A DNA stretch of 64,000 nt, taken from the NCBI GenBank assembly GCA_036003045.1, contig DASYSS010000017.1, positions 186,001 to 250,000 on the forward strand, given 5' to 3'. Each line of letters opens with the position of its first letter. Position 1 is the stretch's first letter. Position numbers and translations under genes: made by a program. The notes under the pieces are model-generated. The model was not told the origin of the DNA. It ran no database searches and saw only the letters and a list, made by a program, of their open reading frames with translations. Shown piece after piece: positions 1 through 64,000 of the stretch. The stretch is from Gemmatimonadaceae bacterium. GTDB lineage: Bacteria > Gemmatimonadota > Gemmatimonadetes > Gemmatimonadales > Gemmatimonadaceae.

Positions 1-1101
1 CGCGCGCGCGATCGCCAGCATCGCGACGCTGACGCTCGCGTTGTCGTCGGCGCCGTTCCAGATCGAGTCGCCGTTCACGACGTAGCGCGTCCCGTCGTGA
101 TCCTGATGCCCGCTGTACAGCACGTATTCGTGGGCCAGGCGGGGATCGGTGCCCTTCACGATGCCGATCACGTTCCCCGACGGATAGTAGAACGTCTCGC
201 TGACGATGTTCGCCACGAGCTTGGCGTTCGGCGATCGTGCCGACTCGAGCGCATCGTGGTGAAGCCACAGCGCCGGAATCGTCGGCGCGTTTCCACGCCC
301 GCGGCCACCGCCGCCAGCGCCGGCGCCGCCCGCCCTACCCGCGCCTGCCGCGTTCTGGTTCGGCGGCCGAGCAAAGGTGCCCGCCGGCCCGCCGGCCGAG
401 TCGATCGCGTACTGTCCCCGCGACGACACGGTGGCGGTTGCAACGAACGCTTCGTCGAGGGCGCTCGATCCGTCCGAGATGAGAATCGCCGCGGCTCCGC
501 CTGCCTGGGCGATGCGCGCTGCGTGCTGTCGCAGCATGGTCGCGGTGGTCGCTTGGAAATTCCCGCGGATCGTGAATTGGGCCGCCGGCTGAGTCGGGAT
601 GGGCGTGACCACCATCGCCACGGCTTTTCCTTTCACATCGGTACGTTCGAGCGCCGCCGAGTCAGCCACGAATACCACTGGCAGGTCTTCGGTTGCTGGC
701 TGATTCGATAGAGCGACAGCGTCGCGCCAGAGTTGCAGCGGTTTGCCGCCGAGACTGATCTGGCTGCTCGCGCTCAGTCGCGTGCGCCGCATTTGCCACC
801 ACTGAAAGAACGTCCCGTCGTCGCCGGCCGGCTGTAGCCCCGCCTCGCGTGCCTGCTCGGCGACCCAGCCCGTGGCGCGCATTTCGTCGAGGGTGCCGGC
901 TTCCCGCCCGCGCATCGCGTCGCCACCCATCGCGAACATGTCGCGCCGTAGGTCGGTCTCGCGGATCGCGTCGAGCGCCGGCGCGATCACCGCGGGCCGG
1001 CCGCCGGTTGACGACACGGGGGCCGACTGCGAGGGTGCCGACCCCGACGATGTGCAGCCGACCGCGAACATCGCGACCGCGACGCCGACGGGGCTACGCA
1101 T
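1..1101 (-). CDS. M28-family metallopeptidase, lipoprotein (3' end outside window)
   Basis: Partial gene: the start is at 1101 and the C-terminus lies beyond base 1, so about 367 residues are visible. The N-terminus is a short hydrophobic stretch ending in a lipobox (AVGC, Cys16), so the protein is probably a lipoprotein acting outside the cytoplasm. The middle (about residues 150-290) resembles a protease-associated insert with a Gly/Ala/Arg-rich loop. The M28 zinc-site signatures follow: SGHQDHDG near residue 325, where the family has SAHxDH, and GADDNAS near residue 350. The remaining metal ligands would lie off the window. The start codon overlaps the queF stop by 8 bases, so the two genes are probably co-transcribed. 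An exopeptidase role is known for the family; the substrate is unknown. Confidence 0.85.
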   Translation of the reverse strand, partial: MRSPVGVAVAMFAVGCTSSGSAPSQSAPVSSTGGRPAVIAPALDAIRETDLRRDMFAMGGDAMRGREAGTLDEMRATGWVAEQAREAGLQPAGDDGTFFQWWQMRRTRLSASSQISLGGKPLQLWRDAVALSNQPATEDLPVVFVADSAALERTDVKGKAVAMVVTPIPTQPAAQFTIRGNFQATTATMLRQHAARIAQAGGAAAILISDGSSALDEAFVATATVSSRGQYAIDSAGGPAGTFARPPNQNAAGAGRAGGAGAGGGGRGRGNAPTIPALWLHHDALESARSPNAKLVANIVSETFYYPSGNVIGIVKGTDPRLAHEYVLYSGHQDHDGTRYVVNGDSIWNGADDNASVSVAMLAIARA

Positions 1102-1495
1102 TTTTGCGCTCGCCGACGCGAGCCGTGATGACCGACTTGATCCCGCCGCGAACATTGAAGTCACCCACCACCTCCATCCACTGTGGTTTCGCTGCTTGCG
1201 CGAGGTCGTCGAGGATTCGGTTGACAGCGCGCTCGTAGAAGATTCCGTCGTTCCGGAAGCTCCAGAGGTACAGCTTGAAGCTCTTGAGCTCGAGGCAGGT
1301 GGCGGCCGGGACGTATTTGATGCGGATCGTTCCGAAATCCGGCGCCCCGCCTTGAAGCGCCTCGAGCTCGGCCGCGTCCGTCTCAATTCCGCCGAGCGGG
1401 CAAAGGGACGTGAACTCGGCGCATTCCATCGCGATCTCGTAGCCGCGATCGGGGTACGGATTGGGAAACGTCTCCAGCAGTTCAGGGCGTGGCAT
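1094..1495 (-). CDS. queF: NADPH-dependent 7-cyano-7-deazaguanine reductase (preQ0 reductase)
   Basis: 133 aa, the size of type I (unimodular) QueF, which reduces the preQ0 nitrile to preQ1 in queuosine biosynthesis. Visible motifs are LETFPNPYPDR near the N-terminus, the catalytic cysteine in EFTSLCP, the aspartate in APDF, the substrate signature ELKSFKLYLWSFRN and the C-terminal GDFNVRGGI. Between the catalytic Cys and Asp there are about 14 more residues than in the usual CPxTGQPDF. The start at MPRPELL matches the family; an upstream in-frame ATG at 1537 would add 14 residues running through a hairpin. No good ribosome binding site is visible. A QueE-like gene lies two genes upstream on the same strand. 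Confidence 0.93.
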   Translation of the reverse strand: MPRPELLETFPNPYPDRGYEIAMECAEFTSLCPLGGIETDAAELEALQGGAPDFGTIRIKYVPAATCLELKSFKLYLWSFRNDGIFYERAVNRILDDLAQAAKPQWMEVVGDFNVRGGIKSVITARVGERKNA

Positions 1496-1505
1496 GACGC
1501 AAAGA

Positions 1506-1541
1506 ATGCATGAGGTCCGCACCTCGGTGCAAATCATGCAT
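1506..1541 (-). promoter_or_regulatory. Nested inverted repeat in the queF leader
   Basis: An 8-bp arm ATGCATGA (1506-1513) pairs with TCATGCAT (1534-1541). Inside it, GCACC/GGTGC (1519-1530) forms one hairpin, and an overlapping alternative (GAGGT/ACCTC in the mRNA sense) forms another. It ends 10 bases from the queF start, so it could be an operator or an RNA switch. It does not match the preQ1 riboswitch consensus that I know. Confidence 0.35.
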
Positions 1542-1544
1542 GGC

Positions 1545-1573
1545 TTGAGAAACGACGCCGGGATGGAAACAAT
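1545..1573 (+). promoter_or_regulatory. Possible sigma-70 promoter of an intergenic RNA
   Basis: TTGAGA (1545-1550), a 17-base spacer and AACAAT (1568-1573) on the plus strand. No plus-strand protein gene follows; the transcript would end at the strong terminator at 1668-1702. Confidence 0.3.
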
Positions 1574-1579
1574 CTTGGC

Positions 1580-1702
1580 TGGCGCCGTCGAGTACCGAGG
1601 CGCATATTGGCAATGGGCCGGCGCTATGCGCTGGTCATCGCCGCCGCGAGAACGGCGTGGCGGCATCGCCCCCCGGGACATCCCGGGGGGCTCTTTCTTT
1701 TC
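1580..1702 (+). ncRNA. Candidate intergenic small RNA
   Basis: About 120 bases between a predicted plus-strand promoter and an intrinsic terminator, with no plausible protein. The body contains further self-complementary GC stretches, for example CCGCC at 1641-1645 facing GGCGG at 1659-1663. It lies between queF and the rhomboid gene, both on the other strand. This is an inference from promoter plus terminator only. Confidence 0.3.
1668..1702 (+). terminator. Strong intrinsic terminator (plus-strand orientation)
   Basis: Perfect 11-bp stem (GCCCCCCGGGA, loop CA, TCCCGGGGGGC) followed by TCTTTCTTTTC. The pyrimidine tail exists only when read on the plus strand. On the minus strand, downstream of the rhomboid gene, the hairpin is not followed by a T-run. 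Confidence 0.6.
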
Positions 1703-1740
1703 ACCGGATCTTTTTTCGGATTGTCGCGGCGGTCGAACGA

Positions 1741-2736
1741 TCAGGACTCGCGGCCGCGAAAACGCTTGGACATTTCCTCGAGCGCGCTGCGTTCGTCGGA
1801 TGTCAGACTGTCGATGCCGTGTTCGGAGATTTTGTCGAGCAGGCGATCCAACTCGTCGGCCCGCGGCTCCGCTCGGCGCGGCGACGGCGACGCCGCGACG
1901 ATTCGTTTGGCGATCGTCGCCTTGCTCTTGGCCACGACGTCGTCCACTTCGTCCGCGCGCTCACGGCGGGGCGGGTTTCTCGGAATCGCGCGGGGCGGCT
2001 CGTCCGCTTCCGGCAGGTTGGCGACGCGCTGACGCACCTGGTCGATGTTCGGCGACGTCGACACCATTCGCATGTACACGTACGCGGCGAACACGCCGCC
2101 GAGGTGCGCGAAATACGCGAGGTTCGTCCCGGCAGCCGCGCCGGCGCCGCCGTCAGCTCCCGCAACGCCCATTACGACGTTGAACACGAGCAAGCCGACC
2201 ATCAGGGATCGGGCACGTACGGGAAAGACGAAGAGGAACATGACCTCGTCGTCGGGCCACTGCATCGCATACGCCGTCATGACGCCGAACACCGCGGCCG
2301 ATGCGCCGATCAGCGTTCCGCTTCGGAAGAAGAGCAGTTGGCACGCGACGCCGCCGAGGCCACACAGCAGGTAGAAACCGGCGAAGCGCCGCGAGGTGCT
2401 ACCCCACGACACCGTTCGCGGCGCGTCCGGATTCGAATTGCCGAACGCTCCGCCCGAGCCCCATTGCCGCTCGACTCGTGGCCCGAACAGGTATAGGGCA
2501 TAGGCATTCACGAGGAGCGGAGTCAGCCCCGCGTGAACGAACATGTACGTGACCGGGCTCCACCAATGCCCCGGGAACCCCGTCGTGTCGAAGCCGAGCC
2601 ACGACCGCATGTCGGGATAACCGACGGCCGTTTGCGCCAACATCACGAGGAGGTTGAGCGCGATGATCGCCTGCACAGCGGGCGTCAGCCTGAACTGCTC
2701 GGATTCCGGTGGCGGGGTTACGACGGGCGACGACAT
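1741..2736 (-). CDS. Rhomboid-family intramembrane serine protease
   Basis: 331 aa polytopic membrane protein. The catalytic serine is in GASAAVFG (Ser146) and the catalytic histidine in YFAHLGG (His211). The segment FVHAGLTPLLVNAYALYLFG (66-85) corresponds to the conserved FxHxxxxHLxxN region of transmembrane segment 2. About 35 residues are inserted between this segment and the next. After the membrane domain there is a charged cytoplasmic tail of about 100 residues ending in a short helical motif (LTSDERSALEEMSKRFRG), which is common in rhomboids of this type. Rhomboids cleave transmembrane helices; the substrate cannot be predicted. The gene appears to stand alone, with about 80 bases upstream before the QueE-like gene. 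Confidence 0.92.
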   Translation of the reverse strand: MSSPVVTPPPESEQFRLTPAVQAIIALNLLVMLAQTAVGYPDMRSWLGFDTTGFPGHWWSPVTYMFVHAGLTPLLVNAYALYLFGPRVERQWGSGGAFGNSNPDAPRTVSWGSTSRRFAGFYLLCGLGGVACQLLFFRSGTLIGASAAVFGVMTAYAMQWPDDEVMFLFVFPVRARSLMVGLLVFNVVMGVAGADGGAGAAAGTNLAYFAHLGGVFAAYVYMRMVSTSPNIDQVRQRVANLPEADEPPRAIPRNPPRRERADEVDDVVAKSKATIAKRIVAASPSPRRAEPRADELDRLLDKISEHGIDSLTSDERSALEEMSKRFRGRES

Positions 2737-2816
2737 GTTCGCTTCGAGGCGCGTGAAGGTGTCTCTATTCTAGTAACACGACTAAGGATGAGCGGTTCCG
2801 GTCACCGTGAACGACC

Positions 2817-3473
2817 TCAGCGCATGCCGGTCGGTGGTGGAAGCCGGAGGAGGAGGCGAACGTTACCGTGCAGCGCACCAGCGCGCTCGAACAAGGTCGT
2901 CCATCGCCGGTCCTTGTCGACCGGCGTTGCCGCGCTCGGGTGGATCACCACCGCAGCGGCACCGCTCGTCTCATGCGCCCGCTCCACGACCCGCAACATG
3001 TGGGCGTCGGTCGTGTGCCCATCGACGTTGAGTACCAACCCATGTTGCATGTCCGAGGCCGCGGCCGCAGCGAGCGATGCGAACGCGCGGTCGTGGGCCG
3101 ACTCCGACCCGGAGCCATCGAGCGTGATCTGCGCGAGGCGCACGATCTTCTTCAGTTCCGGAATTTGCTCGGGGCGTTGCCCGTCGCAATCGAGCATCAC
3201 TGGCAACGCCGTTTCCACCCGGGCGAAGGCGTCGCGCAAATAGTCGACGTTCGCCAGAGGATCGCGGCCGGTGATTGAAATCGAATGGAAAGACGATCGC
3301 GACATCGCGCGTCTGATCTCCGACGCCAACGCGTCGGCAGTGTACATCGTCGCGGTCTCCGCTTCTGCGGCGAACCGCACAAAAAGCTGGCGATGACCGA
3401 TCCAAACGCCTTGCGCCTGGAGTCCGGCGGGGACGCCCGCCAGCGCGGCGGTGGGAACAGATGGTCTGTTCAC
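2817..3473 (-). CDS. QueE-like (radical SAM fold) protein lacking the cluster cysteines
   Basis: 218 aa from a GTG start that overlaps the ddl stop (GTGA). Its sequence tracks 7-carboxy-7-deazaguanine synthase: LQAQGVWIGHRQLFVRF (18-34) aligns with IQGEGxxxGxPxxFVRL, SITGRDPL (66-73) with SITGGEPL, and VMLDCDG with the xLETNG strand. However, the CxxxCxxC motif that binds the 4Fe-4S cluster is absent: the segment after FVRF reads AAEAETATMY. The only cysteine is the one in LDCDG. The protein is therefore unlikely to do radical chemistry. It could be a pseudoenzyme partner, a repurposed binding protein or a decaying paralog. Homology is moderately sure; function is unknown. Confidence 0.65.
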   Translation of the reverse strand: MNRPSVPTAALAGVPAGLQAQGVWIGHRQLFVRFAAEAETATMYTADALASEIRRAMSRSSFHSISITGRDPLANVDYLRDAFARVETALPVMLDCDGQRPEQIPELKKIVRLAQITLDGSGSESAHDRAFASLAAAAASDMQHGLVLNVDGHTTDAHMLRVVERAHETSGAAAVVIHPSAATPVDKDRRWTTLFERAGALHGNVRLLLRLPPPTGMR

Positions 3474-4528
3474 GACGCTCTCCGCGCGCGCGCCGAGTCG
3501 GCGTGCGCATCGAGCGCGAGGCGCACGATGCGATCGCACAACTCCGGGAAAGAAATCCCGGCCGCGGCGGCCGCCTGTGGTATGAGACTCGTGTTCGTCA
3601 TGCCCGGGAGCGTGTTCGCCTCGAGACAATAGAACGTGCTGTCGCTCGACATGCGGAAATCGATGCGCGCACACCCGCGGAGTTTGAGAGCGGCGAACGC
3701 CCTTCGCGCCTGATCTTGAATTCTCGCCGTCTCTTCCGCCGTGAGCTCTGCCGGGAATCGCTCCTCGGCCATGCCCGCGGTGTACTTGCACTCGTAATCG
3801 TAAATCTCGTGCCTCGGGATGATTTCTCCAACCGGAAGTGCTTCGCCGCCTAGGATGCCTACCGTGAGCTCGCGCCCGGGAATGAAGCGTTCGACCATCA
3901 CCTCGTCGTCGAAATCCGCCGCCTGGTCGATCGCCGCCTGAAGAGCGCCGGGCTCCTTCACCACAGACAACCCGACGGTCGACCCCTGTTTGGACGGCTT
4001 TACAATCGCCGGGTAGCCGATTTTTGAGGCTACCTCGGATGCCGTCGCCGGGGCCATCAGCCAGTCGGCGGTCGTGACCCCGGCCTGCCGGAACAAGGCC
4101 TTGGAAAGATCCTTGTCCATCGCCAGGGCGCTGCCCAGGGTGTGGCTGCCCGTATACGGGACGCCGGTCAGCTCGAGCATCGCCTGGATCGTCCCGTCCT
4201 CTCCGCTGCCCCCGTGGAGCCCGAGGACGACGACGTCCGCGTCGCCACGTCGCGGCAGGTTCGACGCCAACCGCGGCAATGCCTCCCGCGCCATCTGCCG
4301 AAGCGACTCCTGCGTGGGCGGCGCGACCCGGACTACCCCGCCGGCGGAGAGGGCTCGCTGCTCCTCGGTGCTGATCTCCCCCCGCGCGGGATCAACCGCG
4401 GTCACCGCGTGCCCAATGGACCGGAGCGCTTCGGCGATTCGAATTCCACTGGCGAGCGACACGTCTCGCTCCGTCGACGTGCCTCCCATCAGAACGAGAA
4501 TCTTGAGACGATCCCGTCCACCTCTCAT
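3470..4528 (-). CDS. ddl: D-alanine--D-alanine ligase
   Basis: 352 aa ATP-grasp enzyme joining two D-alanines for peptidoglycan precursors in the cytoplasm. Visible are the N-terminal ILVLMGGTSTERDVSLASG, the LHGGSGEDG motif (the HGxxGEDG signature), VPYTGS, the ATP-grasp core (IVKPSKQGSTVGLS) and the metal and substrate residues near the C-terminus (RIDFRM, EANTLPGMT). Length and motifs are typical, so it should be active. It overlaps the upstream CBS gene by ATGA and the downstream QueE-like gene by GTGA, which indicates one operon. Confidence 0.96.
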   Translation of the reverse strand: MRGGRDRLKILVLMGGTSTERDVSLASGIRIAEALRSIGHAVTAVDPARGEISTEEQRALSAGGVVRVAPPTQESLRQMAREALPRLASNLPRRGDADVVVLGLHGGSGEDGTIQAMLELTGVPYTGSHTLGSALAMDKDLSKALFRQAGVTTADWLMAPATASEVASKIGYPAIVKPSKQGSTVGLSVVKEPGALQAAIDQAADFDDEVMVERFIPGRELTVGILGGEALPVGEIIPRHEIYDYECKYTAGMAEERFPAELTAEETARIQDQARRAFAALKLRGCARIDFRMSSDSTFYCLEANTLPGMTNTSLIPQAAAAAGISFPELCDRIVRLALDAHADSARARRAS

Positions 4529-5952
4529 CGGGCCATCAAATAGTTGAGCATGTCCGAGCGAGTGACGATTCCTTGAACGTTGCCATTCGAGCGCACGAGA
4601 ACGGCGGGGTTCGATTTCGATAGAAGCTTGGCGACGTTGTCCACCGGTTGCGCCATGTCCACCATCGGGAATGGCGGGTCCATCACCTCGCTGACCGTCG
4701 CGTCGAGCAGCTTGGTGTTGTCCAAGCTCTTCGCCGAAAGTGACCAGTCGCTCACCGACCCGACGCAGTTCGCTCCCTCCATCACGGGCAGCTGCGACAC
4801 GTCATGGAGCGACATGAGTCCCAGCGCCTGACGGACGGTCGCGCCTGGCCCCACGCTGACCACCACTGGAGTGTGGCCGCTGCTCCGCGCCTTCGCGTCG
4901 ATGAGCGCGGCGAGGGTCGTGCGGTCGGCGTCGAGCAACTGGTTCTCTCGCATCCACTCGTCGTTGTAGAGCTTGGAGAGATAGCGCTCTCCCGTATCCG
5001 GCAGCGGCACGACGACCAAGGCGTTCGGATCGTCAAGTCGCCGCGCGACGTGCAGCGCGACATGCACCACGAGGCCGCTCGATCCGCCGACGAACAGCCC
5101 TTCCTCGCGCGTCAGGCGCCGCGCCATGCTGAACGACTCCTTGTCGTTCACCGTCATGAAGTCGTCGATCACGCTCATGTCGAGCGTGCCGGGGACCTTG
5201 TCCTGCCCGATCCCTTCGACTTTGTACGGCACGCCCTCCGGCTTGTTCTCGCCCTTCGACCGCCACATGTCACACAGAATCGACCCGACGGGGTCGCCGG
5301 CGATGACCTGTATCGCGGGATTCTTCGCCTTGAGAAAGCGCCCCACGCCGGTGATCGTGCCGCCCGTACCGGCGGCGAACACGAAGTGCGTCACCTTCCC
5401 TTTGGTCTGTTCCCAGATCTCCGGGCCGGTCGTGTCGTAGTGCGCCTGCGAGTTCGCGTCGTTGTAGAACTGATTCGCGAGGATCGCGTTGGGCGTCTCA
5501 TGCGCGATCCGCTTCGCCATCATCACGTAGTTGTCCGGGTGATCCGGCGGGACCGCGGTCGGCGTCACGATGACCTCGGCCCCGAACGCTTTGAGCAGCC
5601 GGACTTTCTCCTGCGACATCTTGTCCGGCATCGTGAACACGCACTTATAGCCCTTGAACGCCGCCGCGATCGCGAGACCGATGCCCGTGTTCCCGCTCGT
5701 CCCTTCGACGATCGTCCCGCCGGGTTTGAGGCGTCCCTCTCGTTCGGCGCGCTCGATGATCGGCAGGCCGATGCGGTCCTTGAGGGAGCCGCCCGGATTG
5801 ATGAACTCCGCTTTGGCGAATACCGGCGTGCGGATGCCGCGCGTCACGCGGCTCAGCCGAATCAGCGGAGTCCAGCCGATCAGACCGAGCACGTTCTCGT
5901 ACGGAAGTACGTGACGCGGCGCGGGCGAGACGGAAGAGGAAGAAATCGACAT
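4525..5952 (-). CDS. Cystathionine beta-synthase with C-terminal CBS domain pair
   Basis: 475 aa. The N-terminal two thirds is a fold-type II PLP enzyme: the PLP lysine is in GGSLKDRIG (about Lys58), the substrate loop is EGTSGNTG, and AAGTGGTITG binds the PLP phosphate. The C-terminal 120 residues form two CBS repeats (PVVVSVGPGATVRQAL and TVSEVMDPPFPMVD) that in this family sense a ligand. It condenses serine or O-acetylserine with homocysteine or sulfide; cystathionine synthase versus cysteine synthase cannot be separated from sequence alone. The ATG at 5952 is preferred to a TTG five codons upstream. It heads the cbs-ddl-QueE-like overlap chain. Confidence 0.92.
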   Translation of the reverse strand: MSISSSSVSPAPRHVLPYENVLGLIGWTPLIRLSRVTRGIRTPVFAKAEFINPGGSLKDRIGLPIIERAEREGRLKPGGTIVEGTSGNTGIGLAIAAAFKGYKCVFTMPDKMSQEKVRLLKAFGAEVIVTPTAVPPDHPDNYVMMAKRIAHETPNAILANQFYNDANSQAHYDTTGPEIWEQTKGKVTHFVFAAGTGGTITGVGRFLKAKNPAIQVIAGDPVGSILCDMWRSKGENKPEGVPYKVEGIGQDKVPGTLDMSVIDDFMTVNDKESFSMARRLTREEGLFVGGSSGLVVHVALHVARRLDDPNALVVVPLPDTGERYLSKLYNDEWMRENQLLDADRTTLAALIDAKARSSGHTPVVVSVGPGATVRQALGLMSLHDVSQLPVMEGANCVGSVSDWSLSAKSLDNTKLLDATVSEVMDPPFPMVDMAQPVDNVAKLLSKSNPAVLVRSNGNVQGIVTRSDMLNYLMAR

Positions 5953-6018
5953 CGGCGTGTGGGCCAATCTAGGACCCGCCAGTCAGCGGCGCGACGCGGA
6001 TGATCGCGCGGAACGACG

Positions 6019-8655
6019 TCAGTGCGTCTTCCTCGCCTCGTCGGCCAGCCTGGCGAGCAGCGAGAGCGCATCCAGGGGCGTTAGCGTGTTGGCATCCACG
6101 CGGACGAGCTGTTCCACGACCGGGTGCGGCGCGCCGCCGAAAAGGCCGAGCTGGTCCGTCGGCGTCGCTTGCTGTTTGCCGACTGGCGTTGGGCCCGATG
6201 CCCCTCCGAGGCCGCGCACTAGCTGCTCTCCTTCGAGCAACGTCAGCACTCGCCGCGCGCGGTTGATTACTTCACCGGGCAAACCCGCGAGTCTGCCGAC
6301 CTCGATGCCATAGGACCGATCCGCGCCGCCCGGCTCGAGCCGATGGAGGAACAGGATCTGCTCGCCCGCCTCGCGCACCGCGACGTTGAAATTGCGCAGC
6401 GCGGTGAGCTCGTCGGCGAGTTGAGTCAACTCATGGTAGTGCGTGGCGAACACGGTCTTGCAGCGAATCGTGTCGTGGAGGTGCTCGGTCACCGCCCACG
6501 CGATCGACACACCGTCGTACGTCGCCGTGCCTCGGCCGATCTCGTCCAGCAATACGAGACTGCGCGCCGACGCTGTGTGCAGGATCGCGCTCGTCTCGCT
6601 CATCTCGACCATGAACGTCGATTGCCCGCGCACGAGATTGTCGCTCGCGCCGACGCGTGTGAAGATCCGGTCCACCACGCCGATGTGCGCCGCCGACGCC
6701 GGGACGAAGCTTCCCGCCTGCGCCATCAGCACGATCAGACCAATCTGGCGGAGAACGGTCGACTTGCCCGCCATGTTGGGCCCCGTGAGGATGATCACGC
6801 GTGCATCCTCGACGAGACGCAGGTCGTTCGGAATGAACTTGTCGCGCGGCATCATCCGTTCGACGACCGGGTGGCGCCCCGCCGCGATCTCGAGCTCGAA
6901 CGCGTCGGACACGACCGGCCTCACGTACCCCTCGCGCGCCGCGACGTCGGCGAGCGTCGCCAACACGTCCAATTCCGCGACCGTACGCGCGATCCGCTGC
7001 AATCGCGCGATCTCCACGCCCGCCGCGGCGCGAAGCGCGTCGAACAATTCGCGCTCGCGCGACTCGATGCGTTCGGCCGCGGTGAGGACGCGCTCCTCGT
7101 GTTCCTTGAGGGCGGGCGTCACGAAGCGCTCGCCCGACGTGATCGTCTGGCGGCGCTGATAGTCCTCGGGCACGAGGTGCAGGTTGGACCGCGTGACTTC
7201 TATGTAGTAGCCGAAGACCTTGTTGAATCCGACCTTGAGCGACGGGATGCCGGTTCGCGCGCGCTCGTCTGCCTGAATCTTCGCGATCGCGTCGCGTCCG
7301 CCGTCGCGGAGCTCGCGCAAGCCGTCCAGTTCAGCGTCGATGCCCACCGCGATCACCGCATCCTCACCGATCGCCAGCGGTGGACGCTCGACGAGGAACG
7401 TGCAGAGTCGCCGCGCGATTTCCGGCGCGTCGTCCCACGCCGCCGACATCTCGGCCAACCGTCCGGCCGCTGCAACTCGCTGTAGCGCCGACGCCACCGA
7501 GGGCAACGCGGCGAGCGAATCGCCGAGGGCGCGCAGCTCGCGCGGCGTGCTTCGCCGCGCCGCGGCTTTCGCGGCGAGGCGCTCCACGTCGCGCACGTCG
7601 TCGATGGCGTCGCGCATCGCTTCGCGCGCGATCGGATCGGCGACGAACCTGTCGACGCCGTCGAGCCGCCCGTCGATCGCGACACGATTCGTCAGCGGCG
7701 CGAGGATCCATTGTCGCAAGAGCCGCGCGCCCATCGGCGTGCCGGTGCGGTCGAGCACCGAGAGCAGCGTCCCCTCGGCTCCGCCACCGCGCAGCGACTC
7801 TACCAACTCGAGGTTGCGGCGGGTCATCTCGTCCAACGGCATCGCACCACCCGGCCGTTCGACGATCGGTCGCGCCAGTTGCGGCAGACCCGCGGGCTGC
7901 AGCTCGCGTAGATAGCGCAGCAACGCGCCGGCGGCTCCCACGACTGCACCATCCGACGCGCCGAGCCCGAAGCCTTCGAGCGACAACACAGTGTATTGCC
8001 TCGCGAGGTCTTCCGCGGCCAGCGGTGCGTCGAACTCCCACAGCTCGCGCTCGGTGACGAGCGCCTCACTGCGCGACGCCGGAAGACGCGCGCGCGAATC
8101 CGGCGGCACGAGAATCTCACGAGGCGCGAGACGCGCCATCAGCGGATCGAGATCGCCGAGCGTCGTATCGATCAGCCGCACTTCGCCCGTCGAAACGTCT
8201 GCCGCCGCCACGCCAACTCGCGCATCCGGGTTGAACGCTTCGCGTTCAGCCGCCACCAGAATCGCGCAGATGAAGTTGTTTCGCGTGCCGTCGAGCAGGT
8301 CGTCGGCGAGCGCGACGCCTGGAGTCACCGTCTCGATGACCTCTCGGCGAACGACGCCCTTGGCGAGCTTCGGGTCCTCCGTCTGCTCGCAGATGGCGAC
8401 CCGAAACCCTTGCTGGACGAGACGGCGCACGTAGTCACCGGCCGCCTTCACGGGAACGCCGGCCAACGGCACGTCGGCGGCGCCGCCATTGTTGCGTGAG
8501 GTCAGCGTGAGCCCGAGGACGCGCGACGCCGTTTCAGCGTCGTCGTAGAACATCTCGTAGAACTCGCCCATGCGAAAAAACAGGATCGCGTTCTGATGCC
8601 GTCCTTTGATCTCGCGATACTGCTGCATGAGTGGCGTCTGCGCGGACGTCGACAT
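6019..8655 (-). CDS. mutS: DNA mismatch repair protein MutS
   Basis: 878 aa, the normal length for MutS, which binds mismatches and small loops and starts repair with MutL. The N-terminus TPLMQQYREIKGRHQNAILFFRMGEFYEMF includes the mismatch-reading Phe-x-Glu (FYE). Walker A is TGPNMAGKST, the MutS signature follows (STFMVEMSETS, LVLLDEIGRGTATYDG), and a helix-turn-helix dimer region (GIEVGRLAGLP) lies near the C-terminus. The start at 8655 matches the family; the frame stays open upstream through the SPOR gene but that extension has no homology. Only 5 bases separate it from the SPOR gene stop, so co-transcription is likely. Confidence 0.97.
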   Translation of the reverse strand: MSTSAQTPLMQQYREIKGRHQNAILFFRMGEFYEMFYDDAETASRVLGLTLTSRNNGGAADVPLAGVPVKAAGDYVRRLVQQGFRVAICEQTEDPKLAKGVVRREVIETVTPGVALADDLLDGTRNNFICAILVAAEREAFNPDARVGVAAADVSTGEVRLIDTTLGDLDPLMARLAPREILVPPDSRARLPASRSEALVTERELWEFDAPLAAEDLARQYTVLSLEGFGLGASDGAVVGAAGALLRYLRELQPAGLPQLARPIVERPGGAMPLDEMTRRNLELVESLRGGGAEGTLLSVLDRTGTPMGARLLRQWILAPLTNRVAIDGRLDGVDRFVADPIAREAMRDAIDDVRDVERLAAKAAARRSTPRELRALGDSLAALPSVASALQRVAAAGRLAEMSAAWDDAPEIARRLCTFLVERPPLAIGEDAVIAVGIDAELDGLRELRDGGRDAIAKIQADERARTGIPSLKVGFNKVFGYYIEVTRSNLHLVPEDYQRRQTITSGERFVTPALKEHEERVLTAAERIESRERELFDALRAAAGVEIARLQRIARTVAELDVLATLADVAAREGYVRPVVSDAFELEIAAGRHPVVERMMPRDKFIPNDLRLVEDARVIILTGPNMAGKSTVLRQIGLIVLMAQAGSFVPASAAHIGVVDRIFTRVGASDNLVRGQSTFMVEMSETSAILHTASARSLVLLDEIGRGTATYDGVSIAWAVTEHLHDTIRCKTVFATHYHELTQLADELTALRNFNVAVREAGEQILFLHRLEPGGADRSYGIEVGRLAGLPGEVINRARRVLTLLEGEQLVRGLGGASGPTPVGKQQATPTDQLGLFGGAPHPVVEQLVRVDANTLTPLDALSLLARLADEARKTH

Positions 8656-8660
8656 CGTCG

Positions 8661-9605
8661 TCACTTGTCGTCTGAACCGATTTCCGTGACGATCGCGCTG
8701 AGCTTCTTCGCCTTGAGTTGCGTCTGCGCGGCCATCGCGGCGCCGCGCGTTTCGTACCGTCCCACGCGAACGCGGAACGGCTTTGTCGCACCGACGATGC
8801 GCGCGGTCACGCCGCGCGCCGCGAGCCGGGTCACGAGCCGCGTCGCCTCTGTCTTCGTTTGATAGGCGGCGATTTGGAGCGTGTAGCGGCCCGCCGACGG
8901 CGCCGCCGCGGGCTCGCCGCGGGTCGGCGTCGTGTCTCTGACCGTCGCCGGCGGCGGCGACCCTGGCGGGTAGGCGATCGGGACACGCGATCCGACGCTG
9001 ACGTCGTTCGCCGTGCACCGGCCCGCGTAATAGCCAAGCTGATTTCGAAGCTCGACGGCGCTCGCCGGCGCCGCATTCGTCGCATCTCGCCACGCCCTGC
9101 ATCCACGGGGGATGTCGTTCTGGTCGAACAGCAGACGCACGAGCATCAGCCCCGCGCGGGGGCGTTCGGGATGCGACGGGGCCTCGAGCATGAAACGCTC
9201 GAGGTGCCCGGCGGCCGCGGCGCGGTCGCCACGAGCCGATTCCACCTGCGCGAGTTGCAACAGAGCGTCGCCGACGTGCGGTCCAAACCAGTAGTCGACG
9301 ACGAGGCGGCGGTAATCGCGCTCGGCATCCGACGGAGTGGCCGCCAACGCCGCGCGCCAGTACAGCGCCTCGGCGTACATCGGCGAGTCCGGCGGCGACG
9401 CCGCGATCATCGAGTCAACGAGAACCCGCCCCGCCGCGCCGTTACCGCTCTTCACCAGAGTCCGCGCGCGCGCGAACACCGAATCTGCCGCGGGCGTGAT
9501 CGCGTTCCCCTGCGCGGCGACGTTCTGCGCGCGGACCGACGATCCCGCCGCGAGCAGCAACAGAGCCCCGAACCATCGAACGAGCGAGCGCGATCTCAGC
9601 GTCAT
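8661..9605 (-). CDS. Secreted TPR-like protein with C-terminal SPOR domain
   Basis: 314 aa. It has a signal peptide (residues 1-27, ending near VRAQ), then helical repeats resembling TPR units (about 45-190: ALYWRAALAATPSDAERDY, LLQLAQVESARGDRAAAAGHL). A Pro/Thr-rich linker precedes the SPOR domain (YTLQIAAYQTKTEATRLV ... FRVRVGRYETRGAAMAA). SPOR domains bind denuded peptidoglycan at division sites, so an envelope or division role is likely. It sits between holA (10 bases upstream) and mutS (5 bases downstream). Confidence 0.85.
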   Translation of the reverse strand: MTLRSRSLVRWFGALLLLAAGSSVRAQNVAAQGNAITPAADSVFARARTLVKSGNGAAGRVLVDSMIAASPPDSPMYAEALYWRAALAATPSDAERDYRRLVVDYWFGPHVGDALLQLAQVESARGDRAAAAGHLERFMLEAPSHPERPRAGLMLVRLLFDQNDIPRGCRAWRDATNAAPASAVELRNQLGYYAGRCTANDVSVGSRVPIAYPPGSPPPATVRDTTPTRGEPAAAPSAGRYTLQIAAYQTKTEATRLVTRLAARGVTARIVGATKPFRVRVGRYETRGAAMAAQTQLKAKKLSAIVTEIGSDDK

Positions 9606-9615
9606 GATTCGCGAA

Positions 9616-10683
9616 TCAAGCGGCGCGCCGTCCGGGGCGCGCACTGCACAATAGAAGGACCAGTGTCGCGAGCACTTGCTCGTCCGAGGATACTCTGCTG
9701 TCCTTGAGGGTCTTGTCGGCCTCGAGCAGCGCGTCCAACGCGGCGTCGATCGCCGCGGGCGACCAGCGCTCGGCCTCGCGCACGCAGGTCGAGACGAACT
9801 CGCCCCACGAACGTCCGGTGAACACGGATCCGGATTCCTTGAGCAGCGAAAACAGATCCTGGGTCAGCTTCCCCGCGTGCGAGCCTCGTTCACGCGCCGC
9901 CTGCGCCCACGCGATCGCGAAAGTCTGGGCGGCGAGCGCCATCACCGTGGTGACGGCGCTGGCTTTCGGTTGTTGCATCACGGTGTCGAGCATCCCCACT
10001 GCAGCCACGGCGTCGCGGCGCGCCACCGCATCGAGGAAATCGCCGAGCGTTTCCCCGGGTCGGATACCCACGACCGCGGACACAGCGATCTCGTCGATCG
10101 TCGCTCCGCCGGTGAACGCGGCCAGCTTGTCGAGCTCTACGCGCAGCTGCGCCAGCTCCGTGCCGACCGCTTCCTGGAGCAGTGTGACGGCGCCGCTCGT
10201 GATGGAGGCGTGCAGATCGTGCTCGACGTAATATGAGATCCAGCGTGGAATCCGCGCGCCGCTGAGCGGCGCGAACTCGATCCCCGTCGTCGTCGATAGA
10301 AGCGCTTTGTCCGGCTTCACGCCGGCCGGCGCAACGAGCACCACCAGCGCGTCGGGGGCGGGCCGGTCGAGGTAGGCGTCGAGGATCGCCCTCGCGTCCT
10401 TCTTCAACGCGTTCACCTCTCGCACGACCACGGCGCGCCGCTCGGCCATCATCGGAGGCGTGCTGGCGATGGAGCCGAGAGTCGTCGCGTCGACCTCACT
10501 CCCGCGCAAGAACTCGAGATTGAAGTCTCGCGTCGCCGGCTCGATCGCGGCGTCGATCAGCCGACGCAGCTCCTCGTTCTTGAGGTAGTCGTCGTCGCCG
10601 TAGAAATAGTAGGCCGGATCGAAGGAGCGCTCTTTGGCCGCGGTGCGCAGCACCTTTGCGTCAGCGGCGGGGGGCGGCGACAT
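9616..10683 (-). CDS. holA: DNA polymerase III delta subunit
   Basis: 355 aa clamp-loader subunit that opens the beta clamp. It shows the family order: an N-terminal AYYFYGDDDYLKNEELRRLI (resembling xYLxxGxxxxL), a DNALKKDARAILDAYL-type strand-helix, the IPRWISYYVEH segment, and a C-terminal helical collar domain with LALxRLLxA-like packing. As usual for delta, there is no functional Walker A. The start at 10683 has a TATATT-like -10 element only about ten bases upstream. The clamp gene dnaN is also in this window. Confidence 0.88.
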   Translation of the reverse strand: MSPPPAADAKVLRTAAKERSFDPAYYFYGDDDYLKNEELRRLIDAAIEPATRDFNLEFLRGSEVDATTLGSIASTPPMMAERRAVVVREVNALKKDARAILDAYLDRPAPDALVVLVAPAGVKPDKALLSTTTGIEFAPLSGARIPRWISYYVEHDLHASITSGAVTLLQEAVGTELAQLRVELDKLAAFTGGATIDEIAVSAVVGIRPGETLGDFLDAVARRDAVAAVGMLDTVMQQPKASAVTTVMALAAQTFAIAWAQAARERGSHAGKLTQDLFSLLKESGSVFTGRSWGEFVSTCVREAERWSPAAIDAALDALLEADKTLKDSRVSSDEQVLATLVLLLCSARPGRRAA

Positions 10684-10716
10684 GCCCGAGAATATATGCC
10701 GCCGCGCGGAGCTCCG

Positions 10717-10745
10717 AAAAGAAAAAGGCCGGCTCCTCGCCGACC
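10717..10745 (-). terminator. Intrinsic terminator after the anti-sigma gene
   Basis: Read on the minus strand: GGTCGGC, loop GAGGA, GCCGGCC (one G-U pair), then TTTTTCTTTT. It separates the sigma/anti-sigma unit from holA. Confidence 0.75.
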
Positions 10746-10774
10746 GCTTCCCGCGCCTGCCGCAACCGAGTGTG

Positions 10775-11347
10775 TCAGCGTCCTTCGGACGACTGAAGCT
10801 CCATACTCGCGAATCGAACCGGGGCCTCGCCGGCCATCAGCATCGCGGGCCAAAACGGGATTCCCATCGGCACGGCGGCGACGTACGCCGCATTCGCGAG
10901 CGGCGTGGCCTCGGGCGCCGCAATGGCCGTGAAACTGAGATCAGGTGACGAATCGGCCGCTTGGGCGACGGGAGCGGCCGCGACCTGCGTCGGAACGACG
11001 TAATGCGCCGTTCGCATCGACATCACGACGACAACGACGATGCCCGCCGCGACCGCGGCGAACGTGCTCATCGCCGGCATCGAGAAGAACAGAGAACTGC
11101 GCGGGGCGTAACGTAGCGACGGGCCGACCTCGGTCAGTCTTGCGTTCAGGCGGACCATAAAATCGGCCGACGGCTCGATGGTCGGAAGGTTGTGCACGAG
11201 CATCAGGCTTCGCCGCACGGCGGTATCTTGACGCGCGCACGAGGGGCAGCGGCCGAGGTGCGCTCGCATCCCTTCCATGTCGACGGCCGCCAGCAGGTCG
11301 TCGACGTACGCCACGTGTTTGCTTCGAAACTCGCGACAGTCCATCAA
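10775..11347 (-). CDS. Membrane anti-sigma factor with zinc-binding N-terminus
   Basis: 190 aa. The N-terminus has a ZAS-type motif: Cys4, then HLGRCPSC giving H30-x3-C34-x2-C37. A single transmembrane helix spans about residues 89-111 (FAAVAAGIVVVVVMS), followed by about 80 residues outside the membrane that are Ala/Pro-rich. This is the layout of anti-sigma factors that hold ECF sigma factors at the membrane. It lies 187 bases downstream of an ECF sigma gene on the same strand, which is its probable target. Confidence 0.85.
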   Translation of the reverse strand: MMDCREFRSKHVAYVDDLLAAVDMEGMRAHLGRCPSCARQDTAVRRSLMLVHNLPTIEPSADFMVRLNARLTEVGPSLRYAPRSSLFFSMPAMSTFAAVAAGIVVVVVMSMRTAHYVVPTQVAAAPVAQAADSSPDLSFTAIAAPEATPLANAAYVAAVPMGIPFWPAMLMAGEAPVRFASMELQSSEGR

Positions 11348-11534
11348 AGTGCTCGGAGGCTGGTACCGCAGAAGTGGTGTTCGTCAGTCGGTACCCTGCG
11401 AACCAGAGGCGGTTCCAGAATACGGCGGTCTCAGGAGAGACGCGAGACCCGCAGAATGCGAAACGGGCGAGGCCGAGTTGGCGCCGCCCGCTTCTCCCCT
11501 CCATCTATCGTACAGCCGACCTCGAGTCTCGACG

Positions 11535-12167
11535 CTAATCGATCTTCGGCTCGATGATCGACGCAAAGGCGTTGCGCGCCCTGTTCAGCCGTGACTTTAC
11601 CGTTCCCAAGTTGCAGTCCGTGATCTCGGCAATCTCCTCGTACGACTTCCCCTCCAGTTCGCGGAGCACAAACACCTGCCGGTGATGCTCCGGAAGCCGA
11701 GCCACGGTCTCCTCCACGAGAGCCCGCAGATGCCGGCGACGGAACATGTCGTCGGGGCGAGCGGTCGTGTCTTCGAATTGCAGCGGACGCTCTTCATCGT
11801 CCCAGTTGGCCTTGATGGTCTGGAACAGGACCAACGGATTGCGGGAACGATTGCGGAGCTCGTTCTTCGCCAGGTTCGACGCGATCGTGTAGACCCACGT
11901 CGAGAACTTCTTCGTCCGGTCGAATCGGTGCAGATGTCGGTACACCCGGATGAAGACCTCTTGCACGAGATCCTCGGCCCGCTCCCGGTCCCCGATCGTC
12001 CGGTAGATGAAGTTGAGAAGCCGCGTCTGGTACCGCTCGACCAGCTCGGTAAAGGCGCGCTCCTCGCCCCCGAGAAACGCTCCGACGACGGACGCATCGT
12101 CCAGCGTCTGGAGTCTTTGACGTGCCGCGCCAGCCAACGGCGCCCGTTTGATTGCGACTTCAGCCAT
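11535..12167 (-). CDS. RNA polymerase ECF sigma factor (RpoE-like)
   Basis: 210 aa. Sigma region 2 is clear (FTELVERYQTRLLNFIYRTI, AEDLVQEVFIRVYRHLHRF, KFSTWVYTIASNLAKNELRN), as is region 4 (LPEHHRQVFVLRELEGKSYEEIAEI then LGTVKSRLNRARNAF). Regions 1 and 3 are missing, as expected for group 4 factors. The start at MAEVAIKR (12167) has a purine-rich AAGGGGG about 10 bases upstream. The downstream membrane anti-sigma gene suggests release in response to an envelope signal. I could not find a convincing autoregulated ECF promoter in the 287 bases upstream. Confidence 0.93.
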   Translation of the reverse strand: MAEVAIKRAPLAGAARQRLQTLDDASVVGAFLGGEERAFTELVERYQTRLLNFIYRTIGDRERAEDLVQEVFIRVYRHLHRFDRTKKFSTWVYTIASNLAKNELRNRSRNPLVLFQTIKANWDDEERPLQFEDTTARPDDMFRRRHLRALVEETVARLPEHHRQVFVLRELEGKSYEEIAEITDCNLGTVKSRLNRARNAFASIIEPKID

Positions 12168-12454
12168 GGTAGCAGTGCCCCCTTGGCACCTCATTGAAGG
12201 GTACGACCGGACGAACAGGAGAGATTCGATCGCGGCCCTCAGGAACCATCACTTCTCGCCCATCCAAAGGGGCAGGTGCCATGCCGGGGGTTCCCAGAAT
12301 CTTGGCACGTTTTAAGCCTTTGGATATCAATGACTTGGATCGACACCGGCCGGTCCGGCCCGGATTCCCCTATGTCCACAATACGTGACGGAACCGTCGG
12401 ATCCGGCGCGTTTCGTTGTCCTTCTTTTGACACAGCACCGACGGCGCGGGTTGC

Positions 12455-13015
12455 TCAGCGACCGGCTCGGAACCCTGCGGCGTAGAGGATTGAGAGCGCC
12501 GTTTTCGCGTCGTTGATCCGCCCCTCTTGGATCAACTCGAGCGCGCGGGAGAGGGTCATTGTCTCGACCGTCATGAACTCGTCGGGTTCGTGCGCGGTTG
12601 ACCCGCGCTCGAGCCCCGTGGCCAGAAAGACGTGGATGCGCTCGTCCGTAAAGCCAGGCGTCGTGAACATCGTGAACATGAAGTCCAACCGGGAGGCGGC
12701 GCATCCGGTCTCTTCACGAAGTTCTCGAACGGCGCAGTCCCGCGGATCCTCGCCCGGCTCGAGACGGCCGGCGGGAATCTCGTACAGAAAATCACCGGCC
12801 GCGTATCGATACTGACGCAGCAAGAGGATCTGCGGATCTTCGCCGTCGACGTCGCTGACGAACGGGACGATCGCGCTCGCCCCGGGATGGCGAATGATGT
12901 CCAGTTCTCCGACCGACCCATCAGGAAAGCGAACCGTATCCCGGTCGACCGCGATGATTTTGCCGGTGTACTTGCGCTCGGTCCCGACCTGACCGGCGCT
13001 TTCGAGCGGTGTCAT
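12455..13015 (-). CDS. Nudix hydrolase, ADP-ribose pyrophosphatase type
   Basis: 186 aa. The Nudix box is complete (GRLEPGEDPRDCAVREL followed by REETG), and the preceding strand LLLRQYRYAAGDFLYEIPAG is the hallmark of ADP-sugar pyrophosphatases. It hydrolyses nucleoside diphosphate sugars such as ADP-ribose in the cytoplasm. The ATG at 13015 overlaps the stop of the upstream M16 gene (ATGA), so it is the third gene of an M16-M16-Nudix operon. Confidence 0.92.
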   Translation of the reverse strand: MTPLESAGQVGTERKYTGKIIAVDRDTVRFPDGSVGELDIIRHPGASAIVPFVSDVDGEDPQILLLRQYRYAAGDFLYEIPAGRLEPGEDPRDCAVRELREETGCAASRLDFMFTMFTTPGFTDERIHVFLATGLERGSTAHEPDEFMTVETMTLSRALELIQEGRINDAKTALSILYAAGFRAGR

Positions 13016-14403
13016 TCGATGCGCTGGCCCGTGGCGTCGTACAGCGAGACCGGCCCGAACTCGAGCGTCGTGAGCCGCTCTCGTATCACCGACGGATCGC
13101 CGACGGCGACGAGTTGCAGCGCCTCGGGGTGCAAGTGCTGTCGCGCGGCTTCGAGGATCTGATCGCGCGTCACCGCCCGCACGCGCTCTCGATACCGGTC
13201 GTAATAGTCCTCCGGCAAACCGTGCACGACGAGGATCGACAACGCCGCCGCGATCGCCGCCGTCGTCTCGAACCGAATGGGAAAAACGCCGTCGAGGTAA
13301 CTCGTCGCAAGCGACAGCTCGTCCTCGCCCACGCGGTCGGCGCGAATCCGGTCGATCTCGATCAGCACCTCGCGCGCGGCCGCATCGGTGATGTCGGACC
13401 GCACGGCGGTCTGAACGAGGAACGGCCCGGCTTGACGTCTCCAGTCGAACACCGAGAAGGCGCCGTACGTGTAGCCGTGCGCTTCGCGCAGATTCAAGTT
13501 GATGCGCGAGTTGAACAGCCCGCCGAGAATCGCGTTCATCACGTTCACGGCGAAGAAGTCCGGATGGTTGCGCGGAATTCCGATGTGTCCGATGCGCAGC
13601 TCCGATTGCGGCGCGTCCGCCTTCGCCACGATGTGCACCGCTCGGCCAAGGCGCGACGGTGACGCGTCTGCCGCGATTTTTTGCGGTTTGCTTCCGGACC
13701 ACCCACCAAGCGTCGAACGCGCCAGCTCTTCGGCGCGATCCGCGGTCACGTCGCCGACGACGATGACGGTCGTCGCGCCCGGAGCGTAGCGCGATTCATA
13801 AAACGCCCGGAAGTGCGACCGCTCGAGGCCCGCTACGCTTGCTTCGTCGCCGCCATCGGGCCGCGCATAGCGCGATGACGGCGTATAGAGAAACTGCGTG
13901 AACAGCTCATCGGCCAAGCCCCGCGGCTCGGCTCGCAGTTGGAGCAGCTCCGCTTCGCGCTCAGCCTTGAGTCGGTCGACTTCGCGCTGCGGGAATGCCG
14001 GCGAGCGCAGCACTTCGCCGAGCAGATCGAACGCGGCGGGCAGCCGGTCCGACGTCACGGTCATCGTCAACGCCGCTTCGTCCCAATCAGCCTCAGCGTC
14101 AATCGAAGCGCCCAACCGCTCGAACCGCTCGGTAAGCTCGGCTCCGTCGTATTTGTCCGTGCCCTCGAGCATGAGCTTCGCGCCGAGCCGGGCGACACCT
14201 TCGCGCCCCGCCGAATCGCAGACGGCGCCCGCGTCTATGACGACCGCCACCGTCACCAACGGCAGTTTTGTAACCGGCGCCACGATGAGCTCGAGGCCAT
14301 TCTCGAGCCGGCGGCGAACGAACCGCGGAAAGTGGTAGTCGCGGCGTGGTCCCGGCGCCGGGCGCGGCGACTTTCGAGGCTGCTGTGCCGTGGGCGCGCT
14401 CAT
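13012..14403 (-). CDS. M16-family peptidase homolog, non-catalytic subunit type
   Basis: 463 aa. It has the two M16 half-barrel repeats, but the HxxEH zinc motif is absent: the matching place reads GVARLGAKLM. The second-half arginine/tyrosine pair is present (LGGLFNSRINLNLREAHGYTYG). In two-subunit M16 proteases this Arg-Tyr subunit pairs with an HxxEH subunit, which here is the directly upstream gene (ATGA overlap). No clear signal peptide; the N-terminus is Pro/Arg-rich. Confidence 0.88.
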   Translation of the reverse strand: MSAPTAQQPRKSPRPAPGPRRDYHFPRFVRRRLENGLELIVAPVTKLPLVTVAVVIDAGAVCDSAGREGVARLGAKLMLEGTDKYDGAELTERFERLGASIDAEADWDEAALTMTVTSDRLPAAFDLLGEVLRSPAFPQREVDRLKAEREAELLQLRAEPRGLADELFTQFLYTPSSRYARPDGGDEASVAGLERSHFRAFYESRYAPGATTVIVVGDVTADRAEELARSTLGGWSGSKPQKIAADASPSRLGRAVHIVAKADAPQSELRIGHIGIPRNHPDFFAVNVMNAILGGLFNSRINLNLREAHGYTYGAFSVFDWRRQAGPFLVQTAVRSDITDAAAREVLIEIDRIRADRVGEDELSLATSYLDGVFPIRFETTAAIAAALSILVVHGLPEDYYDRYRERVRAVTRDQILEAARQHLHPEALQLVAVGDPSVIRERLTTLEFGPVSLYDATGQRIE

Positions 14404-15713
14404 TCGATCGCCGCCGCGGCTCCAGATCCCACGAGTTCCTCAGACGACGCGTCGCGCGGCACGTACACGAGGCTCGCGCGGTTGTTCTCGCCCAATCGTT
14501 CGCGGATGAACGCGTTCACGGCCTTTGCCGTCACCGCGCGATAACGGTCCACCTCGTCGTTCACCTTCGTCGGATCGCCGAGATATGTAGCGAACAACGA
14601 GATTCGGTCGGCGCGCTCGGCCGCTTGCTGCATCGCCGAGACGAACATCGTCTGGATGACGGCGATCGCCCGCTCGACATCCTCGTCGGATACTCCGTCT
14701 CGCATGACGGCGTCGATCTCGTTCGCGACGTCGCGCTCGAGTTGGTCGGCCGAGATTCCCGGCCGCGCCGTCGCGTCGACGACGAGCAGATCCATTCCCT
14801 TCGACAAGTCGTACGTGAAGGCCGTCACTTCGGCGGCGACTTGCCGCTCGCGCACGAGGCGCCGCCGCAAGAGGCTCGCGTTCCGGAGTCCCAGCACTGC
14901 GCCGCACGTGCTCGCAGCGTAGTACTCCTTCGTCCCGAAGACCGGCGAGCGAAACGCCAAGAACAGTCGCGGCAGCATGATGTCGTCGGCGACGACTTCA
15001 CGGCGCCACTCACCGAACACAGGCGGGAGCGACATGTCAGGCAGTGGCGGCTTCCCCGCGCCGCGCGGAATCTCGCCGAAATGCCTTTCGACGAGTCGCC
15101 GCGCCTCGGCAGGCTCGAAGTCGCCCGCGATCGACAAGACCGCGTTGTCGGGGGTGTAGTAGGTGGCGAAGAACTGCTCGACGTCGCCGAGGCTCGCCGC
15201 CGTCAAGTCCTCCATCGAGCCCATGAGCGAGTGATGAAACGGGTGCTCGGGCGGAAAGCAGAGAGCGGGGAGCTTTTCCATCCACGAGCCGTACGGCTGG
15301 TTGTCCATCGACCAGCGGCGTTCGTTCATCACGACGTCGCGCTGCGTGTCGAGCTTCTGCTGCGTCATCGCGGGCAGCAGCTTGCCCATGCGGTTCGCTT
15401 CCAGCCACAGTGCCAGTTCGAGCTGGTTCGATGGCAGCGTTTCGAAATAGTTGGTGCGCTCGAGCCAGGTGGATCCGTTGAGCGTTCCGCCCGCGCGCTG
15501 CACGAGCTCGAAGTGCTCGTTCGCCTCGACGTCGGCCGAACCCTGGAACAACATGTGCTCGAACAGATGCGCGAACCCTGTGCGACCGGGCGGCTCGTTC
15601 GCTGAACCGACGTGGTACCAAAGATTCACCGCGACGATCGGCGCCGTATGATCTTCGGACAGGCTCACAAATAGTCCGTTCGGCAACCGAAGGGTTTCGA
15701 TCGGAATGCGCAT
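14400..15713 (-). CDS. M16-family zinc peptidase, catalytic subunit
   Basis: 437 aa from MRIPIETL. The inverted zinc motif HLFEH is at residues 49-53, followed by the distal glutamate region (DVVMNERRW, near 122-130). A typical GRTGFAHLFEHMLFQGS context and the second M16 domain follow. It probably forms a heterodimer with the next gene. An ATG five codons upstream is possible. The divergent hydrolase gene begins 75 bases away. Confidence 0.92.
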   Translation of the reverse strand: MRIPIETLRLPNGLFVSLSEDHTAPIVAVNLWYHVGSANEPPGRTGFAHLFEHMLFQGSADVEANEHFELVQRAGGTLNGSTWLERTNYFETLPSNQLELALWLEANRMGKLLPAMTQQKLDTQRDVVMNERRWSMDNQPYGSWMEKLPALCFPPEHPFHHSLMGSMEDLTAASLGDVEQFFATYYTPDNAVLSIAGDFEPAEARRLVERHFGEIPRGAGKPPLPDMSLPPVFGEWRREVVADDIMLPRLFLAFRSPVFGTKEYYAASTCGAVLGLRNASLLRRRLVRERQVAAEVTAFTYDLSKGMDLLVVDATARPGISADQLERDVANEIDAVMRDGVSDEDVERAIAVIQTMFVSAMQQAAERADRISLFATYLGDPTKVNDEVDRYRAVTAKAVNAFIRERLGENNRASLVYVPRDASSEELVGSGAAAAIE

Positions 15714-15788
15714 CGGTCTAAATTGCACTCATCAAGTGGGCACTGGAACCCTGACGAGAGTTTACTCGTCGAGCCGAAGCGGTCGCAC

Positions 15789-16664
15789 GTGTTACGAATC
15801 ATCTATTTAGTCGCAGCCGGAGCGGCGCTCGCCTATGTCGGGCTCCTCCTCATGCTCTGGCACTATCAGGAACGGGTGCTGTTTCAGCCGCCTCGCGCGG
15901 TGCATGACGGACCCGTCCAGGCCGAGCGCGTTTCCTATCGGACCGCCGACGGAATCGAGCTCTTCGGTTTCCTCGTCGGCAACTGCCGATCGCCTCGAAC
16001 CGCGGTAATCGCCTTCCACGGCAACGCTGACGTGTCCCGCTGGTTCATCCCGTGGGCCACGCGGCTCTCCCGCGAGGCCGACGCATGCGTCCTGTTGCCC
16101 GAGTATCGGGGATACGACGGAATCGGCGGGGGGCCTACGTACAGGACCTCCGCCCTCGACGCCGAAGCGGCCATGGATTTCCTGACGCGGCGGCTCGGCA
16201 TCGCGCACACCGACGTCGTCCTCTACGGCCACTCGCTCGGCAGCGCCGTCGCCGCGGAGCTTGCTGCGCATGACACCCCGCGCGCGCTCGTCCTGCAATC
16301 GCCCCTGAGCACGGCAAAAGCGATGGCGGCCCGCCTGGGGGTGCCGGGGATATCCGGGCTGTGGCGACTCATCTCCCGCATCCACTTCGACACGCCGACG
16401 CGAGTTCACACGCTCCGCGCTCCCGTGTGGGTGTCGCACGGGGATCGCGACGTCGTGGTGCCGGTGCGCATGGGACGCGAGGTCTTCGCGGCGGCCGGGA
16501 ACAAGGGCGAGTTACTCGTCGTTCGCGGCGCCGGACACAACGACGTTCCGGAGGTCGGCGGTCCGGCGTACTGGTCGTGGCTGGTGCGCGCCGTGGACAG
16601 TGGTGAGGCCCCGTCCGCCGGGGCTATTCTCGGCGCTGAAGCAGAAAAGCGATCGGCACCTTGA
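15789..16664 (+). CDS. Membrane-anchored alpha/beta hydrolase
   Basis: 291 aa from GTG 15789. One N-terminal transmembrane helix (about residues 3-24) is followed by an alpha/beta hydrolase domain: oxyanion region AFHGNADVSRWF, nucleophile elbow GHSLGSA, Asp in HGDRDVVVP and His in GAGHNDV. This matches the BEM46/ABHD13-like serine hydrolases. Substrate unknown. A TTG 22 codons upstream would add residues with no hydrolase homology. The 3' end overlaps the convergent DUF218 gene by 41 bases. Confidence 0.87.
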   Translation: MLRIIYLVAAGAALAYVGLLLMLWHYQERVLFQPPRAVHDGPVQAERVSYRTADGIELFGFLVGNCRSPRTAVIAFHGNADVSRWFIPWATRLSREADACVLLPEYRGYDGIGGGPTYRTSALDAEAAMDFLTRRLGIAHTDVVLYGHSLGSAVAAELAAHDTPRALVLQSPLSTAKAMAARLGVPGISGLWRLISRIHFDTPTRVHTLRAPVWVSHGDRDVVVPVRMGREVFAAAGNKGELLVVRGAGHNDVPEVGGPAYWSWLVRAVDSGEAPSAGAILGAEAEKRSAP

Positions 16665-17232
16665 TCGATTCGCCGAGCGCGTACTTCCACGACTCGCGCC
16701 AATTCGTCGAGATGGGGCTCGTCCGCGTCGGCGACGCATAGGCCGTGAGCCCGTAGCGTCGAGCTAGAATCGTCAGCCGCAACATGTGGAACGGATCGCT
16801 TACGAGAATCACCGTCCGCGACGGTTCGGCGTCCATCAGCGCCGCGACGTGCTGAAGTGATTCAGCCGTCGAGCGGCCTGCGTTCTCGATCATGATCGCG
16901 CGCGGCGTCACGCCGTGGTCGATGGCGTAGCGCTCGGCGACCGCGGCCTCGCTCGTCGTGTCGCGGTCGCCCGGACCGCCGGTAAAAATCAGCCGTGGCG
17001 CCAGGCCGCGGCGCCACAGATCGATCCCGTGGTCGATGCGGGCTCGAAAGACGGGCGACGGCCGGCCGCCGTATTGCGCGGCTCCCATGACGACGATTGC
17101 CGCGACGGGACGCGCGGTATCGCGATGCCCCCAGACATAGACGCCGACGAGCGACAACGCCCACCCGGCGAACATCAGAAGGCTCACGAGCCAGCCGAGC
17201 CGCCACCAATTCGCCCGTCGCGGCGGAAGCAT
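16624..17232 (-). CDS. YdcF/SanA-like DUF218 membrane protein
   Basis: 202 aa. One transmembrane helix (about residues 12-33) precedes a DUF218 domain: [63 protein letters not shown] and [11 protein letters not shown]. The family (ElyC, SanA, YdcF) is linked to envelope integrity; its biochemical activity is not firmly known. It overlaps the convergent hydrolase gene and diverges from upp. Confidence 0.87.
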
Positions 17233-17346
17233 ACGCCGTCGAAACTAGAACGCGCTCGGCGGCGCGAACGGCCGCTCGCGTGCTGCATCATCCCACGGCC
17301 GCGACCGGTATTCTGCCATGGGCGCGAAATTAGTAGTTTGCGCGCC

Positions 17347-17994
17347 ATGGACACCACCCCCGGCCTCCCGACGCTGCGCCTCGTGTCGCACCCTTTGGTG
17401 CAACACAAGCTGAGCATCCTCCGGGATCGCGAAACGCCGACGAAAATCTTCAAGGAGCTGGTCGACGAGATCGCGATGCTCCTCGCATACGAGGCGACGA
17501 GCGATCTGGTGCTCGCCGACGCCACGGTCGAGACGCCGCTCGAGCGAACCGTCGGCAAGCGTATGAGCGGCAAGAAGCTCACGCTCGTGCCGATCCTGCG
17601 CGCCGGCCTCGGGATGGTCGAAGGGATCTACCGCCTCGTTCCGGGCGCGCGGATCGGACACATCGGTCTCTATCGCGATCACGACACCCTCGAGCCGGTG
17701 GACTACTACTTCAAGGTCCCGGGCGACGCGTCCGAGCGGGACTTCTTCCTTCTCGATCCGATGCTCGCGACAGGCGGGAGCGCGGTCGCTGCCGTCGCGT
17801 CGCTCAAACGGGCCGGCGCGACGCGCATTCGCTTCATGTGCCTGGTCGCCGCCCCCGAAGGCGTTCGTCGGCTCGCGCGCGAGCATCCCGACGTCGTGGT
17901 GTATTGCGCCGCTCTCGATCGCGGCCTCAACGAACAGGGTTACATCCTACCGGGACTCGGGGATGCCGGCGACCGTCTCTTCGGAACCCGGTAG
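17347..17994 (+). CDS. upp: Uracil phosphoribosyltransferase
   Basis: 215 aa. It converts uracil and PRPP to UMP (pyrimidine salvage). Motifs seen: [19 protein letters not shown] at the N-terminus, [11 protein letters not shown], the PRPP loop [10 protein letters not shown] and the uracil-binding C-terminus ([22 protein letters not shown]). The ATG at 17347 gives the standard family length, although the frame is open far upstream. It stands alone, next to a convergent terminator. Confidence 0.97.
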
Positions 17995-18018
17995 GGGTGA
18001 ACGCTGAAACGAAAACGC

Positions 18019-18040
18019 GCCCCAAACGGGGCGCGCTCGT
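18019..18040 (-). terminator. Intrinsic terminator between upp and the DUF2225 gene
   Basis: GC stem CGCGCCCC/GGGGCGCG with loop AAAC. On the minus strand it is followed by TTTTCGTTT, so it best terminates the DUF2225 gene. It may also stop upp transcripts, though with a poor tail. Confidence 0.6.
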
Positions 18041-18059
18041 CAGATCCAGGTGATCCTCG

Positions 18060-18713
18060 TCAGCTGAACCACTCACGCGGCGCGTCGCGCTGCTGGTCCG
18101 CGGCCTCGACGATCCACTGCTGGGCCTCCGAATCCACGATCTCGGACCGGACTCGGTCGAACCAGGTCTCGGCCAACGTCGTGTCGCCGACTCGGCGCCA
18201 CAACTCGCCGACCAAGTAGTTGATCACGGCTCGCTCGTCGCGCGGGACGCCGTCGAAGGCGCTCAGTGACTCCTCGAATTTCCAGGCCGCTTTCCGCCGG
18301 AAGAAGCGTTCGGCTTCGGTGTCGCCCTCGTCCACGCAGCACCAAGCCGCGCGGAGCAGGAGGTCGGCAACGTGCCGCGGTTCGGCGCCTTGCCACTCGG
18401 CCACCTTCGCGGCGGCCTCGTACTTCTCTGAACCCGTTCGCGTCCCGTTGTTGATCGCCGGCGCGAGCTCGGACCAAACACGCTCCTTCAGGATCGGCGA
18501 TACGTCGGCGCCGTCGGTGAAATCACGATCGGCACCCGAGTAACCGCAACGACTGCACGTGTGAATGAGATACGGCAGCGGCTGCGTTCCCGCCGCGCGC
18601 TCGTGAAAGTCAGTACGCTTCCCGCCGAAAGAATTGGTGGATACTACCGTCTGCGAGCGGAAACGTGTCTCGCAGATTGGGCACTGAAGCTCTATCTGCT
18701 GCAGCGTGGTCAT
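18060..18713 (-). CDS. DUF2225 zinc-ribbon protein with TPR-like tail
   Basis: 217 aa. Two CxxC pairs (C11-x2-C14 in CPIC, C53-x2-C56 in CSRCGYSG) make a probable zinc ribbon, as in DUF2225. The rest is alpha-helical, with repeats (DLLLRAAWCCVDEGDTEAERFF, INYLVGELWRRVGDTTLAETWF) resembling TPRs. Function is unknown. The start at MTTLQQIEL gives the family N-terminus. A divergent gene starts 180 bases away. Confidence 0.8.
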   Translation of the reverse strand: MTTLQQIELQCPICETRFRSQTVVSTNSFGGKRTDFHERAAGTQPLPYLIHTCSRCGYSGADRDFTDGADVSPILKERVWSELAPAINNGTRTGSEKYEAAAKVAEWQGAEPRHVADLLLRAAWCCVDEGDTEAERFFRRKAAWKFEESLSAFDGVPRDERAVINYLVGELWRRVGDTTLAETWFDRVRSEIVDSEAQQWIVEAADQQRDAPREWFS

Positions 18714-18815
18714 CGGTTCATCCCCGCCATGCGTCGGTCTTTCCAAAAGTCAAAATGGGAAGAACTGTGCCACATCTCACTCTGCTTTCGGCTACTGATT
18801 CGACGTTCTCGACTC

Positions 18816-18844
18816 TTGTTCACTTTTCAGATCGCCACTATCAT
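18816..18844 (+). promoter_or_regulatory. Predicted sigma-70 promoter
   Basis: TTGTTC (18816-18821), a 17-base spacer and TATCAT (18839-18844), about 50 bases before the ATG at 18893. It supports that start over the ATG at 18755. Confidence 0.5.
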
Positions 18845-18892
18845 TCCGCGTCCGTCGGAAACGTCGCGCCGCCTTCCCGCGCCCGGTCGAGA

Positions 18893-19831
18893 ATGCTGAT
18901 CAACCTGCTACCCGACTTCTTCGCCGTTCTCGATAGCACCGACCGACAAGCCGCGTACCAGCGCTACTTCAGCAGCCACCGCAAGATCCTCGAGCCGTAC
19001 TGGCACAATTATGTGATCGATCCCGACGGTCCGCACTACGTGGACATCGTCCGATCGACCGTGTCGGCCGCACGTCCGGATTTGAGGGCGATGCTCGAGC
19101 GCACCGATGTGGTGTCGCTTGCACGCAACACCGAGCAGCAGTGCCGCGAGTTGCTTGCAATGGACTGTGACGTCGACGTCGTGTTGATGGTCGGCGTCGG
19201 AGCGGCGAATGCCGGCGAGTTGGTCGTCGACGGGCGCGGAATCGCGTTCGTCTGTCTCGAGCATTTTACCGGGCAGACGAACGCGGAGACACAGGGCCTC
19301 GGCCTCGACCCCGAGCTCATTCCGCTCTGGCTCGCCCACGAGATCGCGCACGTCGTGCGCTACACGTCGCCGACCAGTCGCAGCGAATTGCGCAACGTGA
19401 TCCGCGACGCGAACGGATACTACTCGTACTGGGACACCGGACGGAGAACGCCCCTTCGCGAGCTGCTGATCAACGAAGGGCTCGCGATCCATGCGTCACG
19501 GCAGGTGAGCCCCGGACATGCCGCATGGGAATACTTCGGGTACGGCCGCCGCCAATACACCGAGGTGCGTCAACTCGAGTCGGTGCTCACACGAGCCATC
19601 GGCGGAGATTTGGATCGCTCCGGCCTCGGTCTCCGGCTCCGATACCTCTCGGGCGGCATGAGCGACGAAGCGCGCACGGTCGACCGCTACGTCATTCCCG
19701 AGCGAGCCGGTTATTACCTCGGCGCTCGGCTCTGCGAGCCGGCGATCGCCGCCAACGGAATTGCCTGGGCGATGCGCGCGAGCGGCGTCGAGATTTCAGC
19801 GCTCGGGCACGCGGCCGTCATGACCGCGTAG
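18893..19831 (+). CDS. Putative HExxH zinc-peptidase-like protein
   Basis: 312 aa. The zinc signature HEIAH is at residues 149-153, with a downstream glutamate in LLINEGLAIHAS (about 192), the gluzincin pattern seen in DUF2268-like putative proteases. No signal peptide or membrane segment is seen. The ATG at 18893 is chosen because codon bias changes there: codons between 18755 and 18893 lack the strong G/C third-base preference. A promoter also sits in that stretch. A longer form from 18755 is possible. Substrate unknown. Confidence 0.72.
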   Translation: MLINLLPDFFAVLDSTDRQAAYQRYFSSHRKILEPYWHNYVIDPDGPHYVDIVRSTVSAARPDLRAMLERTDVVSLARNTEQQCRELLAMDCDVDVVLMVGVGAANAGELVVDGRGIAFVCLEHFTGQTNAETQGLGLDPELIPLWLAHEIAHVVRYTSPTSRSELRNVIRDANGYYSYWDTGRRTPLRELLINEGLAIHASRQVSPGHAAWEYFGYGRRQYTEVRQLESVLTRAIGGDLDRSGLGLRLRYLSGGMSDEARTVDRYVIPERAGYYLGARLCEPAIAANGIAWAMRASGVEISALGHAAVMTA

Positions 19832-19860
19832 TTTCGCTCGGCGTGCGCCGGCGCGGCGCC

Positions 19861-21273
19861 TCATTTCCCAACGCAGAACCGTCGAAACACTTCGTCGAGC
19901 ACGTCCTCGATGTCCACCGCGCCGATCAGGTCCTCGAGCATCGTCACCGCTTCGCGAAGATGAACGGCGGCTACCGTTGCCGGCACGTCGCCTCCCCGCC
20001 ACGCCGACCGGAACGCGCGAACCTCCTCGAGTGCCTTCGCCACGGCATACCGATGTCGCTCGCGAGTCAGAATCGGCGCATCGGCGTGTAGCTCGCCGGC
20101 GTCGCCGGTCGCCAGGCTGGCGACGGACGACAACAGGAGGTCGAGGCCAGTGCCTGTTTCCGCGCTGACCCCAACGACGCTCGATGCGCCGATGATGTCG
20201 CGCACGGCTTCCAGCTCATTATCAGTCGGCGGCGCGAGGTCGATCTTCGTCCAAACCGCGACGATCGGCGCCGCTGTGCGGCCGGCGAGACTCGAGCCGA
20301 TCTGACGCATCGACTCGCGGTCGTCGCCGCAGGCCAACACCACGGCCGCCCGCGCGACGTACGACGCGCTGACCTGAACGCCGAGCCGCTCGACCGGGTC
20401 CACGGCATCGCGGATTCCGGCCGTATCCACGAGACGCAACGGCAGCGACGGTGTATCGACGACAGCCTCGATCGCGTCGCGCGTGGTTCCCGGAATGTCG
20501 GTCACGATCGCCCGGCTTTCGCCGAGCAGTGCGTTGAACAACGAAGATTTGCCGACGTTCGGCGCGCCGGCGATCACCACCAGCGCACCCTCTCGGACCA
20601 ATTCCCCCGCCCGCGCGGTCGCGAGAAGCTGATCGAGCGCGTTCACGACGGCGTCCGTCTGCCGAAGAATTCGCGCCGGCGCAATCGGCCCATCGTCCTC
20701 TTCGGGAAAGTCGATGTCGTACGCGATCAGCGCTTCGAGCGTGATCAGCTCGCTCCTGAGCGACGTGATTCGGCGCGTCAGCCCGCCGTCGAGCTGCCGC
20801 AGTGCCATAGCCTGGGCGGCGCGCGAGCCCGCGTCGATGAGATCGCCGGTGGCTTCGGCCTGTAGCACGTCGAGCTTCCCGTTGAGAACGGCGCGCCGCG
20901 TGAACTCGCCGGGACGAGCCAGCCGTGCGCCACGCCCGACGAGCGCCGCAACGACGGTCGCCGACACCACGGCGCCACCATGGGTAATCAGCTCGACGGA
21001 ATCTTCGCCGGTGAACGACGCCGGCGCGTCGTAGCGGATCACCACGACTTGATCGAGCACGGTGCCCGCGACGTCGTGAACCTTGGTCAACGTCGCCACC
21101 CGCGCGGTCTCGGGCCACGATAGCAACGCGGCGCGGCCGATGTCGTGCGCGTTTTTTCCGGACAGGCGCACGACCGACAGCGCGCCCCGCCCGGGCGCCG
21201 TCGCCGGGGCGACGATCGTCTCCGATGAGTCGATCGGTGAACTGCTGGAATGCCGCGCCTGCTCGCGCGGCAT
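19861..21273 (-). CDS. mnmE: tRNA modification GTPase MnmE
   Basis: 470 aa. It acts with MnmG to install the (carboxymethyl)aminomethyl group on U34 of some tRNAs. The N-terminal tetrahydrofolate-binding domain starts [20 protein letters not shown]. The inserted G domain has GAPNVGKSS (G1), DIPGTTRD (G2), DTAGI (G3) and TKID (G4). The C-terminus ends FCVGK, the required CxGK motif. Start 21273 gives the family N-terminus; two bases separate it from the MBL gene. mnmG is at 48965-50914. Confidence 0.97.
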
Positions 21274-21275
21274 CG

Positions 21276-22064
21276 TCACGCCGCCGCTGCTCCGTGAACC
21301 TCGAGCGACTCTCCCGGCTCGATGATGCGCACACCGGCACGCAGCGGATGGCGTTCGACGGCGGCACGCAGCCGTCGAATCGCGTCGTGCGCCGTCGCAG
21401 TCACGTGCCTGAACGTTCCCCAGTGATATGGGACGAAGATCCGCGCACGCAACCGCTCGAACAACTCGAGCGCGTCGTCGTGCGTCAGGTGGCCGCGCCG
21501 AAAACCCGGCTTCCACCACGGCGCGTAGCCGATCGGCAGCATCGCGAGATCGAGCTCCTGCCCACGCTCCCAGAGAACCCGCTCGACCAACCCGTGCGTA
21601 TCGGTGTCGAGCGCGGTGTCCCCGGCGAAGAACGCCGTCGTCGCGCCGCCGTCGATCAGGTACATGTTTGCCGCGCTGCGCCACCGGTCGAAACCGTAGC
21701 GGTTGCCGCGGTGGGTCGCGGTCGCGGCGTGAACGCCGACCGAGGCAATCTCGAACCGCTCGCCCGGACCCACTGAAACGGTCTCGTTATAGCCGAGCCG
21801 CCGCAACCAGTTCGCCACGGCGGGCGGTGCGATGATCGGAATATCACGCTGCAGGCGGTCGAGAGAGTCGAACGACAAATGGTCGGCGTGCGCGTGCGTG
21901 AGCAGGATCGCGTCGAGTCTCGGAAGCTCGTCGAGGGCGATACCTGGCGCCGCCACGCGCGGCAGGATGCGGCCGAGGCGCGCGTCGAAGTTCGGGTCGG
22001 TGAGAAGCCGAGTCTCGCCGATCTGGATGAGCAGGGTCGCGTGGCCGATGTAGGTGACGTGCAT
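21276..22064 (-). CDS. MBL-fold metal-dependent hydrolase (UlaG/NAPE-PLD-like)
   Basis: 262 aa. The metallo-beta-lactamase fold is indicated by [20 protein letters not shown], the metal motif THAHADH (HxHxDH), [22 protein letters not shown] and the C-terminal VPYHWGTF. Overall it resembles the N-acylphosphatidylethanolamine phospholipase D-like group, but the substrate is unknown. It sits between yidC and mnmE, two bases from the mnmE start, probably in the same operon. Confidence 0.88.
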
Positions 22065-22076
22065 GGTACCACCGTA

Positions 22077-22097
22077 ACGTGCAACGGCCGTGCACGT
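22077..22097. repeat. Small inverted repeat between yidC and the MBL gene
   Basis: ACGTGCA (22077-22083) faces TGCACGT (22091-22097) across a 7-base loop. There is no T-run, so it is not a clear terminator. It could be an attenuating hairpin or an operator. Confidence 0.3.
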
Positions 22098-22115
22098 CGC
22101 GCAGCGATCCGCCGT

Positions 22116-23819
22116 CTACGTCTTTCGCGTGGCCGGACCGGCCCGCGCCGCGCCCGCTGACCCGAGCGCCGGGGTCGACGAGACGCCCGCGCGCACGCGC
22201 TCCCGCGACAGGAACCACTGTTGCGGCAGCGCGGCGATGTTCTGCACGGCGTAGTAGAGGTTCAAGCCCGACGCGAAGTTCAGGAACAGGAACGTGAACA
22301 TCACCGGCATCATGTAGCTCATCATCTTCGCCTGCGGGTTCGGCGGGCTCGAACGCATGCCGAGCCACGAGAGCAGGTACATCGATCCGCCCATCACGAG
22401 CGGGATGATGTAAAGCGGGTCCTTGAGCGCGAGGTCCGGAAGCCAGAGGAACGGCACGCCGCGAAACTCGATCGTGTTCTGGAACACGAAGTACAGCGCG
22501 AACAGCACGGGCATCGGCAACAGCATCGGCAGGCAGCCGAGCATCGGACTGAACGGACTCATGCCGTGGTCCTGATAGACCTTCACCAGGGCGTCGCGCT
22601 GCTTCTCCGGATCGCTCTTGTACTTCGCCTGAATCGCGGTCAGCTCGGGCTGCAGGCGTTGCATCTGGATGCTCGAGCGCATGGCCTTGTTGTTGAGCGG
22701 CCAGAGCAGAAGCCTGATGACGACGCCGAAGATGATCAGCACCCAGCCGTAGTTCACGCGCAGCGTCGCCTTCATCCAGAGCAACACGCGCATCACGATC
22801 GTCGCGAACGGCTGCACCACCGGATGGAGCCAGCCGGCGTACGGGTTGACGTTCTCGAGGTCGTTGTTCAGCGCGTGCAGTTCGGCCCACGACTGCGGCC
22901 CGATGTACAGGTCGAACGCGAACGCGTTGTTCTTGAGCGGTAGCGTCGTTCTCGCGTACGCAGCATCGACGACCTTGCCCGTGCGCGGCGCGCCGCGCAA
23001 CAGGATGTCGCGAAAGATTCCCGCCGACGGCAGCGAACCGACGGGCTGCATCAAGGCTACGAGCCAATACTTCGTCTTCGCGGCGACCCACTGGAACGAA
23101 CCGGTGTCGATGCGCGCGGACCCGGGCTCGAGTTTCGAGAACGCGACACTCGTCGGATCCCGCCTTGGAATCTTGAAAGCGAAGGCGAGGTGCCGCGAGT
23201 CGTCGAGCGTGTCCGCCTCGACGGATCGAATGCCCGAGGGAAGATCGATGACGAGCGTCGCCCCTGGCGGCGCGTTGTTGGCGCGGCCGCTCACCGAAAG
23301 ACGGTAGCCATCCGACGTCGTCCGATAGCTGACGTTGATCGGCACCGACGAGAACGTGACCTCGTTGGGCGTCGGCGCCACCGTGAAATGGAGCGTGTCC
23401 AGCGCGATCGTGTCGGCGCCCGCGGCGAGTCGATAGACCAAGTGCAGCTTGCCCGCGGGAGCGATGACGACGTTCGTTCCCTTCGGATCGCCCGGCCGGA
23501 GATCGCGAAACGACGGAAGCGTCACGTCGCCCGGCGCGGCGCCGGGGTTCATCAGCGCGAACGTCGCGCGAGGCGTCGTGATCGTGGCGGCCTGCGCGAT
23601 CGGTGTCGTGGTGCGGCGCGTCGTATCGGCCTTGGGAGCCGTCACCGTCGGTGCCTGCGGCGTGGCCGCCGCGCTATTCGCCGGCGCCGCGGTGCTGACA
23701 GCCGTGCTGTCGGCGCGCGTCGCCGCGGGAGGGGGCGCCGATCTCGACGAAAAAATCCGCGGCGTGAGTACGATGACGAGCGCCATCAAGGCGGCCGCGA
23801 GCAGCGTGCGTTTATCCAT
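22116..23819 (-). CDS. yidC: Membrane protein insertase YidC (long form)
   Basis: 567 aa, the Gram-negative form. The N-terminal helix MDKRTLLAAALMALVIVL is followed by an Ala/Thr-rich linker, then a large periplasmic beta-rich domain (about 85-345). The conserved membrane core follows: NYGWVLIIFGVVIRLLLWPL, the MRSSIQMQRLQPELTAIQ cytoplasmic loop, MSPFSPMLGCLPMLLPMPV and the last helices. The C-terminus (after WFLSRERVRAG) is short and Ala-rich. It inserts proteins into the inner membrane, with or without SecYEG. It is next to yidD, rnpA and rpmH in the classic order. Confidence 0.96.
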   Translation of the reverse strand: MDKRTLLAAALMALVIVLTPRIFSSRSAPPPAATRADSTAVSTAAPANSAAATPQAPTVTAPKADTTRRTTTPIAQAATITTPRATFALMNPGAAPGDVTLPSFRDLRPGDPKGTNVVIAPAGKLHLVYRLAAGADTIALDTLHFTVAPTPNEVTFSSVPINVSYRTTSDGYRLSVSGRANNAPPGATLVIDLPSGIRSVEADTLDDSRHLAFAFKIPRRDPTSVAFSKLEPGSARIDTGSFQWVAAKTKYWLVALMQPVGSLPSAGIFRDILLRGAPRTGKVVDAAYARTTLPLKNNAFAFDLYIGPQSWAELHALNNDLENVNPYAGWLHPVVQPFATIVMRVLLWMKATLRVNYGWVLIIFGVVIRLLLWPLNNKAMRSSIQMQRLQPELTAIQAKYKSDPEKQRDALVKVYQDHGMSPFSPMLGCLPMLLPMPVLFALYFVFQNTIEFRGVPFLWLPDLALKDPLYIIPLVMGGSMYLLSWLGMRSSPPNPQAKMMSYMMPVMFTFLFLNFASGLNLYYAVQNIAALPQQWFLSRERVRAGVSSTPALGSAGAARAGPATRKT

Positions 23820-23861
23820 GCAGTGTTTCGGGCGGTCGAATGGCTTCGGACGGTCGAATGG

Positions 23862-24071
23862 CTATGGAACGGGGTCGTAGCCGCCGGGTCGGAACGGATG
23901 ACACCGGGCAATCCGCCGCGCCGCCATCCACGCGCCGCGCATCGCGCCGTAGCGTTCGATCGCTTCGATCGCGTAGGCCGAGCAGCTTGGATAATAGCGG
24001 CACGAAGCGGGCAGTATCGGTGAGATCGCCACCTGGTAGCCGCGCACGAACAGGACCAGAACGCGCCGCAT
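23862..24071 (-). CDS. yidD: Membrane protein insertion efficiency factor YidD
   Basis: 69 aa with the family signature: [20 protein letters not shown], then [16 protein letters not shown] and [17 protein letters not shown]. It is a small membrane-associated helper for YidC. It lies 5 bases after the rnpA stop and 42 bases before yidC. Confidence 0.94.
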
Positions 24072-24076
24072 CTGCG

Positions 24077-24640
24077 CTACGCGCTCGGCGGCTCAGCGGC
24101 CGCGGGAGGCGCGACCCGGCGAAGGATCGCCGTGACGTCGGCCGCCAGCGCTTCCATTCGTGCGGCGTACGCCTCGCGCTTGGCTCGAATTGCCAGATCC
24201 AACGCCGCGCCGACACGCAACGAGGGCAGCAAGCGGATCCGCGCCAGCTCGCGAAGCCGACGCTTGAGTCGGTTTCGTTCGACAGCGGTCTGGTGATGGC
24301 GTGGCACGATGATACCGATCCGCGAATGCGAGAGAGGGGACGCGAGCACGCGGACGTCGAGGTACGCGGTGCGAATTCGCCTCCCCTCTTGAACCACCCT
24401 CTGAATGTCGAGGCGTCGCGTGAGACGCGCCTCGCGCGGAAATCCGAAGCCGTCCCCGCTCCCCTCGTCAGACGCCGGCGTACTTGCTCGGCAACTTGAC
24501 GGTGAGGCGTTTGCGTCCCTTCTTCCGGCGCCGGCTGAGCACTTCGCGTCCCCATTTCGTTTCCATACGCGTCCGAAACCCGTGGGTTTTGATTCGGCGC
24601 TTGTTTCGCGGACGGTACGTCGGCTTACCCATTGGAGCAC
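24077..24640 (-). CDS. rnpA: Ribonuclease P protein component with N-terminal extension overlapping rpmH
   Basis: The RnpA core begins near residue 69 ([20 protein letters not shown]) and includes the RNR motif ([13 protein letters not shown], 119-131). It binds RNase P RNA, encoded at 28315-28714. Between the GTG at 24640 and Val82 (GTG, inside the conserved core) there is no ATG, GTG, TTG or CTG in frame. The natural reading is therefore a 187-residue protein whose first 57 codons run through the whole of rpmH in another frame. The GTG is 5 bases upstream of the rpmH ATG (GTGCTCCAATG). A GGAG at 24643-24640 overlaps the GTG and is spaced ideally for rpmH, so rnpA initiation looks weak. Frameshifting from rpmH or a sequence error are alternatives. 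Confidence 0.8.
24468..24632 (-). CDS. rpmH: 50S ribosomal protein L34
   Basis: 54 aa, basic, clearly L34: [20 protein letters not shown], then [17 protein letters not shown] and KKGRKRLTV, with a C-terminal tail slightly longer than the usual 44-47 residues. A Shine-Dalgarno GGAG lies 7 bases upstream. It is completely contained within the extended rnpA frame and shares its promoter. Confidence 0.96.
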
Positions 24641-24679
24641 TCCAAAACGGTCAGAGCAGATTTGCGATATAGACCTTTA

Positions 24680-24708
24680 AGGTTAGTCCAGGCAGAGAGA
24701 TAGTTCAA
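24680..24708 (-). promoter_or_regulatory. Predicted promoter of rpmH/rnpA
   Basis: On the minus strand: TTGAAC (24708-24703), 17 bases, TAACCT (24685-24680). It starts a leader of about 40 bases ahead of the overlapping rnpA/rpmH start codons. Confidence 0.45.
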
Positions 24709-24739
24709 GACATTTTGCGCCGCCGCGCACGCGTTGGGT

Positions 24740-24768
24740 TTGCTTTTTCCACACAGCCCGTCTAGCTT
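24740..24768 (+). promoter_or_regulatory. Possible dnaA promoter with a DnaA box in the spacer
   Basis: TTGCTT (24740-24745), 17 bases, TAGCTT (24763-24768). TTTTCCACA at 24745-24753 differs from the DnaA box TTATCCACA by one base and would let DnaA repress its own gene. Confidence 0.35.
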
Positions 24769-24800
24769 CGCTGCCCCGCCGCAATCTCTCGTTCGCCGAC

Positions 24801-26186
24801 ATGTCGCTGACCGCCCACGAAGCTTGGAGCCGTCTGCTCGATCGCGCTCGTCAAGAGCTGCCCGAGCAGACCTACAGAACCTGGCTCGAGCCGACTGAGG
24901 CGCTGTCCATGAACGAGACGACGGTGTTCGTCGGTTGCCCGGACCAGTTCGCCGCCGACTGGAACGAGTCCAAGCATGCCGACATGCTGGCCAGCCTCGC
25001 TCCCATCGCACTCGGGCACCCGCTCAGCGTCGTGTTCAAGGTGACCGAAGAGCGGCGGGCCCGGTCGCAGATGGATTTGTTCATCGCGCAGCCGCCGCAG
25101 CGACCGATCACGCAGCAGAATGGCGGCATCAATTCGCCACCATTAAGCGATCGATACACGTTCGAGTATTTCGTCATCGGGAAATCCAACGAGCTCGCCG
25201 CCGCCGCCGCGCATGCCGTCGGCCAGGCCCCAGGCAAGGTCTACAACCCGCTCTTCATCTACGGCGACACGGGACTCGGCAAGACCCACCTCATGCAGGC
25301 CATCGCCCACGAGATCCTGCTCCGGAAGCCCGAGACGCGAATCACCTTCATCGGCACCGAGCAGTTCACCAACGAGCTCGTGGCCGCGATTCAGAACCGC
25401 ACCACCGCAGACTTCCGCCGACGCTTCCGCGAGACGGACCTCCTCCTTGTCGACGACGTCCACTTCCTCAAAGGGAAGGAGGCGATGCAGGAGGAATTCT
25501 TTCACACCTTCAACGCTCTCTATGAAGCCGGGCGCCAGATCGTTCTCACCAGCGATCGACCTCCCGAGGAAATCCCTGGCCTCGAGGCGCGGCTCGTTTC
25601 GCGCTTCCACTGGGGAATGGTCGCCGATATCGAGATGCCCGATCTCGAGCACCGAATCGCCATCCTTCGCCAAAAAGCGCAGCTCGACCACCTGGAGTTG
25701 ACGATTCCCGAAGAGGTGGTCCGGTTCATCGCCGAAAACGTGCGTTCGAGCGTGCGCGAGCTGGAAGGATCGATCATCAAGCTGCTCGCCTACGCGTCGC
25801 TCAAGCACCGCGAAATCACCGTCGACGTCGCTCGCGAGGCGCTACGCGACAAGCTCAAGCCGCTCCCGGGTGAAACCCCCGGCGGACCGGCGCTCAACGC
25901 CTTCGCGATCCAGCAGGCCGTGTCCAAGGAGTGGGGCGTTACCAACGAAGGGCTTCGCTCCAAAACGCGCACGAAGAACCTCACCGTACCGCGTCAGATC
26001 GCGATGTATCTGATGCGCGACCTACTCGGCATGCAGCTGGTCGAAATCGGCGCGGCGTTCGGGGGCCGCGATCACTCCACGGTCATCCACTCGCTCGAGC
26101 GCGTGATCGCCATGATGAACGAGGATCCATCGTTCGCGCAGCGTGTCGGTAGGATCAAAGCGGCGTTGGAAAGTCTCCGGAATTGA
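24801..26186 (+). CDS. dnaA: Chromosomal replication initiator protein DnaA
   Basis: 461 aa with all four domains. Domain I is at 1-80 (AWSRLLDRARQELPEQTYRTW), followed by a short Gln-rich linker. The AAA+ domain has Walker A GDTGLGKTH, Walker B LLLVDDVHF, and sensor and arginine-finger regions. Domain IV has the DNA-binding signature FGGRDHSTVIHS. It binds DnaA boxes and melts the origin. The upstream 160 bases hold divergent promoters toward rpmH; dnaN follows after the candidate origin. Confidence 0.98.
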   Translation: MSLTAHEAWSRLLDRARQELPEQTYRTWLEPTEALSMNETTVFVGCPDQFAADWNESKHADMLASLAPIALGHPLSVVFKVTEERRARSQMDLFIAQPPQRPITQQNGGINSPPLSDRYTFEYFVIGKSNELAAAAAHAVGQAPGKVYNPLFIYGDTGLGKTHLMQAIAHEILLRKPETRITFIGTEQFTNELVAAIQNRTTADFRRRFRETDLLLVDDVHFLKGKEAMQEEFFHTFNALYEAGRQIVLTSDRPPEEIPGLEARLVSRFHWGMVADIEMPDLEHRIAILRQKAQLDHLELTIPEEVVRFIAENVRSSVRELEGSIIKLLAYASLKHREITVDVAREALRDKLKPLPGETPGGPALNAFAIQQAVSKEWGVTNEGLRSKTRTKNLTVPRQIAMYLMRDLLGMQLVEIGAAFGGRDHSTVIHSLERVIAMMNEDPSFAQRVGRIKAALESLRN

Positions 26187-26435
26187 ACATGACGATGCAC
26201 GCTTTCCACAGCTTTTCAGTCCGCCGCCTCGCCGGACCCTGTGGGGATCTGGAGTACTATCATTGCCCACATGACGTCCACATGAGCCCCCATAGTGGAA
26301 CTGCTTGATTCGATGTAACTTCCAGCGATTTTCCACTGGTCAACAACGACTACTACGGCTACTAGGTATTTCTCTTTTAAAAAGAGATCTAGTAAGGCCG
26401 AGTTGTTTTGCACAAAGAAGCGCAAAGGAGCCGCG
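26187..26435. other. Candidate replication origin (oriC) between dnaA and dnaN
   Basis: A 249-base intergenic stretch with several CCACA-bearing 9-mers resembling DnaA boxes (consensus TTATCCACA): CTTTCCACA (26202-26210), TTGCCCACA (26260-26268) and TTTTCCACT (26327-26335), each with two mismatches. Weaker ones are at 26237-26245 and 26271-26279. Just after the last box comes CTACTACGGCTACTAG (26350-26365), a trinucleotide run like the DnaA-trio element. An AT-rich unwinding-type segment follows, containing the inverted repeat TCTCTTTT-A-AAAAGAGA (26371-26387). Confidence 0.6.
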
Positions 26436-27548
26436 ATGCGGTTTACGATCTCCCGAGAAAAATTGCAGGAAGGTCTTGCCGCGGTCACCGCGAGCATACC
26501 GGCCAAGACGACGCTGCCGGTTCTCGCGAACATTCTCGTCGAGGCCACCGACAAGGGCATTCGATTGTCCGGCACGGACCTCGACATCGCCGTCACGACC
26601 GAGGTCGCGGCCGACGTCGAGACCACTGGCGCCACGACCGTCCCCGCGAAAAAGCTCAGTGAGATCGCTCGCGAGTTGCCGCCCGCGCCGGTTCGCATCG
26701 CCGCCGCCGGCGAGCAGCGTGTGACGCTCGATTGCGGTCGTTCGCACTTCAAGATTCTCGGCCTGCCGCGCGACGAGTTCCCGGCGTTCCCGAACGTTCG
26801 GTTCAACGAGAGCTGGCGCATTCGTTCCGGCGACCTGCAGAAGCTGATTTCGCACACGTCGTTCGCCGTCTCGACGGAGGAAAGCCGGCCGATTTTGAAT
26901 GGCGTGCTGTGGGAGCTTCGGCCGGACATGATGCGAATGGTCGCGACGAACGGGCACCGGCTCGCCAAGATGGAGACGCCGATCAAGTCCGGCGGCGCTC
27001 CGTCGAGCGACTTGATCGTTCCCGCCAAGGCGCTCGAGCAGATCCGTCGTCTCTTTCCCGAGGACGAGGAGCTCGAGATCGCGAAGGGCGACAACCACCT
27101 CGGTTTCCGCTCGCCGTTCACGGCGGTCTTCACGCGTCTCATCGAAGGACCCTATCCGCCTTACGACGCGGTCCTTCCCAAGGACAACAACCGCGTCGCC
27201 ATCGCCGACCGAACCGCGCTCACGAGCGCGCTGCGCCGAATGTCGATCATCGCGTCCGACCAGACGCACCGCATCCGGCTGTCCTTCAACGCCGGCATGC
27301 TCAAGTTCAGCGTACAGACCCCGGACCTCGGCGAGGCGACCGACGAATTGGCGGTTCGATACACCGGCGACCCTCTGGACATCGGCTTCAACGCGAACTA
27401 TCTGCTCGAGATTCTGCGTTTCATTCCGACGGACGAAGTCCGGTTGACGTTCAAGGCGCCTGAGCGTGCGGCGACGATCGAGCCCGAAGGGTGGGCGGAT
27501 CCGGCCTCGTACCTCTGTCTCGTGATGCCTTTGCGGCTGCTCGACTGA
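26436..27548 (+). CDS. dnaN: DNA polymerase III beta subunit (sliding clamp)
   Basis: 370 aa. Three clamp domains are apparent, starting MRFTISREKLQEGLAAVTAS and ending YLCLVMPLRLLD, the usual MPxR(L/I) terminus. It forms the ring that tethers polymerase III and other partners. The ATG at 26436 has AGGAG at 26423-26427. An ATG-like start 11 codons upstream is less likely because it lies in the origin region. Confidence 0.97.
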   Translation: MRFTISREKLQEGLAAVTASIPAKTTLPVLANILVEATDKGIRLSGTDLDIAVTTEVAADVETTGATTVPAKKLSEIARELPPAPVRIAAAGEQRVTLDCGRSHFKILGLPRDEFPAFPNVRFNESWRIRSGDLQKLISHTSFAVSTEESRPILNGVLWELRPDMMRMVATNGHRLAKMETPIKSGGAPSSDLIVPAKALEQIRRLFPEDEELEIAKGDNHLGFRSPFTAVFTRLIEGPYPPYDAVLPKDNNRVAIADRTALTSALRRMSIIASDQTHRIRLSFNAGMLKFSVQTPDLGEATDELAVRYTGDPLDIGFNANYLLEILRFIPTDEVRLTFKAPERAATIEPEGWADPASYLCLVMPLRLLD

Positions 27549-27602
27549 TCGGCGTTTACTCTCGTCTCCCCGCCGGCGAAGTTGGGGAGGAGGTCGCGCG
27601 AC

Positions 27603-28274
27603 GTGTTCAGTCTCATCACGCTTGTTCAGAGTCTCGGGCTGGCTTACGCGGCGGGGCTGAATCTCTACGCCACCGTCGCGATCACCGGGCTTGCCGTTCG
27701 CTACGGCTGGGTGCACAACGTGCCGACCACGATCGAAGGGTTCGGCAACCTCGCCGTCATCCTACTCGCGGTCGCGCTCTACAGCATCGAGTTCCTGGCC
27801 ACCCTGATTCCAGGCGTCGCGTCGGCGTGGGAGACGCTGCACAGTCTGATTCGGCCGCCGGCGGCGGCGATGCTGGCCGCGGCCACGGCCTGGCATGCCG
27901 ACCCGGTGATCGTGCTCATCGCCGCGCTGCTCGGCGGCGGGCTCGCGATCACCACGCACACCACCAAGCTCGGGCTCCGCTATGCGATCGACGCGTCGCC
28001 GGAGCCGATCACGAACAGCGTGGCGAATGGCGCCGAATTCGCGCTGGTCGCGGTGGTTGCCGTGGCTATCTGGCACCACCCGTTGATCACGCTCTTCTTC
28101 GCGTTAGTCGTGCTGGCGGGCCTGATCATGACCGTGCGTTTCATATGGAAAGCCCTTCGTCAGGTGTTCCGCGGCAGATGGATGCCGGCGGCCGGGCTGA
28201 TGCAGGCGCCGCGAATGCGTGAAGAACGCATCAGCCGCGCGGTGCCGCGCGCGGACCTCTTCGACGACGACTGA
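27603..28274 (+). CDS. DUF4126 integral membrane protein
   Basis: 223 aa with about five hydrophobic segments and the family pattern GLAYAAGLNLYATVAITGLA, VHNVP and LIRPPAAAML, followed by GGGLAITTHTTKLGLRYAID. Function unknown. The GTG start at 27603 has AGGAGG ten bases upstream. It follows dnaN by 54 bases, possibly in one transcript. Confidence 0.82.
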   Translation: MFSLITLVQSLGLAYAAGLNLYATVAITGLAVRYGWVHNVPTTIEGFGNLAVILLAVALYSIEFLATLIPGVASAWETLHSLIRPPAAAMLAAATAWHADPVIVLIAALLGGGLAITTHTTKLGLRYAIDASPEPITNSVANGAEFALVAVVAVAIWHHPLITLFFALVVLAGLIMTVRFIWKALRQVFRGRWMPAAGLMQAPRMREERISRAVPRADLFDDD

Positions 28275-28286
28275 AGAAACGCGAAA

Positions 28287-28312
28287 CGGCGCGCCGTGTT
28301 CTCGGCGCGCCG
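28287..28312 (-). terminator. Intrinsic terminator of rnpB
   Basis: CGGCGCGCCG occurs twice (28287-28296 and 28303-28312) and pairs across a 6-base loop. On the minus strand it is followed by TTTCGCGTTTC. It also lies just past the DUF4126 stop. Confidence 0.6.
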
Positions 28313-28314
28313 TC

Positions 28315-28714
28315 GGTCGCGAACCTGTAAGCCGGATTCTGTGCGCCGGACCGAAGTCCGGGCGGCGGTCATTCCTCTCGGAGCGCGGTCGCCCGCGCCC
28401 TCCAGCAGCCTACCCGCAGCGTGTTGATCGAGGTGGGCGCCTCTCGCTGCTTATTTGGCCTTGCTCCCGCTGGGGTTTGCCGTGCCGCGTCTGTTGCCAG
28501 CCGCGCGGTGGGCTCTTACCCCACCATTTCACCCTTGCCCGTGCATTCGAGTTTCCTCAAAGCCGTCGGCGGTGTGTTTTCTGTTGCACTCTCCGTCGTC
28601 GCTCCGGCCGAAGCCGGTGACGCCCAGTAGTTATCTGGCAGCGTGCCCAAGGAGTCCGGACTTTCCTCGAGCGGCGATGAAACGCTACCACTCGCGACCA
28701 CCCGGTTGGCGACC
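28315..28714 (-). ncRNA. rnpB: RNase P RNA (bacterial class A)
   Basis: About 400 bases. Conserved core segments are visible on the minus strand: GAGGAAAGTCCGGACT near the 5' end, GGGTGAAATGGTGGGGTAAG in the middle, and ACAGAATCCGGCTTACAG near the 3' end. The ends pair as helix P1: GGTCGC (28714-28709) with GCGACC (28320-28315). It is the catalytic RNA that trims tRNA 5' ends together with RnpA. A TATGTT -10-like element lies about 7 bases upstream of the 5' end; the -35 is weak. Confidence 0.95.
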
Positions 28715-28870
28715 TATTTCAAACATAATGATCGCGCCGCGCCGGAGCGTTCGCAAACGCGTCGCACCTGACGGCGCGCTGACGGCCGTGTTCTACCGTC
28801 GTCGCACACGAGCCGAGGACGACTCGTGTAGCCGTCGAATCCCACCCATTCGCCGCGCAGGAACCGATCA

Positions 28871-29755
28871 ATGCATCCCGATCCACGCAATACCGCGAAG
28901 CCGCTCGCGATCGTCACGATGTTGACTCCCATTGAGCGGCTCCGCGTCGACGCCGCCGGAGACGGATGGTATCAGACCATCCACCGCGATTCCGTCGCGG
29001 AAGTGGTTCAAGATCTCAAGACGCAACGCGCGGGAGCGGTCGTGCTCTCCGTCGCCCGCTGCGACTCCACTGAGAGAGCCGCAGTCGCCGCGCTGGTGCG
29101 TGAATTCCCGCGCGTTCCCACCGTGGCGCTGCTCACGAGCGTGGACCGGGCGGCCCCGCAGGCAATGCTCTCGCTCGGATCGACGGGAGTACGCCAACTC
29201 GTCGACGTGCGCGAGGCGGACGGATGGCGTGAGCTGCGGAACTATCTGCTCACGACGCGCGCCGAGGACATTCAGCGCGAGGCATTGGGGCAGCTCGCCA
29301 TCGATCTCGCCGGCGTGTCGCACGACTGCTGGCGTTTCTTCGAGGCGCTCTTTCTCGTGCCGGCGCACGTATCCACCGTTCGGGCGCTCGCTCGTCGGCT
29401 GGACGTGCTGCCCAGCACGCTGATGAGCAGATTTTTCAGAGCCAAGCTGCCGGCCCCGAAGCGCTACCTGGCGATGGCACGGCTGGTGCGCGCCGCGAGG
29501 CTCTTCGAGAATCCAGGCTTCTCCGTGGCGAACATCGCGAACCACATGGACTACTCGTCGCCCCAGAGCTTCGGACGCCACGTGCGGATGCTGCTCAACA
29601 TGACGGCGTTGCAGTTGCGCGATTCGTACGACGGTCGCGGAATGTTCGAGCTGTTCCGCGCCACGCTCGTTCTGCCGCACCTCGAGCCGCTGCACCGGCT
29701 TCGTCCCCTCGCGCCCAATTGGGGCTCGCCGGCCGCGCGCCAGGTGATCCATTAG
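28871..29755 (+). CDS. AraC-type transcription regulator with receiver-like N-terminal domain
   Basis: 294 aa. The C-terminal half (about 165-250) is an AraC helix-turn-helix pair: VRALARRLDVLPSTLMSRFF and FSVANIANHMDYSSPQSFGR. The N-terminal 120 residues look like a response-regulator fold (strand PLAIVTML, AVVLSVARC, TVALLTSVDRAAPQAMLSLG, VRQLVDV), but I do not see the acidic pocket plus phospho-Asp pattern, so it may be a pseudo-receiver. Targets unknown. Its stop overlaps the convergent pyrE stop. Confidence 0.8.
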   Translation: MHPDPRNTAKPLAIVTMLTPIERLRVDAAGDGWYQTIHRDSVAEVVQDLKTQRAGAVVLSVARCDSTERAAVAALVREFPRVPTVALLTSVDRAAPQAMLSLGSTGVRQLVDVREADGWRELRNYLLTTRAEDIQREALGQLAIDLAGVSHDCWRFFEALFLVPAHVSTVRALARRLDVLPSTLMSRFFRAKLPAPKRYLAMARLVRAARLFENPGFSVANIANHMDYSSPQSFGRHVRMLLNMTALQLRDSYDGRGMFELFRATLVLPHLEPLHRLRPLAPNWGSPAARQVIH

Positions 29756-30339
29756 TCGCCTCGCGCTTCACCCCTCACCGAGGCGGCGGGCATCGTCGCC
29801 ATGATCTCCTTCGCGCGCGCGAGCGAGATCACGCGATGCCCCTGCGCCTCGATCGCCTCTCGCCCTCCCTCCTCGCGGTCGACGAGCGCGAGCACGCCGA
29901 CGATCGATCCGCCGCCCGCACTCACGGCGTCGATCGCGCGAAGCGCCGACGAGCCGGTGGTGATCGTGTCTTCGATCACGACCACCGAGTCGCCCGGCCT
30001 GAACGGCCCCTCGATCAGCCGCCCAGTCCCGTGGGACTTCGCTTCCTTGCGCACCGTAAAGGCGCGAACCGGTGCGCCGGTCGTCGCGCTCGCGTACGCG
30101 ATGGCGTAGGCGATCGGATCCGCGCCGAGCGTCAGTCCGCCGACCGAGTCCGCCTGCCACCCCGCTTCGCGAATGGCCTCCAAACCCAACGGGCCGATCA
30201 ACGCGAGGCCGTCCGGGCTCATTGTGGTGATCCGCGCGTCGATGTATAAGGAAGACTGCCGACCGGATGCCAGCGTGAAGTTGCCTCGCTTCGCCGAGCG
30301 CGTCGCGAGAAGCGTTATCAAGTCGTTTCGTTTCGACAT
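29752..30339 (-). CDS. pyrE: Orotate phosphoribosyltransferase
   Basis: 195 aa. It makes orotidine 5'-monophosphate from orotate and PRPP in pyrimidine synthesis. The PRPP motif is VVVIEDTITTGSS. Other family marks are the N-terminal FTLASGRQSSLYIDAR, GGLTLGADPIAYA and the Lys in FTVRKEAKSHGT. The ATG at 30339 gives the standard length. It is convergent with the AraC-type gene and divergent from the histidine kinase. Confidence 0.95.
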   Translation of the reverse strand: MSKRNDLITLLATRSAKRGNFTLASGRQSSLYIDARITTMSPDGLALIGPLGLEAIREAGWQADSVGGLTLGADPIAYAIAYASATTGAPVRAFTVRKEAKSHGTGRLIEGPFRPGDSVVVIEDTITTGSSALRAIDAVSAGGGSIVGVLALVDREEGGREAIEAQGHRVISLARAKEIMATMPAASVRGEARGD

Positions 30340-30398
30340 GGCGGGTGCTAGTCTGTGTCGGCGATCAATTAAACACCGTCCGCCCAAATCAACACCAT

Positions 30399-32682
<2,284 letters not shown>

Positions 32683-32736
32683 GGCGCGAACCTAACGTCG
32701 CGCCCCAGGCTCGGCAAGAATGCCGGACCACGTTGC

Positions 32737-32766
32737 TTGACAAATTCGGGAGGGCGCTTCTATATA
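32737..32766 (+). promoter_or_regulatory. Strong sigma-70 promoter of the cold-shock gene
   Basis: Perfect TTGACA (32737-32742), 18 bases, TATATA (32761-32766; CTATAT at spacing 17). It leaves a 5' leader of about 65 bases before the ATG at 32838, a common feature of csp mRNAs. Confidence 0.7.
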
Positions 32767-32837
32767 GGGCCGCGCAAGCCGTCCCGGCTTGCTCAGCGCC
32801 CATGCAGGAGCGATTCATCCTGTCGGAGGCAGCGCGA

Positions 32838-33038
32838 ATGGCCAGAGGTAAGGTGAAGTGGTTCAATGACGCCAAGGGGTATGGCTTCATTGAACAAGAC
32901 GGCGGTGAGGACGTTTTCGTCCACTTCTCCGCCATCAGTATGGAAGGGTTCAAGACGCTCGCCGAAGGACAGGAAGTGGAGTTCGAGATCCGCACCGGTG
33001 AGAAAGGGCTCCACGCCGCGAACGTGGTCCGCGTCTGA
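32838..33038 (+). CDS. Cold-shock protein (CspA family)
   Basis: 66 aa single cold-shock domain with RNP1 KGYGFIEQ and RNP2 VFVHFSAI, starting [12 protein letters not shown]. It binds single-stranded nucleic acid and acts as an RNA chaperone. GGAGG lies about 10 bases before the ATG. It is monocistronic, with its own strong promoter and terminator. Confidence 0.96.
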
Positions 33039-33068
33039 CTCGACCGCGGGAAGAACGAAACCCTGCAG

Positions 33069-33101
33069 CCGCCCGCCAGCGATGGCGGGCGGTGCTGTTT
33101 T
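33069..33101 (+). terminator. Intrinsic terminator of the cold-shock gene
   Basis: CCGCCCGCCA (33069-33078), loop GCGA, TGGCGGGCGG (33083-33092), then TGCTGTTTT. Confidence 0.8.
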
Positions 33102-33183
33102 CAGCCCTTCCCGGTCCGAAATCCCGCGCGACCATATGTCGTGGGATTGAACCGTTCCCGCGACGCTCCGAGCTTTCGAAACG

Positions 33184-36153
33184 ATGACCGCGCCTTCGAC
33201 TGCCGTTCCCGTGCGCCCGACCATGCCGCCGTCGCCGAGGCTGTTTCTCGTCGACGGCTACGCGCTCATTTACCGCGCCTTCTTTGCCCTCATCGCGCGT
33301 CCGCTCACCACCAGCCGCGGCGAGAACACATCGGCCGCCTGGGGCGTCGCCAACTATCTCCAGCGGCTCGTCGAGACGCACAAGCCGGAATACCTCGGCT
33401 GGGTGCTCGACTCGGGCATGTCATTTCGCCACGAGAAATATCCCGCGTACAAGGCGACGCGCGAAAAGCTCACCGAAGAGCTGCAGTCCGACTTCGACCG
33501 TGGCATGGAACGCATCCGCGCCATTCTCGAATACTACCGAGTACCAATTCTCTCATTGCCTGGTTATGAAGCCGACGACGTCATCGGCACGCTCGCGCGC
33601 CAGAGCGTCGAAGCCGGCGTCAGCGCAGTGCTCGTGTCGGGCGACAAGGACTTTCAACAGCTCGTGCGGCCGGGCGTGTGGGTGCTGAACCCCGGACGCG
33701 GCGGCTCGGCCGCCGTCGAAGAGCAGTGGGTGAGCGTCGAGAACGGCGCCGAGCGGCTGGGCGTTGCCCCGAAGCTCGTCACCGACTTCCTCGCTCTCGT
33801 CGGCGACAGCTCGGACAACGTGCCCGGAGTAAAGGGCATCGGAGAAAAGACCGCACAGGAGCTGGTGAACACGTACGGCTCGATCGACAACATCCTGGCG
33901 CATGCCGCCGAGCTGACGAAGAAACGCCCCCGCGAGGCGTTGCTCGAACAGGGCGCGCTGGCCATTCTGTCCAAAGAGCTCGTCACCATCCGCGACGATC
34001 TGCCGATCGCGCTCGATCTCGCGAAGCTTCGCATCGCGACGCCGGATTACGCGCGCCTTCGGCCGCTGTACGTCGAGCTCGAGTTCCACACGCTGGCGAG
34101 AAATCTGCCCGTCGGCGAAGACGAGCCGGTCCAGGAGGAGACTCCCGCGCCGCCGGCACCGCCGGTCTCGTACGTCACGGTCGACACGCTGGCCGAGCTC
34201 GCGGACGCTCTCGATCGCGCTCGGGCGGCGCCGTTCGTCTCGATCGACGTGGAAGGTGTCGTCGACCCGCGCGCGCTTCAGGCGAACGATCCGCTTCGCA
34301 CGTCGTTGGTCGGTCTCTCGATCGGCATTGCGCCGGGAGAAGCGTTTTATCTGCCGCTGGCCCACCGGCCGCGCACCGAACAGGGACAGGTCGGACTCGG
34401 CTTCGACGCTCTCCTCGGCGACGCAATGCCTGCCATGAGCGACGACGCCGCGTCCGGAAAACGCTCACGCGCGAAAAAGACGCCGGAACCGACCAGCATC
34501 GCCGCGCGCGCGCTGGCGCAGGGTGGACCGCCGCCGCTTTCGCTTCCCTCGATCGACAGCCCGGAACTCGCGCCGCTGCGAGCGCTCCTCGAAGATCCGG
34601 CCGTCAACAAGACCGCGCACGACGCGAAGTACGCGATCCTGTTGCTGCGCCTCGCGGGCATTACGCTGCGCGGGCTCGACTTCGACACGACCGTGGCGAG
34701 CTACGTGCTCGACCCCGGCCGCCGCTCGCACGCGATCGATCAGCTGGCGCTCGAGTTTCTCAATCGCAAGACCACGTCGTTCGAGGAGCTGTGCGGCAAG
34801 GGCAAAGAGGCGATCCCGTTCGATGAAGCGCCGGTGGCATGCGCGCGCGACTACGCATGCGAGCGTGCCGACATCGTCTGGCGTTTGCGCGAGCGCTTCG
34901 AGCCGCAGCTCGACGAGCTTCAGCTCGCTCGTCTCTTTCACGACATCGAGATGCCGCTCGTCGAGGTGCTCGCCGAGATGGAGTGGCAAGGCATCACGAT
35001 CGACGTCGACTGGTTCGCGTCGCTCAAGGAGCGCTTCGAGCGGGAACGTCGTCGCGTGGAGAGCGAGATCTACGCGACGGCCGGCGAAGAGTTCAACATC
35101 AATTCCAATCCCAAGCTTCGCGAAATTCTGTTCGACCGGCTGCAGCTGCCGGTGCTGAAGAAGACGGCGACGGGCCCGTCGACCGACGCGAGCGTCCTTC
35201 AACAACTCGCCGAGGAAGGACACCGGCTTCCGGTGTTGCTGCTCGAGTACCGCGAGATCGCCAAACTCGAGAGCACGTACATCGACGCCCTTCCGTTGTA
35301 CGTGCATCCGACGACGCGCCGCGTTCACACGTCGTTCAGTCAGACCACCGCGGCCACCGGTCGCCTGTCATCGAGTGACCCGAACCTCCAGAACATTCCG
35401 ATCCGGCGCGAGCTCGGCCGCGACATTCGGCGCGGATTCATTCCGCGAAGCAGCTGGATGATGGTGTCCGCGGACTACTCGCAAATCGAGCTCCGGCTCC
35501 TCGCGCACTTGTCGGGAGATCCGGCGTTCGTCGAGGCCTTCCGCGCCGGCGGCGACATCCACCGCCAGACCGCGGCCCTCATCTTCGACGTGCCGCTCGA
35601 CGCGGTCACGAAAGACATGCGCGCGCGCGCCAAGACGATAAACTTCGCCACGATTTACGGCCAAGGTCCGCACGCCCTGTCCCGGCAGTTGGGCATCGCG
35701 CACGCCGAGGCGAAGGCGTTCATCGAACGCTATTTCGAGAGATTTCATCGCGTGCGCGAATATCTCGACTCCATGGTCGATTTCGCGCGTCAACACGGCT
35801 ACGTGCAGACCATTTTCAACCGGCGTCGCTACATCCCCGAGCTGCGCGACCGGAATTTCAACATCCGGGCGTTTGGTGAGCGAACGGCCGCCAACTCGCC
35901 GATTCAGGGCTCGGCCGCGGATCTGATCAAGGCCGCCATGATTCGGATTCACCGTGCGCTTCCCGCCGAGGGCTTGGAAGCGAAGATGCTCCTCCAGGTC
36001 CACGACGAGCTCGTTTTCGAGGCCCCGCGACCGGAGCTCGATCGCCTCACGGCTCTGGTCAGGCACGAGATGGAGCACGCCGCCGACCTGGCGGTGCCCC
36101 TCGTAGTCGACGTCGGGGTCGGCGAAAACTGGCTCGCCACCAAGATGGATTAG
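33184..36153 (+). CDS. polA: DNA polymerase I with degenerate proofreading domain
   Basis: 989 aa. The N-terminal 5' nuclease domain (about 15-310) has LFLVDGYALIYRAFFAL, GYEADDVIGT and GDSSDNVPGVKGIGEKTA. The polymerase domain has motif A (SADYSQIELRLLAHLSGD), motif B (RARAKTINFATIYGQG) and motif C (LQVHDELVFE), all intact. In the 3'-5' exonuclease domain the first acidic pair is kept (Asp355 and Glu357 in SIDVEG). The second aspartate is replaced: KTAHDAKYA has Ala484 where E. coli has D424. The third is also replaced: YACERAD has Arg561 where E. coli has D501. An extra Lys/Pro-rich stretch of about 50 residues lies near 425-460. It is probably a repair and Okazaki-fragment polymerase without proofreading. 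Confidence 0.95.
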   Translation: MTAPSTAVPVRPTMPPSPRLFLVDGYALIYRAFFALIARPLTTSRGENTSAAWGVANYLQRLVETHKPEYLGWVLDSGMSFRHEKYPAYKATREKLTEELQSDFDRGMERIRAILEYYRVPILSLPGYEADDVIGTLARQSVEAGVSAVLVSGDKDFQQLVRPGVWVLNPGRGGSAAVEEQWVSVENGAERLGVAPKLVTDFLALVGDSSDNVPGVKGIGEKTAQELVNTYGSIDNILAHAAELTKKRPREALLEQGALAILSKELVTIRDDLPIALDLAKLRIATPDYARLRPLYVELEFHTLARNLPVGEDEPVQEETPAPPAPPVSYVTVDTLAELADALDRARAAPFVSIDVEGVVDPRALQANDPLRTSLVGLSIGIAPGEAFYLPLAHRPRTEQGQVGLGFDALLGDAMPAMSDDAASGKRSRAKKTPEPTSIAARALAQGGPPPLSLPSIDSPELAPLRALLEDPAVNKTAHDAKYAILLLRLAGITLRGLDFDTTVASYVLDPGRRSHAIDQLALEFLNRKTTSFEELCGKGKEAIPFDEAPVACARDYACERADIVWRLRERFEPQLDELQLARLFHDIEMPLVEVLAEMEWQGITIDVDWFASLKERFERERRRVESEIYATAGEEFNINSNPKLREILFDRLQLPVLKKTATGPSTDASVLQQLAEEGHRLPVLLLEYREIAKLESTYIDALPLYVHPTTRRVHTSFSQTTAATGRLSSSDPNLQNIPIRRELGRDIRRGFIPRSSWMMVSADYSQIELRLLAHLSGDPAFVEAFRAGGDIHRQTAALIFDVPLDAVTKDMRARAKTINFATIYGQGPHALSRQLGIAHAEAKAFIERYFERFHRVREYLDSMVDFARQHGYVQTIFNRRRYIPELRDRNFNIRAFGERTAANSPIQGSAADLIKAAMIRIHRALPAEGLEAKMLLQVHDELVFEAPRPELDRLTALVRHEMEHAADLAVPLVVDVGVGENWLATKMD

Positions 36154-36297
36154 TGACGCCCGTCACAATACTCCCCTCGCAGCTTGCGACATGAGCCGCA
36201 AATCGAACGGCTGAGGCAGGCAAATCGGCCAGCCTGACAGCCAGTCAGAAACGCGTAATCAGTTGACAATACACGACTTGACATGAGCATGTGGCCC

Positions 36298-36313
36298 TGG
36301 GCACCCGGATTGC
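36298..36313 (+). promoter_or_regulatory. Sigma-54-like promoter upstream of the pilin gene
   Basis: GGGCAC, 5 bases, TTGC matches the -24/-12 consensus TGGCAC-N5-TTGC with one mismatch. The expected transcription start is near 36325, 25 bases before the ATG. Pilin genes of many bacteria are RpoN-dependent. Confidence 0.5.
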
Positions 36314-36349
36314 CCTTACAGCGGGCACAACCTGAACGGCATCCTGCCC

Positions 36350-36823
36350 ATGAGCGACATCAAAACTCAGCCCGCCCCGCTACTGGTCGAGCGCGACTCC
36401 GCCCGACAGCGGTTCGCCGGCATTTGCGCCAGTCCGACGCGGACCAGTCGTCGCTCGGGCTTTACGCTGATCGAACTCCTCATCGTGGTCGTGATCATCG
36501 GCATCCTCGCCGCGATCGCGATTCCGAAGTTCCAGGCGACGAAGGGCAAGGCCTTCTACGCCGGTATGCGAGCGGACCTCCGCAACCTCGCGACGGCCGA
36601 AGAGGCGTACTTCTACGATCACGCGAACTACAGCAACGATCTCGACTCGCTGAAGCTCACGGCATCGAACGGCAACGTGGTGACGATCACCGAAAACACC
36701 GCGACCGGTTGGTCCGCGACGTCGCAGAATCCCCAGTCGTGGCCGCACTTCTGTGCCCTGTTCCTCGGCACCGCGGCGGCGGTTGCACCCGCGACCGCAC
36801 AGGGAGTCGTCGCCTGCAATTGA
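36350..36823 (+). CDS. Type IV pilin or pseudopilin major-type subunit
   Basis: 157 aa. The class III signal is clear: SRRSG, then FTLIELLIVVVIIGILAAIA, with cleavage between Gly37 and Phe38 and Glu at mature position 5. The leader of 37 residues is much longer than the usual 6-15, and no later start exists. The mature protein has about 120 residues, a helix continuing to about 85, and a C-terminal cysteine pair (Cys135, Cys156) that could form the D-loop disulfide. The gene stands alone, without pilus assembly genes nearby, and has a sigma-54-type promoter. Pilin versus type II secretion pseudopilin cannot be settled. Confidence 0.88.
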   Translation: MSDIKTQPAPLLVERDSARQRFAGICASPTRTSRRSGFTLIELLIVVVIIGILAAIAIPKFQATKGKAFYAGMRADLRNLATAEEAYFYDHANYSNDLDSLKLTASNGNVVTITENTATGWSATSQNPQSWPHFCALFLGTAAAVAPATAQGVVACN

Positions 36824-36824
36824 C

Positions 36825-36851
36825 GGGAACGCGCGTGTGACGCGCGTTCCC
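36825..36851 (+). terminator. Hairpin after the pilin gene
   Basis: Perfect 11-bp stem GGGAACGCGCG/CGCGCGTTCCC with loop TGTGA, starting directly after the stop codon. There is no T-run, so it is either a weak terminator or an mRNA-stabilising end. Confidence 0.45.
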
Positions 36852-36887
36852 CCGCAGTATCGCGAATTCGAAAAGCGGCGTGACGGA

Positions 36888-37127
36888 ATGATCTTCGCCA
36901 TGGATGGCGGTCTGTGGATGCACCGCCATGTGTGGCGAGGCCGTCGAATGGCGCATCTCGTCTCTACGAATCGCTCGCTGCTCCTCGAGTACGGTGCTGC
37001 CGTGGGCATCGACGCCGAGAGACTGCAGTACAAACCCCTCAAGGATCCGCGCACCGGCATCCGCCGCGACGCATGGCACTGGGACCTCGGCGGTCCCTTT
37101 CTACCGCCGTCTACACCGGCGCGCTGA
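36888..37127 (+). CDS. Small DUF4031-like protein
   Basis: 79 aa. WRGRRMAHLVSTNRSLLLEY followed by AAVGIDAERLQYKPLKDPRTGIRRDAWHWDLG resembles DUF4031 (xWRGRxxxHLxxDxxxELHxFA ... HYDL). Function unknown. A GTG at 36837 would add 17 residues but lies in the hairpin loop after the pilin gene, so 36888 is preferred. Its end overlaps the convergent acyltransferase gene by 17 bases. Confidence 0.6.
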   Translation: MIFAMDGGLWMHRHVWRGRRMAHLVSTNRSLLLEYGAAVGIDAERLQYKPLKDPRTGIRRDAWHWDLGGPFLPPSTPAR

Positions 37128-38541
37128 CCGCTCCGGCGGCGCCGTCGATCCCACCAAGTTCTCGATCGATTCCTCGCATGTCGTCGCGCAACGAAGCGAA
37201 CTCGCGCGCGAATCGCTCACGCAGCATCGGCTCGCGCCGAAAGACCAGGAATGCCCGCGCGCGTCGCCGTGTCCGGCCGAGTCGATCTCGGAACCAGAAG
37301 TTGATGTCCGCCGCGATTGGAAGACTGACGAGATAGATGAGCGCGGCGCGCCATCCCAGTAGCCAGTCGACGAACAGTGACTGCGCGATGTAAGTGACCA
37401 ACACGAACACGGCGCCGCCGACTACCGCCCGCATCGCCGGATCCGCGTTGTCGCCCCCAGGTCTCGCGGCGACCGCACGAGCTGCCCGAAACGGCAGCCA
37501 GTGATTCAAGCCTCCCCAAAAAGCGATTGGCCCGCCGATGAGGAGAATCCACCCTTCTCGCACCACGAAGCGCGCGCCGGCCGCCGCGTCAAGTCGGATG
37601 TTCACATCCTCGAGTCGCAGACCGCGATCCGAGATTTCGCGTTGCAGCTCGTCGAGACGTGCGACGATTCGCTCTGCGCGCGCGCGCGCGTCGGCCGGCG
37701 CACCCGGAAGCCGCGCTGTCAGAACGTCGATGCGCTTTGCGATCGCCGTGTCGACGCCAAGTGGGCGTTCGCCCGCCCCGATCGTCGGCTCCTCCCCGAG
37801 AACCGCCGCGATCGACGAAACGAGCCGGACTGCGCGCGCCGCGTCGTCGATGGTCGAGTAGTTCAAGGTCAACGCGCGTAGGCGAGCCTCGATTTCGGCG
37901 GTCAGCGCGTCGGCTTGAGGAACGCCGGGCGGCGATTGCCACTCGTCGACGACAAGCGGCTCGCCGACTTCGGCGAACACTCGAGTGCGAGGAGACTGCT
38001 TGCGTTCGAAGGTCAAACCAATCGGAACGATCGCGAGCCCCGGCACGTCGCCTGACTCGCGTGCCGAGAGAGCCATTCGGGCCGCGCCCGTTTTGAGCGG
38101 GCCCAAAGACGGCGCATCGGTCGATCTTCCTTCGGGGAAGATCAGCACCGTTCCGCCACGCTGAAGCGCGGCATGCACGGCCCGGAACGTCGCACGGTTG
38201 CGCGCGGCGTCCAGGCCGCCGGTAGAACGCTCGTCACTCGCTCGTCGCAGCGGAACGACGCCGACCCATCGCAACAGCGTGTTGGCGACCGGGTTCTGGA
38301 AGATCGTTGCCTTCGCGGTTATCAGCACTCGTCGCGGAACGACCCACGCGACGACGAGCGCGTCGACCAAGGCGTTTGGATGGTTCACGACCAGCAGCAG
38401 CGGACGGCGTTTCGGGATGCGCTCGACACCGGCGACGTCAATGCTGCTGTAGAACCATCGAAGCGCGATCCCGGCGAGGGCGCGCAGCAACGCGTAGATC
38501 ACTCGAAGAACACCCCGTCTCCCTCCTTCCCGACGGCACAT
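37111..38541 (-). CDS. PlsC-type acyltransferase with membrane C-terminal domain
   Basis: 476 aa. The N-terminal half is a phospholipid/glycerol acyltransferase: catalytic NHPNALVD (NHxxxxD), FPEGRSTDAPSLGPLKTGAARMA and VPIGLTFERKQ. The C-terminal half has a coiled region (ARAERIVARLDELQREI) and about three transmembrane segments (WILLIGGPIAFWGGLNHWL, AVVGGAVFVLVTYIAQSLFV, ALIYLVSLPIAADI). It probably acylates lysophosphatidic acid or a related lipid. The start is uncertain: the ATG at 38541 is used, GTG 38502 is possible, and an AAGGAGG lies between them. Confidence 0.83.
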   Translation of the reverse strand: MCRREGGRRGVLRVIYALLRALAGIALRWFYSSIDVAGVERIPKRRPLLLVVNHPNALVDALVVAWVVPRRVLITAKATIFQNPVANTLLRWVGVVPLRRASDERSTGGLDAARNRATFRAVHAALQRGGTVLIFPEGRSTDAPSLGPLKTGAARMALSARESGDVPGLAIVPIGLTFERKQSPRTRVFAEVGEPLVVDEWQSPPGVPQADALTAEIEARLRALTLNYSTIDDAARAVRLVSSIAAVLGEEPTIGAGERPLGVDTAIAKRIDVLTARLPGAPADARARAERIVARLDELQREISDRGLRLEDVNIRLDAAAGARFVVREGWILLIGGPIAFWGGLNHWLPFRAARAVAARPGGDNADPAMRAVVGGAVFVLVTYIAQSLFVDWLLGWRAALIYLVSLPIAADINFWFRDRLGRTRRRARAFLVFRREPMLRERFAREFASLRDDMRGIDRELGGIDGAAGAVSAPV

Positions 38542-38717
38542 CGGTCCGGTCAGCGGGCCGCAAAGCGGCGCCGAGATGACGCGCGAACCGGACGGCGCGG
38601 TACATCGTCCCAATTCCAGGGTAGCTCGCACCCCGGCCGATCACGATACGTCGCGTGACGTAGATGCTTTGCGGCTTCGCCGTTGACGCGGCCTGAAGCG
38701 GGTCCAAATTACGTGGA

Positions 38718-39614
38718 ATGAAGCGGTTCCGCCGCATCGCCGCCGTGATCGTCTGCGCCGCCGTCGCGGCGCTCGCCTGCCGACGTGAGAAGCCCATCGC
38801 GGTTTCGGATTCGACATCCGCTCGGCCGGCCCCCGCATCCGATACCACCGCGGCACGCACGCCCTCGACTTGGGATCCAAGCGCGGGAGCGCTACTCCTC
38901 GTCGCCACCGATTCGCCTACCAAGGCGCTTGTAGTTCTTCCAACCGAAAGCGACACGACGCCGATCGCGACGATTCCCCATCCTGCGAGCGTTACACTCT
39001 TCGGTCGCGGAGGAAATGTCCAGACCGCGGACCTCACGAGCGTACGAGACACGCTTGGGTGCCTCGTCGCGCCGCTGACCGCGGCTCCGCCGCCGCATCC
39101 GTGGAACGTCGGATTCGTCGGCGGGGTGATCACGCCGCTCGCCGTGGACTCGGCGGCGTCGGTCGATCACGCGGATTCGGCCGTATTCGTGGCGTGGTTG
39201 ACTCGCCTGGCGTCGGCGTTGCCGAACGATCCGGCGGGCCGATTCTCCGGCCTGCCGTTCGTCGTTCAGAGTCTCTGGCGCTTTTCAGTTCCCGACGGTC
39301 CGACCGTCGTTGTCGGCTCGCTCGTGCGGCAGATCAACCAAGAGGCGACGCCGCTGCAAGAGCGGACGTTCATCGTCGGCGAGCGGCGCGGAGCCGACAC
39401 GACCTTCACCATGGGCTACGCCGAGCGCTCCTACGGACAGGAGGAGACCGTCGAAAGCCGTGAGTTGATCGCGGCTCTCTTGGCCGGCGACACGAAGACG
39501 CCGACCCTGGTGCTGGCGCGCGACTATGGCGACGACAACGCCTACAGTCTGGTCGAGCGCGGCGCCGACGGCCGCTGGCGCAACCGCTGGACCAGCCGTC
39601 GTCGCCACTGCTGA
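38718..39614 (+). CDS. Predicted lipoprotein of unknown function
   Basis: 298 aa. The basic N-terminus and hydrophobic stretch end in a plausible lipobox (ALAC, Cys21), followed by a Ser/Thr/Ala/Pro-rich linker (25-55). The remainder is beta-rich, with no family that I recognise (WNVGFVGGVITPLAVDS, LPFVVQSLWRFSVPDGPTVV, EERTFIVGERRG-type strands). An inverted repeat TACGTC-GCGT-GACGTA lies at 38647-38662 upstream. It ends 18 bases from the convergent transporter operon. Confidence 0.7.
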   Translation: MKRFRRIAAVIVCAAVAALACRREKPIAVSDSTSARPAPASDTTAARTPSTWDPSAGALLLVATDSPTKALVVLPTESDTTPIATIPHPASVTLFGRGGNVQTADLTSVRDTLGCLVAPLTAAPPPHPWNVGFVGGVITPLAVDSAASVDHADSAVFVAWLTRLASALPNDPAGRFSGLPFVVQSLWRFSVPDGPTVVVGSLVRQINQEATPLQERTFIVGERRGADTTFTMGYAERSYGQEETVESRELIAALLAGDTKTPTLVLARDYGDDNAYSLVERGADGRWRNRWTSRRRHC

Positions 39615-39632
39615 CGACAGCGCGCTCGTCGC

Positions 39633-40547
39633 TCACGCATCGTCAACTCTGGCCAGCGCCGCGGGCGCGCCGACTCGCCCCGCGACTCCGGCGAGACCGA
39701 CGAGTGTGAGCACGTACGGTATCGCCAGCGCCAGCTGATAGGGAATTCCAAGGCCAAGCGACTGCACCAGGAATTGCAGCGCGCTCGCCGCACCGAAAAT
39801 GAGGGATGCAAGTGCGACCCCGGCGGGGTGCCATCGTCCGAGCACCACGATCGCGATCGCCACGAAGCCTCGGCCGGCGGACATCCCTTCGGCGAACGTT
39901 CCCGCCTGCGCCAGAACGAGCGTGGCCCCGGCGAGTCCCCCCGTCGCGCCTCCAAACAGAATGGCCAACCAACGATAGCGCCCTACCGGCACGCCGGCCG
40001 CGCGCGCCGCGGCTGGCGATTCGCCGATGGCGCGCAGCGACAACCCATCGCCCCGCCGGTACAACCACCACCAAAGAAGTGGAATGAGTAGATATGAAAC
40101 GTAGGTCACCACCGGCTGGTCGAAAAGACCGTGGCCGAGGATCGGGATCCGGGATAGCACCGGAATCGCGACCGGTCCCGTCGTTGGAATCGACAGGGCC
40201 GCCCCTTGCGCCCCGTAGAACGCGCGATAGAGCGTTCCGGTCGCGCCAAACGCGAGCAACGTGACCGCGGTGCCAGTGATGATCTGATCGGCCCGCAACC
40301 CGACCGCGAATACGGCGAAGACCGCGGCCGTCAGGATTCCGCAGGCCACACCTGCGATGAATCCGCCCGCCAATCCGCCATGCGTCGCTCCGGCGAGCGC
40401 GCCGAACGCGCCGAAAAGGACGACACCTTCGAGACTGATGTTGATCACGCCGGCGCGCTCGACCACCAATTCGCCCAGCGCCGCCAGCGCAAGCGGCGTC
40501 GCCGTCCGCACCGACGAGGCGAGAAATGCGTCGCCTAACGAGATCAC
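39633..40547 (-). CDS. ABC transporter permease (nucleoside/BMP type), second subunit
   Basis: 304 aa, 8-9 hydrophobic segments, BPD_transp_2 family. The conserved ERAGVINISLEGVVLFGAF and the loop GESPAAARAAGVPVGRYR are typical of the NupQ/YufQ-type permease. The GTG start at 40547 overlaps the upstream permease stop (GTGA). It is the last gene of the operon. Confidence 0.9.
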   Translation of the reverse strand: MISLGDAFLASSVRTATPLALAALGELVVERAGVINISLEGVVLFGAFGALAGATHGGLAGGFIAGVACGILTAAVFAVFAVGLRADQIITGTAVTLLAFGATGTLYRAFYGAQGAALSIPTTGPVAIPVLSRIPILGHGLFDQPVVTYVSYLLIPLLWWWLYRRGDGLSLRAIGESPAAARAAGVPVGRYRWLAILFGGATGGLAGATLVLAQAGTFAEGMSAGRGFVAIAIVVLGRWHPAGVALASLIFGAASALQFLVQSLGLGIPYQLALAIPYVLTLVGLAGVAGRVGAPAALARVDDA

Positions 40548-41605
40548 GGCGCGTCCCCCGCCCTCGCCGCGCGTCCGCCCATTTCGCGACCGATGCGGGC
40601 GCGGTCGGCCGCCACCATGACGAGGATGACGCTCGCCTCGACGACGGACACGACGACGGACGGAACGCCGGCATCGCGCTGCATCGCTGTTGCTCCGGCC
40701 TCCAAGGCGCCGAACACAATGCCAGTTCCCAACACGGCCAGCGCGTCGAGTCTCGCCAACAGGGCGACGGCGATCGCCGTGTACCCAAAGCCCGGCGAGA
40801 TGTTCTCGTACAGGGCGTATGTCACTCCGGAGACTTCCACCGCTCCGGCGAGTCCGGCGAGCGCGCCGCTCAGCACGAAGGCACCGGTCGTCACACGACG
40901 AACGTCGATTCCGCCGGCCGATCTCGCCGCATCCGGATTCGCTCCGGCGACGCGCGCGCGAAAACCCGCCGCGGTATACCGGAGAGCCCACCAGCAGATT
41001 ACGCAGGCCGCGCAGGCGAGCGCGAACCCGACGTGCAGACGCGTCGTCGTGCCGAAACGCGGCAGTTGCGCCGCGGCCACGAAGGTCGCAGTCTGCGGAT
41101 AGATGTGCGTCGGCTCCTGCAGCGGCCCTCGCACCAAGTACGAAACGAGATACGCGGCGACGAAGTTCAGCATGATCGTGCTGATCACTTCTAGAACGTG
41201 AAATCGGGCGCGCAACACTGCGGCAATCCACGCCCACACCGCACCCGCGATGCTACCGCCGACCAGCAGGCAGATCACCAATGCCCATGACGGCGCTCGC
41301 GATGCGGTTAGCGCGATCGCGCTCGCCGCCGCCGCTCCGGTCAGGAATTGTCCCTCGGCCCCGATGTTGAACACGCCGGACTGAAAGGCGAGAGCGACCG
41401 CCAGTCCGGTCAGAATCAACGGCGTGGCGCGAACCAATGTTCCCGACCCGAATGCGTACCACGAACCGAACGACCCGTTCACGAGGGCGCGCGCGGCGCG
41501 CGAAACGTCGAACCCCAGCGCGACGAGCGTGAACGCGGTTCCGGCGACGATCGCGATCACGAGCCCGGGCGCGATCCAACGGGCTCGTCCCGCGGTGACG
41601 CTCAC
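40544..41605 (-). CDS. ABC transporter permease (nucleoside/BMP type), first subunit
   Basis: 353 aa with about nine transmembrane helices. FQSGVFNIGAEGQFLTGA and HVLEVISTIMLNFVAAYL are hallmark segments of the NupP/YufP-type subunit. It pairs with the next gene to form the channel. The GTG start at 41605 has a GAGGCGAGG-like ribosome site. This is the only junction in the operon with a gap (22 bases after the MFS gene). Confidence 0.9.
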   Translation of the reverse strand: MSVTAGRARWIAPGLVIAIVAGTAFTLVALGFDVSRAARALVNGSFGSWYAFGSGTLVRATPLILTGLAVALAFQSGVFNIGAEGQFLTGAAAASAIALTASRAPSWALVICLLVGGSIAGAVWAWIAAVLRARFHVLEVISTIMLNFVAAYLVSYLVRGPLQEPTHIYPQTATFVAAAQLPRFGTTTRLHVGFALACAACVICWWALRYTAAGFRARVAGANPDAARSAGGIDVRRVTTGAFVLSGALAGLAGAVEVSGVTYALYENISPGFGYTAIAVALLARLDALAVLGTGIVFGALEAGATAMQRDAGVPSVVVSVVEASVILVMVAADRARIGREMGGRAARAGDAP

Positions 41606-41627
41606 CGGCTGGCCTCGCCTCGACTCG

Positions 41628-42845
41628 TCATGCGGGTTCTCGGCGGGCCCGCGCGAGCCGGCGAATCGCCGCGATACCGGCGGCGGGGCCCATCGCGAGC
41701 ATGGGGAACGCCCAACGCCAGCCGACCACACCGACGACCGGCGGCACGAGCTGGATCGATACCATGGTCAATAGAAATCCGAGTGATGTCTGTACAGTGA
41801 GCGCGGTGCCGACGGCGTGCGGCGGGACAGCCTCGGTGACGAGCGTGCTGAATTGCGCGGAGTCGGCGATCACGAAGAAACCCCACGAGAGCGCCAACGG
41901 AGCCAGTAGCCAGAGCGAGTGTCCGAACGCGGCGGGGCTGAGCAGCGCACAGGTTCCGCTCAAAGCCATCGCGACCATGACCAGCCGCTCGCGCCCACGC
42001 GCGTCCGCTTCCAGGCCGCCCCAGACGCAACCGATTCCGCCGATGGCGATGGTGCCGAACGCGATGAGCGACGCCAATTCGGGCGACACTCTCCCGCTCT
42101 CCGCAACGAGGCTCGCGCCGATGAACGACGGGATCCACGTCCAGAACGAGTACAATTCGAACATGTGTCCGAGATAGCCGCCGGTCGCCAGACGCCACTC
42201 GCGACGCGAGAGAACGTTTTGGACGAGGCTCCATGAAAAGGGCCTCGGCGCGAACGGAAACGGGCCATCTGAATAGCCCACCCCGACCAGCAACGCTGCG
42301 ACGATTGCGCAACCGGAAGCGGTGAGCACGACCGCCGCCGGACCGGCGCTCGGAATCGCGTGAACGAGGTAGGGCGTCGCTTTCCCCACGGTCAGCGCCC
42401 CGACCACCGTGCCAATCGCCAATCCGCGGCGCGAACGAAACCACGTTGCCGCCATCTTCATCGCCGGCGGATAGACACCGGCGAGGGCCATCCCCGTCGC
42501 GAAGCGCAGAGCGAGCGCCGCGGCGAAGCTGCCGGCAACGACCACGCCCGCGTTCACCGTCGCGCCAATGAGCGCGGCGACGGCGAAGTACACCTTCGAC
42601 GGAATGACGTCGGCGAGGTTGAGAAGCGCCGCGATCGCCGTACCGACGACGAATCCGAGTTGCACGGTCGTCGTGAGCCACGCGGCCTGACTCGTGGAAA
42701 GATTCCAGCGCGCCGCCAGCTGCGGCGCTACCGCGCTCGCCGCGAACCACAACGACATTCCCAGTAATTCGGCGGACGCGAGCAGCGCGAGCGCCCGCCA
42801 CCGCCGCGCGTCGTCGTCGACCGCCGAATAGACCGCTGTCGTCAC
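41628..42845 (-). CDS. Major facilitator superfamily transporter
   Basis: 405 aa, about 12 transmembrane segments in two halves. The start reads RWRALALLASAELLGMSLWF, and the MFS loop 2-3 region is IPSKVYFAVAALIGATVNAG. It resembles the CynX/NimT-like or NarK-like group only loosely; the substrate is unknown. The GTG start overlaps the ATPase stop (GTGA), which places it firmly inside an ABC nucleoside operon between ATPase and permeases. Confidence 0.87.
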   Translation of the reverse strand: MTTAVYSAVDDDARRWRALALLASAELLGMSLWFAASAVAPQLAARWNLSTSQAAWLTTTVQLGFVVGTAIAALLNLADVIPSKVYFAVAALIGATVNAGVVVAGSFAAALALRFATGMALAGVYPPAMKMAATWFRSRRGLAIGTVVGALTVGKATPYLVHAIPSAGPAAVVLTASGCAIVAALLVGVGYSDGPFPFAPRPFSWSLVQNVLSRREWRLATGGYLGHMFELYSFWTWIPSFIGASLVAESGRVSPELASLIAFGTIAIGGIGCVWGGLEADARGRERLVMVAMALSGTCALLSPAAFGHSLWLLAPLALSWGFFVIADSAQFSTLVTEAVPPHAVGTALTVQTSLGFLLTMVSIQLVPPVVGVVGWRWAFPMLAMGPAAGIAAIRRLARARREPA

Positions 42846-44320
42846 GCGACGCCGAGCATGGCGCGACCAACCGACTCGCGATCGCCTGCGACCTCGCGAA
42901 GCGAGCCGGCGTGCATCACCACCACTCGATCGGCCAGCGCCAATACCTCGTCGAGATCGCTCGAGTGGAGCACGACCGCGGCGCCGGCGTCGGCGGCCCA
43001 TCGCAGACGCGCGTGCACATCTCGCGTCGCTCGAATGTCGAGGCCTCGCGTCGGATTCTCGGCGACCACGAGCTCGGGAGCATCGGACAGCTCTCGGGCG
43101 AGAACCAGCTTCTGCTGATTGCCCCCGGACAGGGCACGCGCCTTCTCGGAGGCGCCGCGACCTCGGACGTCGAATTCGCGCAGGGCCGTCTCGGCCGCTG
43201 CTCGCTCGGTTCTCCAGCTGATGCGTCCGCGGCGCCTCCCCATTCCGCGCAGGGCCAAGTTTTCGGCGAGCGAGAAATCCAAAACAAGGCCCTCACGCTG
43301 CCGATCTTCCGGAACGAATCCGATTTTCGGCGGCAGTTTAACCTGACCTCGCGAGACCGCCGTTCGCGCGGCCAGAACGCGCAGCAATGCGTGCTGGCCC
43401 GAGCCCTCGACGGCCGCGATGCCGAGGATCTCGCCAGCGCGGACTACCAAGGTCGCGTCCCGGACCAGAGCGACGTGTCGCTCGTCCTGCACCCAGACGC
43501 GAGTCAGTCGCGCGATTTCTTCTTTACCGAGCGATGAGGATTCGCGCTCAGGACCTCCTCGCTTTGGTGCCACCTCGCCCGTCATTTCTTCGCCGAGCAG
43601 TGACGTGGCGAGAGAGCGCTCGTCGACGGCGCCTGCCGCAGCATTGGCGACCAGGGCACCGCGGCGAAGAACCGTCACTTCATCGGCGATCGCGAGTGCC
43701 TCCCGAAGCCGATGCGTGATGAGGACGACGCTGCCGCCGCGGTCGGCGAACTGACGGAGCCACGCGAGCAGATCCGCCGCTTCCGCCGGAGCCAGAACTG
43801 CCGTCGGCTCGTCGAGCAAGAGCGTCGTCGCGTCTCGCGCCAGCGCCTTGACGATCTCGAGCCGCTGCTGCGCGCCAACCGGGAGCGATCCGGCGAGCGC
43901 GCCGGCGTCGAGCGCCAACCCGGTACGTTTGCCGATCGCGCTCACCACCTCCGCGGCGCGATCGGCTCGAAAGGCGCCGCGTCGTCCGAGCGCGACGTTC
44001 TCCGCGACCGTCATCGCGGGCACGTTGGTGAAATGCTGATGGACCATGCCGATGCCTGCGGCCATCGCCGCGGCAGGTGACGAAATCGCGCGCGGCGGAT
44101 CCCCCGCAACCACGGTCCCGGAGTCCGCGCTGACGAGACCGAACGCCGTGCCGACGAGCGTTGATTTGCCCGCTCCGTTCTCCCCAAGCAGCGCGTGCAC
44201 CGTTCCACGACGAACGCGAAACGACACGTCGCGCAGCGCCTGCGTGGTGCCGAATTGCTTCGATACGCTGGTGAGCGCCAGCGCGATGTTCTCCGATCGC
44301 GACTCGGCGTCGTTGGTCAC
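42842..44320 (-). CDS. Nucleoside/sugar ABC transporter ATP-binding protein (two ABC domains)
   Basis: 492 aa with tandem ABC domains. The first has Walker A GENGAGKST, signature LPVGAQQRLEIVKAL and Walker B TLLLDEPTAVL. The second has a degenerate Walker A (AVEGSGQHAL), signature LSGGNQQKLVLA and ENPTRGLD. This asymmetry is the rule in RbsA/YufO-type ATPases. The GTG start overlaps the Nif3-like stop. Confidence 0.93.
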   Translation of the reverse strand: MTNDAESRSENIALALTSVSKQFGTTQALRDVSFRVRRGTVHALLGENGAGKSTLVGTAFGLVSADSGTVVAGDPPRAISSPAAAMAAGIGMVHQHFTNVPAMTVAENVALGRRGAFRADRAAEVVSAIGKRTGLALDAGALAGSLPVGAQQRLEIVKALARDATTLLLDEPTAVLAPAEAADLLAWLRQFADRGGSVVLITHRLREALAIADEVTVLRRGALVANAAAGAVDERSLATSLLGEEMTGEVAPKRGGPERESSSLGKEEIARLTRVWVQDERHVALVRDATLVVRAGEILGIAAVEGSGQHALLRVLAARTAVSRGQVKLPPKIGFVPEDRQREGLVLDFSLAENLALRGMGRRRGRISWRTERAAAETALREFDVRGRGASEKARALSGGNQQKLVLARELSDAPELVVAENPTRGLDIRATRDVHARLRWAADAGAAVVLHSSDLDEVLALADRVVVMHAGSLREVAGDRESVGRAMLGVA

Positions 44321-45111
44321 AAGCCGCTGGGAACGTCGATGAACAGGGCCGACAGGTCGCCGCCGAAGTGCGAGACGACTTCGTCGGCGAGCGCGCGAAC
44401 GCCGAGGGTCTCGGTTGCGTAGTGACCCGCATACATCACCACGATTCCCAACTCCGCTGCTTCAACGGCGGTGTGGTGCGGACCCTCGCCGACGATGAGT
44501 GTATCGAGACCGCGTCTGGCTGCCTCTCGCAAGCTCGCGGAGTCGGCTCCCGATCCGGTGCAGATTCCCCATCGGCGCGTGACTCTCGTCGCATCGAACG
44601 GTGTGACGACGAGCGTGCCGCGAAACTCGCGCGCCAGCTCACCAGCTTTCTCTGCCAACGTGCGTGTCGGGACCTCGTCCGACCCGCTGAGCCCGACGTC
44701 GATCGTTTGATATCGAACGAAGCCGCCGCTCGGAGTCAGCCCGAGCCGGTGGGCGAGCAACGCGTTGTTCCCCAGTCGCGGATGGACGTCGAGAGGAAGG
44801 TGCGCCGAGTAGACGGCGATGTCATTCTCCAGAAGCGCCCGCAGTCGTTCGTAGCGGTGACCCGTGACCGGCTGGGCGCCGCTCCAGAACATGCCATGGT
44901 GAATGATCAGGAGCTTCGCCCCGGCGGCGATCGTTTCGCGCACCGTCGCCGAGGAGAAGTCGACGGCCGCCGAAATTCGCGCGATTGGCCCGGTGTTGGC
45001 GACCTGCACGCCGTTTAGCGCGTTTGGGTAGTCGGGAATCGTCGCGAGATCGAGTGTCGTGTCGAGAAATTCCGCGATCGCCGCGAGCGGCACGCCGTGG
45101 CTAACGCTCAT
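44317..45111 (-). CDS. Nif3-like dinuclear metal-center protein
   Basis: 264 aa, NIF3/YbgI family. Metal ligands are seen in LLIIHHGMFW (His pair), the SAHLPLDVHPRLGNN segment and near the C-terminus in GEGPHHTAVEAAELGIVVMYAGHYATE. Proposed roles for the family include GTP cyclohydrolase I-type chemistry, but its function is unsettled. It lacks the central PII-like insert of longer members. It overlaps bmp upstream (ATGA) and the ATPase downstream (GTGA). Confidence 0.9.
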   Translation of the reverse strand: MSVSHGVPLAAIAEFLDTTLDLATIPDYPNALNGVQVANTGPIARISAAVDFSSATVRETIAAGAKLLIIHHGMFWSGAQPVTGHRYERLRALLENDIAVYSAHLPLDVHPRLGNNALLAHRLGLTPSGGFVRYQTIDVGLSGSDEVPTRTLAEKAGELAREFRGTLVVTPFDATRVTRRWGICTGSGADSASLREAARRGLDTLIVGEGPHHTAVEAAELGIVVMYAGHYATETLGVRALADEVVSHFGGDLSALFIDVPSGL

Positions 45112-46154
45112 CGAGTCGGCGATTGATGCGTCGAGTCGCCGGACACGGTGAGCCTTCCCGCGAGCATCCGGTTCTGCAGCGAATCGATTCTCGCCAGAGT
45201 GGCCGCGGGAATGCGCGACCGCAGCGCCGGGTTGACCACGAGCGTCACGACATGGCTCGCCTCGCCCAACTCGACCACCCGCGGCTTGAAGGTGCCGGCC
45301 TTGACCTCCTTCGCGATGGTGAGAAAGGCCAGCGGCAGATCGATCACGACACTTCCGAGTGTGATCTCCGGTGCGACGCTGTTTTGGTCCGAATTCGATC
45401 CGATCACGAAGACCGATCGGCGCTCGCGGGCTGCCTGGAAAACGCCGAGCCCGGCCGCGTCGGCATTCTGGAAGATCACGTCGACGCCGCGCGAGTACTG
45501 CGCGATCGCCTGCTCCTTGCCGGCGCTTACGTCGTCCCAGTTGCCGATGTAGGACGAGATGACGCGAATCTTCGGATTGGCATCCTTCGCCCCGCGCTCG
45601 AACGCGCGAAAGCTCGTGACGACTGGGGGAAGCGCCGTCCCGCCGATCACCCCGACCGTGTTCGTGCGCGTCATCGTTCCGGCGAGCACGCCTGCCAGAT
45701 ACGAGGCGTCGTCGAAGCCGAAGGTCAGCCCGGCCAGATTTGGTCCGGCCGTGCTCCCAGACGTCGTTACAAAAATAGTATGAGGAAACTCTGGCGCGAC
45801 GCGGCGGGCGGCGTCCTGAAACTCGAAGCCATGCCCGAACACGAGGTTGTATCCCTGGCTCCCGTACTGCCGGAAGTTTTCGTCGAACTCGGCCGGAGTC
45901 TTCGTCTCGATGTTGCTGATGCCGGCGCCCAGCGAGTCGCGGATCTCCAAGAGCCCGCGGTATGCGCCCGAATTCCATGATTGGTCAGAGACCGGCCCCG
46001 GCGTGAGCAGCGCAACCTTGAACGCTTGGCCGACGGTAGCGGCCCCCTGCTTTTCGCCCGCGCAGGCGGCGATCAAGATCGCAACGGCTAGCGTGGCGGC
46101 CACCGTGGACAACGAGGCTTTCCTGGAGCGCCAAGACAAGCCAATGCTTTTCAT
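45108..46154 (-). CDS. BMP-family substrate-binding lipoprotein
   Basis: 348 aa. The signal peptide ends in lipobox LIAAC (Cys31). The BMP fold is shown by FKVALLTPGPVSDQSWN, then YNLVFGHGFEFQDAARRVA, PHTIFVTTSG, DDASYLAGVLAGTMT, VDVIFQNADAAGLGVFQAA and FVIGSNSDQNSVAP. BmpA/PnrA proteins bind purine nucleosides, so the operon probably imports nucleosides. It is the first gene of six. Confidence 0.92.
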   Translation of the reverse strand: MKSIGLSWRSRKASLSTVAATLAVAILIAACAGEKQGAATVGQAFKVALLTPGPVSDQSWNSGAYRGLLEIRDSLGAGISNIETKTPAEFDENFRQYGSQGYNLVFGHGFEFQDAARRVAPEFPHTIFVTTSGSTAGPNLAGLTFGFDDASYLAGVLAGTMTRTNTVGVIGGTALPPVVTSFRAFERGAKDANPKIRVISSYIGNWDDVSAGKEQAIAQYSRGVDVIFQNADAAGLGVFQAARERRSVFVIGSNSDQNSVAPEITLGSVVIDLPLAFLTIAKEVKAGTFKPRVVELGEASHVVTLVVNPALRSRIPAATLARIDSLQNRMLAGRLTVSGDSTHQSPTR

Positions 46155-46172
46155 TTCAACGAGTTACTCGTC

Positions 46173-46191
46173 TGTGGACGACTGTGGATTG
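46173..46191 (-). promoter_or_regulatory. Pair of DnaA-box-like 9-mers upstream of the transporter operon
   Basis: TGTGGACGA (46173-46181) and TGTGGATTG (46183-46191) each differ from TGTGGATAA by two bases and are exactly 10 bases apart. They lie in the 121-base gap between bmp and parB, next to GATCGATC, GTTAAC and the pair ACGC/GCGT. Confidence 0.3.
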
Positions 46192-46275
46192 TTTAGAGAA
46201 TGGCATATGCTGATCGATCGACGCTAATGGCGTTAACAAGCGCGATGATGCTCCTATGATGTCGCGATTTTCCTC

Positions 46276-47169
46276 TCACCAATGGTGCTCATCGCGCAAG
46301 ATGAGACCAAGCAGACGATCTAGGTCGTCGTTCGAGTAAAACATCACTTCGATCGTGCCCTTGGCGGCGCCGGAAAGTTTGACTTTGACGTCCGTCTGGA
46401 GATATCGCCGCAAATCGTCTTCAATTCCCCGGGCGGCCGCGTGGACTGGCATGGACTCAGGAGCACTCTCGCGCTTCGACTTCGGCGCTGGCTTCTCGCC
46501 GGTAGCCGTGCGCTCGCGGACGAGCTGCTCGAGCTCTCGAACGCTCAGGCCCTTCTCGGCCGCGAACTCGCCGACCTCGCTCATGAGTGCCGAGTCGGCC
46601 AGGCCGAGCAGGGCGCGCGCGTGACCGGTGGATAGTCCACCGTCCTCAACCATTTTCTGGACGGCGTCTGGCAAGGCCAATATTCGCAACAGATTCGTAA
46701 TCGTCGTTCGATCCTTTCCGACCGCCTCTGCCACCTGCTGGTGGGTTAGGTGAAACTCCTCGATCAGCCGCCGATAGCCGCGGGCTTCTTCGAGGGGATT
46801 CAGGTTGGCGCGCTGGAGATTTTCGACGAGCGCGAGCACGAGCATGGTCCGGTCGTCGAAGTCGCGGACCAAGGCTGAGATTTCGGTCCAACCGAGGTTG
46901 GACGCGGCCCTCACCCTTCGCTCTCCGGCGATCAACTCGAACGCATCGCCGAGTCGGCGAACGCTGATCGGTTGGAGCAGCCCGCTCGACTTGAGGGAGG
47001 CCTCCAACTCGCGCATCTCATCCGGATCAAAATCCCGTCTGGGCTGAAACGGATTTGGTCGAACGCGAGACAATGGGATGCGCTGCAACTCGCTCGCAGT
47101 CGCAGTCGTGGTGGCGCTGGCGGAAATCAGTGCTTCGAGTCCTCGGCCGAGCCGACGGTCTGAGCTCAT
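46276..47169 (-). CDS. parB: Chromosome partitioning protein ParB
   Basis: 297 aa. The N-terminus has RLGRGLEALI (ParA-contact motif). The CTPase/ParB core has NPFQPRRDFD, PISVRR and ELIAGERRVRAA, then ALVENLQRANLNPLEEARGY. A helix-turn-helix (THQQVAEAVGKDRTTITNLLR) and a C-terminal dimerisation region (LSGAAKGTIEVMFYSNDDLDRLL) follow. It spreads from parS and works with ParA. The start overlaps the parA stop (ATGA). Confidence 0.97.
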   Translation of the reverse strand: MSSDRRLGRGLEALISASATTTATASELQRIPLSRVRPNPFQPRRDFDPDEMRELEASLKSSGLLQPISVRRLGDAFELIAGERRVRAASNLGWTEISALVRDFDDRTMLVLALVENLQRANLNPLEEARGYRRLIEEFHLTHQQVAEAVGKDRTTITNLLRILALPDAVQKMVEDGGLSTGHARALLGLADSALMSEVGEFAAEKGLSVRELEQLVRERTATGEKPAPKSKRESAPESMPVHAAARGIEDDLRRYLQTDVKVKLSGAAKGTIEVMFYSNDDLDRLLGLILRDEHHW

Positions 47170-47933
47170 CGTGTTCTCCGCATAAGTTCTTTGGCGACGG
47201 TCATGTACGCTTGTGCGCCGATCGAGGCGACATCATAGAGCATGATTGGCTTGCCGAAGCTGGGAGCCTCCGCGAGCCGGACATTCCGGGGAATAACCGT
47301 CTCGAACACCTCGGACCCGAAGTACTCCCGCGCATCCAGGGCAACCTGTCGAGAGAGGTTCAGGCGGGCGTCATACATTGTGAGGAGCACGCCGATTATA
47401 GCCAGGCTCGGGTTCACGCTGCGCTGCACGAGGTGGACTGTATTCAGCAGTTGAGAGAGACCCTCGAGGGCGTAGTACTCGCACTGGAGGGGGATGAGAA
47501 GGGAGTCGGCCGCTGCCAGCATGTTCAGCGTGATGAGTCCGAGCGACGGCGGACAATCGATCAGGATGTATTCGTATCGGTGACGAACACTGGCGACGGC
47601 GTCTCGCATCATGCGGTCGCGGTTCGGTCGATCGACCAGTTCGACCTCTGCCCCGGCGAGGTCTGGGGTCGCTGGCGCCACGTCGAGGTGTTCGAAATGG
47701 ACGTGCTCGATGATCGCGTCATCGAGCGGGGTCGCGCCAATCACGACGTCGTAGACGGTGCTTCGCACCTGCGGCCGCTCGACGCCGGAGCCGCTTGTCG
47801 CGTTTCCCTGCGGATCGCCGTCGATAAGAAGCGTTTTGGCTTCTGCTGCTGCCAGGCTCGCGGCGAGGTTTACGGCAGTTGTCGTCTTACCAACGCCACC
47901 TTTCTGGTTGGCTATTGCGATAACACGCGCCAC
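47166..47933 (-). CDS. parA: Chromosome partitioning ATPase ParA
   Basis: 255 aa deviant Walker A ATPase (IANQKGGVGKTTTAVNLA), with EYILIDCPPSLGLIT and the C-terminal DVASIGAQAYMTVAKEL. It moves origins by binding DNA and ParB. The length without an N-terminal helix-turn-helix is the chromosomal (Soj) type. parS lies about 105 bases upstream. Confidence 0.97.
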   Translation of the reverse strand: MARVIAIANQKGGVGKTTTAVNLAASLAAAEAKTLLIDGDPQGNATSGSGVERPQVRSTVYDVVIGATPLDDAIIEHVHFEHLDVAPATPDLAGAEVELVDRPNRDRMMRDAVASVRHRYEYILIDCPPSLGLITLNMLAAADSLLIPLQCEYYALEGLSQLLNTVHLVQRSVNPSLAIIGVLLTMYDARLNLSRQVALDAREYFGSEVFETVIPRNVRLAEAPSFGKPIMLYDVASIGAQAYMTVAKELMRRTR

Positions 47934-48037
47934 GTGAGTCCGGGATTGCGCGCCGCAGGCACGGGGAGTGGCCGGCAGACGACGAGGCCGAGTCGATGTT
48001 CCGCGGCCAATCTATTCGGGCCGGCCAAGAGGAACAA

Positions 48038-48053
48038 TGTTCCACGTGAAACA
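48038..48053. other. parS centromere site
   Basis: TGTTCCACGTGAAACA matches the consensus TGTTNCACGTGAAACA at every position. It lies between parA and the SIMPL-domain gene. Confidence 0.9.
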
Positions 48054-48078
48054 AACTGATAGTCGCCAACCAGAGAAC

Positions 48079-48094
48079 TGTTTCACGTGGCACT
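48079..48094. other. Degenerate second parS
   Basis: TGTTTCACGTGGCACT keeps the CACGTG core and the whole left half but differs at three right-half positions. It is 41 bases from the consensus site. Confidence 0.55.
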
Positions 48095-48143
48095 TAATGG
48101 TAGCGGGTCACGGACCAACTACCCCCTAACGGGACCGCCTTCT

Positions 48144-48854
48144 CTATTTTCCCGGAACGAAAGCCCACTTCGCGCTAACGGTCGCGCTGATCGCCTGCTC
48201 TCCCGGCGTGATCGGCGTCGCCGCGGCGCGAGCCATCATTGGCTGTATCATCGGCATCGGCCTGATCGGCATCGATGTGCTGAGCTCGAGGAGCTGGCCA
48301 ATCGACCCGCCCGCTGCGCGAGCCATCGCCTCGGCCTGCGACTTCGCGTCGGCGACCGCTGACGCCAGCGCAACCGAGCGAACCGAATCGGACTTCGACG
48401 ACAAGAACTGCAAGCTCGAGATCTCGTTCGCTCCCTTCGCCAGCGCAGCGTCAATCGCTCGGCCGACATCATCGATCCGACGCAGCTTCAGAAGCAGGGA
48501 GTTGGTGACGCTGTAGGCGACCGTCCGTGGTGCCTGAGACGGCGTGGTGGGATACGACATCTCCGGGCTGACGCCGTAGTTTGCTGTCTCCAGTTGGTCG
48601 CCGGCGATTCCGATCTGTCGAAGCGTGTCCATTACGGCCTTCACACGCCGGGCATTCTCGGTGGACGCGGCGCTCGCAGTCGCGCCTCGCGTCTGAACCG
48701 CGATGTAGATCGTCGCTCGGTCTGGAACCGCAGATGCCTCACCAACTCCCGTGGTGGCTATCATCGGCGGGCCTGAGAACCCTGGGGCCTGGGCGAGAAG
48801 AGCCGTACTGCCTATCGAGACCGCTCCGACGACGATCGCAAGACGAGCACGCAT
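48144..48854 (-). CDS. Secreted SIMPL-domain (DUF541) protein
   Basis: 236 aa. A signal peptide (1-22, cleavage near LLAQA) is followed by a SIMPL domain: TTGVGEASAVPDRATIYIAVQTRG, NARRVKAVMDTLRQIGI, YSVTNSLLLKLRRIDDVGRAID and ALASAVADAKSQAEAMA. Such proteins are periplasmic with unclear function, some linked to oxidative stress. The gene lies between mnmG and parA on the same strand with its own gaps. Confidence 0.88.
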   Translation of the reverse strand: MRARLAIVVGAVSIGSTALLAQAPGFSGPPMIATTGVGEASAVPDRATIYIAVQTRGATASAASTENARRVKAVMDTLRQIGIAGDQLETANYGVSPEMSYPTTPSQAPRTVAYSVTNSLLLKLRRIDDVGRAIDAALAKGANEISSLQFLSSKSDSVRSVALASAVADAKSQAEAMARAAGGSIGQLLELSTSMPIRPMPMIQPMMARAAATPITPGEQAISATVSAKWAFVPGK

Positions 48855-48964
48855 GGTCCGTCTCCGGTGAACGCCTGATCACTCACTCAGCCCTGCATCG
48901 GGCCCGTGTCATCGAATGTACGACGGCTGCGAGTGCGCAGCGCTCTTCGAATTGTCCACTCGGA

Positions 48965-50914
48965 CTAGTTCGCGGTGGTCGAAGCTCTGCGGAGTTTTTC
49001 CATCTCGAGAACGAGATTCTGCAGGTCCGTCGGACTCACGCCGGGAATCCGAGACGCCTGAGCCAGCGTTGCCGGACGAATCGCCGCAAGCTTTTGTCGC
49101 GATTCGAGCGAGAGCGATCGCATGTCGTTGTACGGAGCGTCCGGCGCCAAGGCGAATTGCCCCATTCGCCGCAACTTCGCGGCCTGATCCCGCTCGCGCG
49201 CGAAATACCCGGCGTACTTGAGCTCAAGGTCCGCCGTGACGACCGCCTCCGGGAGTAGATCGTCACCCACCCCCGCGGCAACGAACAGATCGCCCAGCGC
49301 GACGGCCTGACGCTTCGCCAGCTCTGCGATCTTCACCGAGTGGGCGATCGGGGCGCTGTCGGCGCGAACCAGGACCGGCGCCGCCTCTGCCGCGCCGATG
49401 CTCGTCCGTTCCGCCAGCGCCGCGGCGGCGCTCTCGTCCGAGACTCGTCTCGAGACGACAGCGCGCTCATCCGGCGTGTACAAGGCGAGCTCGAGCCCGA
49501 CCGGCGCGAGACGCCGCAGGGCGTTGTCCTGACGTACCGTCAGCCGGAACTCCGAACGCGACGTGAACAGCCGATAGGGCTCGTCCACTCCGCGCGTTAT
49601 GAGATCGTCAATAAGAACTCCTATATAAGAACTCTCTCGACCGAGGACGACGCCGGCCAGCCCGCGCGTTGCCCGCGCGGCGTTGAGTCCGGCGATCGTG
49701 CCCTGGCCCGCCGCCTCCTCGTACCCGGTGGTGCCGTTGATCTGCCCGGCGAAGAACAACCCGCGGACCGCCTTCACCTGCAGCGTCGCGTCGAGCTGTG
49801 TCGGCGGGTAGTAATCGTATTCGATGGCGTACCCCGCTCGAGTCATGCGCACGCCCTCGAGACCGGGCACCGTGCGCAGGATCTCCACTTGCACCGGTGC
49901 TGGAAGCGACGTCGACAGACCGTTGACGTACAGTTCCGTCGTGTCGTGTCCCTCGGGTTCGAGGAACAGCTGGTGGCGCTCCGCTGCCGGGAATTTCACG
50001 ATCTTGTCTTCGACCGACGGGCAATAGCGCGGACCGCGCGATCCGATGGCGCCGCCGTACATGGCCGAACGGCCGATGTTTTCTTGGACGATCCGCTTGC
50101 CGGGCTCCCCGAGGAACGTGATCCAGCAAGGGAGTTGCTCCGGATGGCGGGTCCCGCCGCTTCGCCGGCGCGGCTCTCCCCAGAAGTGAGACCAGGAATA
50201 GTCGAACTGCTCGATCTCGCTTTCCTGGCGTTCGAGGCGCGCGAAGTCCACCGACCGGCCGTCGATTCGCGGCGGCGTGCCCGTCTTGAAGCGCGCGACG
50301 GTGAGTCCCACCTCGTCCAACTGCTCCGCCAGATGGGTCGCCGCTGATTCGCCGGCGCGTCCACCGCCGATCTTCGTGGTTGTGCCGATGTGAATTCGAC
50401 CGCGCAAGAACGTGCCGGTGGTAATGACGACCGCCCCCGCCCCGAAACGCCGCCCTTCGAGCGTCTCGACGCCGAGGACCGCGCGCTCGGAATCGTCCGA
50501 GTCGAAGATCAACCTGGCGACCGTGCCCTGGACGGTGTGGATCGCCGAGTGCTTCTCGAGGAGCGTTCGAACCGCCCGCCGATACAATCCGCGATCGCAC
50601 TGGGCCCGCGGTGCCCAGACCGCGGGCCCTTTGCTGCGATTGAGCATGCGGAACTGCAAGGTGGCAAGATCGGTCGCGCGACCCATGATGCCGCCCAGTG
50701 CGTCGACTTCCCGCACGACGGTCCCCTTGGCGATTCCGCCGATGGCCGGATTGCAAGACATCTGGCCGATCGTCTCGAGCGCGCTCGTCACGATTGCGAC
50801 GGTCGCGCCGGCTCGGGCCGCGGCGACCGCGGCCTCCGTCCCCGCATGCCCTGCGCCGACGACGATGACGTCGAACTCGGCCTCGAGATTCGAGGCCGCG
50901 CGATTCAGCTCCAT
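48965..50914 (-). CDS. mnmG: tRNA uridine-5-carboxymethylaminomethyl modification enzyme MnmG
   Basis: 649 aa FAD protein. The dinucleotide fold is VIVVGAGHAGTEAAVAAA, followed by QMSCNPAIGGIAKG, FKTGTPPRIDGRSVDF, FAGQINGTTGYEEAAGQG and the C-terminal helical domain (IPGVSPTDLQNLVLEMEK) that binds MnmE/tRNA. It forms the MnmE-MnmG complex with the product of the gene at 19861. The parAB neighbourhood is typical for this gene (gidA). Confidence 0.98.
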   Translation of the reverse strand: MELNRAASNLEAEFDVIVVGAGHAGTEAAVAAARAGATVAIVTSALETIGQMSCNPAIGGIAKGTVVREVDALGGIMGRATDLATLQFRMLNRSKGPAVWAPRAQCDRGLYRRAVRTLLEKHSAIHTVQGTVARLIFDSDDSERAVLGVETLEGRRFGAGAVVITTGTFLRGRIHIGTTTKIGGGRAGESAATHLAEQLDEVGLTVARFKTGTPPRIDGRSVDFARLERQESEIEQFDYSWSHFWGEPRRRSGGTRHPEQLPCWITFLGEPGKRIVQENIGRSAMYGGAIGSRGPRYCPSVEDKIVKFPAAERHQLFLEPEGHDTTELYVNGLSTSLPAPVQVEILRTVPGLEGVRMTRAGYAIEYDYYPPTQLDATLQVKAVRGLFFAGQINGTTGYEEAAGQGTIAGLNAARATRGLAGVVLGRESSYIGVLIDDLITRGVDEPYRLFTSRSEFRLTVRQDNALRRLAPVGLELALYTPDERAVVSRRVSDESAAAALAERTSIGAAEAAPVLVRADSAPIAHSVKIAELAKRQAVALGDLFVAAGVGDDLLPEAVVTADLELKYAGYFARERDQAAKLRRMGQFALAPDAPYNDMRSLSLESRQKLAAIRPATLAQASRIPGVSPTDLQNLVLEMEKLRRASTTAN

Positions 50915-51031
50915 CCAAAAAACTTACGGGCGACGCGGCGCCGCAGGGAGACACCGAAGACGGCAGGCGCTATTGGGCTACATCTATATTCTCGATTCTC
51001 GCATCCTCGCGCACTCGGCGGAGACCGACAT

Positions 51032-51322
51032 ATGCCACTTCCGATTCAACACGGCGCCCCCTCCATTCTCGTGCTGAAGCGCGCCTACGAGGAAAGCGGA
51101 ATTGCGCGCGCGACGATCGATGAGCGGCTCGGTCTGACGCCAGAAGAGTTTCGCGTCGAAGGCGGTCTCGTCGTGATCGGCCCGATTTACGGCGGGGGCG
51201 GCGATGCGGTGGCAGACGTCATCGCCGCTCTGGAGCGAGCGGGGCTTCGCTATTTTGACGACTTCTTCGAGCTGAGCGGGAACTGGCCGGAGTGGCTTCG
51301 GGTGTTGGCCGCCGGCGCCTGA
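51032..51322 (+). CDS. Small conserved-type hypothetical protein
   Basis: 96 aa, no recognised family. The sequence is regular and shows the strong third-base G/C bias of its neighbours: LVLKRAYEESGIARATIDER, VVIGPIYGGGGDAVADVIA, LERAGLRYFDDFFELSGNWP. It looks like a compact alpha/beta protein with a Gly-rich loop. It diverges from mnmG, with 117 bases between the starts. Not membrane-bound. Function unknown. Confidence 0.65.
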   Translation: MPLPIQHGAPSILVLKRAYEESGIARATIDERLGLTPEEFRVEGGLVVIGPIYGGGGDAVADVIAALERAGLRYFDDFFELSGNWPEWLRVLAAGA

Positions 51323-51325
51323 TCG

Positions 51326-51601
51326 TCAGCGATGGTGTCGCGTCAGCTCGGCCGTGGCGGTTGGCGCGCTCAGCGGCCCTCGACGCAGGAGACCATGCCA
51401 GCCGCACTCGTAGCACCAACTTGTCCTGAACCGGGGAAACAAGAGGTTCCACCCGCGCGACTGAATCCGAAGGGTGACCGCATCGCAGTTCGGGCAGTGG
51501 TCACCTTGCGGAAGTAGATAGAAGAAAAAGACCGTAGCGAGGATCGCGCGCAGGATGAAGAATCCGCCGATGATGAGAATGCATAGCACCGCGTTCCACA
51601 T
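51326..51601 (-). CDS. Small membrane protein with zinc-ribbon motif
   Basis: 91 aa. One N-terminal hydrophobic helix (about 4-29) is followed by CPNC and CYEC pairs (C-x2-C...C-x2-C) that could bind zinc in the cytoplasm. No family recognised. It converges on the preceding small gene with 3 bases between stops, and shares its strand with the next membrane protein gene (18-base gap). Confidence 0.65.
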   Translation of the reverse strand: MWNAVLCILIIGGFFILRAILATVFFFYLLPQGDHCPNCDAVTLRIQSRGWNLLFPRFRTSWCYECGWHGLLRRGPLSAPTATAELTRHHR

Positions 51602-51619
51602 CGTATCCTCCGCCGCAGC

Positions 51620-52147
51620 CTACAGGCGCTTCTCGACGTCCGCCCACGCTTCCACGTACGCGACGTCAGCCTCGACGCGCTCGATCACTACATCCGTGTC
51701 GGCGGCGATCGTCCCGCCGACCGAGCCTCGAGCCCGAAGCAACCTACGGTCGCCACCGAACTCGAACGCCACCTCTCCGTCAACATCCGGACCGATCGAT
51801 TTCGTCACACGAGCCAGGTGACCCTGGAGTACATAGCGCTCGTCGTCGACATCGTGTTCCGGAACCACTTGCCACCAGCTCTTAACCAGTCGTGCAGCAA
51901 TGATTGAACCCACGGCGCCGAGCAGGGCCGCAATCGGGGCAACAATCGATTGGGCGACGCCTCCGCGCGTCATGAGATACCCGCCCGCGCCGAAAAGCAT
52001 GGCAAATACCACAATGACGGGCGGGGAAAGCCGGAACGAACGATCGCCGGTCGGATGTTCCTCGCGCGGCCGCTCCACGCCGTGGGTCATGATACGCACG
52101 GCCAATAGCAAGCCGACGATGAAGCTCGCGAGGTAGAGAACGGTCAT
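51620..52147 (-). CDS. NfeD-like / OB-fold membrane protein
   Basis: 175 aa from MTVLYLAS. Three hydrophobic segments (about 3-20, 45-62, 70-90) are followed by a soluble beta-rich C-terminus (LQGHLARVTKSIGPDVDGEVAFEF, DTDVVIERVEADVAYVEAW) resembling an NfeD OB domain. NfeD proteins are tied to membrane microdomains, but no flotillin or protease partner is adjacent. Upstream in-frame codons lack bias and homology. Confidence 0.65.
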   Translation of the reverse strand: MTVLYLASFIVGLLLAVRIMTHGVERPREEHPTGDRSFRLSPPVIVVFAMLFGAGGYLMTRGGVAQSIVAPIAALLGAVGSIIAARLVKSWWQVVPEHDVDDERYVLQGHLARVTKSIGPDVDGEVAFEFGGDRRLLRARGSVGGTIAADTDVVIERVEADVAYVEAWADVEKRL

Positions 52148-52226
52148 GCGTCCGCGGTCCGATGGTCGGGCCGACGTGGGCCCATGTGCAGCTGATTCGC
52201 TGAATGTGAGGCAATGAACCCGCTTT

Positions 52227-53237
52227 TCAAGCGGCCTCCAGCAACGATTGAGCAAGAAACTCGCACGCGCGCCACTCGGCGTAATACGAGGCGGACCAGG
52301 GCCATCGGCCGCCGACGAACCCGACATGGCCCCCCTGATCCGTGAACTCGAGGCTGAGAGCCGGGTTCACGCGCGCCGCGGCGCGAACGTCGTCGAGCAC
52401 GGCGGAAGGAAGAAACGGATCATCCATTGCGCTCAACAGGAAAGTCGGCCGCCGAATCTTTTCCAGCCACGGTAACGAGCTCGACCGCGCGTAGTAGTCA
52501 TGCGCGTCGGCGAATCCGTGCACCGGCGCCGTGACGGCGTCGTCGAACTCGAAAATCGAACGAGCGCGCTCAAGGCGACCGGCGTCGAAGAGGCCGGGAT
52601 AGACCGCGAGCTTCGTCCGCGCCTTTTCGCGAAGCGTCCGCAGAAAGTGCCGATCGTAGATTCGCGAAAAGCCCGTCGAGATCTTGCGCGCGCCCTTCTC
52701 CAAGTCGAACGGAACCGAGATCGCCGCCGCGGCGCGCACGCGCGGAGAGAGGCCGTCACCGCGTTCGCCAAGGAACTTGAGCAGCACGTTGCCCCCAAGT
52801 GAAACCCCGGCGAGGCCGACCGAAGAGCGCGGATACTCGTTGAGCACTCGATTGAGTGCGAACGCCAGGTCGCCGGTGTCGCCGGAGTGGTAAAACCGCG
52901 GCAGTCGGTTCGGCTCGTCGCCGCAACCCCGGAAAATCAGGAGATCGGCGCTCCAGCCACGACGCTTTGCTTCGGCGAAGAATCCTGTCACGTAATGCGA
53001 CCGGATCGTCCCCTCGAGGCCGTGTAGGATGAAGAGGCGCGGCTCCGCCTCGTCCCCGTCGAGCCGGTGTACGTCGACGAAGTCGCCATCGGGCGTATCC
53101 CATCGTTCGACGCGCGCTCCGAAGAGATTTCTTTTGCGAAAGAACCTGCCCCACATCGTCTGTGCGTGCGCGCCGGGTACCCACCACGCCGGGCGGTAGG
53201 TATACTCGCTTCCACGGCGCCGCTCATGGGACGACAC
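52227..53237 (-). CDS. Alpha/beta hydrolase, YheT family
   Basis: 336 aa from GTG 53237, which has AAGGAG 8 bases upstream. The YheT pattern is seen: WWVPGAHAQTMWGRFFRK, LFILHGLEGTIRSHY, FRGCGDEPNRLPRFYHSG, nucleophile GVSLGGNVLLKFLGE, Asp in SAMDDPFLP and His in GGHVGFVGG. Catalytic triad intact; the physiological substrate is unknown. It diverges from the ArsC/Spx-like gene. Confidence 0.9.
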   Translation of the reverse strand: MSSHERRRGSEYTYRPAWWVPGAHAQTMWGRFFRKRNLFGARVERWDTPDGDFVDVHRLDGDEAEPRLFILHGLEGTIRSHYVTGFFAEAKRRGWSADLLIFRGCGDEPNRLPRFYHSGDTGDLAFALNRVLNEYPRSSVGLAGVSLGGNVLLKFLGERGDGLSPRVRAAAAISVPFDLEKGARKISTGFSRIYDRHFLRTLREKARTKLAVYPGLFDAGRLERARSIFEFDDAVTAPVHGFADAHDYYARSSSLPWLEKIRRPTFLLSAMDDPFLPSAVLDDVRAAARVNPALSLEFTDQGGHVGFVGGRWPWSASYYAEWRACEFLAQSLLEAA

Positions 53238-53303
53238 GAACGAAACTCCTTGCGGGAACGGGGGGAGAAGCGGATCGCGGTTAATAACAGCCGAGCCCGA
53301 GCG

Positions 53304-53651
53304 ATGGAAGTTCAAATCTTCGGCGTGAAGAAAAGTGCAGACACGAGGAAAGCGTTGCGTTTTTTCGCCGAGCGGCGAATCAAGACCCATTTCGTGGACC
53401 TGAACGAGCGCGCCGCGTCGCCGGGCGAACTGCGGCGCTTCCTCGAACGCTTCGGAATCGAGAAGCTGCTCGACCGAGACTCTCGCCGGTTCGAAGAACT
53501 TGGTCTTCGATCCGCCCGTTTCTCGAACGAACGGTGGGCCGAACGCCTGGCGGACGAACCGCTCCTGCTCGTCATGCCGCTCGTTCGCAGCGGCAACCTG
53601 CTCACGGTTGGGCTGGCGGAGCAGGACTGGAAGGCCTGGACGGCGAAGTGA
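53304..53651 (+). CDS. ArsC/Spx-family protein without the catalytic cysteine
   Basis: 115 aa. It follows the YffB/Spx/ArsC thioredoxin-like fold: MEVQIFGVKKSADTRKALRF aligns with LYGIKNCDTIKKARRW, then LRRFLERFGIEKLLDRDSRRF and a C-terminal MPLVRSGNLLTVGL like P(L/V)(I/V)xxGxxxxVGF. The active-site Cys is Ser12 and the protein has no cysteine at all. It cannot be an arsenate reductase by the known mechanism; a protein-binding role is more likely. Its stop overlaps the ABC-F start (GTGA). Confidence 0.78.
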   Translation: MEVQIFGVKKSADTRKALRFFAERRIKTHFVDLNERAASPGELRRFLERFGIEKLLDRDSRRFEELGLRSARFSNERWAERLADEPLLLVMPLVRSGNLLTVGLAEQDWKAWTAK

Positions 53652-55591
53652 CGCTATTCTCCGTCTCGCGCGTCGGCGTCGATTTTGGGGCCAGCACGAT
53701 TTTCGACGGGGTGTCGTTCACGGTTGCCGCCGGCCATCGCTGGGGAATCATCGGTCGCAACGGCACGGGCAAGACGACTCTGTTTCGTCTGCTGACCGGT
53801 GAGCTCGACCCGAGCCGCGGAGAAATCGCGAAACAGCCTGGGTTGCGTGTTTCGCTCTTGGAGCAGCACCGAGAGTTCGGAGGCGCAACGACGATCTGGG
53901 AGGCGGCAGCGGGTCCGTTCGCCGATCTGCTGGCGCTCGAGCGCGACCTGATCGCGCAGGCGGACCGACTCGGCCAGGAAGATGAATCCGGTCTCGCGAG
54001 ATACGGCGCAAATCTCGAACGATTCGAACGAGAGGGCGGTTACACAATCGCGCCGAGGGTCGACGCGGTGCTGCACGGCTTGGGTTTCGATCCCGCGTCC
54101 GCGCGCACGACGCCCGTGGCTCAGTTGAGCGGCGGGGAACGCGGTCGGCTTGGTCTCGTGCGACAGTTGGTCGCCCCGGCCGATGTGCTATTGCTCGACG
54201 AGCCGACGAACCACCTCGATCTCGAGACGACGTCCTGGCTCGAGTCGTACCTCGCGTCGGCGCCGATGACGGTGCTTCTGGTCAGCCATGATCGGGCGTT
54301 CCTCGCAGCGGTCGCCGATCACGTGCTGCATTTCGAGGGCGACAGCGCGACGGCTTACGAGGGGGGCTACGCGTCGTTCGTCGAGCAGCGAAACCTTCGA
54401 CGTCTCACCGTCCAGCGCCAATTCGAGCAACAACAGCGCAAGATCGCCAGCGAAGCGGACTACATCGCTCGCAACATCGCCGGACAAAACAGCCGGCAAG
54501 CGAAGGGGCGACGCACACGCCTTGCGCGTATGGCTCGCCTCAGTCCGCCGCCGAGCGACGATGCGGCGATGGCGCTTCGCTTTGGCCCCGTCGCCCGCGG
54601 CGGCGACCGGGTCGCGATCGCAGATCGCGCCACCGTGAAGGTCGATGAGCGCACACTCGTTCACGGCGCGACGGGAACGCTGATGCGCGGCGACGTGCTC
54701 GGGCTCGTTGGGCCGAATGGTTCCGGGAAGACGACCTTCCTGCGCGCGTTGCTCGGGGACCACGACGTTTCGAGTGGTGAGCTGCGCATCGGCGCCGGCA
54801 TCACGGTCGGCTACTACCGCCAGGATCTCGCACAGGTGCCGCTCGACAAGACGGTGTACGACGTCATCAACGACCTTCGTCCGACGTGGGACCGTCGTCT
54901 GGTACAAGGACATCTCGGGCGCTTCGGATTTTCCGGTGATGAAGTGGGGCGTCGTACTGAAACGTTGTCGGGCGGCGAGCAAGCTCGCGTCGCGTTGGCG
55001 ATGCTGATGCTAAGCGAAGCGAATCTGCTCATCCTCGACGAGCCGACGAACCATCTCGACGTCGAGTCGATCGAAGCGCTCGAGGACGCGATCGGCGACT
55101 ACGAAGGAAGCGTTCTTCTGGTGAGTCACGACCGCGAACTGCTCCGCGCGCTTACGACGAGGCTCTGGATTCTGCACGATCGTCGCTTCACGCCGTTCGA
55201 CGGCGGGTTCGAGGAGTGGGAGGTGATCTCCGCGGAACGTTCTCGCGCAGCCGCGGTTGTGGCCGAAGAAGAGGAGCGTGTTCGCCGCGTCGCCGAACAA
55301 AAGAAGATCGGGCGCCGCGACGACGCCGCGCGACAAGCGCGAACGGTCGTGCGCACGGCTCAGCGCAGGGTGTCGGAATTGGAAGTAGAGATCCAAGACG
55401 TCGAGCGCCGCGTGGGGGAAATCATGGCGGAGCTCGAGGCCCCCGGTCTTTACGTGGCAGCGGACGGCGCGGTCCGTGCAGCCGGGCTCGGCCGTGAGCT
55501 CGAGGAGTTGAAACGCGCGCTTGACCGATTGCTCGACGAGTGGGCGAGCGCTACGGAGCTGGCTGACACCCTGGCGGCGCGCTCGCCGTAA
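53648..55591 (+). CDS. ABC-F family ATPase
   Basis: 647 aa soluble protein with two ABC domains: Walker A GRNGTGKTT and GPNGSGKTT, signatures LSGGERGRL and LSGGEQARV, and Walker B LLLDEPTNHLD and LILDEPTNHLD. A linker of about 60 residues rich in basic residues joins them (Uup/EttA type). The C-terminal 100 residues form a coiled coil (EEEERVRRVAEQKK ... RRVSELEVEIQDVERRV), as in Uup-like members. It probably acts on ribosomes. Translationally coupled to the ArsC/Spx-like gene. Confidence 0.93.
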   Translation: MTLFSVSRVGVDFGASTIFDGVSFTVAAGHRWGIIGRNGTGKTTLFRLLTGELDPSRGEIAKQPGLRVSLLEQHREFGGATTIWEAAAGPFADLLALERDLIAQADRLGQEDESGLARYGANLERFEREGGYTIAPRVDAVLHGLGFDPASARTTPVAQLSGGERGRLGLVRQLVAPADVLLLDEPTNHLDLETTSWLESYLASAPMTVLLVSHDRAFLAAVADHVLHFEGDSATAYEGGYASFVEQRNLRRLTVQRQFEQQQRKIASEADYIARNIAGQNSRQAKGRRTRLARMARLSPPPSDDAAMALRFGPVARGGDRVAIADRATVKVDERTLVHGATGTLMRGDVLGLVGPNGSGKTTFLRALLGDHDVSSGELRIGAGITVGYYRQDLAQVPLDKTVYDVINDLRPTWDRRLVQGHLGRFGFSGDEVGRRTETLSGGEQARVALAMLMLSEANLLILDEPTNHLDVESIEALEDAIGDYEGSVLLVSHDRELLRALTTRLWILHDRRFTPFDGGFEEWEVISAERSRAAAVVAEEEERVRRVAEQKKIGRRDDAARQARTVVRTAQRRVSELEVEIQDVERRVGEIMAELEAPGLYVAADGAVRAAGLGRELEELKRALDRLLDEWASATELADTLAARSP

Positions 55592-55599
55592 GTCGACCC

Positions 55600-57741
55600 G
55601 TGCTGGCGACTGCATTCGTGATCGCGCTGCTCGCGCAGGCCGAAGGGCCCAGGGGAGATTCGACCTACGCGACTCCGGCGCTTCGCGCCATGGTCTCGGC
55701 CGCGGCGGAGTCCAACCGTCATCCGCCGCGCGAGCTCCGCGGATACACGAGCCGCGTCGAGACCGAAGTCGGATTGATCATTCGGGACTCTCTCGGCCGA
55801 GAAAACGCCGGCGAGATCGAGCAGATGACCTCGCGTGCGCGTTGGACCCGCGATGGGCCGTACGATTTGCACGTTGTCGGCTATCGCGCGCAAACCGTCG
55901 GGGTTCCGTATTCGAGCCTGACGATCGTTCGAGGCTGGACCGTTCCTTCGTTGTACGGAGAACGCCTTTCGCTCGGCGCGTACATGACGCGCGCGAACCG
56001 ACGCGATACGCTCACCGTGGTTCATCCTTTCGCTGAGGACCGCGACCAGTACTATCGATTCACCGGCGGCGACACCGTCACGACTCTGCGGGTCGGAAAC
56101 CGATCGGTGCCGATTGCGCGAATCCGCGTGCATCCGGATTTCCATCACGAAACGCGTTTCGGCGCATTCGACGGCGAGATCGATCTCGACGCGACTCGCT
56201 TCGAGATCGTGCGAATGCGCGGAAAGATGGTGGTCCTCGGCGGCCATGAAACGTTCGGTGCGCGTTTCGCGCGAGCCGCTGGCGTCGTCGCAGCGGCGTA
56301 CGTGGAATTCGTCAACGCCGAGTACAATGGACGGTATTGGCTGCCGTCGTTTCAGCGCACCGAGTTTCAGGCGAGCTTTCCCGGACTGGGCCAATCGCGC
56401 CCCGTCTTCCGAATCGTCTCGACGATCGCCGATCTCGTGGCCGACACCGGCGCGACGGTGGCCGATACTTCGAAACACCCGCTGGTCGTGGTGACGTGGG
56501 CGCCGTCGGACAGCGTCGATTCGTTCAGCGACTGGCGGACGCCGATCGGTACGGAGACCAGTTCCGTGCGTGCCGACGATTTCGCCGATCTCGCGCCGAC
56601 AGTTTGGCGAGCCGACGGCCCCCCGCAACTCTTGTTGTTTTCCGGTTCGCTGGGCCACGTATTTCGGTTCAACCGGGTCGAAGGCCTGTACGTGGGCATC
56701 GCACCCAACCTAGAGCTCCGCTCCGCGGCGCCGGGTCTTTCGGTCGGCGCGTACGGCGGATGGGCGTTTACCGAACAGACGGCGCGCGGCGGGGCGTTCG
56801 CATCGTGGAAGCATGGCGCGCAAACGTTCGGTGTTCGCGCCGAGCGCACGCTCGCATCGACGAACGATTTCGGAATTCCGCTGGGCGACGATCCCGGGTT
56901 CGGCGCCCTCCTCTCCTCGGTCGACGACGACGACTACCTGGACCGGCGGCGAGCCGCAGCGTCCGTGACGCGAATCATCGGCGCGATCGACGTCGCGCTC
57001 ATCACGGCTCAGGCAGGGTTCGGTCAAGATCGTCCCGAACGCACGCGATTGTCGCAAGGCATCTTCTCGACCAACGGCGGCTTCCGACTCAACCGGGGCG
57101 CGACCGCGGGCGACTACGTATTCGGTTCCGTCGACGCTGAATTTCATCCGAGCGTTACCGGCGATTTCGCGCGCCCGGGGATCGGAGCGCGGGCTCACTA
57201 CGAGTACGGCAGGGGCGATCTCGATTGGCAACGAGCCGAGCTCGGACTTTCCGCCCGCCAGTACGTCGGCCCACTGTCGCTCGGGGCGCACGCCGACTTC
57301 GGCGCGGTATTCGGCGCTGATCCGCCGCCACAACAGCTGTTCGAGCTGGGCGGCAACATGCTCTTGCCCGGGTACCGATACAAGCAATTCGCGGGCGACC
57401 GCGCGGCACTCTTCCGAACGTTTGTCGGCTATCGCTTCGGCGTTTTGCAGAGGCCGATCCTACTGGTCCGCCGCGTCTTCATCCCCGGTCTGAGTCCCGG
57501 CCTGGTCGCGAGCATTCAGGGAGGCTGGACGGAAATATCTTCGAGCACCGCGGCGAACTCCGTCCGCCAACTCGGCGTTGATGCGAACGGCGATCCGCTA
57601 TCTGTGGCGACGAACGGCATCCGCGCCACGGCCGGCGCCGGCATCAGCTTCTTCTCGGACTTGCTGCACGTCGGCCTCGCGAGGCCCATCGACCACCCCG
57701 CGCACTGGCGACTCGTGGTCGGATTCGGGACGCTCTTCTAG
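55600..57741 (+). CDS. Predicted outer-membrane beta-barrel protein
   Basis: 713 aa from GTG 55600. A short signal sequence (FVIALLAQA) is followed by an N-terminal beta-rich region (about 40-350). Alternating strands follow, such as GAFASWKHGAQTFGVRAE, VFGSVDAEFHPSVTGDF and YEYGRGDLDWQRAELGLSA. The protein ends in an aromatic residue (VVGFGTLF), the outer-membrane assembly signal. The pattern recalls DUF5686/Omp85-like barrels but I cannot assign a family. The gene begins 8 bases after the ABC-F stop and ends 2 bases before the convergent murB stop. Confidence 0.75.
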   Translation: MLATAFVIALLAQAEGPRGDSTYATPALRAMVSAAAESNRHPPRELRGYTSRVETEVGLIIRDSLGRENAGEIEQMTSRARWTRDGPYDLHVVGYRAQTVGVPYSSLTIVRGWTVPSLYGERLSLGAYMTRANRRDTLTVVHPFAEDRDQYYRFTGGDTVTTLRVGNRSVPIARIRVHPDFHHETRFGAFDGEIDLDATRFEIVRMRGKMVVLGGHETFGARFARAAGVVAAAYVEFVNAEYNGRYWLPSFQRTEFQASFPGLGQSRPVFRIVSTIADLVADTGATVADTSKHPLVVVTWAPSDSVDSFSDWRTPIGTETSSVRADDFADLAPTVWRADGPPQLLLFSGSLGHVFRFNRVEGLYVGIAPNLELRSAAPGLSVGAYGGWAFTEQTARGGAFASWKHGAQTFGVRAERTLASTNDFGIPLGDDPGFGALLSSVDDDDYLDRRRAAASVTRIIGAIDVALITAQAGFGQDRPERTRLSQGIFSTNGGFRLNRGATAGDYVFGSVDAEFHPSVTGDFARPGIGARAHYEYGRGDLDWQRAELGLSARQYVGPLSLGAHADFGAVFGADPPPQQLFELGGNMLLPGYRYKQFAGDRAALFRTFVGYRFGVLQRPILLVRRVFIPGLSPGLVASIQGGWTEISSSTAANSVRQLGVDANGDPLSVATNGIRATAGAGISFFSDLLHVGLARPIDHPAHWRLVVGFGTLF

Positions 57742-57743
57742 CG

Positions 57744-58700
57744 TCAGAACTCGCCGATGAAACCGATCTCGGGCTCGAGATGCACGCCGCACTGTTCTTC
57801 GACCGTGCGCTGTGCGAAGGCGATCAACTCGCGAACGTCTTTGGCCGTCGCGTCGCCGAGATTCACCATGATGTTGGCGTGGATGTGCGAGATCTGCGCG
57901 TCGCCGTGCCGCATCCCCTTCAGGCCGCACTGATCCACGAGGCGACCGGCTCCGACTCCTTCGATCTTCTTGAAGATCGATCCGGCGCTCGGATGCCAGT
58001 CGAGCCAGGGGTGACGGCTTCCGCGCCAACTCAGATTCTCTTGAAGAACCCGGTGCATCGCCGCCTGATCGCCGCGCTTCAGGCGAAACGTCGTCGTCAG
58101 CACGAGGTCGCGCCGATGGTGAAAGACGGAGTCGTCGTACCCGAATCGCACGTAGTCGGGGCCCACGGTCTTTCGTTCGCCTTCCTCGGACAGGATCTCA
58201 CACGACTCGAACACCTCGGCGATGAACATCGTGCGCTCGCGCTCCGGCGCGGGAGACAGAAAGTGGAGATTCTGCCAGATCGCGCCGCCGACGGTGCTCG
58301 GAATGCCGACGTAATGCTCCAGCCCGGACCATCCTCGAGCGACCGATTCACGGATCAGGTCCTTCACGATGGCCCCGCTCTCGGACCAGAGCTTGCACTC
58401 GTCGCCGATTTCGCGGAACTCGTGGGCGCGAGCCGTGTTTCGAATGACGAGACCGCGAAAGCCGCCGTCGCCGACAAGGATGTTGGCGCCGAGCCCCAGC
58501 ACGAAGTAGGGTACACCGGCTTCGCGGGCGGCGACCACGGCGTCAGCCAACGCTGACGCCGATGTCGCATCGTAGAACAGGTCGGCGGGTCCGCCGATTT
58601 TGAACGTGGTGTACGGCGCGATCGGCTGATGGCGCCGAAGAAATGCACCGTTCAGGCGCGCGGCGAGTCGCTCAACCGAGGAGAGATCTGAAACACTCAT
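57744..58700 (-). CDS. murB: UDP-N-acetylenolpyruvoylglucosamine reductase
   Basis: 318 aa flavoprotein that makes UDP-MurNAc. The FAD domain has YTTFKIGGPADLF, VLGLGANILVGDGGFRG and the VGIPSTVGGAIWQN loop. The substrate domain has FGYDDSVFHH, the catalytic serine in SAGSIFKK and the catalytic glutamate in EPEIGFIG. Its ATG overlaps the ATG of the divergent M16 gene (CATG). Confidence 0.95.
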   Translation of the reverse strand: MSVSDLSSVERLAARLNGAFLRRHQPIAPYTTFKIGGPADLFYDATSASALADAVVAAREAGVPYFVLGLGANILVGDGGFRGLVIRNTARAHEFREIGDECKLWSESGAIVKDLIRESVARGWSGLEHYVGIPSTVGGAIWQNLHFLSPAPERERTMFIAEVFESCEILSEEGERKTVGPDYVRFGYDDSVFHHRRDLVLTTTFRLKRGDQAAMHRVLQENLSWRGSRHPWLDWHPSAGSIFKKIEGVGAGRLVDQCGLKGMRHGDAQISHIHANIMVNLGDATAKDVRELIAFAQRTVEEQCGVHLEPEIGFIGEF

Positions 58701-60138
58701 GGTTGCGATGAAAGAAAGTCACGAGAGGACAGGCGCGCCACGGCGCGCCGTTCGGAATGCGGCGCGCGGATGGCGGCGCGCCGCTCTGCTGTTATTGCTC
58801 CCCTCTGCGCTCATGCCCCAGCGGGCCGCGCTCGAGAAGCGCATTCAACGGACGACGCTCCCCAACGGCCTCGACGTGATCGTCGTCCAGAACCCCGGCG
58901 TGCCGCTGGTGACCATCGAGGCCGACGTGAAGAACGGGTCGTTCACGCAGGGCGCCGAGTACGAGGGACTGTCGCACCTGTACGAGCACATGTTCTTCAA
59001 GGCCAATCGCACGTATCGGGAGCCCGACCAGTTCGTGGCGCGCGCCTCCGAGCTCGGGGCGGCGTTCAACGGTACGACCAGCGAGGAGCGCGTCAACTAT
59101 TATCTGACCGTTCCGGTCGACAGCGTGCAGGGCGGGATGAAGTTCCTCGCCGACGCGCTCATGTACCCCGAGTTCCGGACCGACGAGCTGTCCAGTGAGC
59201 GCCAGGTGGTGATCGGAGAATACGACCGGAACGAATCCAACCCGATGTTCGGTTTCTCGCAGGACATGGGCAAAGCGCTGTGGGGTTCCGCCTGGAGCCG
59301 CAAGAACCCGCTCGGCGAGCGCGCCATCATCGAAAGCACGACGCCGGACAAGATGCGGACGATCGAAAAGCGCTACTACATCCCGAACAACACGGCGATC
59401 ATCATCACGGGCGACATCGCCAGCGACCGCGCGTTCTCGCTCGCCCGATCCGTCTTCGGTGGGTGGCAGCGCGGGCCCGATCCGTTCACGACCGAGCCGA
59501 TTCCACCGATTCCGCCGCTGACGCGCGATACGGCGGTCATCGTCGAGCAGGAGATCGGCAGCGTGATCGTCATGCTCCAGTGGCAGGGTCCCGGTGCCAC
59601 GGCCGACCCTGCCGCGACCTACGCGGCAGACGTTTTCTCGGACGTGCTGAATCAGTCGGGTTCAGGCTTTCAGCGACGCTTGGTGGACAGTGGGTTGTTC
59701 GAATCGATCGGCGTCAACTACTACACGCTGAACCACGTCGGCCCGATCACGATCGAAGGCGAGACGACGCCGCAGCATCTGCGCGAAGCGCTCGCCGCGC
59801 TTCGCGACGAAATATCGAAGCTGAGCGACTCGAGCTACTTCGCGAAGGACCAGCTCGAAGCGGTCAAGCAGCGACGGACCGTCGACACGGAGCTCAATCT
59901 CGAGCGCGCATCCGGGTTCGCGCACCAGGTCGGGTTTTGGTGGGCGGTCACGGGACTCGACTACTTCTACGGCTACGTGGACAACATGGCGAAACAGCGC
60001 CCGTCCGATCTCGCCGCGTACGCCGCGAAATACATCGTCGGCAAACCGCACGTCACCGGCGTCCTGATTTCGCCGGGCGCGCGTGGCGCGCTGAAACTGA
60101 CGACGTCCGATTTGACTGAGCCGAGGATTCGCCCGTGA
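58699..60138 (+). CDS. M16-family zinc peptidase, catalytic subunit, secreted
   Basis: 479 aa. An N-terminal Arg-rich signal sequence with a hydrophobic core at 29-40 is followed by the M16 domain: zinc motif HLYEH (93-97) in GLSHLYEHMFFK, and the distal glutamates in RQVVIGEYDRNESNP. It is the active subunit of a pair with the next gene. ATG 58699 or 58708 could be the start. There is no free space for a promoter, since murB starts at the same point on the other strand. Confidence 0.9.
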   Translation: MVAMKESHERTGAPRRAVRNAARGWRRAALLLLLPSALMPQRAALEKRIQRTTLPNGLDVIVVQNPGVPLVTIEADVKNGSFTQGAEYEGLSHLYEHMFFKANRTYREPDQFVARASELGAAFNGTTSEERVNYYLTVPVDSVQGGMKFLADALMYPEFRTDELSSERQVVIGEYDRNESNPMFGFSQDMGKALWGSAWSRKNPLGERAIIESTTPDKMRTIEKRYYIPNNTAIIITGDIASDRAFSLARSVFGGWQRGPDPFTTEPIPPIPPLTRDTAVIVEQEIGSVIVMLQWQGPGATADPAATYAADVFSDVLNQSGSGFQRRLVDSGLFESIGVNYYTLNHVGPITIEGETTPQHLREALAALRDEISKLSDSSYFAKDQLEAVKQRRTVDTELNLERASGFAHQVGFWWAVTGLDYFYGYVDNMAKQRPSDLAAYAAKYIVGKPHVTGVLISPGARGALKLTTSDLTEPRIRP

Positions 60139-61451
60139 TGGCGCGTCTGGTCAAGCTCGTCGTCTTCGTTGCGCTCGCGTGGCTCGTGCCCGTCGTGCCC
60201 ACGCTCGCACAGACCGACACGGGGACGACGGCGTTCGACGTCAACGGGGTGAAGGTCATTCTCCGGCGGAACACCGCCAACGACGTCATCACGGCCAACG
60301 TCTACCTGCTCGGCGGAACGCAGCAGCTTTCGCCGGCCAGTCAGGGCATCGAAGTGATGCTGTTGCGTGCGTCGGAGCGCGGCACGAAACGATATCCCGG
60401 CGAAAAAGTCCGTCAGGCGCTCGTGAAGACGGGCTGCACCATCGGAATCGCGCCGTCGGAGGACTGGACGGTCTTCGGCACGACGTGCATTCGCGCGACT
60501 TTCGATTCGACCTGGAACGTCCTGGCAAACCGCTTGATGGAGCCCACGCTCGATTCTTCCGAGGTCGAGCTGGTTCGGGAACGAATGCTCACCGCGGTCC
60601 GCGAGGCATCGAGCGCGCCCGATCCTCTGCTCACCCGTCTGGCAGACAGCCTCCAATGGATCGGCCAGCCGTACGGGTTCGACCCGAGCGGAACGGAGTC
60701 CTCGCTGCAGTCGATCACGCTGCCTCAGGTCCGGCGCTATCAGGAAACTCAGATGGTGGCGTCGCGGATGCTGGTGGTCGTCGTCGGCAACGTGGAGCGT
60801 GCCCGCGTCGAAGATCTCGTGCGTCGGACGCTCGGACGCTTGCCCCGCGGATCGTATTCATGGACCGCCCCCGGCGCGTCGAGGTCGACCGGACGCGCGC
60901 TGTTGACGCGCGCGATGCCGCTGCCGACCAATTATTTGCTCGGCTACTACGCGGGGCCGGCCGCGACGAATCTCGACTACCAGGCGCTGCGGATCGCGTG
61001 CGCCGTGCTCTCCGGACGCTTTTTCACCGAGATACGATCGCGCCGCAACCTTTCGTACGAGGTCGACGCGCCCTTTCTCGAGCGCGCCGTATCGAGCGGA
61101 GGGGTCTACGTCACGACCGTCGATCCGAGAGCGACGCTCAAGCTGATGCGTTCGGAGATCGATCGCCTTCAGCGCGAGCTGCTCGATCGCGACGGATTGG
61201 AGAGACTCGTGCAGCAGTTCATCACGGAGTATTTCCTCCGCAACGAGACGAACGGCGATCAAGCGACGTTCCTCGCACGCGCGCAGATCTACCAAGGCGA
61301 CTTCCGCCTGGCGAGCCATTTCGTCGACGATCTGCGACGCGTTCAGCCCGAGGACGTGCGCCGCGTGGCCAATTCCTACATGCACGACTTCCGCTTCGTG
61401 TATCTCGGCAAGCTCGATGCGCTGCCGCGCGACCTGCTCGCGCAGTTCTAG
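60138..61451 (+). CDS. M16-family peptidase homolog, non-catalytic subunit, secreted
   Basis: 437 aa with a signal peptide (LVKLVVFVALAWLVPVVPTLA). HxxEH is replaced (GIEVMLLRAS), but the second-domain pair is kept (TEIRSRRNLSYEVDAPF). It pairs with the preceding gene, whose stop it overlaps (TGATG; a GTG one codon upstream is possible). Together they would form a periplasmic heterodimer. The stop is one base from the convergent HisA-like stop. Confidence 0.87.
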   Translation: MARLVKLVVFVALAWLVPVVPTLAQTDTGTTAFDVNGVKVILRRNTANDVITANVYLLGGTQQLSPASQGIEVMLLRASERGTKRYPGEKVRQALVKTGCTIGIAPSEDWTVFGTTCIRATFDSTWNVLANRLMEPTLDSSEVELVRERMLTAVREASSAPDPLLTRLADSLQWIGQPYGFDPSGTESSLQSITLPQVRRYQETQMVASRMLVVVVGNVERARVEDLVRRTLGRLPRGSYSWTAPGASRSTGRALLTRAMPLPTNYLLGYYAGPAATNLDYQALRIACAVLSGRFFTEIRSRRNLSYEVDAPFLERAVSSGGVYVTTVDPRATLKLMRSEIDRLQRELLDRDGLERLVQQFITEYFLRNETNGDQATFLARAQIYQGDFRLASHFVDDLRRVQPEDVRRVANSYMHDFRFVYLGKLDALPRDLLAQF

Positions 61452-61452
61452 A

Positions 61453-62145
61453 TCAGCGAACGAATTCGTTGGCGACGGCGCGCGGATCGAGTGCGGTCGC
61501 CAACGCGCCAGCTGGAACGACGACACCTGCGACGCCGCGATGCTCGAAGGCGCGCAGCGCGCTCACGGTCGGCTGGGCGTCCTCGACCAGCACCGGAAAG
61601 GAGCTCGCGTCCGCCACATCCTCGAGGAGCGCGAGCTCCGGCGAGGACGTTCCGGGCGGCGCGGTGATGATCAGCGCCGCGATCGGCAAACCGGCTAGCT
61701 CTTCGACCAGGTCCAGGAGATCGATCGAAAGCGTTCTCACCCAACCACGCGTCGTCACGCGGCGTTCGCGAACGCTCGTTTCAACGATCAGGGCTGCCGG
61801 AAACACCTCGGCGGTCGAACGAAGCCAGTCGTTTTCAGACAGCGCGCGCGCGCCGAGCACGACGCGCGAAGCGCCGGAGTCGAGCCACGCCTCGATCTGG
61901 TCGGTGGAATCGGCCGCGGCCGCGATGTCGACCTCGACGCCGACGTCGCGCGCCAGACTCTCGACCAAGCCGTAGTTGGGGCGGTGGCCGCCGATGGCAT
62001 CTCTGTCGACCATCAGTAGTCGGCCGTACCCGTCGCTGACCCAGGCGCGAGCCGTCGCCGCGGGGTGGTCCGAGGCTGGCTGACCGGCCGTCGAACCACG
62101 GGTCAGCGCTCCAGTCTGAATCTCGAATCTCGGGATGACGAGCAT
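61453..62145 (-). CDS. HisA-like TIM-barrel protein with altered catalytic sites
   Basis: 230 aa. It follows the HisA order: MLVIPRFEIQTG (HisA IPAIDLxxG), GRLLMVDRDAIGGHRPN (LHVVDLDxAxxGxxxN), SGASRVVLGARAL (GxxRVIIGTAA) and RVTTRGW (KVAxxGW). The first catalytic Asp is Glu8, the GGG phosphate loop reads DIAAAAD (73-79), and the second catalytic Asp region reads VETSVR. It is therefore probably not a working histidine-pathway isomerase. No his genes are adjacent. Role unknown. Confidence 0.65.
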   Translation of the reverse strand: MLVIPRFEIQTGALTRGSTAGQPASDHPAATARAWVSDGYGRLLMVDRDAIGGHRPNYGLVESLARDVGVEVDIAAAADSTDQIEAWLDSGASRVVLGARALSENDWLRSTAEVFPAALIVETSVRERRVTTRGWVRTLSIDLLDLVEELAGLPIAALIITAPPGTSSPELALLEDVADASSFPVLVEDAQPTVSALRAFEHRGVAGVVVPAGALATALDPRAVANEFVR

Positions 62146-62201
62146 GGCAAGAACGTAGGCGCACTTGAAGCCAGCGCGACTGCGTTGCGCGGATCCGACT
62201 T

Positions 62202-62217
62202 TGTGAATAAATTCACA
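62202..62217. promoter_or_regulatory. CRP-type operator palindrome
   Basis: TGTGAATAAATTCACA is a perfect palindrome matching TGTGA-N6-TCACA. It lies midway between the divergent HisA-like (start 62145) and cupredoxin (start 62279) genes. Confidence 0.6.
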
Positions 62218-62278
62218 TTCCCAACGTACCGAAGTGCTCCACAACACGATCAGCTAGGCACCCCGGAGGTTCCCAGCA

Positions 62279-62779
62279 ATGCGGTTCAGCGGATTGGTGC
62301 TCCTCGCGAGCGCGGCTCTCGTCGGCGCTTGCGGCGGCGGCGAGAACAAGCCCAAGGATACGACAAGCGCCCCGGCCTCGGCCGCCACCCCACCGGCCAA
62401 TCCGGCGCCGGCGGCTGGCGCACTGGCCAAGATTGCTCCGACGGGCAAGACGGTTGAAGTCAAGATGATTGGCGATGACAAAGGCTATCGTTTCGAGCCC
62501 GCGGATCTCACGATCAAGAGCGGCGATGCGGTCAAGTTCGTCATGGTCGCCGGGGGACCGCACGACGTTCAGTTCGACCCCGCCACGACGCCGGCCGACT
62601 CCAAGGCCCAGCTCGACGCGAACATGGACGGCAAAGTCGGCGAGCTGCACGGCCCGACGTTGATGAACCCGAACGAGGACTACATTGTCTCGTTCGGCGG
62701 CGTAAAGCCCGGAAAGTACGAGTTCCACTGCACGCCACACATCGCCATGAACATGAAGGGCACGATCACCGTTCAGTAA
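62279..62779 (+). CDS. Cupredoxin (plastocyanin/azurin-like) lipoprotein
   Basis: 166 aa. The signal peptide ends in lipobox LVGAC (Cys18), followed by a Pro/Ala-rich linker to about residue 50. The type 1 copper ligands are all visible: His95 in GGPHDV, Cys151 and His154 in FHCTPH, and Met159 (or Met157) in AMNMKG. It is a small electron carrier at the membrane face. It is transcribed alone, with a CRP-type site upstream and a strong terminator. Confidence 0.93.
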   Translation: MRFSGLVLLASAALVGACGGGENKPKDTTSAPASAATPPANPAPAAGALAKIAPTGKTVEVKMIGDDKGYRFEPADLTIKSGDAVKFVMVAGGPHDVQFDPATTPADSKAQLDANMDGKVGELHGPTLMNPNEDYIVSFGGVKPGKYEFHCTPHIAMNMKGTITVQ

Positions 62780-62805
62780 CGCCAGGCGGTCGAGCACAGT
62801 CAGAG

Positions 62806-62834
62806 CGCGGGGCCTTCTGGCCCCGCGTTTTTTT
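62806..62834 (+). terminator. Intrinsic terminator of the cupredoxin gene
   Basis: CGCGGGGCC, loop TTCT, GGCCCCGCG, followed by seven Ts. Confidence 0.92.
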
Positions 62835-62888
62835 GCCGTCTAGCAGGCTCGGTAGCACCGGCCCAAGGGACATGACAGACTTCGATAC

Positions 62889-64000
62889 ATGATGCAGTCG
62901 ACCGCCGAATTCTCGACGTCCCAGCATCGGAGCATTTCGCGCCAGGCGTGGCTCACAGCGCGCGCACGCAACGCGGTGAACCGTCCGGTGTTCATCGGCG
63001 CGGTCGCCATCAGCACATTCGTGGCGGTCTTGGTGTCCCTCGTGATCACGCCGTTTCAGTCGCGGCGGTCGACGACACCGCTGACCGCGCGCGCGCCGCG
63101 GCCGGATACCGCGCTGTACGCTTCCGCAGTGACACACGCTCGTGGGCGCCTCGCGTCAGTCGAGTCGGCGCTAGCCCAGGCCCGCTCTGCGGCCGTATCG
63201 CAGCCACGCGGGCTTCCCGCGCTCAATCCGGCCAATCTCGTCGCGAGGGACTCTTTGGCCGCGGCGGCAGGGAATCTTGATGCGTTGCTCACCAGGATCG
63301 AGACCGCGCCAGTGATCGCCGCGTACCGGGCCCTGGCGCAGTCTCCACCTCTCGCTCGTCAGCAGCGAGTAAAAGCGCTCCTCGATTCGCTCAACGAGAT
63401 CGAGCGAGAACGGGATGCATTCGGATTGCCGGGAGGCGGAGACGCGCAAGCGGCCGCGCTCGCGGCGCGGGCGACGGGCGTCGGACAGTCGATCGAGGCG
63501 ATCGGCCGCGCTACGAGAGATTCGCTTCGACAATTGACGGCGGGGCTCGGCGTTGCCAGCGAAGAACAGCTGACGGCCACCGCTCCGACGACGGACACCG
63601 TGGGCTGGGTCGGCGAGCGCGATTCGGCGCAATCGATGGTCGTCGACGCGGAGACGGCGCTCGTGAACGCGCGACGACGCGCCGACGACTACGACCGGGA
63701 TGCCGCCCGTTCGCGCGCTGCCGCCCAGGTGAGCGCGCCGCCCGTGGCGCTCCTCGGCGCCGCGCTCGTCATCGGGATCGTACTCGGATTTGGCGCGGCT
63801 TTCTTCGGCGAGATGCGGAACCCGCGCATCAGTGACGACCACGAGGTCGAGCGAGCCACCGGTGTCAGAGTCCTCGCGACCGCGGCCCGGAGACAGCGCG
63901 ACCCGAACCGCGACCGGCGTCTCGCGGACCGAATGGCGCCGCCGTACTTCGACCCAAGAGCACCGAGCTACCAGTTGACGTATCTGCACGTCGTGCGCGC
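62889..64000 (+). CDS. Wzz/BY-kinase-like polysaccharide chain-length protein (3' end outside window)
   Basis: The reading frame is open from the ATG at 62889 to the window end (370 codons). TM1 spans about residues 35-54 and TM2 about 284-307 (VALLGAALVIGIVLGFGAAF), with a mostly helical, Ala/Arg-rich periplasmic coiled region between. After TM2 comes GEMRNPRISDDHEVERATGVRVLAT, the linker pattern of Wzz proteins and bacterial tyrosine kinases (xRxPxIxxxxEVExxxGxPVLAxI). A kinase domain, if present, lies outside the window. A role in capsule or exopolysaccharide export is likely. The start could be the second ATG at 62892. Confidence 0.75.
   Translation, partial: MMQSTAEFSTSQHRSISRQAWLTARARNAVNRPVFIGAVAISTFVAVLVSLVITPFQSRRSTTPLTARAPRPDTALYASAVTHARGRLASVESALAQARSAAVSQPRGLPALNPANLVARDSLAAAAGNLDALLTRIETAPVIAAYRALAQSPPLARQQRVKALLDSLNEIERERDAFGLPGGGDAQAAALAARATGVGQSIEAIGRATRDSLRQLTAGLGVASEEQLTATAPTTDTVGWVGERDSAQSMVVDAETALVNARRRADDYDRDAARSRAAAQVSAPPVALLGAALVIGIVLGFGAAFFGEMRNPRISDDHEVERATGVRVLATAARRQRDPNRDRRLADRMAPPYFDPRAPSYQLTYLHVVR

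What the first reader, a model, noticed from the sequence alone, without database searches (positions are those of the whole stretch)
34243..34866. DNA polymerase I has lost two of the metal-binding aspartates of its proofreading domain
Asp355 and Glu357 remain, but the ExoII aspartate is Ala484 (KTAHDAKYA) and the ExoIII aspartate is Arg561 (YACERAD). In E. coli, changing D424 alone abolishes proofreading. An insert of about 50 residues lies in the same domain. The polymerase and 5' nuclease motifs are intact, so this looks like an independent loss of proofreading, in a genome that keeps mutS.
Basis: partly seen in the sequence, partly recalled or inferred. Interest (0 to 1): 0.5.

Follow-up and report, generated by a model that had tools for sequence, protein, structure and literature searches.

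The report
DNA polymerase I without proofreading site
This bacterium's DNA polymerase I has lost the active site of its proofreading part, one of many separate losses of that site in its phylum, and most of the more complete losses carry the same extra amino-acid change beside the dead site.

Summary
The window's polA (33184-36153 +, 989 aa; a Gemmatimonadota genome) keeps Asp355 and Glu357 but has Ala484 where E. coli has Asp424 and Arg561 where it has Asp501. Each replacement needs at least two nucleotide changes against the codons of same-genus relatives. The polymerase and 5'-nuclease residues checked are intact. All five same-genus genomes examined have a complete site, so the loss is recent. 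The ~50-residue insert is unrelated: intact relatives carry it and it is largely predicted disordered. Inactivated proofreading in Pol I is already known (about half of bacterial Pol I, NAR 2026), so this is a new member of a known kind.

What goes further: among 122 Gemmatimonadota Pol I, 44 have lost at least two ligands, with at least 15 changes of state on the tree. E. coli Asn420, which is not a metal ligand, is Asp in 40 of those 44 and in 1 of 70 intact ones; the window has it too (Asp480). The same Asp appears in 22 of 30 inactive Bacillota-side Pol I and in none of 60 from two phyla with acidic sites. Models put this residue at the N-cap of the ExoII helix. My reading: Asn serves substrate handling, and Asp is favoured once catalysis is gone.

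The parts
33184..36153 (+). polA, DNA polymerase I, 989 aa
   Evidence: open frame; NF004397/TIGR00593 over cut-off; Pfam 5'-nuclease, exo and polymerase domains
34162..34938 (+). degenerate 3'-5' exonuclease domain (residues about 327-585)
   Evidence: PF01612 and PF22619 matches over residues 461-577 and 464-548; AlphaFold2 model pLDDT 92, fold as Klenow 1kln over the whole model; the right-hand boundary is approximate
34246..34254 (+). ExoI: D355 and E357, kept
   Evidence: codons GAC, GAA; aligned to E. coli D355/E357
34384..34467 (+). disordered part of the family-wide insert (residues 401-428)
   Evidence: pLDDT under 50 at model residues 75-102; insert present in intact relatives
34621..34623 (+). 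Asp480 (E. coli N420): acidic N-cap of the ExoII helix, the recurrent companion of loss
   Evidence: 40 of 44 rows with two or more ligands lost against 1 of 70 intact; model residue 154, directly before helix 155-164
34627..34629 (+). Lys482 (E. coli K422), conserved in intact and lost sites
   Evidence: 44 of 44 rows with two or more ligands lost
34633..34635 (+). Ala484 in place of metal ligand D424 (GCG)
34852..34866 (+). ExoIII: Tyr557 kept (Y497), Arg561 in place of metal ligand D501 (CGT)
6046..8637 (-). mutS match (context only)
   Evidence: TIGR01070 937.7 bits at G000:C17:192046-194637; open frame

Best explanation
The gene encodes an ordinary full-length Pol I whose 3'-5' exonuclease domain is still folded but catalytically dead. 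Two of the four metal-binding acids are gone (D424->A, D501->R), so two-metal catalysis cannot work. Pol I should still polymerise and remove flaps but not edit its errors. The loss happened within the genus. Replicative fidelity probably does not depend on it, because the genome's DnaE1 has an apparently complete PHP site and mutS is present (shown by sequence; the consequence is inferred). In a further step, found with most other multi-ligand losses, the residue at the N-cap of the ExoII helix is Asp instead of Asn (shown). I infer that Asn is needed there while DNA and metals bind, and that Asp is better for stability, or for keeping DNA out of the dead pocket, afterwards.
For: Ligand replacements in three alignments. 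Biochemistry: D424 equivalent to Ala leaves 4% activity (PMC9324360); natural Pol I without D355, D424 and D501 has none (PMC3121766). Five of five same-genus relatives intact. Window exonuclease-domain branch 2.17 times its branch for the rest of the protein, above 66 of 69 intact rows; over the phylum lost 1.93 (n 41) against intact 1.09 (n 69), p 5e-9 (skipped rows are listed in the full report). Fold kept. N420D by number of ligands lost: 0: 1/70, 1: 1/8, 2: 4/4, 3: 13/17, 4: 23/23. Thirteen independent pairs: on average 10.7 go the same way and 0 the other way, median p 0.001. Helix N-cap position in lost and intact models. PHP residues of DnaE1 (read by eye).
Against: No activity was measured. 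D355, E357 and Y497 remain, and D480 adds an acid near the site. The intact sister L004 has an even faster exonuclease domain (ratio 3.5) and Y497F, so speed alone does not mark loss. N420D was noticed in the same data on which it was first tested. One row (L084) has D420 with all four ligands intact, L101 has it with one lost, and 3 of 44 multi-loss rows keep N. The most sparing reconstruction needs only 8 gains of Asp at 420, and two other columns gain as often (427 Ala 10, 470 Leu 9). No coordinates were available, so contacts of D480 could not be measured.
Confidence: 0.9

Rival explanations
1. The site is rearranged, not dead: Asp480 replaces the lost Asp424 as metal ligand, so weak proofreading remains.
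For: D480 lies four residues before the lost ligand, and D355, E357 and Y557 are kept.
Against: D420 is present in 23 of 23 rows in which all four ligand columns differ, where there is no site to rescue. The only row that has lost D424 alone (L092) keeps N420. In the model the residue caps the helix that carries position 424. R561 puts a positive charge at a third ligand position.
Confidence: 0.05
2. The changes are an assembly or binning artefact of a genome in many contigs.
For: The genome is in 106 contigs with 4.3% contamination.
Against: The gene is open without stops in a 323-kb contig that also carries mutS. Two codons differ by at least two bases each, plus N420D, and the polymerase and 5'-nuclease parts of the gene place it inside its genus.
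Confidence: 0.03
3. An exonuclease-dead polA was acquired from another lineage rather than lost in place.
For: Other lost-site Pol I exist in the family (L012, L022; L125 groups with L012).
Against: The tree from the polymerase and 5'-nuclease parts groups the window with same-genus L004 (support 91) inside the genus. A swap of the exonuclease domain alone was not tested, but the nearest lost-site rows carry other ligand residues (GESA, DNGQ).
Confidence: 0.05
4. Loss is an adaptation, favouring mismatch extension and lesion bypass by Pol I, rather than relaxed selection.
For: H. pylori Pol I without proofreading extends mismatches and bypasses lesions (PMC3121766); the authors of PMC12926913 suggest a link to error-prone repair. 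Loss recurs many times in one phylum.
Against: The exonuclease domain is accelerated after loss, which suits relaxed constraint. The genome already holds a second DnaE-like protein, read as DnaE2, for bypass (identity inferred). No trait was found that goes with loss, but only MutS was looked at.
Confidence: 0.25

Closest known systems
Pol I with inactivated DEDDy exonuclease (PolA1 of Firmicutes, Tenericutes and Actinobacteria; survey PMC12926913)
   Same: Full Pol I architecture, metal-site residues substituted; the survey finds this in about half of Pol I orthologues (abstract, section 15 and passages read).
   Different: The survey calls inactivation 'largely phylum-specific'. Here it is recent and within a genus, in a phylum where intact and lost sites are interleaved. 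The survey's main text has no occurrence of 'asparagine' or 'Asn'; its supplement was not seen.
Helicobacter pylori Pol I (HP1470), PMC3121766
   Same: Natural loss of metal ligands with measured absence of exonuclease activity.
   Different: Lacks D355 too; the window keeps D355 and E357.
Bacillus (Bst) large fragment and Taq Pol I
   Same: Vestigial exonuclease domain attached to an active polymerase; both match the window's model over its whole length. Residue-level likeness (Asp at the 420 position in both, Lys at 501 in Bst) is recalled, from no call.
   Different: Old, lineage-wide losses (recalled).
Mycobacterium smegmatis Pol1 (6vdc, 6vde)
   Same: Degenerate ExoII with an acid before x-Lys: 'HEAKLA'.
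   Different: Glu rather than Asp at the 420 position.
E. coli Pol I / Klenow fragment
   Same: Same fold; rmsd 1.7 over 589 residues to 1kln.
   Different: Complete DEDD site with N420.

Membership tests
DNA polymerase I (PolA1) | 5'-nuclease, 3'-5' exonuclease fold and family-A polymerase in one chain | tested here: met
   Pfam and NCBIfam matches over cut-off; model of residues 327-987 against Klenow
DNA polymerase I (PolA1) | polymerase catalytic residues | tested here: met
   12 of 12 positions checked identical to E. coli
DEDDy proofreading exonuclease | four metal-binding acids D355, E357, D424, D501 | tested here: not met
   D, E, A, R
DEDDy proofreading exonuclease | catalytic tyrosine Y497 | tested here: met
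   Tyr557
DEDDy proofreading exonuclease | 3'-5' exonuclease activity | not testable with these tools
   needs purified protein
Pol I with inactivated exonuclease domain | exonuclease fold kept, one or more metal ligands substituted | tested here: met

The most novel reading that the evidence does not exclude
Death of the Pol I proofreading site follows a repeatable path. Metal ligands go first, then the Asn at the N-cap of the ExoII helix (E. coli N420) becomes Asp, and the resulting D-x-K is then among the better conserved parts of the dead domain, in more than one phylum. This would make N420 a natural case of a residue kept for function at the cost of stability, with many independent replicates. 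It would also give a one-residue marker of lost proofreading, and it suggests that the dead domain keeps a structural or DNA-excluding role centred on D-x-K.
Probability: 0.5. Interest if true: 0.55.

Novelty: new member of a known kind. Interest (0 to 1): 0.38.

Why it matters
As a single gene it is ordinary: proofreading-dead Pol I is common. As a set it is useful. Gemmatimonadota holds many separate losses beside intact sisters, some within one genus. That makes it possible to ask what Pol I proofreading is worth to a cell, whether its loss raises mutation or damage tolerance, and how a dead active site is remodelled. The recurrent Asn-to-Asp change gives one concrete, cheap mutagenesis test.

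Tried and rejected
Insert as cause or companion of the loss: rejected, because the five intact same-genus relatives have it. MutS as correlate: in one phylum sample 101 of 101 genomes have a TIGR01070 match and 92 are over the cut-off; of the nine others, six have only weak matches (1e-33 to 1e-46) and three look split or partial. I did not cross these with Pol I state, so no claim is made. Asp480 as substitute ligand: rejected on the pattern across rows. Other columns as companions of loss: eight other residue classes were tested for independent pairs. Only 501 in R/K/Q, which is part of the definition of loss, came near (median p 0.016); the other seven had median p 0.125 or more. Not every column was tested in this way. 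The careful IQ-TREE search did not finish, so counts rest on the quick tree and agree with FastTree. Showing Bst's ExoII letters by phmmer failed: one search matched only Klenow weakly among polymerases, and one search printed only the M. smegmatis rows. Literature: searches listed no paper that I recognised as naming a change at residue 420 in Pol I with lost proofreading; the term 'N420' had no occurrence in any paper listed. These were term searches of an open-access library, of which I opened four papers (PMC12926913, PMC3121766, PMC8867116, PMC9324360; outlines, sections or passages). DnaE2, PolY and oxygen use were not tested as correlates.

Full report
What is there. The window lies in genome G000 (5.37 Mb, 106 contigs, 98.5% complete, 4.3% contaminated). 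That it is Gemmatimonadota is inferred from the title of the closest named record, L125. polA runs from 33184 to 36153 on the plus strand, 989 aa, without internal stops. It scores over the cut-offs of the Pol I models NF004397 and TIGR00593 and has the Pol I domains. A search of the own genome with the exonuclease family PF01612 found this gene and one other frame of 390 aa, not identified further. The Pol I protein search found no second full Pol I in it.

The site. In E. coli numbering the window reads D355, E357, A424, R501 (own numbering D355, E357, A484, R561), with Y497 kept (Y557). Two MAFFT alignments and a phmmer alignment to Klenow chains agree. Codons are GCG and CGT where same-genus relatives have GAC, and GAC or GAT. 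The 12 polymerase positions and nine 5'-nuclease positions checked are as in E. coli. Between E. coli positions 376 and 418 the window has 96 residues against 43; the five intact same-genus relatives have 86-91. Residues 401-428 of this stretch are predicted disordered.

Structure. AlphaFold2 on residues 327-987 with 52 relatives gave mean pLDDT 92.4 and pTM 0.90. The whole model aligns with Klenow 1kln (Z 40.6, rmsd 1.7, 589 residues) and with Bst, Taq and M. smegmatis Pol I, so the exonuclease fold is kept. D480 is model residue 154; the ExoII helix is residues 155-164, so D480 is its N-cap. In the model of intact relative L004 the Asn (residue 147, two before invariant K149) sits just before the corresponding helix 148-157. 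I had no coordinates, so no distances were measured.

When it was lost. I took Pol I loci from searches of 59 relatives (58 with a match) and of 101 phylum genomes (99 with a match at 1e-50), the two sets overlapping. These are 30 loci (L003-L032), 92 regions by place and L125. One matching genome (G059) was not fetched, because its row was cut from the list. That gives 123 rows. L089 was dropped because its open frame holds no exonuclease domain, leaving 122. Of these, 70 have all four ligands, 8 have lost one, and 44 have lost two or more. L083, L095 and L108 have gaps in ligand columns but still show two substitutions each. The five same-genus rows (L004-L008) and the neighbouring-genus row L009 are intact, so the window's loss is on its own branch. 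L004 has Y497F.

How often. On a tree from the 5'-nuclease and polymerase parts alone (125 rows: the 122 plus E. coli and two Desulfuromonadales-type outgroups), loss of two or more ligands needs at least 15 changes and any loss at least 21, the same on the quick IQ-TREE and on FastTree. Such counts cannot tell loss from regain; regain of several lost acids is unlikely (inference). There are 24 largest clades with no intact row, 18 of which include a row with two or more ligands lost. Multi-ligand loss and intact rows occur together within genera g1, g14, g32, g36 and g59. This contrasts with the 2026 survey, which finds substitutions in about half of Pol I orthologues but calls them largely phylum-specific (PMC12926913; abstract, section 15 and passages read).

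Relaxed constraint. With branch lengths refitted on one topology, the terminal-branch ratio of the exonuclease domain (ligands and 420 left out) to the rest has median 1.93 in 41 rows with two or more ligands lost and 1.09 in 69 intact rows (Mann-Whitney p 5e-9, not corrected for kinship; the three outgroups and the truncated rows L026, L027, L028, L083 and L108 were skipped). The window's ratio is 2.17, above 66 of 69 intact rows. But the intact sister L004 has 3.5.

The companion change. The residue at E. coli N420 is Asp in 40 of 44 rows with two or more ligands lost (3 Asn, 1 Glu), and in 1 of 70 intact rows (66 Asn, 2 His, 1 Ser). By ligands lost: 0: 1/70; 1: 1/8; 2: 4/4; 3: 13/17; 4: 23/23. 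Sixteen of the 18 multi-loss clades contain it. In 13 independent pairs on supported branches it goes with the loss in 10.7 on average and against it in none (median p 0.001). As a yes/no trait N420D needs 16 changes; the reconstruction with fewest gains needs 8 gains of Asp, and two other columns gain as often (427 Ala 10, 470 Leu 9), though far less exclusively. From AAC or AAT the two possible amino-acid-changing transitions give Asp or Ser; no multi-loss row has Ser, so mutation bias alone is an unlikely cause (inference).

I noticed the pattern in these rows before testing it, so I looked elsewhere. Phyla are named after the titles of the records that led to them. In the phylum of a Lachnospiraceae genome, 30 best-scoring loci (45 of 46 genomes matched) all have two or more ligands substituted; 22 of 30 have Asp and 28 of 30 keep K422. 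They probably descend from few losses. In Bacteroidota 30 of 30 loci (46 genomes matched) are intact with Asn: 27, three more read. In Spirochaetota 30 of 30 loci (42 of 45 genomes matched) have Asn; 23 are DEDD and 7 DEED. In Verrucomicrobiota 21 loci (20 of 44 genomes matched) give 16 intact rows with 14 Asn and 2 His, three KEDD rows with His, and two lost-site rows with one Asp and one Asn. M. smegmatis Pol1 has Glu there. In the dead domains K422 ranks 3rd of 163 columns (Bacillota side, 29 rows) and joint first of 190 (Gemmatimonadota, 44 rows) in conservation, and 420 ranks 13th and 19th. The four ligand columns rank between 84th and 182nd.

What it probably does. Step 1 (shown by sequence; activity inferred): two ligands are lost and editing ends. 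Support from experiment: the D424 equivalent changed to Ala leaves 4% activity in phage Tt72 polymerase (PMC9324360, passages seen), and H. pylori Pol I without three ligands has no exonuclease activity and extends mismatches (PMC3121766, abstract and one section read). Step 2 (pattern shown, order and cause inferred): the Asn at the helix N-cap becomes Asp. In Klenow, N420 belongs to the ExoII motif and lies near the bound DNA (recalled). An acid there would sit among four other acids and DNA phosphate, so Asn is kept while the site works. Once ligands are gone, Asp is a good helix cap and may repel DNA from a pocket that can no longer cut. Asp480 as a rescue ligand is unlikely: it is present in 23 of 23 rows with no ligand left, and absent from the one row that has lost only D424.

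Setting. The genome keeps mutS (window 6046-8637 minus). Its best DnaE (41% identical to E. coli DnaE) has PHP residues that look complete (HLHCH, LLDG, TDHG, GMEAY, YYHL, ACL, NDAH, read by eye). A second DnaE-like protein (31%) lacks several of them and is read as DnaE2 (names inferred). So replicative proofreading probably rests on PHP, and Pol I editing is expendable here (inference).

Verdict. Confirmed and correctly interpreted; a new member of a known kind. The general pattern at residue 420 is the part I did not find in print (searches; open-access library only; supplement of PMC12926913 not seen).

Noticed in passing
L110 (G091, family f5, genus g51): Polymerase motif C reads VHNEL instead of VHDEL (E. 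coli D882 -> N), while near relatives L105, L108 and L109 have VHDEL; possibly a Pol I dead in both active sites.
   Followed up: no
L004 (same genus as the window): Intact DEDD but Y497F, the only such row among the intact ones, with a fast exonuclease domain; may be weakening too.
   Followed up: partly
L011 and L062 (genus g5): Close relatives with D501E and D501K and the other three ligands intact; look like very fresh changes of one ligand.
   Followed up: no
L084 (family f6, genus g58): All four ligands intact but Asp at 420; a test of whether N420D alone affects activity.
   Followed up: no
G000:C33:57744-58520 (own genome, outside the window): Stand-alone 5'-nuclease-like match with one in-frame TAG; the like matches listed for relatives have none.
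   Followed up: no
Verrucomicrobiota sample: 24 of 44 genomes have no family-A polymerase match at 1e-80; Pol I may be absent from part of this phylum.
   Followed up: no
L244, L245, L252, L253, L257, L258, L260 (Spirochaetota): Acid-for-acid change D424E in the ExoII motif in 7 of 30 rows.
   Followed up: no
L089 (G125): The polA match to residues 447-987 holds an in-frame TAG; the open frame that I extracted (356 aa) holds only the polymerase part.
   Followed up: no
window 36350-36823 (+): Frame for a type IV pilin-like protein (GFTLIELLIVVVIIGILAAIAIP) downstream of polA.
   Followed up: no
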